A DNA stretch of 34,677 bases, from positions 1 to 34,677 of IMG/VR virus record IMGVR_UViG_3300025898_000025. The stretch is one strand, 5' to 3'. This stretch comes from a virus. Each line of letters opens with the position of its first letter. The stretch's first letter is position 1. The translations under genes were made by a program, and so were the position numbers. Below are positions 1 through 34,677 of the stretch, in pieces. The notes below the pieces were generated by a model. It was not told the DNA's origin, searched no databases, and saw only the letters and a list, made by a program, of their open reading frames with translations.

Positions 1-212
1 TCCTTGATCGCCTGCTCGTACCGCTTGCGGGCCGTGGCGATCGTGCAGCCCTGGATCGCCGCGATCTGCGCCAGCGAGTGGTTGGTCTTGCGCAGGTCGT
101 ACGCCTGCTGCCGCAGCCACCGCTTCTGGGCCTTCTCGCGGTTCCACCGGGCGATCGCCGCCGGGCTCTTGAGGAACCCGGGCGGCGGCTCGTCGTCGAT
201 CGTCTCGGTCAC
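1..212 (-). CDS. Small HTH-like protein, cut by the left edge
   Basis: The gene starts with GTG at 212, directly after the stop of the upstream gene, and reads off the window edge after 70 codons. Its ribosome site is the GGGAGGGG that forms part of the dispersed G-rich repeat. The visible part is charged and helical; residues about 48-70 (SLAQIAAIQGC, then TARKRYEQA) look like a helix-turn-helix as in sigma region 4 or small-terminase DNA-binding domains. That resemblance is inference; the C-terminus is missing and the function is unknown. Confidence 0.6.
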   Translation of the reverse strand, partial: MTETIDDEPPPGFLKSPAAIARWNREKAQKRWLRQQAYDLRKTNHSLAQIAAIQGCTIATARKRYEQAIK

Positions 213-446
213 CTACGCCACCCCTCCCGCTTGCGTCTCCGATTGAACACTGACCACGGTCCTGGCCTCGGACCTTATCGTGATGAACTTGCCGCCGGGC
301 TGGATGTCGGCGGTCAGAGTGCGGCCCCGGGCGGCGGCGGCACTCCTGAGCCTGTGGACCATCGTCTCGGCCGGACCGGTGAAGTCGCGCGGCCGGACCA
401 GGGTCCACTCCCGGCCGTCCAGCCACTCGTCAAAGGGGTATCTCAC
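213..446 (-). CDS. Small hypothetical protein, leaderless gene
   Basis: A 77-residue protein with a GTG start. A perfect TATAAT lies exactly 6 nt before the GTG, so the transcript probably starts at or next to the start codon (leaderless). No -35 element and no palindromic operator are seen. The C-terminal tail (TVVSVQSE...AGGVA) closely matches the tail of the gene at 21261-21602 because both ends carry the same DNA repeat of about 50 bp. The stop abuts the next start. I recognise no family. Confidence 0.6.
   Translation of the reverse strand: MRYPFDEWLDGREWTLVRPRDFTGPAETMVHRLRSAAAARGRTLTADIQPGGKFITIRSEARTVVSVQSETQAGGVA
216..247 (-). repeat. Dispersed G-rich repeat, copy A
   Basis: The minus strand reads TTCAATCGG, 10 nt, then GGGAGGGGTGGCG. 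It covers the last codons of one gene and serves as the ribosome site of the next. The upstream flank GTCAGTG is shared with copies B and C. Confidence 0.75.
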
Positions 447-452
447 TCCGTC

Positions 453-458
453 ATTATA
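453..458 (-). promoter_or_regulatory. -10 element TATAAT of a leaderless promoter
   Basis: TATAAT on the minus strand, followed by 6 nt and a GTG start at 446. The hexamers 17 or 18 bp upstream do not resemble TTGACA, so the -35 contribution is unclear. Confidence 0.6.
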
Positions 459-666
459 GCGCCGAGGCCCCCGTGCTTTCGGCCACCGGGGGTCTCGACT
501 TGCGGGCTGTCCCGCCTCGACCAGTCTCCTGACCGTCGTCCCGGCCACAGGTCGGCATCCGGCATGCGCGCACTCTGGGCCGCTCCGGCCCCGGCTGCTT
601 CCCCACAGCCTGAAGCTGGTCCTGCCAGTATACACCGGACCGAGTACTGCTACCAGGACACTACTA
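459..666. other. Non-coding stretch
   Basis: Together with the adjacent promoter and operator-like sites this makes about 230 bases without a convincing gene. Apart from those sites I see no strong hairpin or repeat in it. Confidence 0.5.
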
Positions 667-705
667 TTTGACTCGCTGTCATGTCGGGTTTGTCAAACTG
701 TCGAG
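667..705 (-). promoter_or_regulatory. Two degenerate operator-like sites
   Basis: TTGAC-N5-GTCA lies at 668-681, and TTGTC-N5-GTCGA at 690-704. The second closely resembles the site at 7071-7088. They overlap the 3' end of the gene at 679-978. No good -10 is visible at 17-18 bp, so they may be operators without a promoter. Confidence 0.4.
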
Positions 706-978
706 CGAGTACCCCTGCGACGGGGGAGCGTCCCCGGGACCGCCCGGCTGGCCGTTCCACTTCACCACGGGCAGCCGCTCGGCCGAGTAGCCGTGGCGCA
801 CGTGCCCGACAACCGTGCCGCTCTCGCCGCTCTTGGCGTGGCGCACGCTCGCGCCCACTTTCGGCAGCGCCATGTCGGCGCGGTCGGTCGGTTTGATGTT
901 CGGCTGGCCGCTGTAACTGGACCCCGGGTTCATCCCGCCCAGGTACGAGTCGTAGGCCAGGCTGTCACCAGTGTCCAC
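679..978 (-). CDS. Small SH3/KOW-like protein, paralogue 1
   Basis: A 99-residue protein. Residues about 38-90 (LPKVGASVRH...SGESGTVVGHVRHGYSAE) align with proteins encoded at 3753-4202 and 3481-3753, so this is one of three paralogues. The pattern VGxxVxHxxSGxxGxV, then VxW, suggests a small beta-barrel of SH3/KOW type; that fold is inferred. The GTG start at 978 sits inside a perfect 11-bp hairpin. The ATG at 933 (MNPGSSYSG, resembling the paralogue start MSNPAYSPDG) is a plausible alternative giving 84 residues. It is the last gene of the sigma-factor operon. Confidence 0.7.
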   Translation of the reverse strand: MDTGDSLAYDSYLGGMNPGSSYSGQPNIKPTDRADMALPKVGASVRHAKSGESGTVVGHVRHGYSAERLPVVKWNGQPGGPGDAPPSQGYSLDSLTNPT

Positions 979-1002
979 GCCTCACAGCTCCGCTGTGAGG
1001 CG
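978..1002 (-). promoter_or_regulatory. Perfect 11-bp hairpin over the start codon
   Basis: CGCCTCACAGC and its exact complement are separated by a 3-nt loop. The hairpin begins at the GTG of the gene at 679-978 and encloses the only nearby GAGG/GGAG ribosome-site candidates. No U-tract follows, so occlusion of translation is more likely than termination. Confidence 0.55.
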
Positions 1003-1035
1003 CGGGGTGCAATCGGTAGTGATCATGTCCCCAGT

Positions 1036-1284
1036 TTACCCCCCGCCCGGACGCCAGTCCGGGCGGATGGCATCGCCCAATCCCCTCCGGTACTTGCCGT
1101 CCGGCTTATTGCCGGTCAGATGCCACAGGCCGCAGTGATCGCACGGATGCGTCGCACAGGTCACCCGCTCGATCTTCTGATCCTCGTTGCGCAGCCTGAA
1201 GTGTATGTCCAGCAGCGCCAGCTGGGCCTCCAGCTCGGTCGGGTACTTGTACTTGCCGGTCTGCTCACACCACCGTCTGGACAC
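1036..1284 (-). CDS. Small zinc-binding protein
   Basis: An 82-residue protein. A zinc-binding CDHCGLWHLT motif at about residues 48-57, preceded by Cys6 and Cys43, resembles the CxxCGxWHLT small proteins common in actinophages. The function is unknown. The GTG start overlaps the 3' end of the sigma-factor gene by 20 nt, so the two are probably translationally coupled. Confidence 0.75.
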   Translation of the reverse strand: MSRRWCEQTGKYKYPTELEAQLALLDIHFRLRNEDQKIERVTCATHPCDHCGLWHLTGNKPDGKYRRGLGDAIRPDWRPGGG

Positions 1285-1837
1285 GGGCGCGCACCGCCTC
1301 GACCGCCCTGAATCTCAGACCCCTGACTCCGCTCTCGCTGCACCCCACCGCCTGCGCTATCTCCTCGGTCGACCATCCGTCGGCCGTCATCGCCACTACG
1401 GCCGCCCGCCGCAGCGGTATCCCCCGCAGCAGCGACACGGCGGCCGACGCCTCCTCGCGCATCAGCATCCTATCCTCCGGCCCCGGACACCGGTCCGACA
1501 CCAGCTCGACTTCGACCCCCTCCAGCCCCACCGCCACGTCCGCGATCGCCCGGCGGCGCGCGCCCACCCGGGCCTGGTCGGCCAGGCGGTTGTGTGCTAT
1601 CGTCACCAGCCACGCGACGATCGGCCGCTCATGCGAATACGAACCGATACTGCGCCACGCCTTGAGGTAAACGTCCTGTACCGTGTCCTCGGCGTCGGCC
1701 GGGGTCCGACACCGCACCCGCACGTACCCGCGCACCCGCCCGACAGTGGCGCTGTAGATCCGGCCGAACGCGTCAGGGTCCCCCGCCTGTGCGGCGGCGA
1801 CCCACTCTCTCTCGTCTCCGGGTATGATCTCGTCCAT
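1265..1837 (-). CDS. ECF-type RNA polymerase sigma factor
   Basis: A 190-residue protein with the two domains of an ECF (group 4) sigma-70 factor. Region 2 is at about residues 17-90, with DAEDTVQDVYLKAW as the core-binding and -10 recognition helix. Region 4 is at about 140-185, with a helix-turn-helix WSTEEIAQAVGCSESGV. Such factors direct host RNA polymerase to alternative promoters. The ATG at 1837 has a GGAG seven nt upstream, and it also lies 6 nt after a weak -10 (TGGAGT), so leaderless expression from the operator promoter is possible. A sigma factor in the same arm as a promoter-overlapping operator suggests layered transcription control; which promoters it reads is unknown. Confidence 0.85.
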   Translation of the reverse strand: MDEIIPGDEREWVAAAQAGDPDAFGRIYSATVGRVRGYVRVRCRTPADAEDTVQDVYLKAWRSIGSYSHERPIVAWLVTIAHNRLADQARVGARRRAIADVAVGLEGVEVELVSDRCPGPEDRMLMREEASAAVSLLRGIPLRRAAVVAMTADGWSTEEIAQAVGCSESGVRGLRFRAVEAVRARVQTVV

Positions 1838-2004
1838 GCCGGAACTCCATCACGCGGCTTGACCGCCTGACAATCCCACCGGGCGGATACGAGGTCCCAC
1901 GCCAGCCGGGGCAGCTCCCAGCACAGGACCCGCACGACCCACCAGCTGCCCAGCAGCATCAGCCACACGACCATCACCGGCCACGGTCGGACATTCGGTC
2001 TCAC
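1603..2004 (-). CDS. Possible small membrane protein overlapping the sigma gene
   Basis: The GTG start has an excellent ribosome site (GGGAGG, 6 nt spacing). The first 45 residues are strongly hydrophobic (PVMVVWLMLLGSWWVVRVL), which suggests a membrane helix. The frame then runs 235 nt into the sigma gene. The overlapping tail is rich in Arg, Ser and Pro and looks non-selected. The start looks real but the C-terminus is doubtful. A membrane protein just upstream of an ECF sigma factor recalls anti-sigma arrangements, but no anti-sigma motif is visible. Confidence 0.4.
   Translation of the reverse strand: MRPNVRPWPVMVVWLMLLGSWWVVRVLCWELPRLAWDLVSARWDCQAVKPRDGVPAWTRSYPETRESGSPPHRRGTLTRSAGSTAPLSGGCAGTCGCGVGPRPTPRTRYRTFTSRRGAVSVRIRMSGRSSRGW
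1844..1874 (-). promoter_or_regulatory. Operator/promoter of the sigma-factor operon
   Basis: The palindrome TTGTC-N5-GTCAA covers the -35 (TTGTCA). An 18-bp spacer leads to TGGAGT, then 6 nt to the ATG. The -10 is poor, but the geometry is the same as at the other leaderless sites. Confidence 0.6.
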
Positions 2005-2029
2005 GGCGCACCTCCCAGCGCGGATGACA

Positions 2030-2064
2030 CCGGCCCGGTGCGCCTCTCGGCAGCACCGGGCCGG
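2030..2064 (-). terminator. Perfect 12-bp hairpin downstream of the tRNA-like element
   Basis: CCGGCCCGGTGC pairs with GCACCGGGCCGG across an 11-nt loop. It lies between the tRNA-like element and the gene starting at 2004. There is no T-tract, so it may be a processing stem or a weak terminator. The rest of 2065-2161 shows no gene. Confidence 0.4.
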
Positions 2065-2161
2065 GTACTCGTTCGCAGACCGGTGTGGTGCCCGGCCAGA
2101 CTATCGCCGTGTGTGCGACCACGGTTACGCGTCCAGGCTGCTGCCTCCTGCTGTCGAACGG

Positions 2162-2245
2162 TGGGAGCGCCGGGGTTCGAACCCGGGACCTTCGAGCCTT
2201 TACCGCTTGTTGGCTCGACGCGCTGGCCGCTGCGCCACAGCTCCC
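2162..2245 (-). tRNA. tRNA-like element with abnormal anticodon arm
   Basis: 84 nt from GGGAGC to GCTCCCA. The acceptor pairs over six bases, with T7 opposite C66 unpaired. The D-arm is GCGC-8 nt-GCGC. The T-arm is canonical, a CCGGG/CCCGG stem with loop TTCGAAC. The anticodon region is odd: a 7-bp stem (TCGAGCC/GGCTCGA) closes a 13-nt loop (AACAAGCGGTAAA) with no standard T33-NNN-A37 register. CCA is not encoded. It may be a decayed tRNA, a tRNA with an insertion, or a tRNA mimic. Confidence 0.6.
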
Positions 2246-2255
2246 CTGCCAGACC

Positions 2256-2296
2256 GGCGGCCGGACGGGGCGGGGGGGTGGCGCCGTCCGGCCGCC
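2256..2296. repeat. 13-bp perfect inverted repeat with G-rich loop
   Basis: GGCGGCCGGACGG pairs with CCGTCCGGCCGCC across a 15-nt loop that contains GGGGGGGTGGCG, a plus-strand relative of the dispersed G-rich element. It lies just upstream of the tRNA-like gene. The next 100 bases hold no clear gene. Confidence 0.6.
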
Positions 2297-2410
2297 TGCT
2301 GGCGGGCCGTGCCCCCGGCGGATCGGGGAGGCCGCCGGACCGGGCACACACCCACCGTACCCCGCCGCTTCGCAGGGGCGCAAGTGGTCCTGACCAACGT
2401 CAACCTTGAA

Positions 2411-2440
2411 CTTGACAGACGGTCAAGGGGGTGGTTTACT
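2411..2440 (+). promoter_or_regulatory. Plus-strand promoter with perfect operator
   Basis: The perfect palindrome CTTGAC-N5-GTCAAG overlaps TTGACA. A 17-bp spacer leads to TTTACT. A short leader with a GCGGCC-4 nt-GGCCGC hairpin (2450-2465) follows, then the gene at 2485. Confidence 0.8.
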
Positions 2441-2484
2441 AGTAATAGAGCGGCCGACCGGCCGCCGGACGAAGGGACAGGGCG

Positions 2485-2721
2485 ATGGCCGAGACCAGGA
2501 CGATCGAGGGCACCGAGGTCAGCTTCAACAACCCGGGCGGGCGCTGGGTGTTCGCGGGCTGCCGGACGACTGGCGGCTACGAGACGATCCAGGACGCCAT
2601 GGTCGAGGCCCGGCTGCAGCTGACCAACCTCTACAGCGGGTCGCTGAACACGGCCGAGGTGGACCCCAAGGACCACCGCGCCAGCGTCAAGACCCTGAAG
2701 GTGCTGTGGGCCCGCTGGTGA
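2485..2721 (+). CDS. Small hypothetical protein
   Basis: A 78-residue protein, first gene of a three-gene plus-strand operon behind the promoter at 2411-2440. The ATG has a purine-rich ribosome site (GGGACAGGGCG). Predicted mixed alpha/beta, with no motif I recognise. Early small genes transcribed against the main direction are often host-takeover or regulatory genes in actinophages, but that is context only. Confidence 0.75.
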   Translation: MAETRTIEGTEVSFNNPGGRWVFAGCRTTGGYETIQDAMVEARLQLTNLYSGSLNTAEVDPKDHRASVKTLKVLWARW

Positions 2722-2750
2722 GCCCGACTCACGGACTGAGGGAGACGACG

Positions 2751-3047
2751 ATGACCCGGCAGCAGGAACTCACCCAGCAGGTCAAGGACCACGTCGCCGA
2801 GAACCTCGGACGCTGGAGCATCGGTTGCGCCAGCCTGGCCGACCTGACCGACGCGCAGATCTCCGCCGCGATCGGCCGGGCCCGCACCCTGGACGGCGCC
2901 CTGGACCGGGTGTTCCGGGTGGTCATGGACCTGCACAACGAGCGGCTGACCGCGTGGTGGGACGCCCACCCCGAGGGTGAGCGCCGTGCGGGCGTCCTGT
3001 TCTCTTACGACACCGTCAACCAGTGGATCAAGGAGCAATCGGCATGA
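2751..3047 (+). CDS. Small hypothetical helical protein
   Basis: A 98-residue protein. The ATG at 2751 has GAGGGAG eight nt upstream. The sequence is mostly helical and acidic (LTDAQISAAIGRA, LDGALDRVFRVVMDLHNE). Its stop overlaps the next start (ATGA), so the two genes are coupled. The phrase ISAAIGRA has a counterpart, LLAAIGRAS, in the next protein, so the two may be distantly related. Function unknown. Confidence 0.75.
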   Translation: MTRQQELTQQVKDHVAENLGRWSIGCASLADLTDAQISAAIGRARTLDGALDRVFRVVMDLHNERLTAWWDAHPEGERRAGVLFSYDTVNQWIKEQSA

Positions 3048-3334
3048 GCACCCTGCGCGACATCATGGAGCGAGCGTTCGACGCCGGAGGGGACCACCGG
3101 GACGAGCAGATGGACAACTGCCCCGACTTTGACGAGTGGTGGCGCCGCAACCGGGGCGAGATCATCAGCAGCCTGCTGGCAGTCGCCCACCCGGACGCCA
3201 CCATGTCCATCGACCTGACCAACACCGATATCCGGTTGCTGCTGGCTGCGATCGGGCGCGCGTCGACAGACCGCGATTTCGGCGCCAGCCGCGAGCTGAC
3301 CGGCCTGTCCGACAAGCTGTACGACCTGCTCTGA
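3044..3334 (+). CDS. Small hypothetical protein
   Basis: A 96-residue protein starting at the ATG in an ATGA overlap with the upstream gene; AAGGAG lies nine nt upstream. Acidic and helical, with a DEWWRRNRGEIISSLL segment and no recognisable domain. It is the last gene of the plus-strand operon, and a strong hairpin follows 12 nt after the stop. Confidence 0.75.
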   Translation: MSTLRDIMERAFDAGGDHRDEQMDNCPDFDEWWRRNRGEIISSLLAVAHPDATMSIDLTNTDIRLLLAAIGRASTDRDFGASRELTGLSDKLYDLL

Positions 3335-3346
3335 CCCGGATACACT

Positions 3347-3380
3347 GCGACCCCCGCACCGTGCCAGGTGCGGGGGTCGC
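3347..3380. terminator. Bidirectional terminator hairpin, 14 bp
   Basis: GCGACCCCCGCACC pairs perfectly with its complement across a 6-nt loop. It lies between the end of the plus-strand operon and the converging minus-strand gene ending at 3481. The nonamer GATACACTG just before it recurs before the terminator at 4842. Confidence 0.75.
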
Positions 3381-3480
3381 GGCCTGAGCGCCTGCCACAG
3401 CGCCCGGTCCTTCCCCATCTGCCACCACTCTAGCGCGCCGCTTCCCGGCAGCGCAACCGCGTTTCCCGTGAAACCAACCC

Positions 3481-3753
3481 TCAGAACTTGATCAGGTTGG
3501 TGTCGGCGTAGCCCTGGCCGAACCCGTCGCCGTCGCCGGTCCAGTTGACGATACCGTGCGCCACGTCCTTCAGGAACGGGTCGCGCTGGTAGTCCACCAG
3601 CTGGCCGGTCTGTCCGCTCAGGCGGTGCCGCACGCGGGACCCGATGGCGGGCAGCGCGGTACCGCCCACCCCCCGGGGCGTCTGCCGCTCGCTGTCCCGG
3701 CTGGACCTGGGCACGCTGGCGCCGCCGTCCGGGGAGTATGCGGGATTCGACAT
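3481..3753 (-). CDS. Small SH3/KOW-like protein, paralogue 3
   Basis: A 90-residue protein. From about residue 34 (LPAIGSRVRHRLSGQTGQLV) it aligns with the proteins at 679-978 and 3753-4202. The ATG at 3753 has GGAG seven nt upstream and overlaps the upstream stop by one base (TGATG). The Ser/Pro/Gly-rich first 30 residues look disordered. Function unknown; the tandem duplication with the next gene suggests local expansion. Confidence 0.75.
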   Translation of the reverse strand: MSNPAYSPDGGASVPRSSRDSERQTPRGVGGTALPAIGSRVRHRLSGQTGQLVDYQRDPFLKDVAHGIVNWTGDGDGFGQGYADTNLIKF

Positions 3754-4202
3754 CACAGCGCTCCAGTGTTCCGGTTGCGCGGCCGGATCGACGCCGCCGA
3801 CTGGGTCCCGGTGTACAGATCGGAGGGCTCGGACCCTTGCACCCTCAACGCGTTGGCGCTCACACCTTGCGGCCACGACATATCCTCGCCCGCCCACACG
3901 ACCTGGGGCACGGCCGTGCCGGAGTACCCGTGCGGCCGGTGCCCGGTCACCACGCCCTCCTGACCCGACGTGCGGTGCACCACGCGGGCGCCTACCGGCG
4001 GCACGCGCGGGTCGGGGTCGGTCGGTGGCAGCGGCATGTCGCTGTTCATCTCGGCCGCCGCGTGCGGGTGGTACCTCTGGTCGAAGGTCATGGCTTGAGA
4101 GGGTTGCGGCGCGGGTACCGCGCCGTACACCGGGCCGCTCTGCGACTGCCCGGAGTCCTGCGGCGTCTGGTACAGCTTGGCTGATGTCGGCTTGGCTGCC
4201 AT
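3753..4202 (-). CDS. SH3/KOW-like protein with disordered N-terminus, paralogue 2
   Basis: A 149-residue protein. The first 75 residues are rich in Gln, Pro and Ser and look disordered. Residues about 78-130 (PPVGARVVHRTSGQEGVVTG, then VVWAGE) form the domain shared with the genes at 679 and 3481. The ATG at 4202 has only a close GGGAG, and no in-frame upstream start looks better. It is the first of two coupled genes, which converge on the terminator at 3347-3380. Confidence 0.7.
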   Translation of the reverse strand: MAAKPTSAKLYQTPQDSGQSQSGPVYGAVPAPQPSQAMTFDQRYHPHAAAEMNSDMPLPPTDPDPRVPPVGARVVHRTSGQEGVVTGHRPHGYSGTAVPQVVWAGEDMSWPQGVSANALRVQGSEPSDLYTGTQSAASIRPRNRNTGAL

Positions 4203-4261
4203 GCTCCCATGGTACCAGCCGCACGGTGGGTAGCACTGGACGACCGCGCAAGGAGTGTGGT

Positions 4262-4288
4262 GGGGTGGCGCCCGTCCTGCGCCACCCC
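4262..4288. repeat. 10-bp inverted repeat between divergent genes
   Basis: GGGGTGGCGC pairs perfectly with GCGCCACCCC across a 7-nt loop. The right arm is the core of dispersed-repeat copy D. It lies between the divergent genes starting at 4202 (minus) and 4323 (plus), and may terminate or insulate transcription. Confidence 0.6.
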
Positions 4289-4313
4289 TCCCATGCCATA
4301 TCGACCACTGAAT
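4280..4313 (-). repeat. Dispersed G-rich repeat, copy D
   Basis: The minus strand reads TTCAGTGG, 12 nt, then GGGAGGGGTGGCG. This is the only copy outside a coding gene. Confidence 0.7.
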
Positions 4314-4322
4314 CGAGGTCTC

Positions 4323-4571
4323 TTGATCGCCGTCAAGATCTACGAGTCCGACTCCGGCCCCCGCGTCGAGGTCGTCGCCGACCAGCTGGACGTCAGGGGG
4401 GAGTCCACCCTGGATCCGGACGTGATGGCCCACGCGGCGGCGGCGACCTGGCGGTCCGCGCGTGCCGCCCTGCGCTGTGCCGCCCGCGAGGACGCCGACG
4501 TACCGCCGCCCCCGCGCGGCCGGACCATCGTGCAGCCGTGCGCGGACGGCCCGGGAGACTTGCCAGACTGA
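4323..4571 (+). CDS. Small hypothetical protein
   Basis: An 82-residue protein. The proposed TTG start at 4323 follows a GAGG at short spacing; the ATG at 4292 in the same frame has no ribosome site. The sequence runs from a beta-rich N-terminus (IAVKIYESDSG) into an Ala-rich helix (MAHAAAATWRSARAAL). No family recognised. The 3' end overlaps the operator at 4559-4575. Confidence 0.5.
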   Translation: MIAVKIYESDSGPRVEVVADQLDVRGESTLDPDVMAHAAAATWRSARAALRCAAREDADVPPPPRGRTIVQPCADGPGDLPD

Positions 4572-4588
4572 CAAGGGTAGTGTACCGT
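4559..4588 (+). promoter_or_regulatory. Plus-strand promoter with operator
   Basis: Imperfect palindrome TTGCC-N5-GACAA. TTGCCA as -35, 17 bp, then TACCGT. The string GGGTAGTGTACCG is shared with the promoter at 14001-14031, where TAGTGT fits the -10 position, so the exact -10 here is uncertain. Confidence 0.6.
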
Positions 4589-4630
4589 GGTCCTGTGCAG
4601 CGGCACTCACTACCACACCAGGAGGACACC

Positions 4631-4813
4631 GTGGCCAGATTCGCCATCGTCGTGGAGACCGACGACGAGAAGGACACCGCCCTGTACGGCGAGCCCTACA
4701 CCGCCGAGGGCATGCAGACCGCCCTGGAGGCCGCGTTCTCGCAGAACGGCCTGCAGGTGGCCGACATCCGCAAGATCACCAAGGGCAAGCTCACGCTGGT
4801 CGTCTCCGACTGA
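4631..4813 (+). CDS. Small hypothetical protein
   Basis: A 60-residue acidic protein. The GTG start has a perfect AGGAGG six nt upstream. The pattern is beta-strand, helix (MQTALEAAFSQNG), strand, strand, like a small ferredoxin-like fold. It stands alone between the operator promoter at 4559 and the terminator at 4842. Function unknown. Confidence 0.75.
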   Translation: MARFAIVVETDDEKDTALYGEPYTAEGMQTALEAAFSQNGLQVADIRKITKGKLTLVVSD

Positions 4814-4841
4814 TACACTGGTACCGCCCAGAGACCGGCAA

Positions 4842-4883
4842 GGCGGCGCCCCAGACCTCCCACCACGGGTCCGGGGCGCCGCC
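4842..4883. terminator. Bidirectional terminator hairpin
   Basis: An 11-bp GC stem (GGCGGCGCCCC), one mismatch and 4 further bp around a 10-nt loop. It lies between the plus-strand gene ending at 4813 and the minus-strand gene ending at 4893, and serves both convergently. Confidence 0.7.
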
Positions 4884-4892
4884 GTCTATGCT

Positions 4893-5249
4893 CTACAGGT
4901 ACTGCTCCCACGTGTTCAGGAACGCTGCCGCCGCGTGGCGCTCGAACTCGGCCTGCGCCCGGTCCACCGCGTCGGTGTGGCGGCCGGTATTCCGCAGGAT
5001 CCGGCTGGCCTCCTTCACCGTCTCGCGCAGGGCACCCACCAGATCGTACCGGTAGGCCTCATCGGACTGCAGCTTGCCGTACAGCTTCCAATCGGCCTGG
5101 GCCTTGAGCAGCGAGCCCAGGTTATGCGAGCTGACCATCTGCCCGCGCGCCAGCTCGTCGGCCACGCGCGCCCTGGTCATGGTCAGGTTGGTGAAGTACG
5201 TCCCGCACGCCCACTCGACCTGGTCCCGACTCAGCTCGTTCTCGCCCAT
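4893..5249 (-). CDS. Small hypothetical helical protein
   Basis: A 118-residue protein. The ATG at 5249 has a perfect GAGGAGG. Nearly all helical, with charged heptad-like stretches (VGALRETVKEASRIL, VDRAQAEFERHAAAAF). No family recognised. It is monocistronic, behind the strong promoter at 5295-5324 with a conserved leader hairpin. Confidence 0.75.
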   Translation of the reverse strand: MGENELSRDQVEWACGTYFTNLTMTRARVADELARGQMVSSHNLGSLLKAQADWKLYGKLQSDEAYRYDLVGALRETVKEASRILRNTGRHTDAVDRAQAEFERHAAAAFLNTWEQYL

Positions 5250-5266
5250 GTCGGCCTCCTCTCGCG

Positions 5267-5285
5267 GGGGCCGCCCGTCGGCCCC
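5267..5285 (-). promoter_or_regulatory. Conserved leader hairpin
   Basis: GGGGCC-7 nt-GGCCCC in the 5' untranslated region. It is identical, apart from one loop base, to the leader hairpin at 7021-7039, and both follow a TTTAATTTT -10 region. Confidence 0.65.
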
Positions 5286-5294
5286 ACACTTAAA

Positions 5295-5324
5295 ATTAAA
5301 CCAGGACCTTGACCGTCTGTCAAC
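5295..5324 (-). promoter_or_regulatory. Strong promoter with operator
   Basis: Minus strand: TTGACA, 17 bp, TTTAAT, with the palindrome TTGAC-N5-GTCAA over the -35. This is one of the two best consensus promoters in the window. Confidence 0.85.
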
Positions 5325-5484
5325 CCCCTCGGCGCGCCCGGTCGGCCCGGACCTGCTCCCTGTTGAACCGGTACACCTTGCGGAACAGCAGCCACCCCCG
5401 CCACGCGTAGAATGCCCACACTCCCGCCTGATCGGCGGCTGCCCCGACGGCAGCGGCGAACAGCGCCCCATGCACCCAGTTCAC
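5320..5484 (-). CDS. Small membrane protein
   Basis: A 54-residue protein starting at the GTG of a GTGA overlap with the upstream stop. One hydrophobic segment at about residues 4-30 (GALFAAAVGAAADQAGVWAF), then a basic tail (KVYRFNREQVRADRARRGG), predicting one membrane helix with a basic, probably cytoplasmic C-terminus. Function unknown. The end overlaps the operator at 5308-5324. Confidence 0.6.
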   Translation of the reverse strand: MNWVHGALFAAAVGAAADQAGVWAFYAWRGWLLFRKVYRFNREQVRADRARRGG

Positions 5485-5693
5485 CGAGACCGCCGCCGGA
5501 CCGCCTGGCTGGACGGAACCCGGTGCGCCCAGTACCGGCGGCGCAGCTCGGCGGCCCACCACTGGCCGACCGCCAGCACCGACAGCGCGCAGAACAGGGC
5601 CGCGTTCTGGGACAGCACCGGGCCGGGCGGGTAGTGCAGGCTGAGGATGGAGCTGCACGAGAACCCGCCCGCCAGCGCGATCGGAACCAGCAT
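5481..5693 (-). CDS. Small two-helix membrane protein
   Basis: A 70-residue protein from the ATG at 5693, with AGG seven nt upstream. Two hydrophobic segments (LVPIALAGGFSCSSIL and ALFCALSVLAVGQWWA) and a basic C-terminus. The topology resembles small phage holin-like or superinfection proteins, but no specific family is recognised. It is coupled to the downstream small membrane gene. Confidence 0.6.
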   Translation of the reverse strand: MLVPIALAGGFSCSSILSLHYPPGPVLSQNAALFCALSVLAVGQWWAAELRRRYWAHRVPSSQAVRRRSR

Positions 5694-5701
5694 CCAGATA
5701 C

Positions 5702-6052
5702 CTAGACGCCCAGCGCGACCGATTGCCAGATAGTCAGAGAACGTAGCCGGACGGCCTCGACGCTGACCGTGTGCGAGTCGTCCGACCACAGCACCAGGCA
5801 GCTGTCTCCCGGCGCCAGCACCCGTCCCCAGCGGGGCCGCTCCTCGTTCCTGTCCTCCGCCGGACAGACCAGCTCCCCCGGCGCGAACACCGGGCCGACC
5901 ACCACCAGGTCGGACAGCAGGACGTCCTCCGGCTCCCACCGGCCCGACACCGACATCGGCTGAACCTGCACCATGTCGTAGTCGACCTTTAGCACGTACC
6001 CCACCAGCTGCCGGACGGTGCTGGCCACCAGGTACCCTCGGCGCACCACCAT
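5702..6052 (-). CDS. Small hypothetical beta-rich protein
   Basis: A 116-residue protein. The ATG at 6052 has GGAGGAGG about nine nt upstream. Mostly beta-strands (YVLKVDYDMVQVQPM, WEPEDVLLSDLVVVG, GDSCLVLWSDD), suggesting a small barrel that might bind nucleic acid; this is inference. It is the first gene of a three-gene operon behind the promoter at 6073-6102. Confidence 0.7.
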   Translation of the reverse strand: MVVRRGYLVASTVRQLVGYVLKVDYDMVQVQPMSVSGRWEPEDVLLSDLVVVGPVFAPGELVCPAEDRNEERPRWGRVLAPGDSCLVLWSDDSHTVSVEAVRLRSLTIWQSVALGV

Positions 6053-6072
6053 GTGCGACCACCTCCTCCGCC

Positions 6073-6102
6073 AGTACACCCCCCTCTTGCCAGGCGGTCA
6101 AG
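6073..6102 (-). promoter_or_regulatory. Promoter with operator
   Basis: TTGACC, 17 bp, TGTACT on the minus strand. The palindrome CTTGAC-N5-GGCAAG has one mismatch. A short leader leads into the gene at 6052. Confidence 0.75.
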
Positions 6103-6123
6103 CCTTCAGGGGTTGATGCCGGT

Positions 6124-6357
6124 CTAACCCGCGTGTTCACGGTCCCAGTGTCCCTTCTCCAGGGAGTGCTTGGCCGACTCGGTCCGCACCCGGTCCAGAT
6201 CTCCGCACACGCTGCAGCGCGCCCACATCCCGCCGTCGTCCTCCAGCGGCTTGAACCCCTGGAACCCGCGCCCGTTGCGGTTGGCCGGGGTCGCGTCCCC
6301 CGACAGCGCGGCGTCCACCCTGCGCAGGAACCTTGCCAACCGAGATCCGGAAGCCAT
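6124..6357 (-). CDS. Small zinc-finger protein
   Basis: A 77-residue protein with a CxxC...H...H pattern (CSVCGDLDRVRTESAKH, then EKGHWDREH), a C2H2-like finger at about residues 48-74. The ATG has GAGAGGAG upstream. Small phage zinc fingers often bind nucleic acid or RNA polymerase; that is inference. It lies downstream of the gene at 6454 in the same operon, after about 96 non-coding bases that can form weak G/C hairpins. Confidence 0.7.
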   Translation of the reverse strand: MASGSRLARFLRRVDAALSGDATPANRNGRGFQGFKPLEDDGGMWARCSVCGDLDRVRTESAKHSLEKGHWDREHAG

Positions 6358-6453
6358 TGACGTCTCCTCTCATACGCCGGGCCGGACGGCCCGACTGGGC
6401 CGGTGCCGGACCCCCTGTTCGGGGCCCGGTCCGACCCGGCCGGTCCGACCGGT

Positions 6454-6996
6454 TCACACGATCTTGTACTTGTCCGCCGGAGAGGTGCGCACCTCGCCGC
6501 CGGAGGTCTCATAGGTCGCGTTGCCACTGGCGTCGATCTTGGCCGCGTACACCCAGCGCCCGATCTTGATGGTGGCCTCGGTCACCTTGGCCTTGCGGGG
6601 GCGGGGGGTCTTGGCCGGGGCGTCGGCCTTGCGGGCGTCCCGCTCGGCCTTGCGCGCGGCGCGGGCCGCCGCCTTCTCCCTGCCGTTCTTGATGCCGTTG
6701 GTCACCATGTAGGCGAACGGGAACGCGGCGGCGGCGTCCTCGGCCGTGGTCACGCGGACCACTCCGCCCGTGTTGACCCGCACGCTGCGGTCCTCGACGC
6801 CCGCCCGGATCAGCAGGGCCTTCAGCTTCGCGTCGTGGCCGGGGGCGAAGTCGCGGGTGGTGTGCGACCGGCAGCCGGTGTCGGCGTACTCCATCGTCTC
6901 GGCGTCGCTACCGATCTCCAGCTCGTACGCGCCGCACAGGCAGGGCTTCTCGGCCTGGGCCTCAGGGGTCTGGGCGGTGATCGTCTTGGCGGCCAT
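6454..6996 (-). CDS. Basic protein with CxCG...GHDAKLKALL motif
   Basis: A 180-residue protein. Residues about 18-60 carry CLCG, a second Cys and then APGHDAKLKALLIRAG. The same arrangement is in the protein at 30737-31525, so the two share a domain often seen in actinobacterial and actinophage proteins. The C-terminal half has a very basic Ala/Lys/Arg stretch (REKAAARAARKAERDARKAD), suited to nucleic-acid binding. The ATG at 6996 has GAGGAG, and the gene sits behind a strong promoter and a conserved leader hairpin. A histone-like role is possible but unproven. Confidence 0.75.
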   Translation of the reverse strand: MAAKTITAQTPEAQAEKPCLCGAYELEIGSDAETMEYADTGCRSHTTRDFAPGHDAKLKALLIRAGVEDRSVRVNTGGVVRVTTAEDAAAAFPFAYMVTNGIKNGREKAAARAARKAERDARKADAPAKTPRPRKAKVTEATIKIGRWVYAAKIDASGNATYETSGGEVRTSPADKYKIV

Positions 6997-7020
6997 CTCG
7001 GGTCTCCTCGGGTTTCTCTC

Positions 7021-7039
7021 GGGGCCGCCTGTCGGCCCC
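7021..7039 (-). promoter_or_regulatory. Conserved leader hairpin
   Basis: GGGGCC-7 nt-GGCCCC, matching the one at 5267-5285 in sequence and position relative to promoter and start codon. Confidence 0.65.
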
Positions 7040-7048
7040 ACTAAGAAA

Positions 7049-7088
7049 ATTAAACCACCCGTAGACTACTCTTGTCAAGCTGTCAAAG
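7049..7088 (-). promoter_or_regulatory. Strong promoter with shifted operator
   Basis: TTGACA, 18 bp, TTTAAT on the minus strand. The palindrome TTGAC-N5-GACAA (one mismatch) lies about 8 bp further upstream than at other promoters, so the repressor may contact the -35 differently here. Confidence 0.75.
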
Positions 7089-7099
7089 GCCGATGTTTT

Positions 7100-7210
7100 T
7101 CAGACCACACGGTCGCAGATCAGACACAGTAATATGTGTACGTCGACTACGTCCCACATCGCGGTGGTGCGGCCCTTGGCCGCACATGCCCGACATCTTA
7201 TCACGCTCAT
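7100..7210 (-). CDS. Very small zinc-ribbon-like protein
   Basis: A 36-residue protein from the ATG at 7210 with CRAC, 21 residues, then CLIC: a compact two-CxxC zinc ribbon. The upstream in-frame GTG at 7312 would add a Pro/Arg-rich segment that runs through the terminator hairpin and is unlikely. The ribosome site is weak, so the call rests on the paired CxxC motifs. Confidence 0.4.
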   Translation of the reverse strand: MSVIRCRACAAKGRTTAMWDVVDVHILLCLICDRVV

Positions 7211-7260
7211 CACCCGGTCGCGCCGCCACAGCTCGTCGCGCCGTGGCCGACGCGACGGGT

Positions 7261-7290
7261 CGGGCCCCGGACCCTGAGGTCCGGGGCCCG
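7261..7290 (-). terminator. Terminator-like hairpin, perfect 13 bp
   Basis: CGGGCCCCGGACC pairs perfectly across a 4-nt loop, 15 bases after the stop of the dUTPase-fusion gene. It closes the nucleotide operon. No long T-tract, as is common in high-GC actinobacteria. Confidence 0.75.
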
Positions 7291-7304
7291 CAGGCGGAGT
7301 CTGG

Positions 7305-8207
7305 TCAGGCACCGCTCGACCCGAATCCGTTGACGCCGCGCGACTTGTCGGTGCGGACCTGCCCCCAGCGCGGCACGTAGTCCACGACCGGCGCGGGCAG
7401 CAGGATCAGCTGGGCGATCCGGTCGCCCGCCGCCAGCACGGTGTCCGTATCGCCTAGGTTCTTGACCCCGGCGAACAGCTCGCCGGTCCACCCGGCGTCG
7501 ATGACTCCGGTGCTGACCAGCAGGTTCCGGCGCCGCAGCGACGACGAGCGACCGGTGATCATCGCCCACGTCCCGTGCGGCAGGTCCACCTTGACTCCGC
7601 TGGGCACGTCGACGAACGCGCCCGCCGGTACCTCGGTGTCGGTGCTCACGATCAGGTCCAGCCCGGCGTCGTCCGGGTACCCGCGCACCGGCAGCAGGGA
7701 CCGCAGCGTCCCGCCGACCTCGGACACCTGGGTCAGCGTGTCGGTAGCCACCGGCTCGAACACCAGCGGGCGGCGGTCGCCGTCGAATCGCTCCAGCAGG
7801 GCCAGCTGCTCCAGCATCCACGCGGCGCCCGCCTTGATCTCGCCCACGTCCGGGTACACCACCTTGACGTGGGTCCACCGCTCCCAGGACCGCAGGACGG
7901 CCGACACCTCGATGTCGGTCACGATCAGGGACGGCCGGGCCGACCGGACCAGCTGGGCGATCTCGTCCGGCGTCCCCAGGGTCGGCACCCCGGCAGGCAA
8001 CAGCGCCACCCCCCCTCGGGCCGACGCAAGCGCGAACTCGTTCACATGCTGGATGGCCGCGCTCACCTCACCGGCCCGGAACGCGTGGGCGGGGCGGTAC
8101 ACGTCGTGCTGCCCCAGCACCAGCTCGTCCTCGACCATGCTGGCCGCGTCGTACAGCCAGTTGGGCAGCCCGTCGGCCAGATCGATCGGCCTGGCCAGAT
8201 ACACCAT
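7305..8207 (-). CDS. Nucleoside deoxyribosyltransferase-like / dUTPase fusion
   Basis: A 300-residue two-domain protein. Residues 1-135 resemble nucleoside 2-deoxyribosyltransferases (MVYLARPID at the start and LPAGVPTLGTPDEI at 70-83), enzymes that exchange bases on deoxyribose or cleave nucleotides. Residues about 170-300 are a trimeric-type dUTPase with all five motifs: DAGLDL (180-185), GRSSSL (219-224), GVIDAGWTGEL (234-244), GDRIAQLIL (261-269) and RGVNGFGSSG (290-299). Trp240 stands where the uracil-pocket Tyr usually is. The ATG overlaps the upstream stop (TGATG). As the last gene of the purZ-like operon, it probably shapes the dNTP pool. Whether both domains are active is unknown. 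Confidence 0.9.
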   Translation of the reverse strand: MVYLARPIDLADGLPNWLYDAASMVEDELVLGQHDVYRPAHAFRAGEVSAAIQHVNEFALASARGGVALLPAGVPTLGTPDEIAQLVRSARPSLIVTDIEVSAVLRSWERWTHVKVVYPDVGEIKAGAAWMLEQLALLERFDGDRRPLVFEPVATDTLTQVSEVGGTLRSLLPVRGYPDDAGLDLIVSTDTEVPAGAFVDVPSGVKVDLPHGTWAMITGRSSSLRRRNLLVSTGVIDAGWTGELFAGVKNLGDTDTVLAAGDRIAQLILLPAPVVDYVPRWGQVRTDKSRGVNGFGSSGA

Positions 8208-8491
8208 CAATGTTCTGTCACCTCCGACAGGTCGTAGTACCGGCTCTTGACCTGGTTGGCCACCAGGTCGACGGCGTACCACAGCTGGTTGACCGGGTCG
8301 CCGGACCTGTCGCCGCCGGTCGCCAGCCAGATCACCACACCCGATACGAGGATGGCCGGATCGGTACCCCGCCGGGTGTGGTGGTCCATCAGCAGCTGGA
8401 CATAGGCCGTCCTGAGCCGGGCGCGGTTCCTGCTGCTGAGCCAGTTCAGCTGCTGGCTCAGCTGGGCCGCCGACGACTGCAGCTCGGCCAC
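8207..8491 (-). CDS. Unknown 94-residue protein inside the purZ-like operon
   Basis: A GTG start at 8491 with AGG six nt upstream; an in-frame TTG at 8509 overlapping the upstream stop is an alternative. The protein is mainly helical, with segments LSQQLNWLSSRNRARLRTAYVQ and ILVSGVVIWLATGG, and has no catalytic motif I recognise. It lies between the MazG-like gene and the dUTPase fusion with one-base or near overlaps, so it is expressed with them. It could be an accessory factor of the aminoadenine pathway, or a passenger. Confidence 0.7.
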   Translation of the reverse strand: MAELQSSAAQLSQQLNWLSSRNRARLRTAYVQLLMDHHTRRGTDPAILVSGVVIWLATGGDRSGDPVNQLWYAVDLVANQVKSRYYDLSEVTEH

Positions 8492-8502
8492 GGTGGGCCT
8501 GC

Positions 8503-9180
8503 TCAACCCGGCCAGTTTCCGGCCGCTCGGATCCGCCGAGCCATCATGGCGTAGGTCACGATGTCCAGCAGCGTATCGTCGCCGACCCGCTCGCCGCGCA
8601 GGACGGCGTCGCTCCACCGTCCGGACTTGCCGGTGATGTAGTTCCAGCAGCCCAGCTCCAGCGCTTCGTCGTCGGTGACCTCGCGGCCCTGCAGCTTGGC
8701 GACCTTGCGCCCCTCCTCCATCAGGCTGTTGCTGCCGTAGGCCGCCGCCTTGATAGCCGCCGCGTGTGCGTCGCCCCGGGCGATCGACACCCACCACGCC
8801 TCCAGGTCGGGTGCGGGCCCGGCGGTCTCGCGGCCCTGCAGCTCGTGCACCTGCTCGGCGTGCAGCAGCCCGGTTGCCACCCCCGTCCACTCGCGCGGCG
8901 GGCTCGGACGGGCGTCGGCCTCATTGACCCTGACCTCGGTCACGCGCGGCGGCAGCAGGGCAGCCTGCTGCGGAGTGGGGATCGGCGCACCCGGTGCCAC
9001 CGGGTCGAAGATCCGGGGGGCGCGGGCCGGATCGACCACTCCGCCGACCGCCAGCGCCCCGGTCGGCTCCGGATCGGTGCCCGGCTCCCGCTGCCCATCG
9101 TCGAAGACGGCGGGCAGCACGGCGGTCTGGTCCATCGTGCCCTGGACCTTGGGCCTGCGGTGCTCTCCGTTGCCGGTCAC
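8503..9180 (-). CDS. MazG-like dNTP pyrophosphohydrolase (MazZ candidate)
   Basis: A 225-residue protein. The first 135 residues are Pro-rich and look disordered. Residues about 140-225 form an all-alpha MazG-like domain (NSLMEEGRKVAKLQGREV, EALELGCWNY, DDTLLDIVTYAMMARRIR); the acidic residues of the DDTxxD helix suit metal binding. In known Z-DNA phages a MazG-family enzyme (MazZ) turns dGTP into dGMP, the PurZ substrate. The position just after the purZ-like gene supports that role, but substrate choice is inferred. The GTG at 9180 overlaps the upstream stop (GTGA) and has GAGAGG; the ATG at 9135 is an alternative. Confidence 0.75.
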   Translation of the reverse strand: MTGNGEHRRPKVQGTMDQTAVLPAVFDDGQREPGTDPEPTGALAVGGVVDPARAPRIFDPVAPGAPIPTPQQAALLPPRVTEVRVNEADARPSPPREWTGVATGLLHAEQVHELQGRETAGPAPDLEAWWVSIARGDAHAAAIKAAAYGSNSLMEEGRKVAKLQGREVTDDEALELGCWNYITGKSGRWSDAVLRGERVGDDTLLDIVTYAMMARRIRAAGNWPG

Positions 9181-10328
9181 TCGTAGATCCTCTCGTCCAC
9201 CATGGCCGTGTCCGGCCCGGTGCCCACGTACGCCACGGTCGAGTCCAGGCAGTCCTGCGCCATCCGGGCCAGTTTGAACCGGGCCGTGTACGACAGCACG
9301 TCGAGCCGGGGGAAGATACTGGACCCGGTGGCATTCGATCCGGCCACCTCCGACTCGATCTGGTCGAACATGGTGGCGGCCAGCAGGACGCTGTCGCTGG
9401 GCGCGCCGTTGGCCTTGAACGCCTCGGCGGCCAGCTCGGCGTCCCATCTTCCGACCCGGCGGACCTTCTGGGTGACCGTGGTCAGCTCCTGCGGCAGGCC
9501 CAGCGTCTCCCAGCTGGTCTCCCCCTTCAGCGGGCCGCTGCTCCCGGCGACGCGGATCGGGTACGGGCGCATGCAGACCAGGACACGGATCCGGCTGCCG
9601 CGCCACGGCCACAGACCGACCCCGGCCTGGGCCAGGAAGTCGGTCGCCCGGCAGTCGCCCGACGTACAGAACGGGTAGTACCCGGCATGCTGGCCCAGCC
9701 CGTACCCCTGGGTGCCCTCGATCACCACCGCGCCGTTCGGCGACCTGAGCTGTCCGTCCAGCATCCGGGCCGTCCCGTAGGTGCAGCCCAGGTCGTACTG
9801 CGAGTGAACCTTGCCCCACAGGTGGGCTTCGCGCAGCGTCCGGGCCGACCGCGCCGCACCGATACCCTTGGCCGTCGACCCGATCCGGTCGCGCAGCACC
9901 AGCCGCTCGGCCTGCCGGTGGTGCGGCTCGATCACGGTGGTCGTGGCGTCGATCAGCAGCCGCTCGGTCACCTTGTACCCGGCGCTGTCCAGCTGCCGGA
10001 CCTCGTGCACCAGCACGTCGGGATCGATCTCGCTGCCCTCGGCGATCACCAGGTCCGACAGCGGCGCCGTGACCGCCGACACCGGGACCTGCCGCAGCCG
10101 CCACGGGTGCCTGCCGCACGGGTGCGTCCCGGTCGGCTGGTGGTCCTGCTCGTCGCAGTCGGCCGGACAGTGGCCCAGCACCGTGTGCCCGGCGTTGGGT
10201 CCGCCGACTCGGACGCCGACCACGGTGTGGCTCCGGTTCTCCAGGTCTGCGGCCAGCCGACCGGCCACCGCGCCCTTGCCCTCACTTCCGAACTGTCCGC
10301 CGACCACCACATACAGCTTGCCTTGCAA
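9177..10328 (-). CDS. purZ: PurZ-type adenylosuccinate synthetase homologue (N6-succino-2-amino-2'-deoxyadenylate synthase)
   Basis: A 383-residue member of the adenylosuccinate synthetase family. The P-loop reads GGQFGSEGKG at residues 10-19, with Ser15 in place of the catalytic Asp of PurA (GDEGKGK). This change, from what is known of phage PurZ (S-2L, phiVC8), goes with use of dGMP instead of IMP. Other PurA landmarks remain: GGPNAGHTVL, STAKGIGAARSARTLR (for the TTKRGIGP loop), EGTQGYGLGQHAGYYPF and the Arg-rich VRRVGRWD near the C-terminus. The TTG start at 10328 is chosen because AGGGAGG lies six nt upstream; longer frames have no ribosome site. First gene of the operon behind the operator promoter at 10370. 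Confidence 0.88.
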   Translation of the reverse strand: MQGKLYVVVGGQFGSEGKGAVAGRLAADLENRSHTVVGVRVGGPNAGHTVLGHCPADCDEQDHQPTGTHPCGRHPWRLRQVPVSAVTAPLSDLVIAEGSEIDPDVLVHEVRQLDSAGYKVTERLLIDATTTVIEPHHRQAERLVLRDRIGSTAKGIGAARSARTLREAHLWGKVHSQYDLGCTYGTARMLDGQLRSPNGAVVIEGTQGYGLGQHAGYYPFCTSGDCRATDFLAQAGVGLWPWRGSRIRVLVCMRPYPIRVAGSSGPLKGETSWETLGLPQELTTVTQKVRRVGRWDAELAAEAFKANGAPSDSVLLAATMFDQIESEVAGSNATGSSIFPRLDVLSYTARFKLARMAQDCLDSTVAYVGTGPDTAMVDERIYE

Positions 10329-10369
10329 GATGTCCTCCCTTTGGTTGGCTGTCCGGCCATCTGGGCAGT

Positions 10370-10400
10370 AGTATCCCACCCTGCTTGGCCGCCGGTCAAG
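10370..10400 (-). promoter_or_regulatory. Promoter/operator of the purZ-like operon
   Basis: TTGACC, 18 bp, GATACT on the minus strand. The palindrome CTTGAC-N5-GCCAAG overlaps the -35. The leader to the TTG start is about 35-40 nt. Confidence 0.8.
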
Positions 10401-10424
10401 AGCGCGCGTCCTGCGCACTCCCGC

Positions 10425-10991
10425 CTATCCGGTGCGGGGCGCCGGACGTATCGTCCGCTTCCACGCCTCCAGTGCCGCCGCCCCCTGCCTGCGCAGGACG
10501 CTCTCTATGAAGAAGTACCCGTGCAGCTCGGCCGACTTGGCGTGCGGGCCGTGTCCGTAGGACTTGAACCTGCGCTGCGGCCAGTCCCGCCACGGGTCGC
10601 GCTTCAGTACCAGCTTGTGCTGGTCGGGAGTCTGGATGACCAGCGGCTTGCCGAACCAGCGGCAGATGAACCGGGTGGACCCGATCATCTGGCTGGTCAG
10701 GAACTCGCTGCCCTGCTGCTGGGCCATGAACTCGCCCCGCAGGGCGAACCGCTCGATGATCACCAGGTCCGGCAGCGCCACCCCTCCCACCGCCTCGGCC
10801 CATTGAACCGCTCTAGGTGTCCCGCGACACACCTCCATGAGCCGGTCCTCGAACAGGGTGGGCGAGGTCTCGGTAGCCGCCACGCACACCGCTCCGCGCC
10901 ACTCGGCCAGCCCGACGTGAACGTCGCCCGGGTCCACGCTCCACCAAGTGCCGGGAAGCTCGGTGTAGTCATGACTGGCTAGCCTGGCCAC
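10425..10991 (-). CDS. RuvC-like Holliday-junction resolvase
   Basis: A 188-residue protein with a RuvC/RNase H-like nuclease pattern: SVDPGDVHVGLAEW places the first catalytic Asp at 20, DLVIIERFAL gives Glu80, and HAKSAELHGYFF near residue 150 holds the C-terminal acidic site. Phage resolvases of this type cut branched DNA before packaging. The GTG at 10991 overlaps the upstream stop and has GGCGGAG upstream. The stretch AVGGVALPDL before Glu80 is encoded by copy E of the dispersed G-rich repeat and matches the N-terminus of the DNA polymerase. Confidence 0.8.
   Translation of the reverse strand: MARLASHDYTELPGTWWSVDPGDVHVGLAEWRGAVCVAATETSPTLFEDRLMEVCRGTPRAVQWAEAVGGVALPDLVIIERFALRGEFMAQQQGSEFLTSQMIGSTRFICRWFGKPLVIQTPDQHKLVLKRDPWRDWPQRRFKSYGHGPHAKSAELHGYFFIESVLRRQGAAALEAWKRTIRPAPRTG
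10776..10808 (-). repeat. Dispersed G-rich repeat, copy E
   Basis: TTCAATGGG, 10 nt, GGGAGGGGTGGCG, continued by CTGCCGGACCTG exactly as in copy F. It lies inside the RuvC-like gene. Confidence 0.75.
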
Positions 10992-11383
10992 CGCTCCGCC
11001 TTCCATCCCTCGTAGGTTCGCCACCCGCTGGCCAGCAGCGTCGGAACGGGGTCGCCGTCTTGGTCGGTCCACCAGACCCGGTCGCGACGGGGCGGACCGA
11101 CCGTGCGCCGCTCCAGGTGGTCGCGCAGCGGCCCCTGAGGGTCGATGTGCATCTGCTGCATCTCCAGGTTGCAGGTACCGTCGAAGTCCCAGTATCGGCG
11201 CCTGAACCCCCACATCGGACCCTCTCCGGACCCCTCCGGGCGGGAGTACAGCTCCATCGTGTCCGCGTCGCCCAGGTCCGGCAGAAACCCCATCTGCACC
11301 TCGCGGACCAGCAGCATGCCGCCCGCGCCGAACGAACTGGCACGGACCGTCACGCTGAGCCACAGCACTACTTTGCCACCCAT
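10979..11383 (-). CDS. Hypothetical protein, 134 residues
   Basis: Start ATG at 11383 with GGAAGGCGGG upstream, overlapping the upstream gene by 16 nt. Mixed alpha/beta with many Trp and aromatic residues (PMWGFRRRYWDFDG, WWTDQDGDPVPTL). No family recognised. It overlaps the RuvC-like gene at its 3' end, so the two are coupled. Confidence 0.7.
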   Translation of the reverse strand: MGGKVVLWLSVTVRASSFGAGGMLLVREVQMGFLPDLGDADTMELYSRPEGSGEGPMWGFRRRYWDFDGTCNLEMQQMHIDPQGPLRDHLERRTVGPPRRDRVWWTDQDGDPVPTLLASGWRTYEGWKAERWPG

Positions 11384-11841
11384 CGTCCCGCCTTCCTCTC
11401 CCGGTTGCGCCACCGGGCGTACTCGCGCACGCCCCACAGGTTGACCCGGACCGAGTCGTTGCGGGGGTCGGCCGGGTCGATGAACCACGCCAGCGACTTG
11501 ACCACGAACGACTGGCCACCGACCTGGACGGGCGACCCCTCGGCAGGCGGGCTGACGTGGTGTCTGATCGGCCCGGGGACGGCCGGGACCTTCGGGTTGC
11601 GCTCGTCCGGCACGGCGCATCCGCGCGGCAGGGCGTACTCCACCCGCACGCCCCGTCGGTTGCCCTCCTCACGCAAGCGGGAGAAGTGCAGGTCCTGTTC
11701 CAGCTCGTCGACATACTTCAGCAGGGCCCTGACGTGGTGCTCGGTCGGCGTGGGCGGGATGTACAGCATCTCCCGGCGGTTGCCGAACCGCCTGTTGCTG
11801 CGCTCCCGGATCTCGTCCAGGTCCGGCGGGCGGTTAAACAC
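11368..11841 (-). CDS. Hypothetical protein, 157 residues
   Basis: GTG start at 11841 with AGGGAG upstream and an 8-nt overlap with the previous gene. N-terminal basic helices (DEIRERSNRRFGNRREM), a coiled segment (VRALLKYVDELEQDLHF) and a C-terminal half that may be beta-rich (QSFVVKSLAWFIDPAD, VRVNLWGVREYARW). No recognised domain. Confidence 0.7.
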   Translation of the reverse strand: MFNRPPDLDEIRERSNRRFGNRREMLYIPPTPTEHHVRALLKYVDELEQDLHFSRLREEGNRRGVRVEYALPRGCAVPDERNPKVPAVPGPIRHHVSPPAEGSPVQVGGQSFVVKSLAWFIDPADPRNDSVRVNLWGVREYARWRNRERKAGRWVAK

Positions 11842-12091
11842 CGGCCGCTCCCTGTGCGCCCGGGAACGGCGCCAGCCGCCCCGACTCGTGCAGCCCCCGG
11901 ATCACGTCCACCTTGGCCGATATGCGCTCCTGGGCGATCGCCAGCGCCGGGTCCCTGGTGGACACGGCGCGCGGGCCGCTCATCAGGCGCACCACCTCCA
12001 TCTCCCCGCCGAGCAGGTCCAGATACGGAGCCAGCCACGGCGGCACCTGGTACCGGCCGTACGGGTCCTGATGTCTGGCGTGCTTGGTCAT
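11834..12091 (-). CDS. Small hypothetical protein, tandem paralogue
   Basis: An 85-residue protein from the ATG at 12091, with GAGGAGG upstream. PPWLAPYLDLLGGEMEVVRLMSG aligns with PGWMEPFLGLLGGRDEVVRLMSG of the gene immediately upstream (12093-12437), and the following helices also match, so the pair arose by tandem duplication. Function unknown. Confidence 0.75.
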   Translation of the reverse strand: MTKHARHQDPYGRYQVPPWLAPYLDLLGGEMEVVRLMSGPRAVSTRDPALAIAQERISAKVDVIRGLHESGRLAPFPGAQGAAGV

Positions 12092-12092
12092 A

Positions 12093-12437
12093 TCAGTCCT
12101 CCTCTGCCTTGTCGGCGGGCCTGAGCCAGTCCCGCAGCCCGCCGACAACGAACGCGTGGTCGTCCCGGTGGATGTGGTCCAGGTGCGCGTCGACCGCCTC
12201 CAGTACAGTCTCCCTGTCGCCGGGTCGCAGCAGCAGGCCGTCGCGCCGCAGGTACCGCAGCATCTGGATCTGGGCGGCCATCTGGACCTGCATGAGTGCC
12301 AGCGGGGCATTCACGTCTACCCTGGCGGGCTTGCCGCTCATCAGCCGGACGACCTCGTCCCGGCCGCCGAGCAGGCCCAGGAACGGCTCCATCCAGCCGG
12401 GCGGCCCGTAGTCGCCCCGATCACGCGGTTCTGACAA
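12093..12437 (-). CDS. Small hypothetical protein, tandem paralogue
   Basis: A 114-residue protein with a TTG start chosen for its perfect GGAGGAGG eight nt upstream. The first 70 residues match the downstream paralogue. About 40 extra C-terminal residues (AVDAHLDHIHRDDHAFVVGG) have no counterpart there. Predicted all-helical. The 5' end overlaps the JAMM-protease gene by 17 nt. Confidence 0.75.
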   Translation of the reverse strand: MSEPRDRGDYGPPGWMEPFLGLLGGRDEVVRLMSGKPARVDVNAPLALMQVQMAAQIQMLRYLRRDGLLLRPGDRETVLEAVDAHLDHIHRDDHAFVVGGLRDWLRPADKAEED

Positions 12438-12840
12438 CGTCGACCTCCTCCTCGTACGGCTGGCCTGTCATGGGGTTGACGCGCCAGCAGGTTGCCACCA
12501 TGCTGTCGTCGACCTTGCCCAGGATCAGATACCTGACCCGGGGGTCGGCCATGTAGTTGATGTCGGTACGGCTGGGCAGTGGCGGACCGGACGGGTGGCT
12601 GTGGTACCAGGCCACCGGCTCCAGCCCGCGCGCGCCCAGCTCGCCGTACAGCCCGATCAGCCGCTCGGCGCCGATCTCGTAGAACGATCGGGGGTCGGCC
12701 GCCTCGTTACGGCAGCGCACCATCTCGGTGACCGTGCTCGACCCGATCGGCCCGGCCAGCGCGCCGCAGCACTCACGGGGGTACTCGTCGGCGGCATGAT
12801 CGGCCATCTGCTTGAGCATCCGGTCGGTGACGGTCATCAT
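12421..12840 (-). CDS. JAMM/MPN metalloprotease (JAB family)
   Basis: A 139-residue single-domain JAB1/MPN protein. The catalytic JAMM motif is complete: Glu23 in PRECCGALAG, His80-x-His82, seven residues, Ser90 and Asp93. JAMM enzymes are zinc isopeptidases that remove ubiquitin-like tags or cleave peptides. Phage JAB domains usually sit in tail-tip proteins next to NlpC/P60 hydrolases; here the protein stands alone among non-structural genes. Start at the first ATG of ATGATG, overlapping the upstream stop. Confidence 0.85.
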   Translation of the reverse strand: MMTVTDRMLKQMADHAADEYPRECCGALAGPIGSSTVTEMVRCRNEAADPRSFYEIGAERLIGLYGELGARGLEPVAWYHSHPSGPPLPSRTDINYMADPRVRYLILGKVDDSMVATCWRVNPMTGQPYEEEVDVVRTA

Positions 12841-13034
12841 CCCTGCCTCACCCACCGGGCCAGCTCCCGCTCCAGCATATCCTTGCGCTTGCGCGACTCG
12901 TCAGCCAGCAGACCCACCAGCTTGAACACCTCGTCCCAGTCCAGGGTCAGCTGCTCGCTCAGGTCCGAACGGAACAGCACCACCCCTCCCGGACTGCTCT
13001 CCGTCAAGATCTGTCTGTGCGCGCCGCCGCTCAT
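12837..13034 (-). CDS. Small hypothetical protein, second tandem paralogue
   Basis: A 65-residue protein. SPGGVVLFRSDLSEQLTLDWDEV aligns with NPEGLVLIGEFGG...LDWNGV of the overlapping upstream gene, indicating a duplication. The C-terminus is a charged helix (SRKRKDMLERELARWVRQ). ATG at 13034, with GGAAGG ten nt upstream. It overlaps the upstream frame by 134 nt, which is unusually long. Confidence 0.65.
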   Translation of the reverse strand: MSGGAHRQILTESSPGGVVLFRSDLSEQLTLDWDEVFKLVGLLADESRKRKDMLERELARWVRQG

Positions 13035-13236
13035 CCTGCAGCCACCTTCCCCTCTCCCACAGTGCCTGATTCAGGTCCGCTATCAACGCGTGTACGCCGT
13101 TCCAGTCCAGCCCCGCCACGGCAGTCTGACCGCCGAATTCTCCGATCAGGACCAGTCCCTCTGGATTCTTGCGCCCGATCTGCACCCGCTGGGGCCGCGC
13201 GCCGGGTGCGTAGTCTTCCGGGTTGATGAAGCTCAT
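12901..13236 (-). CDS. Small hypothetical protein, paralogue with a run-on tail
   Basis: A 111-residue frame. Residues about 15-65 are the domain shared with the next gene: a beta-hairpin (EGLVLIGEFGGQTAVAGL), then DWNGVHALIADL. After residue 67 the frame overlaps the start of the downstream paralogue and becomes Gly/Arg-rich (DGEQSGRGGAVPFG). The original stop may have been lost when the copy arose. ATG at 13236, overlapping the upstream stop (ATGA). Confidence 0.6.
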   Translation of the reverse strand: MSFINPEDYAPGARPQRVQIGRKNPEGLVLIGEFGGQTAVAGLDWNGVHALIADLNQALWERGRWLQDERRRAQTDLDGEQSGRGGAVPFGPERAADPGLGRGVQAGGSAG

Positions 13237-13976
13237 CCGAGCACCACCTGGTCCCAGGGCTGGACCGGCGGCCGGTTGGCTACCTCGGCCAGAGCCGGAC
13301 GATAGGCGCGCTCCTGGGCCAGCCTGTCCTGCAGTCTGCCGATCTCGGCGCCCAGCCGCCGCTGCTCGGCGTCCGACTCGCGCAGGCGCCGGATGGCGCG
13401 ATGGCGGTCGAACGCCCGATACAGGTCGGTACGGCCGCCCCAGCTCAGGAAGTGCCAGCGCACCAGCCGGTACACCACGTCCTCGACCAGGGCGGCCGTC
13501 TTGGGCGTGGCCGGGGCGTAGTTGGACGATCCATCCACCCGGGCGTCCCACTTGTCGACCTGCAGCCAGCCCCTGCCCGCACCGACCCGCTCCACCGGCA
13601 GCACCGCGCGGCCGATCACGATCTGGTTGTTGACCTCGGGCATATGTACGCTGGCGCGCAGTCGGTCCCGGGCCGTCCCGGTTTCCGGCGGACGCCCCAG
13701 CCAGATCTCCAGGACCTGGTCGGACAGCGGCTCGCTCCAGTCGGCCCAGCCGACCTGGACGATACCGTCGTGCATCCGGGGGATCACGTACCGGATCCTG
13801 CCCGCGTCCCAGTCAACCAGCGGATACGCCTGGTACCGGGCGTACCCGGTGCGGGTCCACGGGACCCGCACCTCGACCGGCGGCCGGGCGCTGATCCGGG
13901 TGTACCGGCCGCCGCCGACCGCTGCGTCGATCCGGTCGACCTCGGGGAACGCGTGCGGGATGAGTGCCTTGCTCAT
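13233..13976 (-). CDS. Hypothetical protein, 247 residues, C-terminal coiled coil
   Basis: ATG at 13976 with GGAGG nine nt upstream; first gene behind the promoter at 14001. Residues 1-170 are mixed, with many aromatic residues (VPWTRTGYARYQAYPLVDWDAG, WLQVDKWDARVDG). Residues about 185-230 are a charged coiled coil (IRRLRESDAEQRRLGAEIGR, LQDRLAQERAY). No domain or catalytic motif recognised; in particular, no HD signature that would mark a dATP phosphohydrolase. Confidence 0.7.
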   Translation of the reverse strand: MSKALIPHAFPEVDRIDAAVGGGRYTRISARPPVEVRVPWTRTGYARYQAYPLVDWDAGRIRYVIPRMHDGIVQVGWADWSEPLSDQVLEIWLGRPPETGTARDRLRASVHMPEVNNQIVIGRAVLPVERVGAGRGWLQVDKWDARVDGSSNYAPATPKTAALVEDVVYRLVRWHFLSWGGRTDLYRAFDRHRAIRRLRESDAEQRRLGAEIGRLQDRLAQERAYRPALAEVANRPPVQPWDQVVLG

Positions 13977-14000
13977 CGTGTCTACCTCCTCGTCCCCGGT

Positions 14001-14031
14001 ACACTACCCTACCACTTGACTTCCTGTCAAG
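14001..14031 (-). promoter_or_regulatory. Promoter with near-perfect operator
   Basis: TTGACA, 18 bp, TAGTGT on the minus strand. CTTGAC-N5-GTCAAG is a perfect palindrome in its half-sites and overlaps the stop codon of the upstream gene. Confidence 0.8.
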
Positions 14032-14272
14032 ACGGATCAACGTAGGCCACGATCTCCACGCTATCGCCGGACGCGTCGGGTCCTCTCCAGTCGATCTCCT
14101 GGACCTTCCACGCCTGTGGGCCCTTGACCAACCAGCCGTCGGCCAGAGCGTCGACCACGGCTGCGGCCAACACTCCGGGGTTGTCGGTCTGGGGCCACTC
14201 GAACCGTCCGTGGGCGGTATCGAACAGCGTCTGGCGGACCAGTTCGAACAGCTGCTGCCGGGAGCCGGTCAC
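14027..14272 (-). CDS. Small hypothetical protein
   Basis: An 81-residue protein. GTG start overlaps the polymerase stop (GTGA), so it is coupled to the DNA polymerase. Helical N-terminus (RQQLFELVRQTLFD) with an NPGVLAAAVVDALADGWLVKG segment; acidic overall. No recognised family; its position makes a replication accessory role conceivable. Confidence 0.7.
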   Translation of the reverse strand: MTGSRQQLFELVRQTLFDTAHGRFEWPQTDNPGVLAAAVVDALADGWLVKGPQAWKVQEIDWRGPDASGDSVEIVAYVDPS

Positions 14273-16518
14273 TTGGTGGCCTTCCAGCGCTCGGGGACGA
14301 TCGGGAAGGACATCTTGCGGCCACGGACCGAGTAGTCGCGCTCGTAGATCTCCGTGCCGATGGCCGCCGCCTGCTGGGCGAGAGAGTAGCCCGCGTCGGT
14401 GTCCGGCACCTCGACCACCATGCTGTCGTGGATGGCCAGCACCTGGATGCCCGGCAGCTCCCGCTCGACCTGGATCATCCAGGTCTTGCCGGTCTGGGCC
14501 AGGTCGCCCTGGATGACCGCGTTGAACGCCTTATGCGTGTGCTCGTCCGGACCGAACCAGCGGCGCCGCCCGTCGATCAGGGTGACGTAGCCGACTCCGC
14601 CCAGCCCCTTGTCGGCCTTGCACTGGATCCGGTACGGCACGGTGCGGAACTCGGGGAACTGGGCGTAGAACGCGTCGCGTGCCTCGGCCGTCTCCCTGCG
14701 GCTGTACTCCAGGCCCGTGTACTCCAGGATCTGGGCGCGCAGCGTGTCGATACCAGCGCCGTACATGGTGCCGAATGTGACCCGCTTGCCGACGCCCCGC
14801 AGGTCCTGGAAGGTGGGGTCGGTCTCCAGGATCCCCCAGATCCGCTTGGCGTTGGCGCCGTGCAGGTCCTCGCCCGAGTCGATCACGTCCCACATGGCAG
14901 AGCAGCCGGTCACCACCGTCGCGATACGGACCTCGCCCTGGGGCAGGTCCATCTCCCACAAGGCGTAGCCGGGCCGCGCGCCGATCAGGCCCCGGACCGG
15001 TCGGTCCTTGACCACGTCGGGCAGCTGATTGAAGTGGGGGATAGCCTGCAGCTGGACCCGGGAGACGGCCAGGCGGCCGGAGATCGCCCCGCCCTTGGGG
15101 GCGCCGGGCCGGTCCGACTCGATGGCGGTCTGCATGAAGTCGGTGCGCAGCCGTCCGTCCGGGCCGGTCCGCATCGCCCAGCCCCGGTACCACTTGCCCA
15201 GCGCGCTCTTGCAGTGCGACCAGTCGTCGTACTCGGCCGCGTACGGCTCGCCGTCCTGGACCAGCAGCCGGATCTGGGCCTCGTCCACGCACGGGTCCCG
15301 GCGCTTGTCGGTGACCTTGATGGGCGTCAGCCCGCGCCCGCCGTCCTCCTTGGCCCCGAAGTAGTACCGGCCGACCTCCTGGACCTTGGCCGGGTCGAAC
15401 GGCAGATCTCGGGCGATGTTGTCCATCTCGGCCTGGAGGTCGGCCGCCGCCTGCATGCTGGTCTTGGCGTCGTAGCTCATGCCCCGGCGCTGCATCCGAT
15501 ACAGCACCCGCATCAGGTCGATGTCCTTGTCGATCTGGTCCCAGGCCCCGGGCGGGGCGTCGCCCTGCTCGATCCGGGCGATCTGGCGGTACAGCAGCAT
15601 CAGGGCAAGCTCTGCGTCCCGGGCCGCGTATGGGCCGATGATCGGCCAGGGGATCAGGTCGTACCGCTTGGTCAGGCCGACGCCCAGTTTCTTGAGCGCG
15701 GCGGCCAGCTCCTCCTCCTCCCGGGTGCTGTCCTCGCCCCAGATCCGGCGGGCGGTCCGCTTCAGGGCCACCGGGTGCAGCGGATCCAGCAGCGCCTGGA
15801 TCAGCATCGTGTCGGCCAGCTTGGTATTGGGGCAGTGCTTGTCGATGTCCAGCCCGAATACGGGGCCGAGCGGGTCGTCTCCCCACAGGATCGGGTCGAT
15901 CGCCTGCTGGGCCTGCGGGCTGAACTCGGCGCGCAGCCGGGGGTTGTGCAGCCACTGGTCCCGGGCGATCTCCTCGCGCGGGCCCACCGTGGCCACGGTC
16001 AGGTCGTGCTTGGCGTTGTGCATCACGATGTAGTCGCGCGCCCGCAGCCACCGCAGCAGGTTGATCCAGTGTTCCAGCCCCAGGTTGGGGCAGGCCTCCT
16101 CGTAGGTCATCGGCCGGTCCGGCACCTCGCCGACCATGTCCTCCCCCGGCGCCGGTACCGCGTCCCCGGGGACGCGGAACTTCGACAAGATCTTGTCGAC
16201 ATCCTCCTGGGTCAGCAGCGGGTACCCCCCGCCGTCCCTCGGACGGCGGATCCGGCCCGGCTTGCCGACCATGGGGCCCTGGTCGAACGGCCAGGCGTGG
16301 CTGTGGATCTCGCCCGTGTCGGGGTCCATCCACGCCACGCTCGCCGCACTGACCCGGGCCGGTGGACTGCTCTTCTGCATGTTGGTGTCGGTACCGGGGT
16401 CGCCGTCGGGGTGCAGGCCGGAGCCCTCGGTGTCGAACAACACCGGCCACCCGGGCGGCAGGTCCGGCAGCGCCACCCCACCCACCACCATGTCCGACTG
16501 AACCGTTGTCCCGCTCAT
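14269..16518 (-). CDS. Family-A DNA polymerase with 3'-5' exonuclease (DpoZ candidate)
   Basis: A 749-residue Pol I-type polymerase without a 5' nuclease domain. The exonuclease domain (about 20-320) has all three motifs: DTE at 29-31, HNAKHD at 167-172 and YAARD at 297-301. In the polymerase domain (about 330-749), motif A is MDLPQGEVR with Asp524, motif B is R574...K578...FGTMYG to 587, and motif C is HDS at 697-699. The last position is normally Glu (HDE), and motif A differs from the usual DYSQIELR. Z-DNA phages carry a dedicated family-A enzyme (DpoZ), which this could be; the motif changes might reflect it. ATG has GAGGGG upstream and overlaps the preceding stop. Confidence 0.92.
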   Translation of the reverse strand: MSGTTVQSDMVVGGVALPDLPPGWPVLFDTEGSGLHPDGDPGTDTNMQKSSPPARVSAASVAWMDPDTGEIHSHAWPFDQGPMVGKPGRIRRPRDGGGYPLLTQEDVDKILSKFRVPGDAVPAPGEDMVGEVPDRPMTYEEACPNLGLEHWINLLRWLRARDYIVMHNAKHDLTVATVGPREEIARDQWLHNPRLRAEFSPQAQQAIDPILWGDDPLGPVFGLDIDKHCPNTKLADTMLIQALLDPLHPVALKRTARRIWGEDSTREEEELAAALKKLGVGLTKRYDLIPWPIIGPYAARDAELALMLLYRQIARIEQGDAPPGAWDQIDKDIDLMRVLYRMQRRGMSYDAKTSMQAAADLQAEMDNIARDLPFDPAKVQEVGRYYFGAKEDGGRGLTPIKVTDKRRDPCVDEAQIRLLVQDGEPYAAEYDDWSHCKSALGKWYRGWAMRTGPDGRLRTDFMQTAIESDRPGAPKGGAISGRLAVSRVQLQAIPHFNQLPDVVKDRPVRGLIGARPGYALWEMDLPQGEVRIATVVTGCSAMWDVIDSGEDLHGANAKRIWGILETDPTFQDLRGVGKRVTFGTMYGAGIDTLRAQILEYTGLEYSRRETAEARDAFYAQFPEFRTVPYRIQCKADKGLGGVGYVTLIDGRRRWFGPDEHTHKAFNAVIQGDLAQTGKTWMIQVERELPGIQVLAIHDSMVVEVPDTDAGYSLAQQAAAIGTEIYERDYSVRGRKMSFPIVPERWKATK
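16471..16503 (-). repeat. Dispersed G-rich repeat, copy F
   Basis: TTCAGTCGG, 10 nt, GGGTGGGGTGGCG (one mismatch to the exact copies), then CTGCCGGACCTG as in copy E. It encodes residues 6-20 of the DNA polymerase. Confidence 0.75.
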
Positions 16519-16889
16519 CGTCTCTGCCCCTCGATAGCCAACTGGTTGATACGCTGTCGCTTGTCCCAGCGGGCCTGGACGCTCATGCTGCCCAGACCCG
16601 TGCTGCCCCGCACGACCCGGCCCTGGCCCAGCGGCTCCAGCACGATGTAGCCCCGGCGGATGGCCTCGGCCAGGGTCCAGGCCGTGGTCGTGCCGCGTGC
16701 GTCGTGCCCCGGCCGGGTCTTCTGGGTACCCAGCCGGATGGCGGCGCGCCGCAGGTGGGTCTTGACCGTGCTGGGCATCATGTACAGCCGCAGGCCGACG
16801 GCCTCGGCGCTGTTGCCCAGTTCCGCCACGGCGTACAGGACCTGGGCCTCACGGTCGGTCAGCGGCGTACCCGGTTTGACCTCAGTCAT
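16515..16889 (-). CDS. LuxR/GerE-type helix-turn-helix protein
   Basis: A 124-residue protein. Residues about 9-75 fit the GerE/LuxR DNA-binding domain: PLTDREAQVLYAVAELG, then MMPSTVKTHLRRAAIRLGT as recognition helix and C-terminal helix. There is no receiver or ligand domain, so it is a single-domain regulator. ATG at 16889 has GAGG, overlapping the upstream stop, and the gene precedes the polymerase with an ATGA overlap. A transcription role is likely; its targets are unknown. Confidence 0.8.
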   Translation of the reverse strand: MTEVKPGTPLTDREAQVLYAVAELGNSAEAVGLRLYMMPSTVKTHLRRAAIRLGTQKTRPGHDARGTTTAWTLAEAIRRGYIVLEPLGQGRVVRGSTGLGSMSVQARWDKRQRINQLAIEGQRR

Positions 16890-17323
16890 GAGATCCTCGT
16901 GATGTCGGTGACGTCGGCGGTGGCCACGACCGCCCGGATGACGGCCGCCTTGATCTTGTCGGGTGTCACCGGATTCTCCGGCTGGTACCCGTACAGCCAG
17001 GTGTCAGGGAGCATCAAGTTTGCGTAGAGAGGGCCGATCTGCCAGCGGGAGAACTCGTAGCGCACGTTCGGATTGCGGTACGCCAGCAGCATCTCGTCCG
17101 GGGTCATCGACAGGTTCTTGAGAAAATCCAGACTGTCGACCTGCCAGGGCCATACGGCCTCGTACCGGATCCATCTGCCGGACGCGTCCATCTCGCGGAC
17201 CTGGCCGTCGAGCGGGCCGCCGACGAACAGCGCCCACAGGGCGGTCTGGGCCTGGCGGGCGTCGGCGTGCTCGGCCTGGGTCTGGGGCTTGGGGCGGGTG
17301 CCATCCGGATCGGGTGTGGTCAT
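16886..17323 (-). CDS. Hypothetical protein, 145 residues
   Basis: Start at the ATG at 17323, 6 nt after the -10 position of the operator promoter, so possibly leaderless; GGTGG also lies upstream. The Thr/Pro/Gln-rich N-terminus looks disordered. Residues about 33-100 start with LWALFVGGPLDGQVREM, a pattern seen in small actinobacterial proteins of unknown function. First gene of the LuxR-polymerase operon. Confidence 0.7.
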   Translation of the reverse strand: MTTPDPDGTRPKPQTQAEHADARQAQTALWALFVGGPLDGQVREMDASGRWIRYEAVWPWQVDSLDFLKNLSMTPDEMLLAYRNPNVRYEFSRWQIGPLYANLMLPDTWLYGYQPENPVTPDKIKAAVIRAVVATADVTDITRIS

Positions 17324-17327
17324 GGGG

Positions 17328-17570
17328 TCACCCCACCATCCGGCTTGCCCGGCGGTCAAGACGCCAGATCCATCCGCGAACCACCCGGCTGTAGTCCCTG
17401 GCGACGAACCGGTGCCCGCACGGCTCCAGGGCGGCCGTGTACAACATCTCGAAGACTACCGAGTCCGGCGCCTCCCGCGTCACCACACAGTCCAGTACGA
17501 TCCGGTCGGCCGGGGTGCCGCATGGGCACGACACTCCGGCCGACCGGATCTCGATCCTGTGGCTCACCAT
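17328..17570 (-). CDS. Small zinc-binding protein
   Basis: An 80-residue protein. CPCG at about residues 15-18 and CGH at about 51-53 suggest a zinc site. The basic C-terminus (WRLDRRASRM) overlaps the next operator. ATG at 17570 overlaps the upstream stop by one base. Function unknown. Confidence 0.65.
   Translation of the reverse strand: MVSHRIEIRSAGVSCPCGTPADRIVLDCVVTREAPDSVVFEMLYTAALEPCGHRFVARDYSRVVRGWIWRLDRRASRMVG
17330..17360 (-). promoter_or_regulatory. Operator with weak leaderless promoter
   Basis: Palindrome CTTGAC-N5-GGCAAG over TTGACC, 18 bp, TGGGGT, then 6 nt to the ATG at 17323. The -10 is poor, so it may depend on an activator or another sigma factor, or act only as an operator. 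Confidence 0.6.
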
Positions 17571-18460
17571 CAGCGGCCGGGCTGGTCGCGGTATCGGGTC
17601 AGCCGGACATGGGTGGCAGTCTGGCCCCGGTCCAGCCAGAACGTGGTGGACGGATTGGCCGCGCCCGACACCTCGTCGGCCCGCAGCAGTTTGTACCCGT
17701 CCTCGTCCCGGCTCAGGACGAACCAGCCGCCCTCGTCGCACGAGAACTGACCGAACAGTTTGACAGAAGCCACGGTGGACGGGTACCGGACTGCACGGGT
17801 CGGCAGATCGCCCATCTGAGTCAGCGCGGCCAGCCGGGCATTCTTCTCCTCGGTGCTGTGTCCGTCCCACGTGGGACGGGCGTGCCGGGCCGGGGCGACG
17901 TGCTCGAACAGGTGCCAGTCGTCCTGGTGGATGTGCCAGGACAGCTGCCCGGCGGGAGACTTCACGTAGACGACCCGATAGTCCGGGGTCTTGGGGTCCG
18001 GCGCCCACCACGAGTCCCAGACGGCCGCCAGGACGGCCACGAGACGCGCCCTCTCGGTGTAGGCCAGGTCCCGCGCTCGCGTGGCTTCGGAGACGGTCTC
18101 CCGGGTCTCGTCGCCGGTCGACCCCTGTACAGCCAGCCGGACACTCTCGTCGCGATAGGCCTGCTGGCCCTGCTGGTACGCGTGGCCGATGCGGGCCAAA
18201 CCCTCGCCGAGCTGGCGCATGGACTCGGTCAGGCGGGGCGCCGCCTCGGCGGGGGTCGGCTGGACGACCGTGTCCCCGTCGTACGTGACCAGCCACTCGC
18301 GGACGCCGTCGTTGGCGCGAACCAATCGGTCGATCCGGTCCAGGTACTGGTCGGGCACGGCCTCCTCGGTCCCGTCCGGGTCCAGGTCGCCCGCCGCGAC
18401 GCACAGGTGGCGGACGCGCTCGACCAGGTCCTGGTATTCTTTGGCTCCGATCCACGGCAT
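17570..18460 (-). CDS. Conserved actinophage-type protein, 296 residues
   Basis: The N-terminal two-thirds is helical (VERVRHLCVAAGDL, LTESMRQLGEGLARIGHAYQQ). Residues about 130-205 carry LVAVLAAVWDSWWAPD, then SWHIHQDDWHLFEHV and WDGHSTEEKNARL, a Trp/His-rich block seen in many actinophage proteins of unknown function. It has no cysteine cluster. ATG at 18460 with AAGGG upstream. Confidence 0.75.
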   Translation of the reverse strand: MPWIGAKEYQDLVERVRHLCVAAGDLDPDGTEEAVPDQYLDRIDRLVRANDGVREWLVTYDGDTVVQPTPAEAAPRLTESMRQLGEGLARIGHAYQQGQQAYRDESVRLAVQGSTGDETRETVSEATRARDLAYTERARLVAVLAAVWDSWWAPDPKTPDYRVVYVKSPAGQLSWHIHQDDWHLFEHVAPARHARPTWDGHSTEEKNARLAALTQMGDLPTRAVRYPSTVASVKLFGQFSCDEGGWFVLSRDEDGYKLLRADEVSGAANPSTTFWLDRGQTATHVRLTRYRDQPGR

Positions 18461-18475
18461 GTCGGGTCAGCCCTT

Positions 18476-19690
18476 CTAGTTGTCGGGGTGCGGCAGGTGG
18501 ATGTACCGGCCGCCGCCCTCTCGGATGGTGAAGCCGTTTTGATCGTGTCCGACCAGCTTGGCCTCGTCGTCCCGCATCAGCTGCTGGGTGACGTAGCACA
18601 GGGCGTCGGCCAGCTCCTCTTGCAGGTCCTTCATCGGGTCCCGGCCGTTGTACGTGCGCAGCTCGGACCCGTACTTGAAGGTACCGTGCTCGCGCCGGGT
18701 GTCCAGCAGCCGGATCACCGTGTCGGTGACGCTGTCGCCCGTATTGACCGGGGCGGGCTCGGTGTGGTACTCGGTCACGTAGTCGGCCGCCCTGTTGACC
18801 AGGTCGGCACTGCCGCCGTAGTGGCCCACGAACTGTCTGGCGTCCTCGACCGGATGCTGCGGGGGCAGCGGCGCGGGAGTGAGCATCTGGTCCAGCGTGC
18901 TGCCGGGCGGGACCGCCAGCCTGCGGATGGACTCCCGCGTACGGTTGCTGGTCACCACCCGGACCCGCACGTGGCCGTCCCCCTCGACGATGAATCGGGA
19001 GCCCCGGGGCAGATCGCCGTAGGAGACGCTGTGCACCGTCAGCAGGTCGGCCGTCGTCGTACGGCGCGGGTCGAGGGGGGCCATCTTGTCGGCCCAGTCG
19101 ATGCGGTTCAGGAAGGACATGCGCTCGTGGTACCGGTCGAACACGTTGTCCGCCTCGGTGTGGACCGCCGTCCACAGCTCGGCCCGGCGCTCCTCGCCGG
19201 ACTCGGCCCAGTCGTCGCGCATCCGGTTGCACGCGGACAACAGCAGCCGCAGGGACAGCAGGTCGACGCGCTGGCGGTCGTCCAGGTTGGGGGAGGTGTG
19301 GCCTCGGTTGAGTTCGGCCGCAGCGTCGTCGGCCTCGCGCCGAGCCTTGGCGGCCACTCGCTCGGTTCTGATCCTGGCCGCCTGCTGGCGGGGACAGACC
19401 TCGCCGTCGGCGCACTCGGTGCACAGCTGCTGGTCCCGGTAGTTCTTGTACGTGCCGACGCAGCATCTGCACGCCTCGCACCGGAATGCGTTCCCGGCGA
19501 CCACACCGTCCATGTCGGCCTCAGCCATGGCGCGCAGGGCGTAGGCGGCGGCCAGGTTGGCGTAGGTGTCGGCCGTGGCCAGGGCCACCAGTCTGTCGCG
19601 GCTGGCGGCCGGGACCCCGGCCCGCTGAACGGCCTGCTCGGCCTGGTCGGTGGCGGCGGCGGCACTGGCCAGCAGCTCGTGCTCAGCCAT
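18476..19690 (-). CDS. Zinc-finger protein with C-terminal MazG-like domain
   Basis: A 404-residue protein. Helical N-terminus, then a cysteine cluster (C71, C74, C76, C77, C90, C93, C99) forming one or two zinc sites. A long charged helical middle follows. Near residues 325-365, KYGSELRTYNGRD and KDLQEELADALCYV match the MazG-like domain of phage nucleotide pyrophosphohydrolases (EExxD metal site). It is the second MazG-like protein in the window, so it is an alternative candidate for the dGTP- or dATP-hydrolysing step. ATG at 19690 has AAGGAG and overlaps the upstream gene. Confidence 0.75.
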   Translation of the reverse strand: MAEHELLASAAAATDQAEQAVQRAGVPAASRDRLVALATADTYANLAAAYALRAMAEADMDGVVAGNAFRCEACRCCVGTYKNYRDQQLCTECADGEVCPRQQAARIRTERVAAKARREADDAAAELNRGHTSPNLDDRQRVDLLSLRLLLSACNRMRDDWAESGEERRAELWTAVHTEADNVFDRYHERMSFLNRIDWADKMAPLDPRRTTTADLLTVHSVSYGDLPRGSRFIVEGDGHVRVRVVTSNRTRESIRRLAVPPGSTLDQMLTPAPLPPQHPVEDARQFVGHYGGSADLVNRAADYVTEYHTEPAPVNTGDSVTDTVIRLLDTRREHGTFKYGSELRTYNGRDPMKDLQEELADALCYVTQQLMRDDEAKLVGHDQNGFTIREGGGRYIHLPHPDN

Positions 19691-20000
19691 CGGCGGACTC
19701 CTTCTGCCGCTTGCGGGCGGACCTGATGATCGCCCGGTCGATGAAGAACTGGGTCAGCTCGGGCAGGTTCTCGGGATCGCGCATGTAGTTGGACGCTGTG
19801 AACTGGATGACGGCGAACATGAACGAGAACACCGCGCCGGTCACCCACTCGGCGAAATACCGGCCGCCCCCGGCCGCGAATAGGCAGCACGCGACCGTGT
19901 TGATCAGCAGAACGTTGCCGACGCGGCTGTGCCTGCGGGCCCTCTTGCGGATCTCCTGCCGGATGTAGGCGGCGGTCACCTGCTCGTCAGTTGCCGCCAT
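19683..20000 (-). CDS. Small two-helix membrane protein
   Basis: A 105-residue protein with two hydrophobic segments (about 28-45, VLLINTVACCLFAAGG; about 50-70, WVTGAVFSFMFAVIQF) flanked by basic ends. Both termini are probably cytoplasmic. ATG at 20000 with GGAGGG; 14-nt overlap with the upstream gene. Function unknown. Confidence 0.7.
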   Translation of the reverse strand: MAATDEQVTAAYIRQEIRKRARRHSRVGNVLLINTVACCLFAAGGGRYFAEWVTGAVFSFMFAVIQFTASNYMRDPENLPELTQFFIDRAIIRSARKRQKESADG

Positions 20001-20460
20001 CGCTGCCCTCCTTCACAACCTTAACGATGCGGACGATGTTGGGGTACTCGGACATCCAGGGGATGCGCCACCCCTGGGCCTCGACCTCGTACTGCCCGCC
20101 GCGCCGCAGCTGGCCGTACAGGTCGGAGCTGGCGAACTTGCCGTTGAGCAGGCTATCCGTGTCCTTGAACGTGCCCGAGGTGGTGTAGATCAGGTAGTAG
20201 CAGCTGACGCTCTTGCCGGTGCTGTCGCACACCCGGTTCTTGTCGGTCACCGTGATGGTCACATCGCGCTTGGTACCGTTCCACACGTTGAACCCGATCA
20301 CAACCGCTGCGGCGACAATCGCCGCCAGCGTGGCCGTCCCGATCCAGAAGATCCGGCGGGAGCGGCTCTCGGCGGCGGCGCGTCGCCGCCTGAGCTGGGC
20401 CTGACGGTCGGCCGCTGAGAATGTGGTCACAGTGTCGCCGTTCTCGTCCTGGTACTGCAT
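19987..20460 (-). CDS. DUF1523-like membrane-anchored protein
   Basis: A 157-residue protein: basic cytoplasmic N-terminus, one membrane helix at about 38-60 (IFWIGTATLAAIVAAAVVIG), then an exported or lumenal domain with KRDVTITVTDKNRVC, SADLYGQLRRGG-like (SSDLYGQLRRGG) and GWRIPWMSEYPNIV. This matches my memory of the DUF1523 family of phage proteins, whose function is unknown. Perfect GGAGGGG before the ATG. Confidence 0.8.
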   Translation of the reverse strand: MQYQDENGDTVTTFSAADRQAQLRRRRAAAESRSRRIFWIGTATLAAIVAAAVVIGFNVWNGTKRDVTITVTDKNRVCDSTGKSVSCYYLIYTTSGTFKDTDSLLNGKFASSDLYGQLRRGGQYEVEAQGWRIPWMSEYPNIVRIVKVVKEGSDGGN

Positions 20461-20495
20461 GGTTCCCCTCCTGCTGATTGATTTGACGGTACGGG

Positions 20496-20870
20496 TCAGA
20501 TCTCTTGGCTGCGGTTCCAGTCGGCGATCGCGCGAGCCACGGCCCGGTTGTCGTTGTCGGCCAGCGCCTGGATGATCTCGCTCAGCGCGTGGACGGCCGC
20601 GTCGCGGTCGCTCTCGTACATATCGGCCTTGTCCTGCAGGTCGGCCAGCTGCTTCTCCAGGTCGTGCGCCCGGTCGTTGTGCGCGGACGCCGCCCGGCTC
20701 AGCCGGATCCGGTCGGCCACCAGCTCGGCGAACGCCGTCCCGCCGCGCGTGATCCGCGCGGCCAGGTCGTGCACCAGCTCGCCGCTGCCGTTCGGCAGCG
20801 CCCGGCCCAGATCGTCCTGCACCTGGGCGATCAGCTCGGTGACGGGCCGCTGCCGCTCGTGCTGGTCCAT
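20496..20870 (-). CDS. Coiled-coil protein
   Basis: A 124-residue, wholly helical protein. Residues about 65-100 (HDLEKQLADLQDKADMYESD) form a clear coiled coil. ATG at 20870 with GAGGAGGGG. It overlaps the preceding gene by 40 nt. Function unknown. Confidence 0.75.
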   Translation of the reverse strand: MDQHERQRPVTELIAQVQDDLGRALPNGSGELVHDLAARITRGGTAFAELVADRIRLSRAASAHNDRAHDLEKQLADLQDKADMYESDRDAAVHALSEIIQALADNDNRAVARAIADWNRSQEI

Positions 20871-21118
20871 GTCCCCTCCTCTATCCGGGCGAGCGTGTCG
20901 CCCTCGACTGTCTTGAACATCTCGCCCAGTTTGGACAGCGTCTCGATAGCCTCGACCTCCTGCATCAGCAGGTTGCCCAGGTGAGCCGCCTGCGCGGCCT
21001 GCTCCGGGGTCATCCGGGGCAGCGCCTCGACTGTGCGACGCATCATCTCCTCGGCCTCCTGGCGATAGGTGCTCTCACCTCGGGCGATCCGCCCGGCCGC
21101 CTCCTGCGACCACCTCAC
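20831..21118 (-). CDS. Small helical protein
   Basis: A 95-residue protein from the GTG of a GTGA overlap. Helical, with TPEQAAQAAHLGNLLMQEV and EAIETLSKLGEMFK; the Ser/Gly/Pro tail lies in the overlap with the next gene. No recognised family and a weak ribosome site, so translation is probably coupled to the upstream gene. Confidence 0.65.
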   Translation of the reverse strand: MRWSQEAAGRIARGESTYRQEAEEMMRRTVEALPRMTPEQAAQAAHLGNLLMQEVEAIETLSKLGEMFKTVEGDTLARIEEGTWTSTSGSGPSPS

Positions 21119-21264
21119 AGCGACCGCCGCTGGACGATCCGGAGCACCCAGGCGCCGCAGCGCGGGCACGCATAGGACTTGATCCACGTGCCTCCGGACC
21201 CGCCCGACCAGCTGGCCATCTTCCGGTCCGGGTGGCCGATCAGCGCGCACAGCAGCCGCCTCAC
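21115..21264 (-). CDS. 49-residue zinc-binding protein
   Basis: GTG start in a GTGA overlap. Its ribosome site is the GGGAGGGG of dispersed-repeat copy B. CALIGHPDRK and later CPRCGAW suggest a small zinc fold like the many short RHxW/CxxCG proteins of actinophages. Very small, but the overlap geometry at both ends supports it. Confidence 0.6.
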   Translation of the reverse strand: MRRLLCALIGHPDRKMASWSGGSGGTWIKSYACPRCGAWVLRIVQRRSL

Positions 21265-21602
21265 TGCGCCACCCCTCCCGCGTCCGCTTCCGACTGAACA
21301 CTGACCGTGGTCCGCCGGACGCCCTGGGGGGTCAGCCGGATCTCGTGCGTGGCCGGTCGCCTGCCGACGTGCAGGGTGATCATGCCGTTCTGGGCCAGCC
21401 GCTTGAACATCAGCATGGTGCAGCTGTAGGACTTCCCGGCCGCGCCGAAGGTGCAGCGCCGGTGGTCCCGGGTGTCGGCCACCACCGGGATGTCGCTGTA
21501 GCGCTGATCGTCCCGGGCCACGGCGTCCACCGTCCGGCGGATGTCGTGCAGCGCCTTGCGCTGGGTGTCGGGCAAGTACATTCCCCTACTCGCCCGGGTC
21601 AT
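21261..21602 (-). CDS. Small winged-helix-like protein, paralogue family
   Basis: A 113-residue protein. The last third (THEIRLTPQGVRR) matches the C-termini of the genes at 22077 (FISLTPEGIRT) and 22324 (TVQLTEQGVRH), a pattern like the wing of MarR/PadR-type winged helices. ATG at 21602 with GGAGAAGG; the ATG at 21581 is an alternative. Its C-terminal tail VSVQSEADAGGVAQ is encoded by dispersed-repeat copy B and matches the gene at 213-446. Confidence 0.7.
   Translation of the reverse strand: MTRASRGMYLPDTQRKALHDIRRTVDAVARDDQRYSDIPVVADTRDHRRCTFGAAGKSYSCTMLMFKRLAQNGMITLHVGRRPATHEIRLTPQGVRRTTVSVQSEADAGGVAQ
21267..21300 (-). repeat. Dispersed G-rich repeat, copy B
   Basis: GTCAGTGTTCAGTCGG, 10 nt, GGGAGGGGTGGCG. 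It is nearly identical to copy A, including the position over a gene end and the next gene start. Confidence 0.75.
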
Positions 21603-22080
21603 CGACCTTCTCCACCCAGTCCGCGTCGTCGGTGTAGACCGTGGCCGCGCCGGATTCGAAGCATACCGGGCGCCACGGTCCGTGCGGGCCCTGCCTGCCG
21701 AATCCCATGGCCATCAGCTCGCTGCCGTCCGGCACGGCCGCGACGTGGGTGCAGCGGAAGGTCCGTATCAGCTCGGGCGCCCGAAAGGGCTTGTTTTCGA
21801 CGTAGTCCCGACCCGGCTTGAAAAACTCGGCGGCAGGCTCGTCGCCCCCGTCCGTGCTGCCGCCGTCGACGGCGGTGACGTTGCCCTCGTAGCGGAGGAC
21901 GAACCGGGTCGAGTTGTCCGGCAGGACGTAGCCGTCGACCACGGTGACCCAGTGCTCGCCCTCCTTGACGTCCAGGTGGGCCACCCCCTCCAGCTCGATG
22001 ACGACCCGGCTGGAGGGGGTGGTGGTCCAGGGGCCGTGGGTGATCACCGTGCCCCGGCCCTCGTTGGTGGGGGTGCTCAT
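21586..22080 (-). CDS. Hypothetical protein, 164 residues
   Basis: Beta-rich (SRVVIELEGVAHLDVKEG, HWVTVVDGYVLPDNSTRFVLRYEG), then a loop-rich middle and a C-terminus with two Cys (FRCTHVAAVP, RPVCFESG). No recognised family. ATG at 22080 with GGAAGGG upstream and a 4-nt overlap with the previous gene. Confidence 0.7.
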   Translation of the reverse strand: MSTPTNEGRGTVITHGPWTTTPSSRVVIELEGVAHLDVKEGEHWVTVVDGYVLPDNSTRFVLRYEGNVTAVDGGSTDGGDEPAAEFFKPGRDYVENKPFRAPELIRTFRCTHVAAVPDGSELMAMGFGRQGPHGPWRPVCFESGAATVYTDDADWVEKVDDPGE

Positions 22081-22331
22081 GTCCTGATCCCTTCCGGTGT
22101 GAGTGAGATGAATGTACCGCCGTAGTCGCCCCGGTGGTACGCGGCCAGCCGTGCCCGGACCAGGGCGTGGAACGTGGCCGGGTTCCAGCCCGGACCCGTC
22201 CGGCCGCCGGGGCGCCAGAACTGGCGGTTGGTCTGGTAGACCAGGATCCGCTCCCCCGTGTGGCGGGTCCGCTTCTGCAGATAGCGCAACAGGGCGGCCT
22301 CCGTGCGGGTCAGATCCCTGACCTCAGACAT
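22077..22331 (-). CDS. Small winged-helix-like protein, paralogue family
   Basis: An 84-residue protein. DLTRTEAALLRYLQKRT at the N-terminus parallels ELARTEVNLLRRIYREA in the next upstream gene, and both end with an L-T-x-x-G-x-R wing motif. ATG at 22331 with TAGGTGG. Probably a small DNA-binding protein; inference from the pattern. Confidence 0.7.
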   Translation of the reverse strand: MSEVRDLTRTEAALLRYLQKRTRHTGERILVYQTNRQFWRPGGRTGPGWNPATFHALVRARLAAYHRGDYGGTFISLTPEGIRT

Positions 22332-22674
22332 CGGGCCACCTAAGCGAGGCGTGACGGACGCCCTGCTCGGTCAGCTGGACCGTGACGCGGCCCGGCCGCA
22401 TCTGGATACCGATCAGGTCCCGGTGCATCAGCCGGACGAACGTCAGGCTGCTGGCAGCAGTGATGGACCCGTCCGAGATCCGCCACGCCCCGTGCTCGTT
22501 GACGTGTACGGACATCCTGACCTGATGGATGTACCGATCCGTGTTGCGCTCGCTGCGAAAGCGCAGAGACGCCTCGCGGTAGATCCGGCGCAACAGATTG
22601 ACCTCGGTGCGGGCCAGCTCGGGCGTGCGGATCTCCAGCACGCCGGGCACGTCGGTGGCGACGATCTCAGCCAC
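22324..22674 (-). CDS. Small winged-helix-like protein, paralogue family
   Basis: A 116-residue protein. RTEVNLLRRIYREASLRF is the first helix, MHRDLIGIQMRPGRVTVQLTEQGVR the C-terminal wing. Related to the genes at 22077 and 21261. GTG start with GGAGGAGG nine nt upstream, overlapping the preceding stop. Confidence 0.7.
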   Translation of the reverse strand: MAEIVATDVPGVLEIRTPELARTEVNLLRRIYREASLRFRSERNTDRYIHQVRMSVHVNEHGAWRISDGSITAASSLTFVRLMHRDLIGIQMRPGRVTVQLTEQGVRHASLRWPDV

Positions 22675-22873
22675 GCCTGCTCCTCCTCCTTCGGGGCCAG
22701 ACTCCGAGACGGTCGTTCTCCTCCTTGACGCTGTGCCACAGCGTGACCTGGCCCATGTTGAACAGGTCGCACTCCAGGTTGCGGCGCCGACGGCGGAACC
22801 GGTACTCGGCGAACTGGCCCGTGAGCCGCATGCCCGCCAGCGTCCGTATGAATCTGGCGTCAGACCGGCGCAT
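22667..22873 (-). CDS. Small basic protein
   Basis: A 68-residue, strongly Arg-rich protein (YRFRRRRRNLECDLF, and a PRRRRSRRG tail). The first helix (DARFIRTLAGMRLTG) may be related to the neighbouring winged-helix-like genes. ATG in a TGATG overlap with the helicase stop. Nucleic-acid binding is likely from charge alone. Confidence 0.65.
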   Translation of the reverse strand: MRRSDARFIRTLAGMRLTGQFAEYRFRRRRRNLECDLFNMGQVTLWHSVKEENDRLGVWPRRRRSRRG

Positions 22874-24819
22874 CAGTCCGCACCCCGCGCCGAGCGCAGC
22901 CCGGCGAAGAAGGCGGCGACCTCGTCCACCGACGACACCAGCGGGGCGGGGGGCAGGGCGCGGCGTACCGCCGACGCCCACCCGGCCCGCATGCGCGGGT
23001 CCAGGATGGCGACCGCTCCGGCGTCGTCGACCGACCGGATTAGGCGGCCGAACGCCTGGATCAGGACCAGCGACATCTCGGGGATGCTGACCCGGCGGAA
23101 GTCCGACCCCTTGCCGAACCGCTTGACCGTAAGGGCGCACCGGGCCTTGAACACCGGGTCGTCCGGGACGGGGAACGGCATCTTGTCGATCACGACCAGG
23201 CGGCAGGTGTCCCCGGCGAAGTCGACGCCCGTGAAGAAGCTGCGGGTGGCGAACAGGACCGAGTCGGCGTGATCGGCGAACTGGCGGGCCAGCTCACGGT
23301 TGGGCGTACCGGCGCCCTGCAGGAATACCGGGAGCCCGTGCCTGCCCAGCCGGGGGCGCAGCGCGTCGTGCGCCTCGCGCATGGCCGAGGTGCTGGTGAA
23401 CAGCAGCAGCGCGCCGCCGCCCGACACCAGGACCAGGTCGTACATCTGGTCCTGGGCCCATCCGCGCCAGTGCGGGTCCCTGGGCATCGGGGCGTCCGAC
23501 GGGGGCAGCATCAGCCGGGCCTGCTTCGAGTAGTCGAAGGGCGTGCCGACATCCAGGCTGTCGTACTTGGACAGTCCGGCCCGGCGGGCCACGTAGGTCA
23601 CGTCGCCGTTTATGCCCAGGGTGGCGCTGGTCAGGACGGTCGGCTTGCCCAGCTCCCACACGGCCGCGTGCAGGAAGCCGCCGACCTCGACCGGGGCGAT
23701 CTTCATCTCGACCCGGCCGCCGCGCCCTGCCTCCATCCACGTCACCCCCCCATGGTCCGTGTTCCGACTGAAGCCGGACATGTCCGCCGTCAGCCCGTCC
23801 ACCCGGCGCGCGAACTCGCAGACGCGGTCGATCTCGCCGTCCTCGTCCGGCTCGGGGTCCTCGCACCGGCAGTCGGCGTCCTGGGCCGCCGTGTCGATCG
23901 TGCGCAGCAGGTCGGTCAGGCGGGCGGCCTCGGCCTGGTCGTCGACGTCCAGCTCGGCCGTGCGGGACTTGGGGTTGTCCTCGAAGAATCGCTGCAGGCG
24001 GCCGAACCAGGTGGCGGCCCGGTCGCGCAGCTCGTCGACCGCCTTCTGGGCTGCGTCCGGGTAGTGGCCCTCGATCCGGGAGCAGGTGTTCAGGATTCGT
24101 CCCAGGGTGACCGACACCGTCAGTCCGTCGGCGACGATGGAGGGCATCTCGTGGGCCTCGTCCACCACCAGGTAGTCGTACTCGCCCAGGATTCCGGCCG
24201 CGCCGTTGGTCATCGCGCGCAGACGCAGGTCCTGGGTCAATAGGCTGGTGTTCACGACCAGGACCGTGGCGCGCAGAGCGCGGGACTTGGCCCGCTCCGA
24301 GTAGCACTCCCGGCCGAACGGGCAGCGCTTGCGCCCGATGCAGCCCTCGGCGTCGGTGGTCAGCTCGCGCCACTCGCGGTCGTCGACCGGCTGCACCAGG
24401 TCCTGCCGCTCGCCGTCGGTGCCCTCCTTGACGTAGGCGCCGCCGTTCTTGTCGGCCTCGCGCAGGCAGACGTAGTTGCTGCGCCCCTTCAGAACGGCGA
24501 AGGTCAGCTCGGGGAACAGCGTATCGCGCAGGGTCGGCAGGTCCTTGCCCGCGATCTGGTCCTGCAGCGCCTTGGTGCTGACGCTGACGACCACGCGCTT
24601 GCGGACGCGCAGGGCCTGCGCGATGATGGGGATCAGGTAGCCCAGGCTCTTGCCGACGCCGCAGCCTGCCTGCGCCAGCAGGACTCGGTGCTTGGCCTCG
24701 CCCCGGACGGTCAGCTGCACGGCCTCAGCCATCCGACGTTGCTGCGGACGCACGGAGAACCCGGGCCACTGCTCGGTCAGGGCCGCTTCGGCCTCGTGCC
24801 AGCTCTGAATGGAAGTCAT
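22873..24819 (-). CDS. DinG/XPD-type 4Fe-4S superfamily 2 DNA helicase
   Basis: A 648-residue protein. Walker A is AGCGVGKS at 51-58, and the Walker B/DEAH box is at 220-223. Four cysteines (118, 160, 166, 172) lie between them, as in the iron-sulphur domain of XPD/DinG. Motif VI is QAFGRLIRS at about residue 590. It unwinds DNA 5' to 3' with ATP and would serve replication or repair. The ATG at 24819 has no ribosome site but lies 6 nt after the -10 TAGACT, so the mRNA is predicted leaderless. It heads the longest operon of the window, with small genes down to 17.3 kb. Confidence 0.9.
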   Translation of the reverse strand: MTSIQSWHEAEAALTEQWPGFSVRPQQRRMAEAVQLTVRGEAKHRVLLAQAGCGVGKSLGYLIPIIAQALRVRKRVVVSVSTKALQDQIAGKDLPTLRDTLFPELTFAVLKGRSNYVCLREADKNGGAYVKEGTDGERQDLVQPVDDREWRELTTDAEGCIGRKRCPFGRECYSERAKSRALRATVLVVNTSLLTQDLRLRAMTNGAAGILGEYDYLVVDEAHEMPSIVADGLTVSVTLGRILNTCSRIEGHYPDAAQKAVDELRDRAATWFGRLQRFFEDNPKSRTAELDVDDQAEAARLTDLLRTIDTAAQDADCRCEDPEPDEDGEIDRVCEFARRVDGLTADMSGFSRNTDHGGVTWMEAGRGGRVEMKIAPVEVGGFLHAAVWELGKPTVLTSATLGINGDVTYVARRAGLSKYDSLDVGTPFDYSKQARLMLPPSDAPMPRDPHWRGWAQDQMYDLVLVSGGGALLLFTSTSAMREAHDALRPRLGRHGLPVFLQGAGTPNRELARQFADHADSVLFATRSFFTGVDFAGDTCRLVVIDKMPFPVPDDPVFKARCALTVKRFGKGSDFRRVSIPEMSLVLIQAFGRLIRSVDDAGAVAILDPRMRAGWASAVRRALPPAPLVSSVDEVAAFFAGLRSARGAD

Positions 24820-24825
24820 AGGAGT

Positions 24826-24856
24826 AGTCTATCGTCCGATTTGTCAGGGTGTCAAG
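24826..24856 (-). promoter_or_regulatory. Leaderless promoter with operator for the helicase operon
   Basis: TTGACA, 18 bp, TAGACT on the minus strand, then 6 nt to the ATG. The palindrome TTGAC-N5-GACAA has one mismatch. Confidence 0.8.
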
Positions 24857-24868
24857 GGCCGGAGGCCG

Positions 24869-25066
24869 TCAGATCTCGTCCGGCGGCGACAGCAGGCAGC
24901 GGTGCGTCTTGCTATCTACCTGCTTGGCCTGGAGGGCCACCTGGGCCAGAGTGGCGTGGGACAGTGCCCGGATAAGCAGAGCGGTCTCCCGGGACGTCCC
25001 GCGCACCAGCTCGCTCTCGGCTAGGTACCGCTCGGCGCGGTGGTAGTGGTGCCTCTCGTCTGCCAT
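24869..25066 (-). CDS. Small hypothetical helical protein, leaderless gene
   Basis: A 65-residue protein from the ATG at 25066, which lies 6 nt after TGGACT and has no ribosome site. Helical and His/Glu-rich at the start (DERHHYHRAERYLAESEL), then ALLIRALSHATLAQVALQAK. No recognised family. It lies between the helicase and the possible origin. Confidence 0.65.
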   Translation of the reverse strand: MADERHHYHRAERYLAESELVRGTSRETALLIRALSHATLAQVALQAKQVDSKTHRCLLSPPDEI

Positions 25067-25072
25067 GGGCGC

Positions 25073-25103
25073 AGTCCACCATGCCCCTTGACCGGCCGTC
25101 CAG
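25073..25103 (-). promoter_or_regulatory. Leaderless promoter with operator
   Basis: CTTGAC-N5-GTCCAG (one mismatch) over the -35 TGGACG. 18 bp, TGGACT, 6 nt, ATG at 25066. It abuts the left arm of the origin-like inverted repeat. Confidence 0.65.
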
Positions 25104-25105
25104 CG

Positions 25106-25127
25106 CCCACAACGGCACAACGCCTCC
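25106..25127. repeat. Left arm of a 22-bp inverted repeat
   Basis: It matches the complement of 25209-25230 at 21 of 22 positions. Each arm contains two CACAACG heptamers. Confidence 0.8.
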
Positions 25128-25208
25128 CGAGCAGACACCCCACATACACACGTAGCACGGACGCGCGGACGCGGACGGACGCGTACACGTACGAGGGGCG
25201 TATTTCCC

Positions 25209-25230
25209 GGAGGCGTTGTGGCGTTGTGGG
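25209..25230. repeat. Right arm of a 22-bp inverted repeat
   Basis: The partner of 25106-25127, 81 bp away, with two CGTTGTG heptamers at 25214 and 25222. Confidence 0.8.
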
Positions 25231-25272
25231 AGTACGGAAGCGCCGGTCATGGCATATACGGACGACAACGGA

Positions 25273-25311
25273 ACACATGTTGTTCTCTCTGTTGTGAGAG
25301 AGAGCATGTGT
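25273..25311. repeat. Nested inverted repeat
   Basis: ACACATG/CATGTGT outer arms and TCTCTCT/AGAGAGA inner arms around GTTGTG. It could extrude as a cruciform or fold in RNA. Confidence 0.65.
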
Positions 25312-25412
25312 TGTGGGGATTGAAAGACTGCAGCGGCAGTGGCTCTTCGTGATTGTTACATCACTATCATAGTTACTGGATGTCACTGTGCGTGACTCCT
25401 CGTACATACAAC

Positions 25413-25447
25413 ACCGCCCCCCGGTCCTACAACAGGTGGGGGGCGGT
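25413..25447 (-). terminator. Terminator-like hairpin after the primase-polymerase
   Basis: ACCGCCCCCC pairs perfectly with GGGGGGCGGT across a 15-nt loop, a few bases after the stop of the gene at 25453. The following RNA (GTGTTGTATGT) is U-rich for this genome. Confidence 0.65.
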
Positions 25448-25452
25448 TGTCG

Positions 25453-27963
25453 CTACAGGTCGTAGCCGGACGATGACACTACTCGCTGTGACCACTCGGG
25501 CGGTAGCTCCCAGTACCGGCGTCCCTCGGCCTTGCCCAGCAGGGACCTGCCGACCTCGCGCATCCGGCTGCCCTCGCATCCGATGGCCTTGAGTTCCTTG
25601 CGGATCGAGTCGGCCGTGCCGAGCTGCTGCTCGCGGTCGGTCAGGTTCTTGCGCTCGCGCCACAGGTCCGCCGTCTGCTCCACCGAGACCCACAGGGTGC
25701 GCCGGGTGCTGTCCCAGAACACCGGGGACCAGCCCTTGGCGCTGGTGGGCACCCCTCCGGAGCTAGCGGCGCGCAGCACCCACGGCAGGATCTCGCTCAC
25801 CGCGAGGTTAGCCGCCCCCTCGTCGAACCTCTCGGAACACCACTTGTCGACCAGTGCGGCGTGGCCGATGTCTCCGGTGACCGCCTCCAGCACGCGAGCG
25901 CCCGTGCGCAGGATGCTGAGCTTGTCGGCGTGGCGCCCCCCGGTGTCCTTGAGGTCGGGCATCTGGGACAGGACGGGCGTGCCCGCGTCCAGGATCAGGG
26001 ATACGACCGACCCGGCCAGGTCGGTCAGCCCGCCCACTCGGCCGCCGTATTTGGCGGTCAGGGCCACGATATCGTCCCACTGCAGACGGGACGGGTCGAT
26101 CAGGCTGCGGCGGTCCCGGGGGGTGGAGAACTCCAGCCGGACCGCCCGGTCGCGCATCGCCTTCTCGGACATCATGGTGCCGCTGCCCTCGCCCGAGATC
26201 ATGATCGGGCTGATCAGCTGCTGGTTGGTGGTGCCGACGTTGTCCGCGTCCTTCTTGCCCCGGCTGCCCTCGGAGGTGGCCTGCCGGACCACATCGGCTA
26301 TCTGGGACACCTTGACGTCGGTCATGTCGTCCAGCCAGGCGATGCCGTTGCGGTGCGCGGCCACCGCGTCGCGGAAACTGGCCGGAGTGTGCTGCCCGGC
26401 GCCGTCCATCGACCCGGCCAGGGCGACCATCATGGCGAAGAATCCCGTGGTCTTGCCGGACTCGCTGCCCGCGTCCAGCATCATGAACGGGAACATCGAG
26501 CAGGGGTACCGGCCCTTGAGCAGGGCCATGGCCCACCAGGACCCGAACACGCTGGCCACCGTCTCGTCCTGGAAGGTCAGCACCTCGCGCAGGATCTCGC
26601 GCGCCGTGCCGCGATCCGCCATCCCGTACCGGTACCGCACATGCCCGCGCAGATAGTCGGCCGGGACCAGCGCGCCATGCGGCTCTACGCCACCCCCTCC
26701 CAGGATGCCCTCCGGAATCACGAAACTGCCGTCGGCCTGGTGTCCGTAGTGGGGGGTCTGCTCAGCGGCCGGGGCGTCCTGGGACATCAGGTACCTAAGC
26801 AGCCGGGTGTTGGACGACACCTTGCACGAGTCGTTGGCCGGGGGAGCGATGCTGGCGTGGTGGGCGGTCAGCCAGACCGTGAGCCTGTAGATGTTGCCCA
26901 GGATGTCGGCCGGGAGCGGCTCGTTCTCGTAGATGGTGTGGCCGGTGACCAGGTCCACGTAGAACGTGCGCTCGTCGTCGTCCTGCACGATCCGGCGGGC
27001 GCGCAGCTCGAAGTCGGACCACTCGGCCACCCGGACCAGGCCGTCCTCACCCTTGACGGTGGTGTACAGCCTGCCGTCCCGGGCGGCCAGGAATCCGCTG
27101 TCGGCCTCGAAGATCAGCCCGGCGCCGGAGTGCTGCTTGGCCCAGATGGAGTCGGCGACCTTCAGGGCCTCGGCCTCGTCGAGAGGGTCGTCCAGGGTCG
27201 TGCCCAGGTGGCGCACCAGCGCGGTGTAGCCGTCCTGCATCGGCGCCGGGAACAGCTTGGCCAGGTGACCAGCCACCTGGGTCAGCCAGTTGTTGCGGCC
27301 GTCGCCCTCGGAGGACGGCGGGCTCTCGATCAGATTGCGCAGCAGGGATTTTACGTTGCTATTCTGACGCTTGTGTGCGCTGCTCGGCCTGCTGGCGTTG
27401 CTGGGCTTCAGTTCGACAACGTTTGAATCTTCAGTAGGCTTATCGGACCGGAGGGGGTGGCGCAGGCACTCCGGGGCGTCCAGCAGATCGCCCCCCGCCC
27501 ACTCGTACCGGCGGCCGGTGGCGTGGACCGACGGCGGTATCACCACCCCCCCACCGTCCCCACGGAAGTCGTACCCCAGATCGTTGTCCGAATGCCCCGG
27601 CCACTCCCGCTCGTCCGTGTCGGGGATGCGGAAGTGCAGATGGACGCCGCGTCCGGTGGTGACCTTGAGCGCCCTGTCGTATAGATCTCCCAGCACCTCG
27701 CGCCAGCGCTGCTCGGCCTGGTCGCTGTCGATATCCAGGACCACCCGCCTGCTGATCTGGCCCGTGGCCAGCCACAGCCCCTTGGCCTCGTCGCCCTTGG
27801 CGAACGCCAGCCTGGGCCAGGGCTGCATGCGCTTGGCGACCCAGGTGCTGCGCCACTTGACACCGAGATCGCCCGGATTCTTTCCGCCCTCGGGCAACGG
27901 GAAGACGTACAGCCCCTCGGCCGCCAGTCTCTCCCATTCCCCCCGAACCGTGCCGTCGGACAA
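25453..27963 (-). CDS. Primase-polymerase / superfamily 3-like helicase
   Basis: An 836-residue fusion. The N-terminus (about 10-165) is an archaeo-eukaryotic primase (Prim-Pol) domain: VVLDID with Asp77 and Asp79, GRGVHLHFRIP with His108, and DFRGDGGGVVIPPS. The C-terminal ATPase has Walker A AGSESGKTT at 498-506 and Walker B IAWLDD ending at 546. Such proteins prime and unwind phage DNA at the origin. The TTG start is chosen for AAGGAG eight nt upstream. It lies next to the repeat region at 25.1-25.4 kb, which may be its origin. Confidence 0.9.
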   Translation of the reverse strand: MSDGTVRGEWERLAAEGLYVFPLPEGGKNPGDLGVKWRSTWVAKRMQPWPRLAFAKGDEAKGLWLATGQISRRVVLDIDSDQAEQRWREVLGDLYDRALKVTTGRGVHLHFRIPDTDEREWPGHSDNDLGYDFRGDGGGVVIPPSVHATGRRYEWAGGDLLDAPECLRHPLRSDKPTEDSNVVELKPSNASRPSSAHKRQNSNVKSLLRNLIESPPSSEGDGRNNWLTQVAGHLAKLFPAPMQDGYTALVRHLGTTLDDPLDEAEALKVADSIWAKQHSGAGLIFEADSGFLAARDGRLYTTVKGEDGLVRVAEWSDFELRARRIVQDDDERTFYVDLVTGHTIYENEPLPADILGNIYRLTVWLTAHHASIAPPANDSCKVSSNTRLLRYLMSQDAPAAEQTPHYGHQADGSFVIPEGILGGGGVEPHGALVPADYLRGHVRYRYGMADRGTAREILREVLTFQDETVASVFGSWWAMALLKGRYPCSMFPFMMLDAGSESGKTTGFFAMMVALAGSMDGAGQHTPASFRDAVAAHRNGIAWLDDMTDVKVSQIADVVRQATSEGSRGKKDADNVGTTNQQLISPIMISGEGSGTMMSEKAMRDRAVRLEFSTPRDRRSLIDPSRLQWDDIVALTAKYGGRVGGLTDLAGSVVSLILDAGTPVLSQMPDLKDTGGRHADKLSILRTGARVLEAVTGDIGHAALVDKWCSERFDEGAANLAVSEILPWVLRAASSGGVPTSAKGWSPVFWDSTRRTLWVSVEQTADLWRERKNLTDREQQLGTADSIRKELKAIGCEGSRMREVGRSLLGKAEGRRYWELPPEWSQRVVSSSGYDL

Positions 27964-28011
27964 CGCAGGTGCTCCTTGCCTCTACACATACGGACGTACT
28001 CACACAGTGTA

Positions 28012-28025
28012 GTCCCCCGGGGGAC
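28012..28025. repeat. 14-bp perfect palindrome
   Basis: GTCCCCCGGGGGAC just upstream of TACACT (a possible -10 on the minus strand) and about 50 bp before the primase-polymerase start. No TTGAC operator is seen here. It may be a separate regulatory site. Confidence 0.45.
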
Positions 28026-28029
28026 GGGC

Positions 28030-28063
28030 GGACCCGCCGCCCTTGGTACAGGGCGACGGGTCC
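28030..28063 (-). terminator. Terminator-like hairpin after the SSB-like gene
   Basis: GGACCCG plus GCCCT-type arms (13 bp with one mismatch) around TGGTAC. A second GCGCG hairpin lies between it and the stop of the gene at 28092. Confidence 0.6.
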
Positions 28064-28091
28064 GATCCGCGCGCTTCGCGCGTGCGCGGTC

Positions 28092-28559
28092 CTAGAACAG
28101 CGGCACATCCTCCGGCTTGGTCTTGGCACCGCCACCGGCCGTCGCGGGAGCAGCGCCCTCAGGGGCGCCGTCCTCGGGCGGGAGCACCTGCTTGATGTCG
28201 TTGCCCATGTCGCCCTTGCGTACGCCGCCCTGGATGATGCGCTGCACGATGTAGAGGCGCACCGGCTTGCCGATCAGCTCGTCGGTGTCGGTGTCGGCCG
28301 GGACGCCGAACGCCTTGAAGACCTCGTTCAGGCGCCAGCGGGCCGCCTCGGACAGGGAGGTGTTCAGGAACATCTTGCGGGAGGTAAACCCCTCGTCGGT
28401 GAGCTTGAACACCCACCGCCAGTAGATGCCGTTGGCGCCGTCCTTGACCTCGACCTCGCCCTCCAGGACGGCGCGGTAGATGCCCTCGTCGATGGCCTCG
28501 AAATCCTGGCCCTCCGCCTTCTCGACCTCGGCCGCCACGTCGGCGCTGAGCTTCGGCAT
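28092..28559 (-). CDS. SSB-like protein (DUF669-like)
   Basis: A 155-residue protein. Residues about 18-110 fit phage DUF669-like single-strand DNA-binding proteins: EAIDEGIYRAVLEGEVEVKD, then YWRWVFKL, FTSRKMFLNTSLS and a C-terminal strand region. The tail is Pro/Gly/Ala-rich and ends PEDVPLF, like the acidic-hydrophobic tip of SSBs that recruits partners. It follows the Sak4-like gene, the usual pairing of annealing ATPase and SSB. ATG with AAGGA upstream. Confidence 0.8.
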   Translation of the reverse strand: MPKLSADVAAEVEKAEGQDFEAIDEGIYRAVLEGEVEVKDGANGIYWRWVFKLTDEGFTSRKMFLNTSLSEAARWRLNEVFKAFGVPADTDTDELIGKPVRLYIVQRIIQGGVRKGDMGNDIKQVLPPEDGAPEGAAPATAGGGAKTKPEDVPLF

Positions 28560-28628
28560 ATCAGTGTCCTTGTCTGTGTCTGCGTGTGCGTGTTGTTTTG
28601 TCTTCTGCGCGGAGACGGCCGCGCCCCG

Positions 28629-29543
28629 CTACTTGCTGTCCGCCGGGGGGGCGGACTCGGCCGGGCTGGTCTTCGCCCGTACCCGGTCCAGGTAGTCCTG
28701 CTGCGCAGGGTCGTCGTCCAGGGGCCAGTCTTGGAACACCAGGGCGACGAGCCGGTCGAACGAGGGGTCGGCCAGCACGGACGGCGTGCCGCCCAGCCGG
28801 TCCTTGCCCTTGTACTTGCCCGTATCGCGGAACACCCCCAGGTATCCGCTGGCGTCCTCGACGCCGGGGACCTTGCTGGTGTACGCGATCAGGTCGACGT
28901 ACCCCATCAGATTAACGCCGAACTTGGGGGACAGCTGCGGCAGCATGACCAGGCCGGTGCCGGACTCCTTGTCCACCTCCCGCTTGGCCAGGCAGACAAA
29001 CGCCGTGTGGCAGGGCAGGTCCCGGAATCGGCGCGCGATGACGCGCAGCTTCTCGGTCACCACGCCGTGCTCACGTACGTCGACGTCGAATTCGGAATCC
29101 TCCACCTCCATCAGCAGGACGCCGTTCTTGTCGGTGGCCTTGCGCACTGCCTTAGCGTGACGAACGTCGACCTCCTCGCGCAGCAGCATCTGGTGTAGCT
29201 CGGTCATCGAGTCGAAGATGACACCGGCCACCGAGTCGGGGTCGTCGTCCAGCTCAGCCTTGATCCGCCAGTAGAAGGCGTCCAGCTGGGAGTAGGTGGT
29301 GATCGGCTTGCCCCGGTCGTCCCGGGCCGGGATGATGTTCTCGACCGGGATGCCCAGACGGCGCAGCGGCCGGGCCTTGGCGCCGGACTCCGTGTCCACC
29401 AGGTACACCCGGCCCAGGCGGGCCATCCCGGCGGCGGCGGAGGTCTTGCCGGATCCGGGCTCACCGTAGTACAGCACGTTGGCGAACTCGGGCATGTCGT
29501 CCAGTGTGGCCTGCGGCCGAGGTGGTGCGACGGTTTCAGTCAT
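28629..29543 (-). CDS. Sak4-like RecA-fold ATPase (recombinase)
   Basis: A 304-residue protein. Walker A GEPGSGKTS at 27-35; VAGVIFDSMTEL at about 104-115 is Walker B. The rest fits the single-domain RecA-like Sak4/AAA_24 NTPases of phages, which promote strand annealing with SSB and an exonuclease. Neighbours on both sides supply these partners (an SSB-like protein and a Cas4-like nuclease). ATG at 29543 follows a long leader with a strong hairpin. Confidence 0.85.
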   Translation of the reverse strand: MTETVAPPRPQATLDDMPEFANVLYYGEPGSGKTSAAAGMARLGRVYLVDTESGAKARPLRRLGIPVENIIPARDDRGKPITTYSQLDAFYWRIKAELDDDPDSVAGVIFDSMTELHQMLLREEVDVRHAKAVRKATDKNGVLLMEVEDSEFDVDVREHGVVTEKLRVIARRFRDLPCHTAFVCLAKREVDKESGTGLVMLPQLSPKFGVNLMGYVDLIAYTSKVPGVEDASGYLGVFRDTGKYKGKDRLGGTPSVLADPSFDRLVALVFQDWPLDDDPAQQDYLDRVRAKTSPAESAPPADSK

Positions 29544-29581
29544 TGATTCTCATCTCTGATCCTGCCCGATCGGCGGAGCCA

Positions 29582-29610
29582 GCGGCGGGGGCTCGGGCCG
29601 CCCCCGCCGC
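29582..29610 (-). terminator. Leader hairpin or attenuator before the Sak4-like gene
   Basis: GCGGCGGGGGC pairs perfectly with GCCCCCGCCGC across 7 nt. It lies between the promoter at 29622-29652 and the ATG at 29543, so it would end or attenuate that transcript. Confidence 0.55.
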
Positions 29611-29621
29611 CGTACGATCGT

Positions 29622-29652
29622 ATCCCACCATACCGGTTGTCCGGCAGACAAT
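29622..29652 (-). promoter_or_regulatory. Operator with weak promoter upstream of the Sak4-like gene
   Basis: Perfect half-sites TTGTC-N5-GACAA. TTGTCT, 18 bp, TGGGAT on the minus strand; GATACG is another -10 candidate at 21 bp. The -35 is weaker than at other sites. Confidence 0.6.
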
Positions 29653-29659
29653 CCCCGGG

Positions 29660-29857
29660 TTACCAGTCCCGCTGGGCCTCCCGTACCTCCTCCACGAACA
29701 TGGCCAGGGCGTCCCGGATCTGCTTAACCGCGCCCGCCAAGGCCTGTATCCGGGAATCCCCGCCCGCATCCACGGAGTTGATCAGGCGGTCCGCCTCATC
29801 GAGGTAGTCCGATACCCCCTCCCCGGTGACGTAGTGCTTGAACACCTGTTCGGACAT
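29660..29857 (-). CDS. Small helical acidic protein
   Basis: A 65-residue protein from the ATG at 29857 with GAGAGG upstream. Entirely helical (VSDYLDEADRLINSV, IRDALAMFVEEVREAQ), so it may form a small coiled coil. It follows directly on the Cas4-like nuclease gene. Function unknown. Confidence 0.7.
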   Translation of the reverse strand: MSEQVFKHYVTGEGVSDYLDEADRLINSVDAGGDSRIQALAGAVKQIRDALAMFVEEVREAQRDW

Positions 29858-29858
29858 G

Positions 29859-30728
29859 TCAGTGCCTCTCTGCTCCGGGTGACCATCCGGTGTCCAGCAG
29901 GTACCTGCGCTCGCGGTCCTCGCCGGTCTTGCGACCGAGCAGGCAGGCGTCCCGGAACTGGCACATCCACTTGCACCGATCCTTGTCCGGGTGCCGCTCG
30001 GCCAGCTCACCGGCCGCCCACATCTTGCGGGCCGTGGCGTACGCCTCGGTCGCGATCGTGTTCAGCTCGAAGTCGGTGCGCGCCAGCGGGAACCTGCGGA
30101 ACCGGGACTCCAGGGTCTGCCCGGCAGTCTTGTTGCGCTGGGTCCGGGCGCCGTTCCACAACCCGGCGAACATGTCGTACCCAACATGCTTCAGACCCCA
30201 GATGTACAGGCCGAACTGGTCGGCCATGTCCAGCTCCGCCTCGGACGGCAGGTTCTGGCCGGACTTGTGGTCGACCATCACCAGCTTACCCCGCATCGCG
30301 GCGTCCCTGACCAACAGGTCGATCTGCATCTTCAGGCGGAACCGGGAGCGGTGGCCCCGGGCGGTCAGCAGCGGCACTTCGATCTTCTGCTCGACCGCCA
30401 GGATCTCCCAGTCCTTGTCGGCGCCGTACATATCGATGTAACCGGCGTACATCCACTCCACCAGGTCGGCAACCTCGTCGAATCCCTCGCGCCGGGCCTG
30501 CACGATCTGCTGCCGCCCCGCGCGGACGGCGCCGTCCAGGTCTCCCGGCTGGTCCTTCAGCCACCGGTAGTGCCATTCCAGCACCTTGTGCCACAGGGTG
30601 CCCTTCAGCAGGGCCGGAGAGGTGGTCGGACCGGCCCACCTCTCCTTGTAGCCCAGCTTGTGCTGATGCGGGCACTGGCGGAACGACGCGATCTCGGAGT
30701 ACGAGACAACGATCGGATCTGTCGGCAT
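29859..30728 (-). CDS. Cas4/RecB-like PD-(D/E)XK exonuclease with Fe-S cysteines
   Basis: A 289-residue protein. SYSEIASFRQCPHQHKL at the start holds Cys19. A C-terminal cluster C252, C256, C262 completes four Fe-S ligands as in Cas4 and AddB. Nuclease residues fit the RecB family: His47 (LWHKVLEW), Asp137 (QIDLLV), then Asp153-His-Lys155 (MVDHKSG) and a downstream QFGLYIWGL helix. It would resect DNA for recombination with the Sak4-like ATPase. The ATG at 30728 is preferred over 30740 because GAGG is six nt upstream. Confidence 0.88.
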   Translation of the reverse strand: MPTDPIVVSYSEIASFRQCPHQHKLGYKERWAGPTTSPALLKGTLWHKVLEWHYRWLKDQPGDLDGAVRAGRQQIVQARREGFDEVADLVEWMYAGYIDMYGADKDWEILAVEQKIEVPLLTARGHRSRFRLKMQIDLLVRDAAMRGKLVMVDHKSGQNLPSEAELDMADQFGLYIWGLKHVGYDMFAGLWNGARTQRNKTAGQTLESRFRRFPLARTDFELNTIATEAYATARKMWAAGELAERHPDKDRCKWMCQFRDACLLGRKTGEDRERRYLLDTGWSPGAERH

Positions 30729-30736
30729 TCGTGTCC

Positions 30737-31525
30737 TCATGTGTATTGGTTGGTAGACCGCCGGTCCTTGGCGAACCGGATGTCGGGCACAACCACGTCG
30801 GTACCGGCGGACTGGCCCGTCAGTATCCTGACCTGGATGCTGCCGTCACCCTGGCGCCGCAGCACCCGGGCGCGGCAGACGGTGCCGCTGCGCATGGTCA
30901 GCGTACCCTCGTCCCCTGACACCGGGTGGCGGTTGTCGAGCATGTCGATCAGCCGCTGGGCCTTCAGCTGGCCGATCTCCTCGTCGGTCATCGTCCGCTC
31001 GACCCGGACGCGGGGGGCCTTGGGCTCGGTGATCTTGACTCCGGCCGACACCTTGTCCTGCCAGAAGGTGCTGCCGTTGCCGCGCCGGTCGTCCAGCCAG
31101 GCGGCGATGACCAGCGGCTTGTCCATCTCACCTGACTTCGGGTGGCGGACCTCCAGCCCGGCCATGTGCGCCTTGGCCAGGATGCTCTTGAACCGGGCGT
31201 CGTGTCCGGACAGGAACACTCCGCCAGCGCGCCGCGCCAGCTGCCCGCCGCAGCCGCACCCGCAGATCTTGATGCGTCCCGAGAAGGTTGACGGGGACTG
31301 CTCCGACTCCGGGTCGGGCTGGTCGCCGGTCTTCGGCTGGCGGGCCGCCTTCTTGGCCTCCTGCTCGGCGTGGGCGGTGTGCCGGGCCTTGGACGCGGAC
31401 GGCGACTTGGCCGTGAACCTGCGCCCGCACTCGCACGGGGTGGCCCAGTTCGGACCGTCGTCGTAGGCGACGCCGGGGGCGTGCCCCTGAACATCGGTCT
31501 TGGGGGCGGTGATGGTGGCAGACAT
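30737..31525 (-). CDS. Zinc/GHDAR-motif protein, 262 residues
   Basis: Residues about 31-52 (CECGRRFTAKSPSASKARHTAH) look like a C2H2 zinc finger. Residues about 88-122 hold CGCGCGG, then GHDARFKSILAKAH, the domain shared with the protein at 6454. The last 80 residues are beta-rich (GTLTMRSGTVCRARVLRR, GSIQVRILTG). Nucleic-acid binding is likely from domain type. ATG at 31525 with AGGGA upstream. Confidence 0.75.
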   Translation of the reverse strand: MSATITAPKTDVQGHAPGVAYDDGPNWATPCECGRRFTAKSPSASKARHTAHAEQEAKKAARQPKTGDQPDPESEQSPSTFSGRIKICGCGCGGQLARRAGGVFLSGHDARFKSILAKAHMAGLEVRHPKSGEMDKPLVIAAWLDDRRGNGSTFWQDKVSAGVKITEPKAPRVRVERTMTDEEIGQLKAQRLIDMLDNRHPVSGDEGTLTMRSGTVCRARVLRRQGDGSIQVRILTGQSAGTDVVVPDIRFAKDRRSTNQYT

Positions 31526-31584
31526 CGTAGCTGTCCCTATCTACGTGAAGGGGTGGACCGGGATGGATCTCAATACGGGGGCGG

Positions 31585-32337
31585 TCAGCTCAGGATCATC
31601 CAGACGACAGGCAAAACCGACAGGAGGACGGCCCACACCCACCAGGATTCGGGCGATGTCGGCCGGGCCAGTGCCCGGACGGACGGTCCGTAGGAGGTAC
31701 TCGGGGGCAGGCTGGCTGAGAACTGGCCGACGCCGTCCCGGGCGCGGGACCGGACGCGACCGGCCGCCTTCGCCACCCCTCCCACGGCCCGACTGAACAC
31801 TGACGCGCGGTCGTCGGTGTCGTCCTGCTCGTCGAAAGGGGGCGGCTCCACGCCGTGCCGGGCGCCCGGCTCGGACTTGATGATCGGCCGCTGCGGCCGG
31901 GGGATGACGCCCATGCTCTGCTGGCCGCGCACGTCGCCGTTGGTGTCGTCCAGCCGCTCGGGCGACAGCTCCTCGATCGGGTCGGTGTAGGCTCGGCGCC
32001 GATCGCGCTCCAGTTCCTGCGGGTCTCGGGACGCCATCTCCTCGACGAATTCGGCCGTCGCCCGTTGCTGGTCGGCGCCGACCTCGTGGGCGGGCCGGGA
32101 GGAAGGCATCGGCGGCGCCATGAAGTCGCCGTAGTGGGTCACGTCGCGCCAGGACCCGGCCGCGTAGATCTTGGTGGGCAGCGTGCCGGGTCGGCCGTAC
32201 TGGCTCAGGTGCCAGATCATCAGGGCACCGTTAGGGTGCATCACCGCGACGCTGTCCGGCCACTCCTCGTTGCCTTCAAGAATGTGCGGGACCACGGTCA
32301 CGCCGCGACGGGCCGGGCTCTCGGTGTTGACGGTCAT
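31585..32337 (-). CDS. Tail-anchored membrane protein
   Basis: A 250-residue protein. N-terminal beta-rich part (VAVMHPNGALMIWHLSQYG), acidic disordered middle, basic segment, and one C-terminal membrane helix (WWVWAVLLSVLPVVWMIL) that ends the protein. The cytoplasmic domain would thus be held at the membrane. Residues about 178-192 (VFSRAVGGVAKAA) are encoded by dispersed-repeat copy C. ATG with AAGGA upstream. Function unknown. Confidence 0.75.
   Translation of the reverse strand: MTVNTESPARRGVTVVPHILEGNEEWPDSVAVMHPNGALMIWHLSQYGRPGTLPTKIYAAGSWRDVTHYGDFMAPPMPSSRPAHEVGADQQRATAEFVEEMASRDPQELERDRRRAYTDPIEELSPERLDDTNGDVRGQQSMGVIPRPQRPIIKSEPGARHGVEPPPFDEQDDTDDRASVFSRAVGGVAKAAGRVRSRARDGVGQFSASLPPSTSYGPSVRALARPTSPESWWVWAVLLSVLPVVWMILS
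31771..31799 (-). repeat. Dispersed G-rich repeat, copy C
   Basis: GTCAGTGTTCAGTCGG, 5 nt, GGGAGGGGTGGCG on the minus strand, in the middle of a gene. The flank matches copies A and B, but the gap is 5 nt shorter and so the codon frame of the left half differs. Confidence 0.75.
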
Positions 32338-32397
32338 ATCAGGTTCCTTACGTGGCAGGGCCGGGGGGCTGGCCGCCCTCCGGCGGATGGGTCGTGC

Positions 32398-33204
32398 TCA
32401 GCCCCAGGGCATCCCGTGCTTCTCGGCGCAGACCGGTCCGTATCCGAGCCGGATGCTGATCTCGTGGGTCAGCCTGCATCCCTTGAAGATGCACTGGCCG
32501 TACAGGTGGCCGAACTCGGACGCCTGCTCGGGCGTCAGCTTCATGGCCGGGGTGAGCTTGCGGTAGGCGCCCACCGAGCGCGCAAGCTCGTAGTCCCAGG
32601 ACGACCCGTCCCACGCCTTGGCGTAGGTCCGGGTGCCATCCTGGTTCAGAATGACCTTGACGTAAAGGTCATCCAGCTTGTAGAACCCCTCGCCGACCGG
32701 CTCGGAGCGCCGGGGCGCAGCCGGAACCGGTGCGGGCGCGGCGTGCAGGTCGCGCGAGCGCTTCCAGGGGCACTTCTTCAGGGCGTCGATCAGGTCGGAT
32801 GCGGTCCGCCTGTCCACCTGGCCGCCGCCGAACACGCGGGCGGCCGTGCCGTGCAGCAGCGGCGCCAGCCCGGACCAGTCCCGGTCGCGCAGCAGGTTGC
32901 GGATGAACTCGTACTGCCTGGGCGTGGCGTCGATGCTGGCCGCCGCAGCCGGGCGCTCGCCGGTCCGGCCGGGCGCGCCGGACGGCGCCGGGGTGTCGTC
33001 GGCGGGCTCGTCCGGCACGAACGGCACGGACACGTTGATCAACTTGGCCGACTTGATGTCGTCCAGATAGGCGGACAGGCCCTTGGCCGCCGCAGAGTCC
33101 AGGGTGCCCTCCTCGCGGTGCACATCCAGCGCCTCCTTGACCATGCGCCGGATCTCCTTGACATCCTTCTCGCTGACTGCCCGACCCCTCAGTAGGACCG
33201 CCAT
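32398..33204 (-). CDS. Protein with C-terminal DUF6011-like zinc domain
   Basis: A 268-residue protein. Helical N-terminus (SEKDVKEIRRMVKEALDVH), a Pro/Ala linker, TPRQYEFIRNLLRDRDW (a short helical repeat common in phage proteins), and at about 235-262 CIFKGCRLTHEISIRLGYGPVC, which fits the DUF6011 zinc site. Phage proteins of this kind occur in replication and early regions with unknown role. The ATG at 33204 has GGGAGGGGG; it is the first gene behind the promoter at 33245-33275. Confidence 0.78.
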   Translation of the reverse strand: MAVLLRGRAVSEKDVKEIRRMVKEALDVHREEGTLDSAAAKGLSAYLDDIKSAKLINVSVPFVPDEPADDTPAPSGAPGRTGERPAAAASIDATPRQYEFIRNLLRDRDWSGLAPLLHGTAARVFGGGQVDRRTASDLIDALKKCPWKRSRDLHAAPAPVPAAPRRSEPVGEGFYKLDDLYVKVILNQDGTRTYAKAWDGSSWDYELARSVGAYRKLTPAMKLTPEQASEFGHLYGQCIFKGCRLTHEISIRLGYGPVCAEKHGMPWG

Positions 33205-33244
33205 CTCTGCCCCCTCCCGACCCGAAACCAAGCCTTGTACGACC

Positions 33245-33275
33245 AGTACACCACTAGGATTGCCCGGCTGTCAAG
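33245..33275 (-). promoter_or_regulatory. Promoter with operator for the recombination operon
   Basis: TTGACA, 18 bp, TGTACT on the minus strand. The palindrome CTTGAC-N5-GGCAAT has one mismatch in the core half-site. Confidence 0.8.
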
Positions 33276-33287
33276 TACCGGAGACGG

Positions 33288-33336
33288 CCGAGCCCGCCGC
33301 TACCCGGCGTGTCGATCCGGATAGTGGCGGGCTCGG
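33288..33336 (-). terminator. Terminator-like hairpin of the regulator operon
   Basis: A 15-bp stem with one G-T wobble (CCGAGCCCGCC arms) and a 19-nt loop, four bases after the stop of the gene at 33340. It insulates the two-gene regulator operon from the next promoter. Confidence 0.7.
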
Positions 33337-33339
33337 GGA

Positions 33340-33639
33340 TCAGACGACGGCCGGGTCCAGGTCCGCCGTCAAGTCGAATTGGGTGAGGAACCCGGAGTAC
33401 GCGCTCCAAGCGTTGACGTTGAGAACGCGCAGGTCCAGAGTAGGGCTGTGCTTGCCGTGCTCCGGAGACCACGACTTGATATGCAGCTCGCCGTAGACCG
33501 ACCCGGCCTCGACGATCATGCCGGAGGGCAGGTGGCGCCACTGCCGGTACGGGCGTAGCTCCTCGAACACCGATCGGTCGCTGACTTGCCGCACGAAGTC
33601 GTTCCGGACGGCCTCCAGATCCTTCATCTCTTCGGTCAT
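33340..33639 (-). CDS. Small hypothetical protein paired with the XRE regulator
   Basis: A 99-residue protein. ATG in an ATGA overlap with the HTH gene, so coupled. Helical start (MKDLEAVRNDFVRQVSD), then beta-rich (SVYGELHIKSWSPEHG, LDLRVLNVNAWSAYSG). No recognised family. As the partner of a regulator it could modulate it, or form a toxin-antitoxin-like pair; no toxin motif is visible. Confidence 0.7.
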   Translation of the reverse strand: MTEEMKDLEAVRNDFVRQVSDRSVFEELRPYRQWRHLPSGMIVEAGSVYGELHIKSWSPEHGKHSPTLDLRVLNVNAWSAYSGFLTQFDLTADLDPAVV

Positions 33640-33941
33640 GCCGCTGCCCGAGATCCCTTCTTGGACGCGCGTTCGTCCCGGGCCGCCAGCTCGGCCTGCC
33701 ACCGATCCTGGTCGATGTCCTCGGGTCCGAACACACGGGTACGGATGTAGTAGCCGAACTCTTCGCGCCCGCCCGCTATGGCCCGCAGCATCTCTGCCAC
33801 ATCCAGGCCGTAGGCGTCGGCGATCTTCTGGGCGGTCCGAGTGGACGGAACCCGGTCGCCGTTGCGGTAGCGGGAGGCGGTCGTGAAGTCCACGCCCACC
33901 TTCTCCTCGAACCCGCCGTTGGTCTCTGCCGGAGTATCCAT
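33636..33941 (-). CDS. XRE/Cro-type HTH regulator, candidate master repressor
   Basis: A 101-residue protein. FEEKVGVDFTTASRYRNGDR, then PSTRTAQKIADAYGL, forms an XRE helix-turn-helix at about residues 11-55. The C-terminal half is charged and helical (DRWQAELAARDERASKKG), perhaps for dimerisation. The ATG at 33941 lies 6 nt after TACAGT of an operator promoter, so it is probably leaderless and autoregulated. It is the only XRE protein in the window and so the best candidate to bind the 17-bp palindromes; this is inference. Confidence 0.82.
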   Translation of the reverse strand: MDTPAETNGGFEEKVGVDFTTASRYRNGDRVPSTRTAQKIADAYGLDVAEMLRAIAGGREEFGYYIRTRVFGPEDIDQDRWQAELAARDERASKKGSRAAA

Positions 33942-33947
33942 GCCACT

Positions 33948-33978
33948 ACTGTACCACCGGACTTGACAGCCTGTCTAC
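33948..33978 (-). promoter_or_regulatory. Leaderless promoter with operator for the XRE regulator
   Basis: TAGACA, 18 bp, TACAGT, 6 nt, ATG. CTTGAC-N5-GTCTA palindrome over the -35, one mismatch. This implies autoregulation by whichever protein binds the palindrome. Confidence 0.75.
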
Positions 33979-33991
33979 TCCATATCCGGGT

Positions 33992-34677
33992 TTATACGGC
34001 CCGGTACTCCAGCAGCCAGGCGCAGGGGGTGGCCGGGCTGTCGGAGGGAGACTGAGCCACCCGGCCGATGGAGATCTTGCCCACGTTGGTGGGCAACGGG
34101 ATGGACAGCCGGTCGTCGGTCGGCCGGATCGTGTGCAGGCTGACCGACCATCCCGCCTGGCCGTCGGACTTGACCGCGATGCGCAGCTGCACCGGGGCGA
34201 AGTCGCAGCCCAGCGACAGCCAGGCGTTACCCCACCCGGCCGCGCCGCCATTCGCGGGCGGCACGCACAGCTCGGTGGTGTTGCTGGGGAACACGGTGCC
34301 GGACTGGTCCTCGTAGAATCCGGAGTCGACCGGGCCGGTCTGGAAGGCGGGCATATTGTCTCCCGATGGAGTCGGTGCGGGGGCGGGCGGCCGGGTGTCC
34401 CACAGCACCAGGCTGTCGGAGACCACGGACAGGTCGTACGGGCGGCCGAGCTGGGCGTCGCTGGCGTACTGGGTCATGGCGGCGCCGGAGTCCAGGTGCG
34501 GCGCCTGGGTCCAAGATGCGGTCCAATAACCGGCCGACGGGCGCGGGTTCTGCTCGACGGTGGACTGTGACCCGTACAGCAGCACAGTCCACCCGGCGGC
34601 GCGCACCACGCTGTCGAACTGTTCGAGATAGGTCGCGTCCTTGGCCATCTCGTAGTCGAGAGCCAGCGTGGACAAAT
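33992..34677 (-). CDS. Lysin-like glycoside hydrolase, cut by the right edge
   Basis: At least 228 residues visible; the N-terminus lies beyond the window. The first visible part (LALDYEMAKDATYLEQF, GWTVLLYGSQ, YWTASWTQAP, AMTQYASDAQLG, then DLSVV) follows the barrel of GH25/DUF1906-type muramidases, with DYE as likely catalytic acids. From about 34350 leftwards a second, beta-rich domain (FYEDQSGTVFPSN, WGNAWLSLGCDFAPVQL) could bind the cell wall. It would cut peptidoglycan at lysis. No start codon is assigned because the frame is open to the edge. Confidence 0.75.
   Translation of the reverse strand, partial: LSTLALDYEMAKDATYLEQFDSVVRAAGWTVLLYGSQSTVEQNPRPSAGYWTASWTQAPHLDSGAAMTQYASDAQLGRPYDLSVVSDSLVLWDTRPPAPAPTPSGDNMPAFQTGPVDSGFYEDQSGTVFPSNTTELCVPPANGGAAGWGNAWLSLGCDFAPVQLRIAVKSDGQAGWSVSLHTIRPTDDRLSIPLPTNVGKISIGRVAQSPSDSPATPCAWLLEYRAV

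Follow-up and report, generated by a model that had tools for sequence, protein, structure and literature searches.

Does the operon at positions 7261 to 10400 of an uncultured virus encode the means of replacing adenine (A) in DNA by 2-aminoadenine (Z), and if so, by which of the known pathways? The locus lies in the metagenomic contig of IMG/VR record IMGVR_UViG_3300025898_000025, of which positions 1 to 34,677 were analysed (34,677 nucleotides; "the window" denotes this whole stretch). We establish homology, clade, catalytic residues and gene order for the operon, and consider it very likely to be the dZTP-making, dATP-clearing module of a PurZ0-branch phage, in whose DNA Z probably takes the place of A. 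The Z-DNA operon of the original prediction is well supported by the tree, the synteny and the predicted DmtZ-DutZ identity of the fused enzyme, but its gene set is that of the PurZ0 branch and not the classic combination of PurZ with MazZ/DatZ. The pool enzymes of the PurZ0 branch are DutZ and DmtZ, and its named members infect actinobacteria; with the window, an uncultured branch joins the phages in which one of the four DNA letters is rewritten.

The first gene, purZ, lies on the minus strand (9177..10328), begins with a TTG at 10328 behind GGAGG and encodes 383 residues. As had been predicted, its product is a PurA/PurZ homologue with Ser15 in GSEGKG and with most of the other PurA landmarks retained. 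The P-loop reads GGQFGSEGKG, with Ser15 at the site of the catalytic Asp of PurA (QWGDEGKG at the same place in E. coli), and this residue is invariant across the 10 phage rows of the PurZ alignment; by sequence, the top PDB match is 7vf6 (E 2.8e-71). Ser15 had also been put forward as a PurZ signature, a role in which it is weaker than claimed: chromosomal and cellular relatives carry Ser too, and the residue alone is therefore not diagnostic. In a 119-row tree (quick search, SH-aLRT only, without bootstrap), the window's enzyme falls within a 43-row PurZ0 clade (SH-aLRT 100) alongside Ghobes, Wayne, Hiyaa and Goodman, apart from PurZ and far from PurA. Identity to it is 49% for Hiyaa and 51.5% for Galactica, and Hiyaa, Goodman and Moki span 44-49%.

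It is exceedingly improbable that this is an ordinary adenylosuccinate synthetase (PurA) boosting the host's AMP supply, in an operon for general nucleotide salvage. Such a reading could draw on the PurA fold family, the retained landmarks and the Pfam name Adenylsucc_synt; against it stand the replacement of the catalytic Asp by Ser, neighbouring genes typical of Z-phages, a branch of 2.87 separating E. coli PurA from the window's clade, and the model scores. The PurZ model NF038379 gives 299.7 bits, 0.3 bit short of its cut-off of 300, and outscores the next model (179.7) by 120 bits. The same ranking is seen in Wayne (366.7/189.0), Ghobes (346.0/172.4) and Hiyaa (374.2/184.8), whereas it is reversed in the cellular homologues L108 (234.5/259.6) and L114 (236.9/264.0). 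On the tree and these scores we reject PurA identity; the product of purZ is a probable N6-succino-2-amino-2'-deoxyadenylate synthetase, with dGMP, Asp and ATP as predicted substrates.

Downstream of purZ, three minus-strand ORFs follow without gaps, as predicted, and are joined by start/stop overlaps: GTGA between the purZ stop and the 225-aa second ORF (8503..9180), TTGA before the 99-aa ORF (8207..8506) and TGATG before the 300-aa ORF (7305..8207). Moki and Wayne show the same succession of purZ, second gene, small gene and fused dUTPase gene, which is therefore beyond chance, even though the second and small genes of these two phages are not homologous to those of the window. Family searches with the 99-aa protein gave no family, and its homologues among the loci examined are confined to L002, which is the same virus, and to the near relatives L006-L009. 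The proposed single promoter and terminator fared less well. A promoter-like site (TTGACC-18-GATACT, minus strand, 10370..10399) is suitably placed some 42 nt ahead of the purZ start codon, but it matches at 9/12 positions and one such site was seen against 0.7 expected in shuffles, so that its support comes from place. Behind the operon lies a perfect 13-bp G+C hairpin (minus strand, 7261..7290; 71-nt fold -44.2 kcal/mol, z -3.19), but it is without a T-tract and a terminator scan found none at 7290..7261.

The last gene was anticipated to encode a dNTP-pool fusion enzyme, and indeed it does; the C-terminal part of its product is a dUTPase domain (PF00692, E 1.6e-23). Homology, predicted fold and catalytic residues identify it as DmtZ-DutZ: the N-terminal half is predicted to be an NDT/DNPH1-like dAMP N-glycosidase/transferase, and the C-terminal half a dUTPase-fold (d)NTP diphosphatase. 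Aligned over 318 columns, the fusion shares 35% identity with Wayne's assayed DmtZ-DutZ (E 4e-47 in a 15-protein set), and its DutZ half shares 44% with Ghobes DutZ over 128 aa. The N-terminal domain was modelled with AlphaFold2 (pLDDT 90.3), and the model resembles MilB (Foldseek E 1.2e-5, Z 14.1) as well as DNPH1 (Z 13.6). Tyr6, Asp12, Pro57, Asn77 and Glu103 of Ghobes DmtZ correspond to Y3, D9, P39, N56 and E82, invariant in 5/5 rows; in a 26-row alignment Y3, D9, P39 and E82 are invariant and N56 is conserved in at least 90%. The residue proposed to act as a lid in Ghobes DmtZ, Trp124, is not conserved here, and DmtZ was undetectable in the near relatives L006, L008 and L009. Enzymes of this kind from Wayne and Ghobes have been assayed, converting dATP to adenine and dGTP to dGMP, and among PurZ0 genomes dutZ is present in 98/98 and dmtZ in 85, 77 of them with the two fused (PMC12884076). 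Since the window combines membership of the PurZ0 clade with a DmtZ-DutZ of the assayed kind, we regard it as a new member of the known PurZ0 Z-DNA phages.

Close parallels in layout are the Arthrobacter phages Wayne and Moki (Korravirus), which like the window have purZ0, second, small and fused DmtZ-DutZ genes with a family-A polymerase upstream; unlike the window's, Wayne's second gene is DUF5664-1 (PF18909), and their small proteins also differ. By PurZ identity the nearest named relatives are the Streptomyces phages Hiyaa and Galactica (Hiyaavirus), which share the fused DmtZ-DutZ and have a position-2 domain homologous to the window's (55% over 100 aa), but also have a longer position-2 protein, no annotated small gene, a PurB-like lyase of their own and genomes of 81-83 kb. 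Gordonia phage Ghobes likewise encodes PurZ0, DmtZ, DutZ and a position-2 homologue (gp51, 47% over 100 aa), although its DmtZ and DutZ are separate genes and it has its own adenylosuccinate lyase. PurZ-type Z-phages such as S-2L, phiVC8 and SH-Ab 15497 share the Ser-bearing P-loop and the Z chemistry with the PurZ0 kind, yet differ from the window in the P-loop (GSTGKG vs GSEGKG), in their separate clade in the tree (VP2, DMU1, BUCT555, ZP6 and Kokobel2 were those compared here) and in having DatZ with MazZ or DUF550 in place of DutZ and DmtZ (PMC12884076, PMC8342488).

A family-A polymerase was expected about 4 kb upstream, and a DpoZ-like one of 749 aa is encoded there on the minus strand (14269..16518), ending 3.9 kb from purZ. 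On its supposed dedication to Z-DNA the evidence is divided: it groups within the PurZ0-phage polymerase clade (support 100/99), but so does the polymerase of Crosby, a Streptomyces phage for which a PurZ was looked for and not found, and a clade made up of PurZ0-phage polymerases exclusively is rejected by the AU test (p 0.032; the tree has long branches). The polymerase model NF038381 does not discriminate, since Crosby (329.3) scores above the window (265.9), which is below the cut-off of 350.

Taken together, these genes suggest the following pathway. The DutZ half would strip pyrophosphate from dGTP and dATP to give dGMP and dAMP; PurZ0 would couple dGMP with aspartate, with ATP as energy donor, to form dSMP, which host adenylosuccinate lyase and kinases would convert to dZTP. 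No adenylosuccinate lyase was found in either contig, and that of the host must therefore serve. The DmtZ half may turn dAMP into adenine, or may pass the deoxyribose phosphate of dAMP to a free Z base, and dATP would thus not be rebuilt; the phage polymerase would then insert Z opposite T. The activities of PurZ, DutZ and DmtZ have been shown by others in relatives (Ghobes, Wayne, S-2L, phiVC8), and we infer the same activities in this phage and Z in its virion DNA.

The 2-aminoadenine nucleotide might instead be made while Z replaces A only partly, or serves a purpose outside the genome such as counter-defence or signalling. Ser-bearing PurZ-like proteins lie near a dCTP-deaminase-like protein on many bacterial and archaeal contigs, some of which also have a deoxynucleoside kinase nearby, and Z chemistry may accordingly have other uses; the Z specificity of the polymerase is putative, and Crosby's polymerase of the same clade would also suit this reading. 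We nonetheless hold this alternative to be quite unlikely, as the window's complete set of PurZ0, dATP-clearing DmtZ-DutZ and polymerase is the one carried by phages whose DNA has been described as fully Z-substituted (PMC12884076). As to the cellular genes themselves, PADLOC, applied to one of the synthetases, gave no match to it and weak matches to its neighbours, and nothing among the literature listed for such loci resembled a system of this kind; the count of 80/80 with Ser is not a frequency, because the scan patterns required GS[ET] or NAGHT.

The second gene had been called MazG-like, a reading left unsupported by Pfam, PHROG, NCBIfam, AlphaFold2 with Foldseek/VIA, BFVD and hhalign, that is, by family, motif and fold searches alike. 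Against Pfam, PHROGs and NCBIfam nothing rose above noise (best Pfam E 0.35, far below cut-off); PF03819 (MazG) matched neither contig while its positive control matched in 12/14 genomes, and PRA-PH and MazG models had no match in the window. DUF5664-1 (PF18909) matches Wayne's second gene at 3.5e-32 and not the window's, the genome searches with PF18909 and PF19905 having been run without a matching positive control. The AlphaFold2 model is helical (pLDDT 84.8), with no Foldseek/VIA fold match above noise.

A true MazG/MazZ-type dGTPase, too diverged for family models, is a doubtful but not negligible alternative. Its all-helical core with conserved E76, D103, D107, K86 and R89, its position beside purZ and a weak DUF6378 resemblance would suit it, as would the three iMazG chains in the structural list (Z 4.6-5.2), except that these rank among unrelated helical proteins. 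The ExxE...ExxD motif is absent among residues conserved in 45 position-2 relatives, whose sole invariant acidic residues are E76, D103 and D107. Comparisons by hhalign with Crosby's MazG-annotated protein, the BUCT555 MazG-family protein and Wayne's DUF5664 gave nothing, a result compatible with distant kinship because hhalign against single sequences is a weak test. DUF6378 kinship is a hint: the name occurs on 5/50 of the BFVD matches listed (E 0.03 to 1.5), PF19905 matches 2/45 members (best E 0.056), and hhalign gave E 0.024 against a Salmonella phage 9NA protein whose length of 268 aa led us to take it as the DUF6378 entry, and 0.063 against nine relatives (probability <=2%). Some relatives weakly match phrog_474 ("phosphofructokinase"; 10/45, best E 4.7e-4), phrog_1485 (2/45, 2.3e-4) or phrog_37386 (3/45, 0.0035), none of which the window's own copy matches.

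What is new here is that this gene belongs to a family conserved beside purZ0, an overlooked partner that usually travels with the PurZ0 gene set. The 225-aa protein has a C-terminal helical core with the motif KA.EYGS..L...G......ELG..FY..GK..R......DDT..D...Y..M and is a proposed dNTP-pool enzyme, presumably in a helper role. We give even chances to its founding an undescribed PurZ0-bound enzyme family that would form a third, unrelated route, beside DUF5664-1 and MazZ/DUF550, from dGTP to dGMP, or would remove dATP; if so, it should be required for complete replacement of A by Z. The main text of PMC12884076 on the pathway's pool enzymes makes no mention of this gene, and the family is open to direct expression and assay. 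Among 50,697 phage records it was found in 31, every one of which also has PurZ0-like genes, while Arthrobacter is not represented; a weak match of its profile to the PurZ-type phage ZP6 (L093; 17.2 bits, E 0.0034) speaks against strict linkage. Of 252 environmental PurZ0 loci the best 80 were examined, and it is present in 80/80 of these, even more constantly than dutZ.

The phage in the window adds a new member to the PurZ0 group of Z-DNA phages, and its operon follows a logic already established in Ghobes and Wayne. Its synthetase, placed in a tree of 119 proteins, falls inside a 43-row clade (SH-aLRT 100) that takes in every one of the 42 phage PurZ0 rows plus a single contig of a metagenome-assembled genome (MAG), with five PurZ-type phage enzymes in a separate clade and two PurA rows far off, which bears out the original prediction of a PurZ enzyme. 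The term PurZ0 reportedly originates with Tong et al. in 2023; earlier background papers are those of Zhou, Sleiman and Pezo in 2021. The MAG contig (CAIOKD010000330.1, L096; Verrucomicrobia) carries a phage-type PurZ0, the family of the window's second operon gene and a dUTPase; it probably stems from a phage that was binned into this MAG. The best NCBIfam model for the window enzyme is PurZ, at 299.7 bits, 0.3 under the cut-off, and a near relative (L007) scores 307.9 bits with this model; among solved structures, its best sequence match is 7vf6, which is labelled a 'PurA-like' enzyme. In RefSeq phage records (e.g. L003 and L004) and PHROG 1211, PurZ is named '2-aminooxy adenylosuccinate synthetase', apparently a slip for '2-amino'.

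The original prediction relied chiefly on Ser15, which replaces the PurA Asp in the P-loop, as a PurZ signature. Its outcome was right, but the argument is weaker than claimed, because Ser-type homologues are present in many bacteria and some archaea, several of them on megabase contigs. A scan of genome contigs from 84,980 species gave 540 relatives, and the best 80 of these all contain GSEGKG or GSEAKG, a figure that is not a frequency since one of the two scan patterns demands GS. Most cellular Ser-type rows (60 of 70) occupy their own clade in the 119-protein tree (SH-aLRT 99), and for two tested homologues the general synthetase model outscores the PurZ model. The dGMP pocket of S-2L PurZ is described as lined by S23, N49, A50, T132, Q190 and V241 (PMC8342488); S15, N45, A46, T152, Q207 and V260 of the window enzyme, invariant in all ten aligned phage proteins, are plausible counterparts, a mapping inferred from an alignment that does not contain S-2L itself.

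The cellular PurZ-like synthetases with a Ser P-loop (L097-L175, e.g. L114:384-5086 of Nitrosomonas halophila) come from many contigs of bacteria and from some of archaea. A dCTP-deaminase-like cluster protein shares the stretch in 62 of the 80 loci, mostly adjacent to the synthetase and in several cases with an apparent C-terminal membrane segment, as judged by eye; a deoxynucleoside-kinase-like protein occurs in 20 of the 80, and upstream proteins in four loci have RNase H-like, AAA or DUF429 domains. PurZ matches were also counted in 49 plasmid records, whatever their P-loop residue. These loci may encode an as yet undescribed system, nucleotide-based or DNA-modifying, and may be related to the source from which phage PurZ arose.

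The purZ gene (10328..9177, minus strand) has a TTG start preceded by GGAGG, and each of the three following ORFs overlaps the preceding stop codon (GTGA, TTGA and TGATG), so that the operon runs without gaps as predicted. The proposal of one promoter and one terminator holds in part: a promoter-like site lies ~42 nt ahead of purZ and a perfect 13-bp hairpin ends the operon, but one such site was found against 0.7 from shuffles, and the hairpin is without a T-tract. The last gene encodes a fused enzyme, DmtZ-DutZ, whose C-terminal half is a dUTPase domain. Pfam returned nothing for the N-terminal half, which matches Hiyaa (36%, E 2e-26), Wayne (E 2e-9) and Ghobes DmtZ (E 2e-7), E-values computed in a set of four sequences; its model (pLDDT 90.3 from 26 sequences) resembles MilB (Z 14.1) and DNPH1 (Z 13.6). 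DmtZ is reported to transfer deoxyribose phosphate from dAMP onto Z, and the Wayne fused enzyme to yield adenine from dATP and dGMP from dGTP; Ghobes DmtZ mutants at Tyr6, Asp12, Pro57, Asn77 and Glu103 had lost or lowered activity (PMC12884076). These residues align with Y3, D9, P39, N56 and E82 of the window enzyme; Trp124, the proposed lid, is not conserved. Across the window and 79 IMG/VR loci, the halves are fused in 22 and separate ORFs in 43, with one or both absent at threshold in 15, some of which sit at contig ends.

The second gene (9180..8503, minus strand) had been taken as MazG-like, a label that is not supported for its family; the resemblance to DUF6378 amounts to no more than a hint. 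Neither MazG nor Ghobes gp51 (AOE44402), Hiyaa or Microbacterium is mentioned in the main text of PMC12884076, and titles and abstract openings from a literature search yielded no other paper evidently on this family. It is a companion gene of the PurZ0 operon, with a putative role in the dNTP pool. Searching IMG/VR with the PurZ0 alignment gave 252 relatives; among the best 80, BLAST places the C-terminal core family no more than 1 kb downstream of purZ in 79, and dutZ was found in 73, some contigs ending early. The family profile matches all 80; these include a contig of the window's own virus (L002) and supplied 44 of the 45 rows on which the profile was trained, so only the remaining loci count as independent. 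It also matches Hiyaa, Galactica, Goodman, Ghobes, Frizzle and the Verrucomicrobia contig, weakly ZP6 (E 0.0034), none of the 79 other cellular loci (E 0.01), and none of Moki, Wayne, VP2, DMU1, BUCT555 and Kokobel2.

With one member (L012) as query, tblastn against 50,697 phage records (E up to 0.01) returned 31 matches, all annotated as hypothetical: 18 in Microbacterium, six in Gordonia, five in Streptomyces and one each in Curtobacterium and Micrococcus. PurZ searches gave identical numbers in these genera, plus 105 Arthrobacter records; the two sets coincide by accession in 25 of the 31 cases (Microbacterium, Micrococcus, Curtobacterium, Streptomyces), and by number for the six Gordonia records. 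Judged by identity, all 31 phages would be PurZ0-bearing, five of them (Hiyaa, Galactica, Goodman, Ghobes and Frizzle) being in the tree. The two Arthrobacter phages examined have a DUF5664 protein in place of this family. A phage-encoded PurB-like adenylosuccinate lyase lies near purZ0 in L003:6374-7747, L086:4090-5223 and 33 of the 80 IMG/VR loci, directly behind the second gene in 12 loci; neither the window nor its sister contig has one.

The predicted dedicated Z polymerase fared partly: in a tree of 39 sequences the window polymerase groups with those of three near relatives (L006-L008; 100/99), next with Hiyaa and others, and the clade that unites the 31 polymerases of PurZ0 phages (100/99) also includes that of Streptomyces phage Crosby, which is not one of the five Streptomyces records matched by PurZ. 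The window polymerase therefore fits the PurZ0-phage set, with Z selection not proven by the tree. The Crosby polymerase (L176:1234-3246) adjoins a gene annotated MazG-like, and no PurZ was found in that phage.

No tRNA genes were found in the 34,677 bases, whose G+C content is 65-72% in 1-kb steps. A second IMG/VR contig of the same virus, IMGVR_UViG_3300006175_000014, is 99.988% identical over 17,149 bases. A primase/polymerase gene (25453-27963, minus strand) lies further on from the polymerase gene. Just upstream of the latter, the minus strand encodes a protein that resembles a sigma factor (16515-16889, E 1.1e-4).
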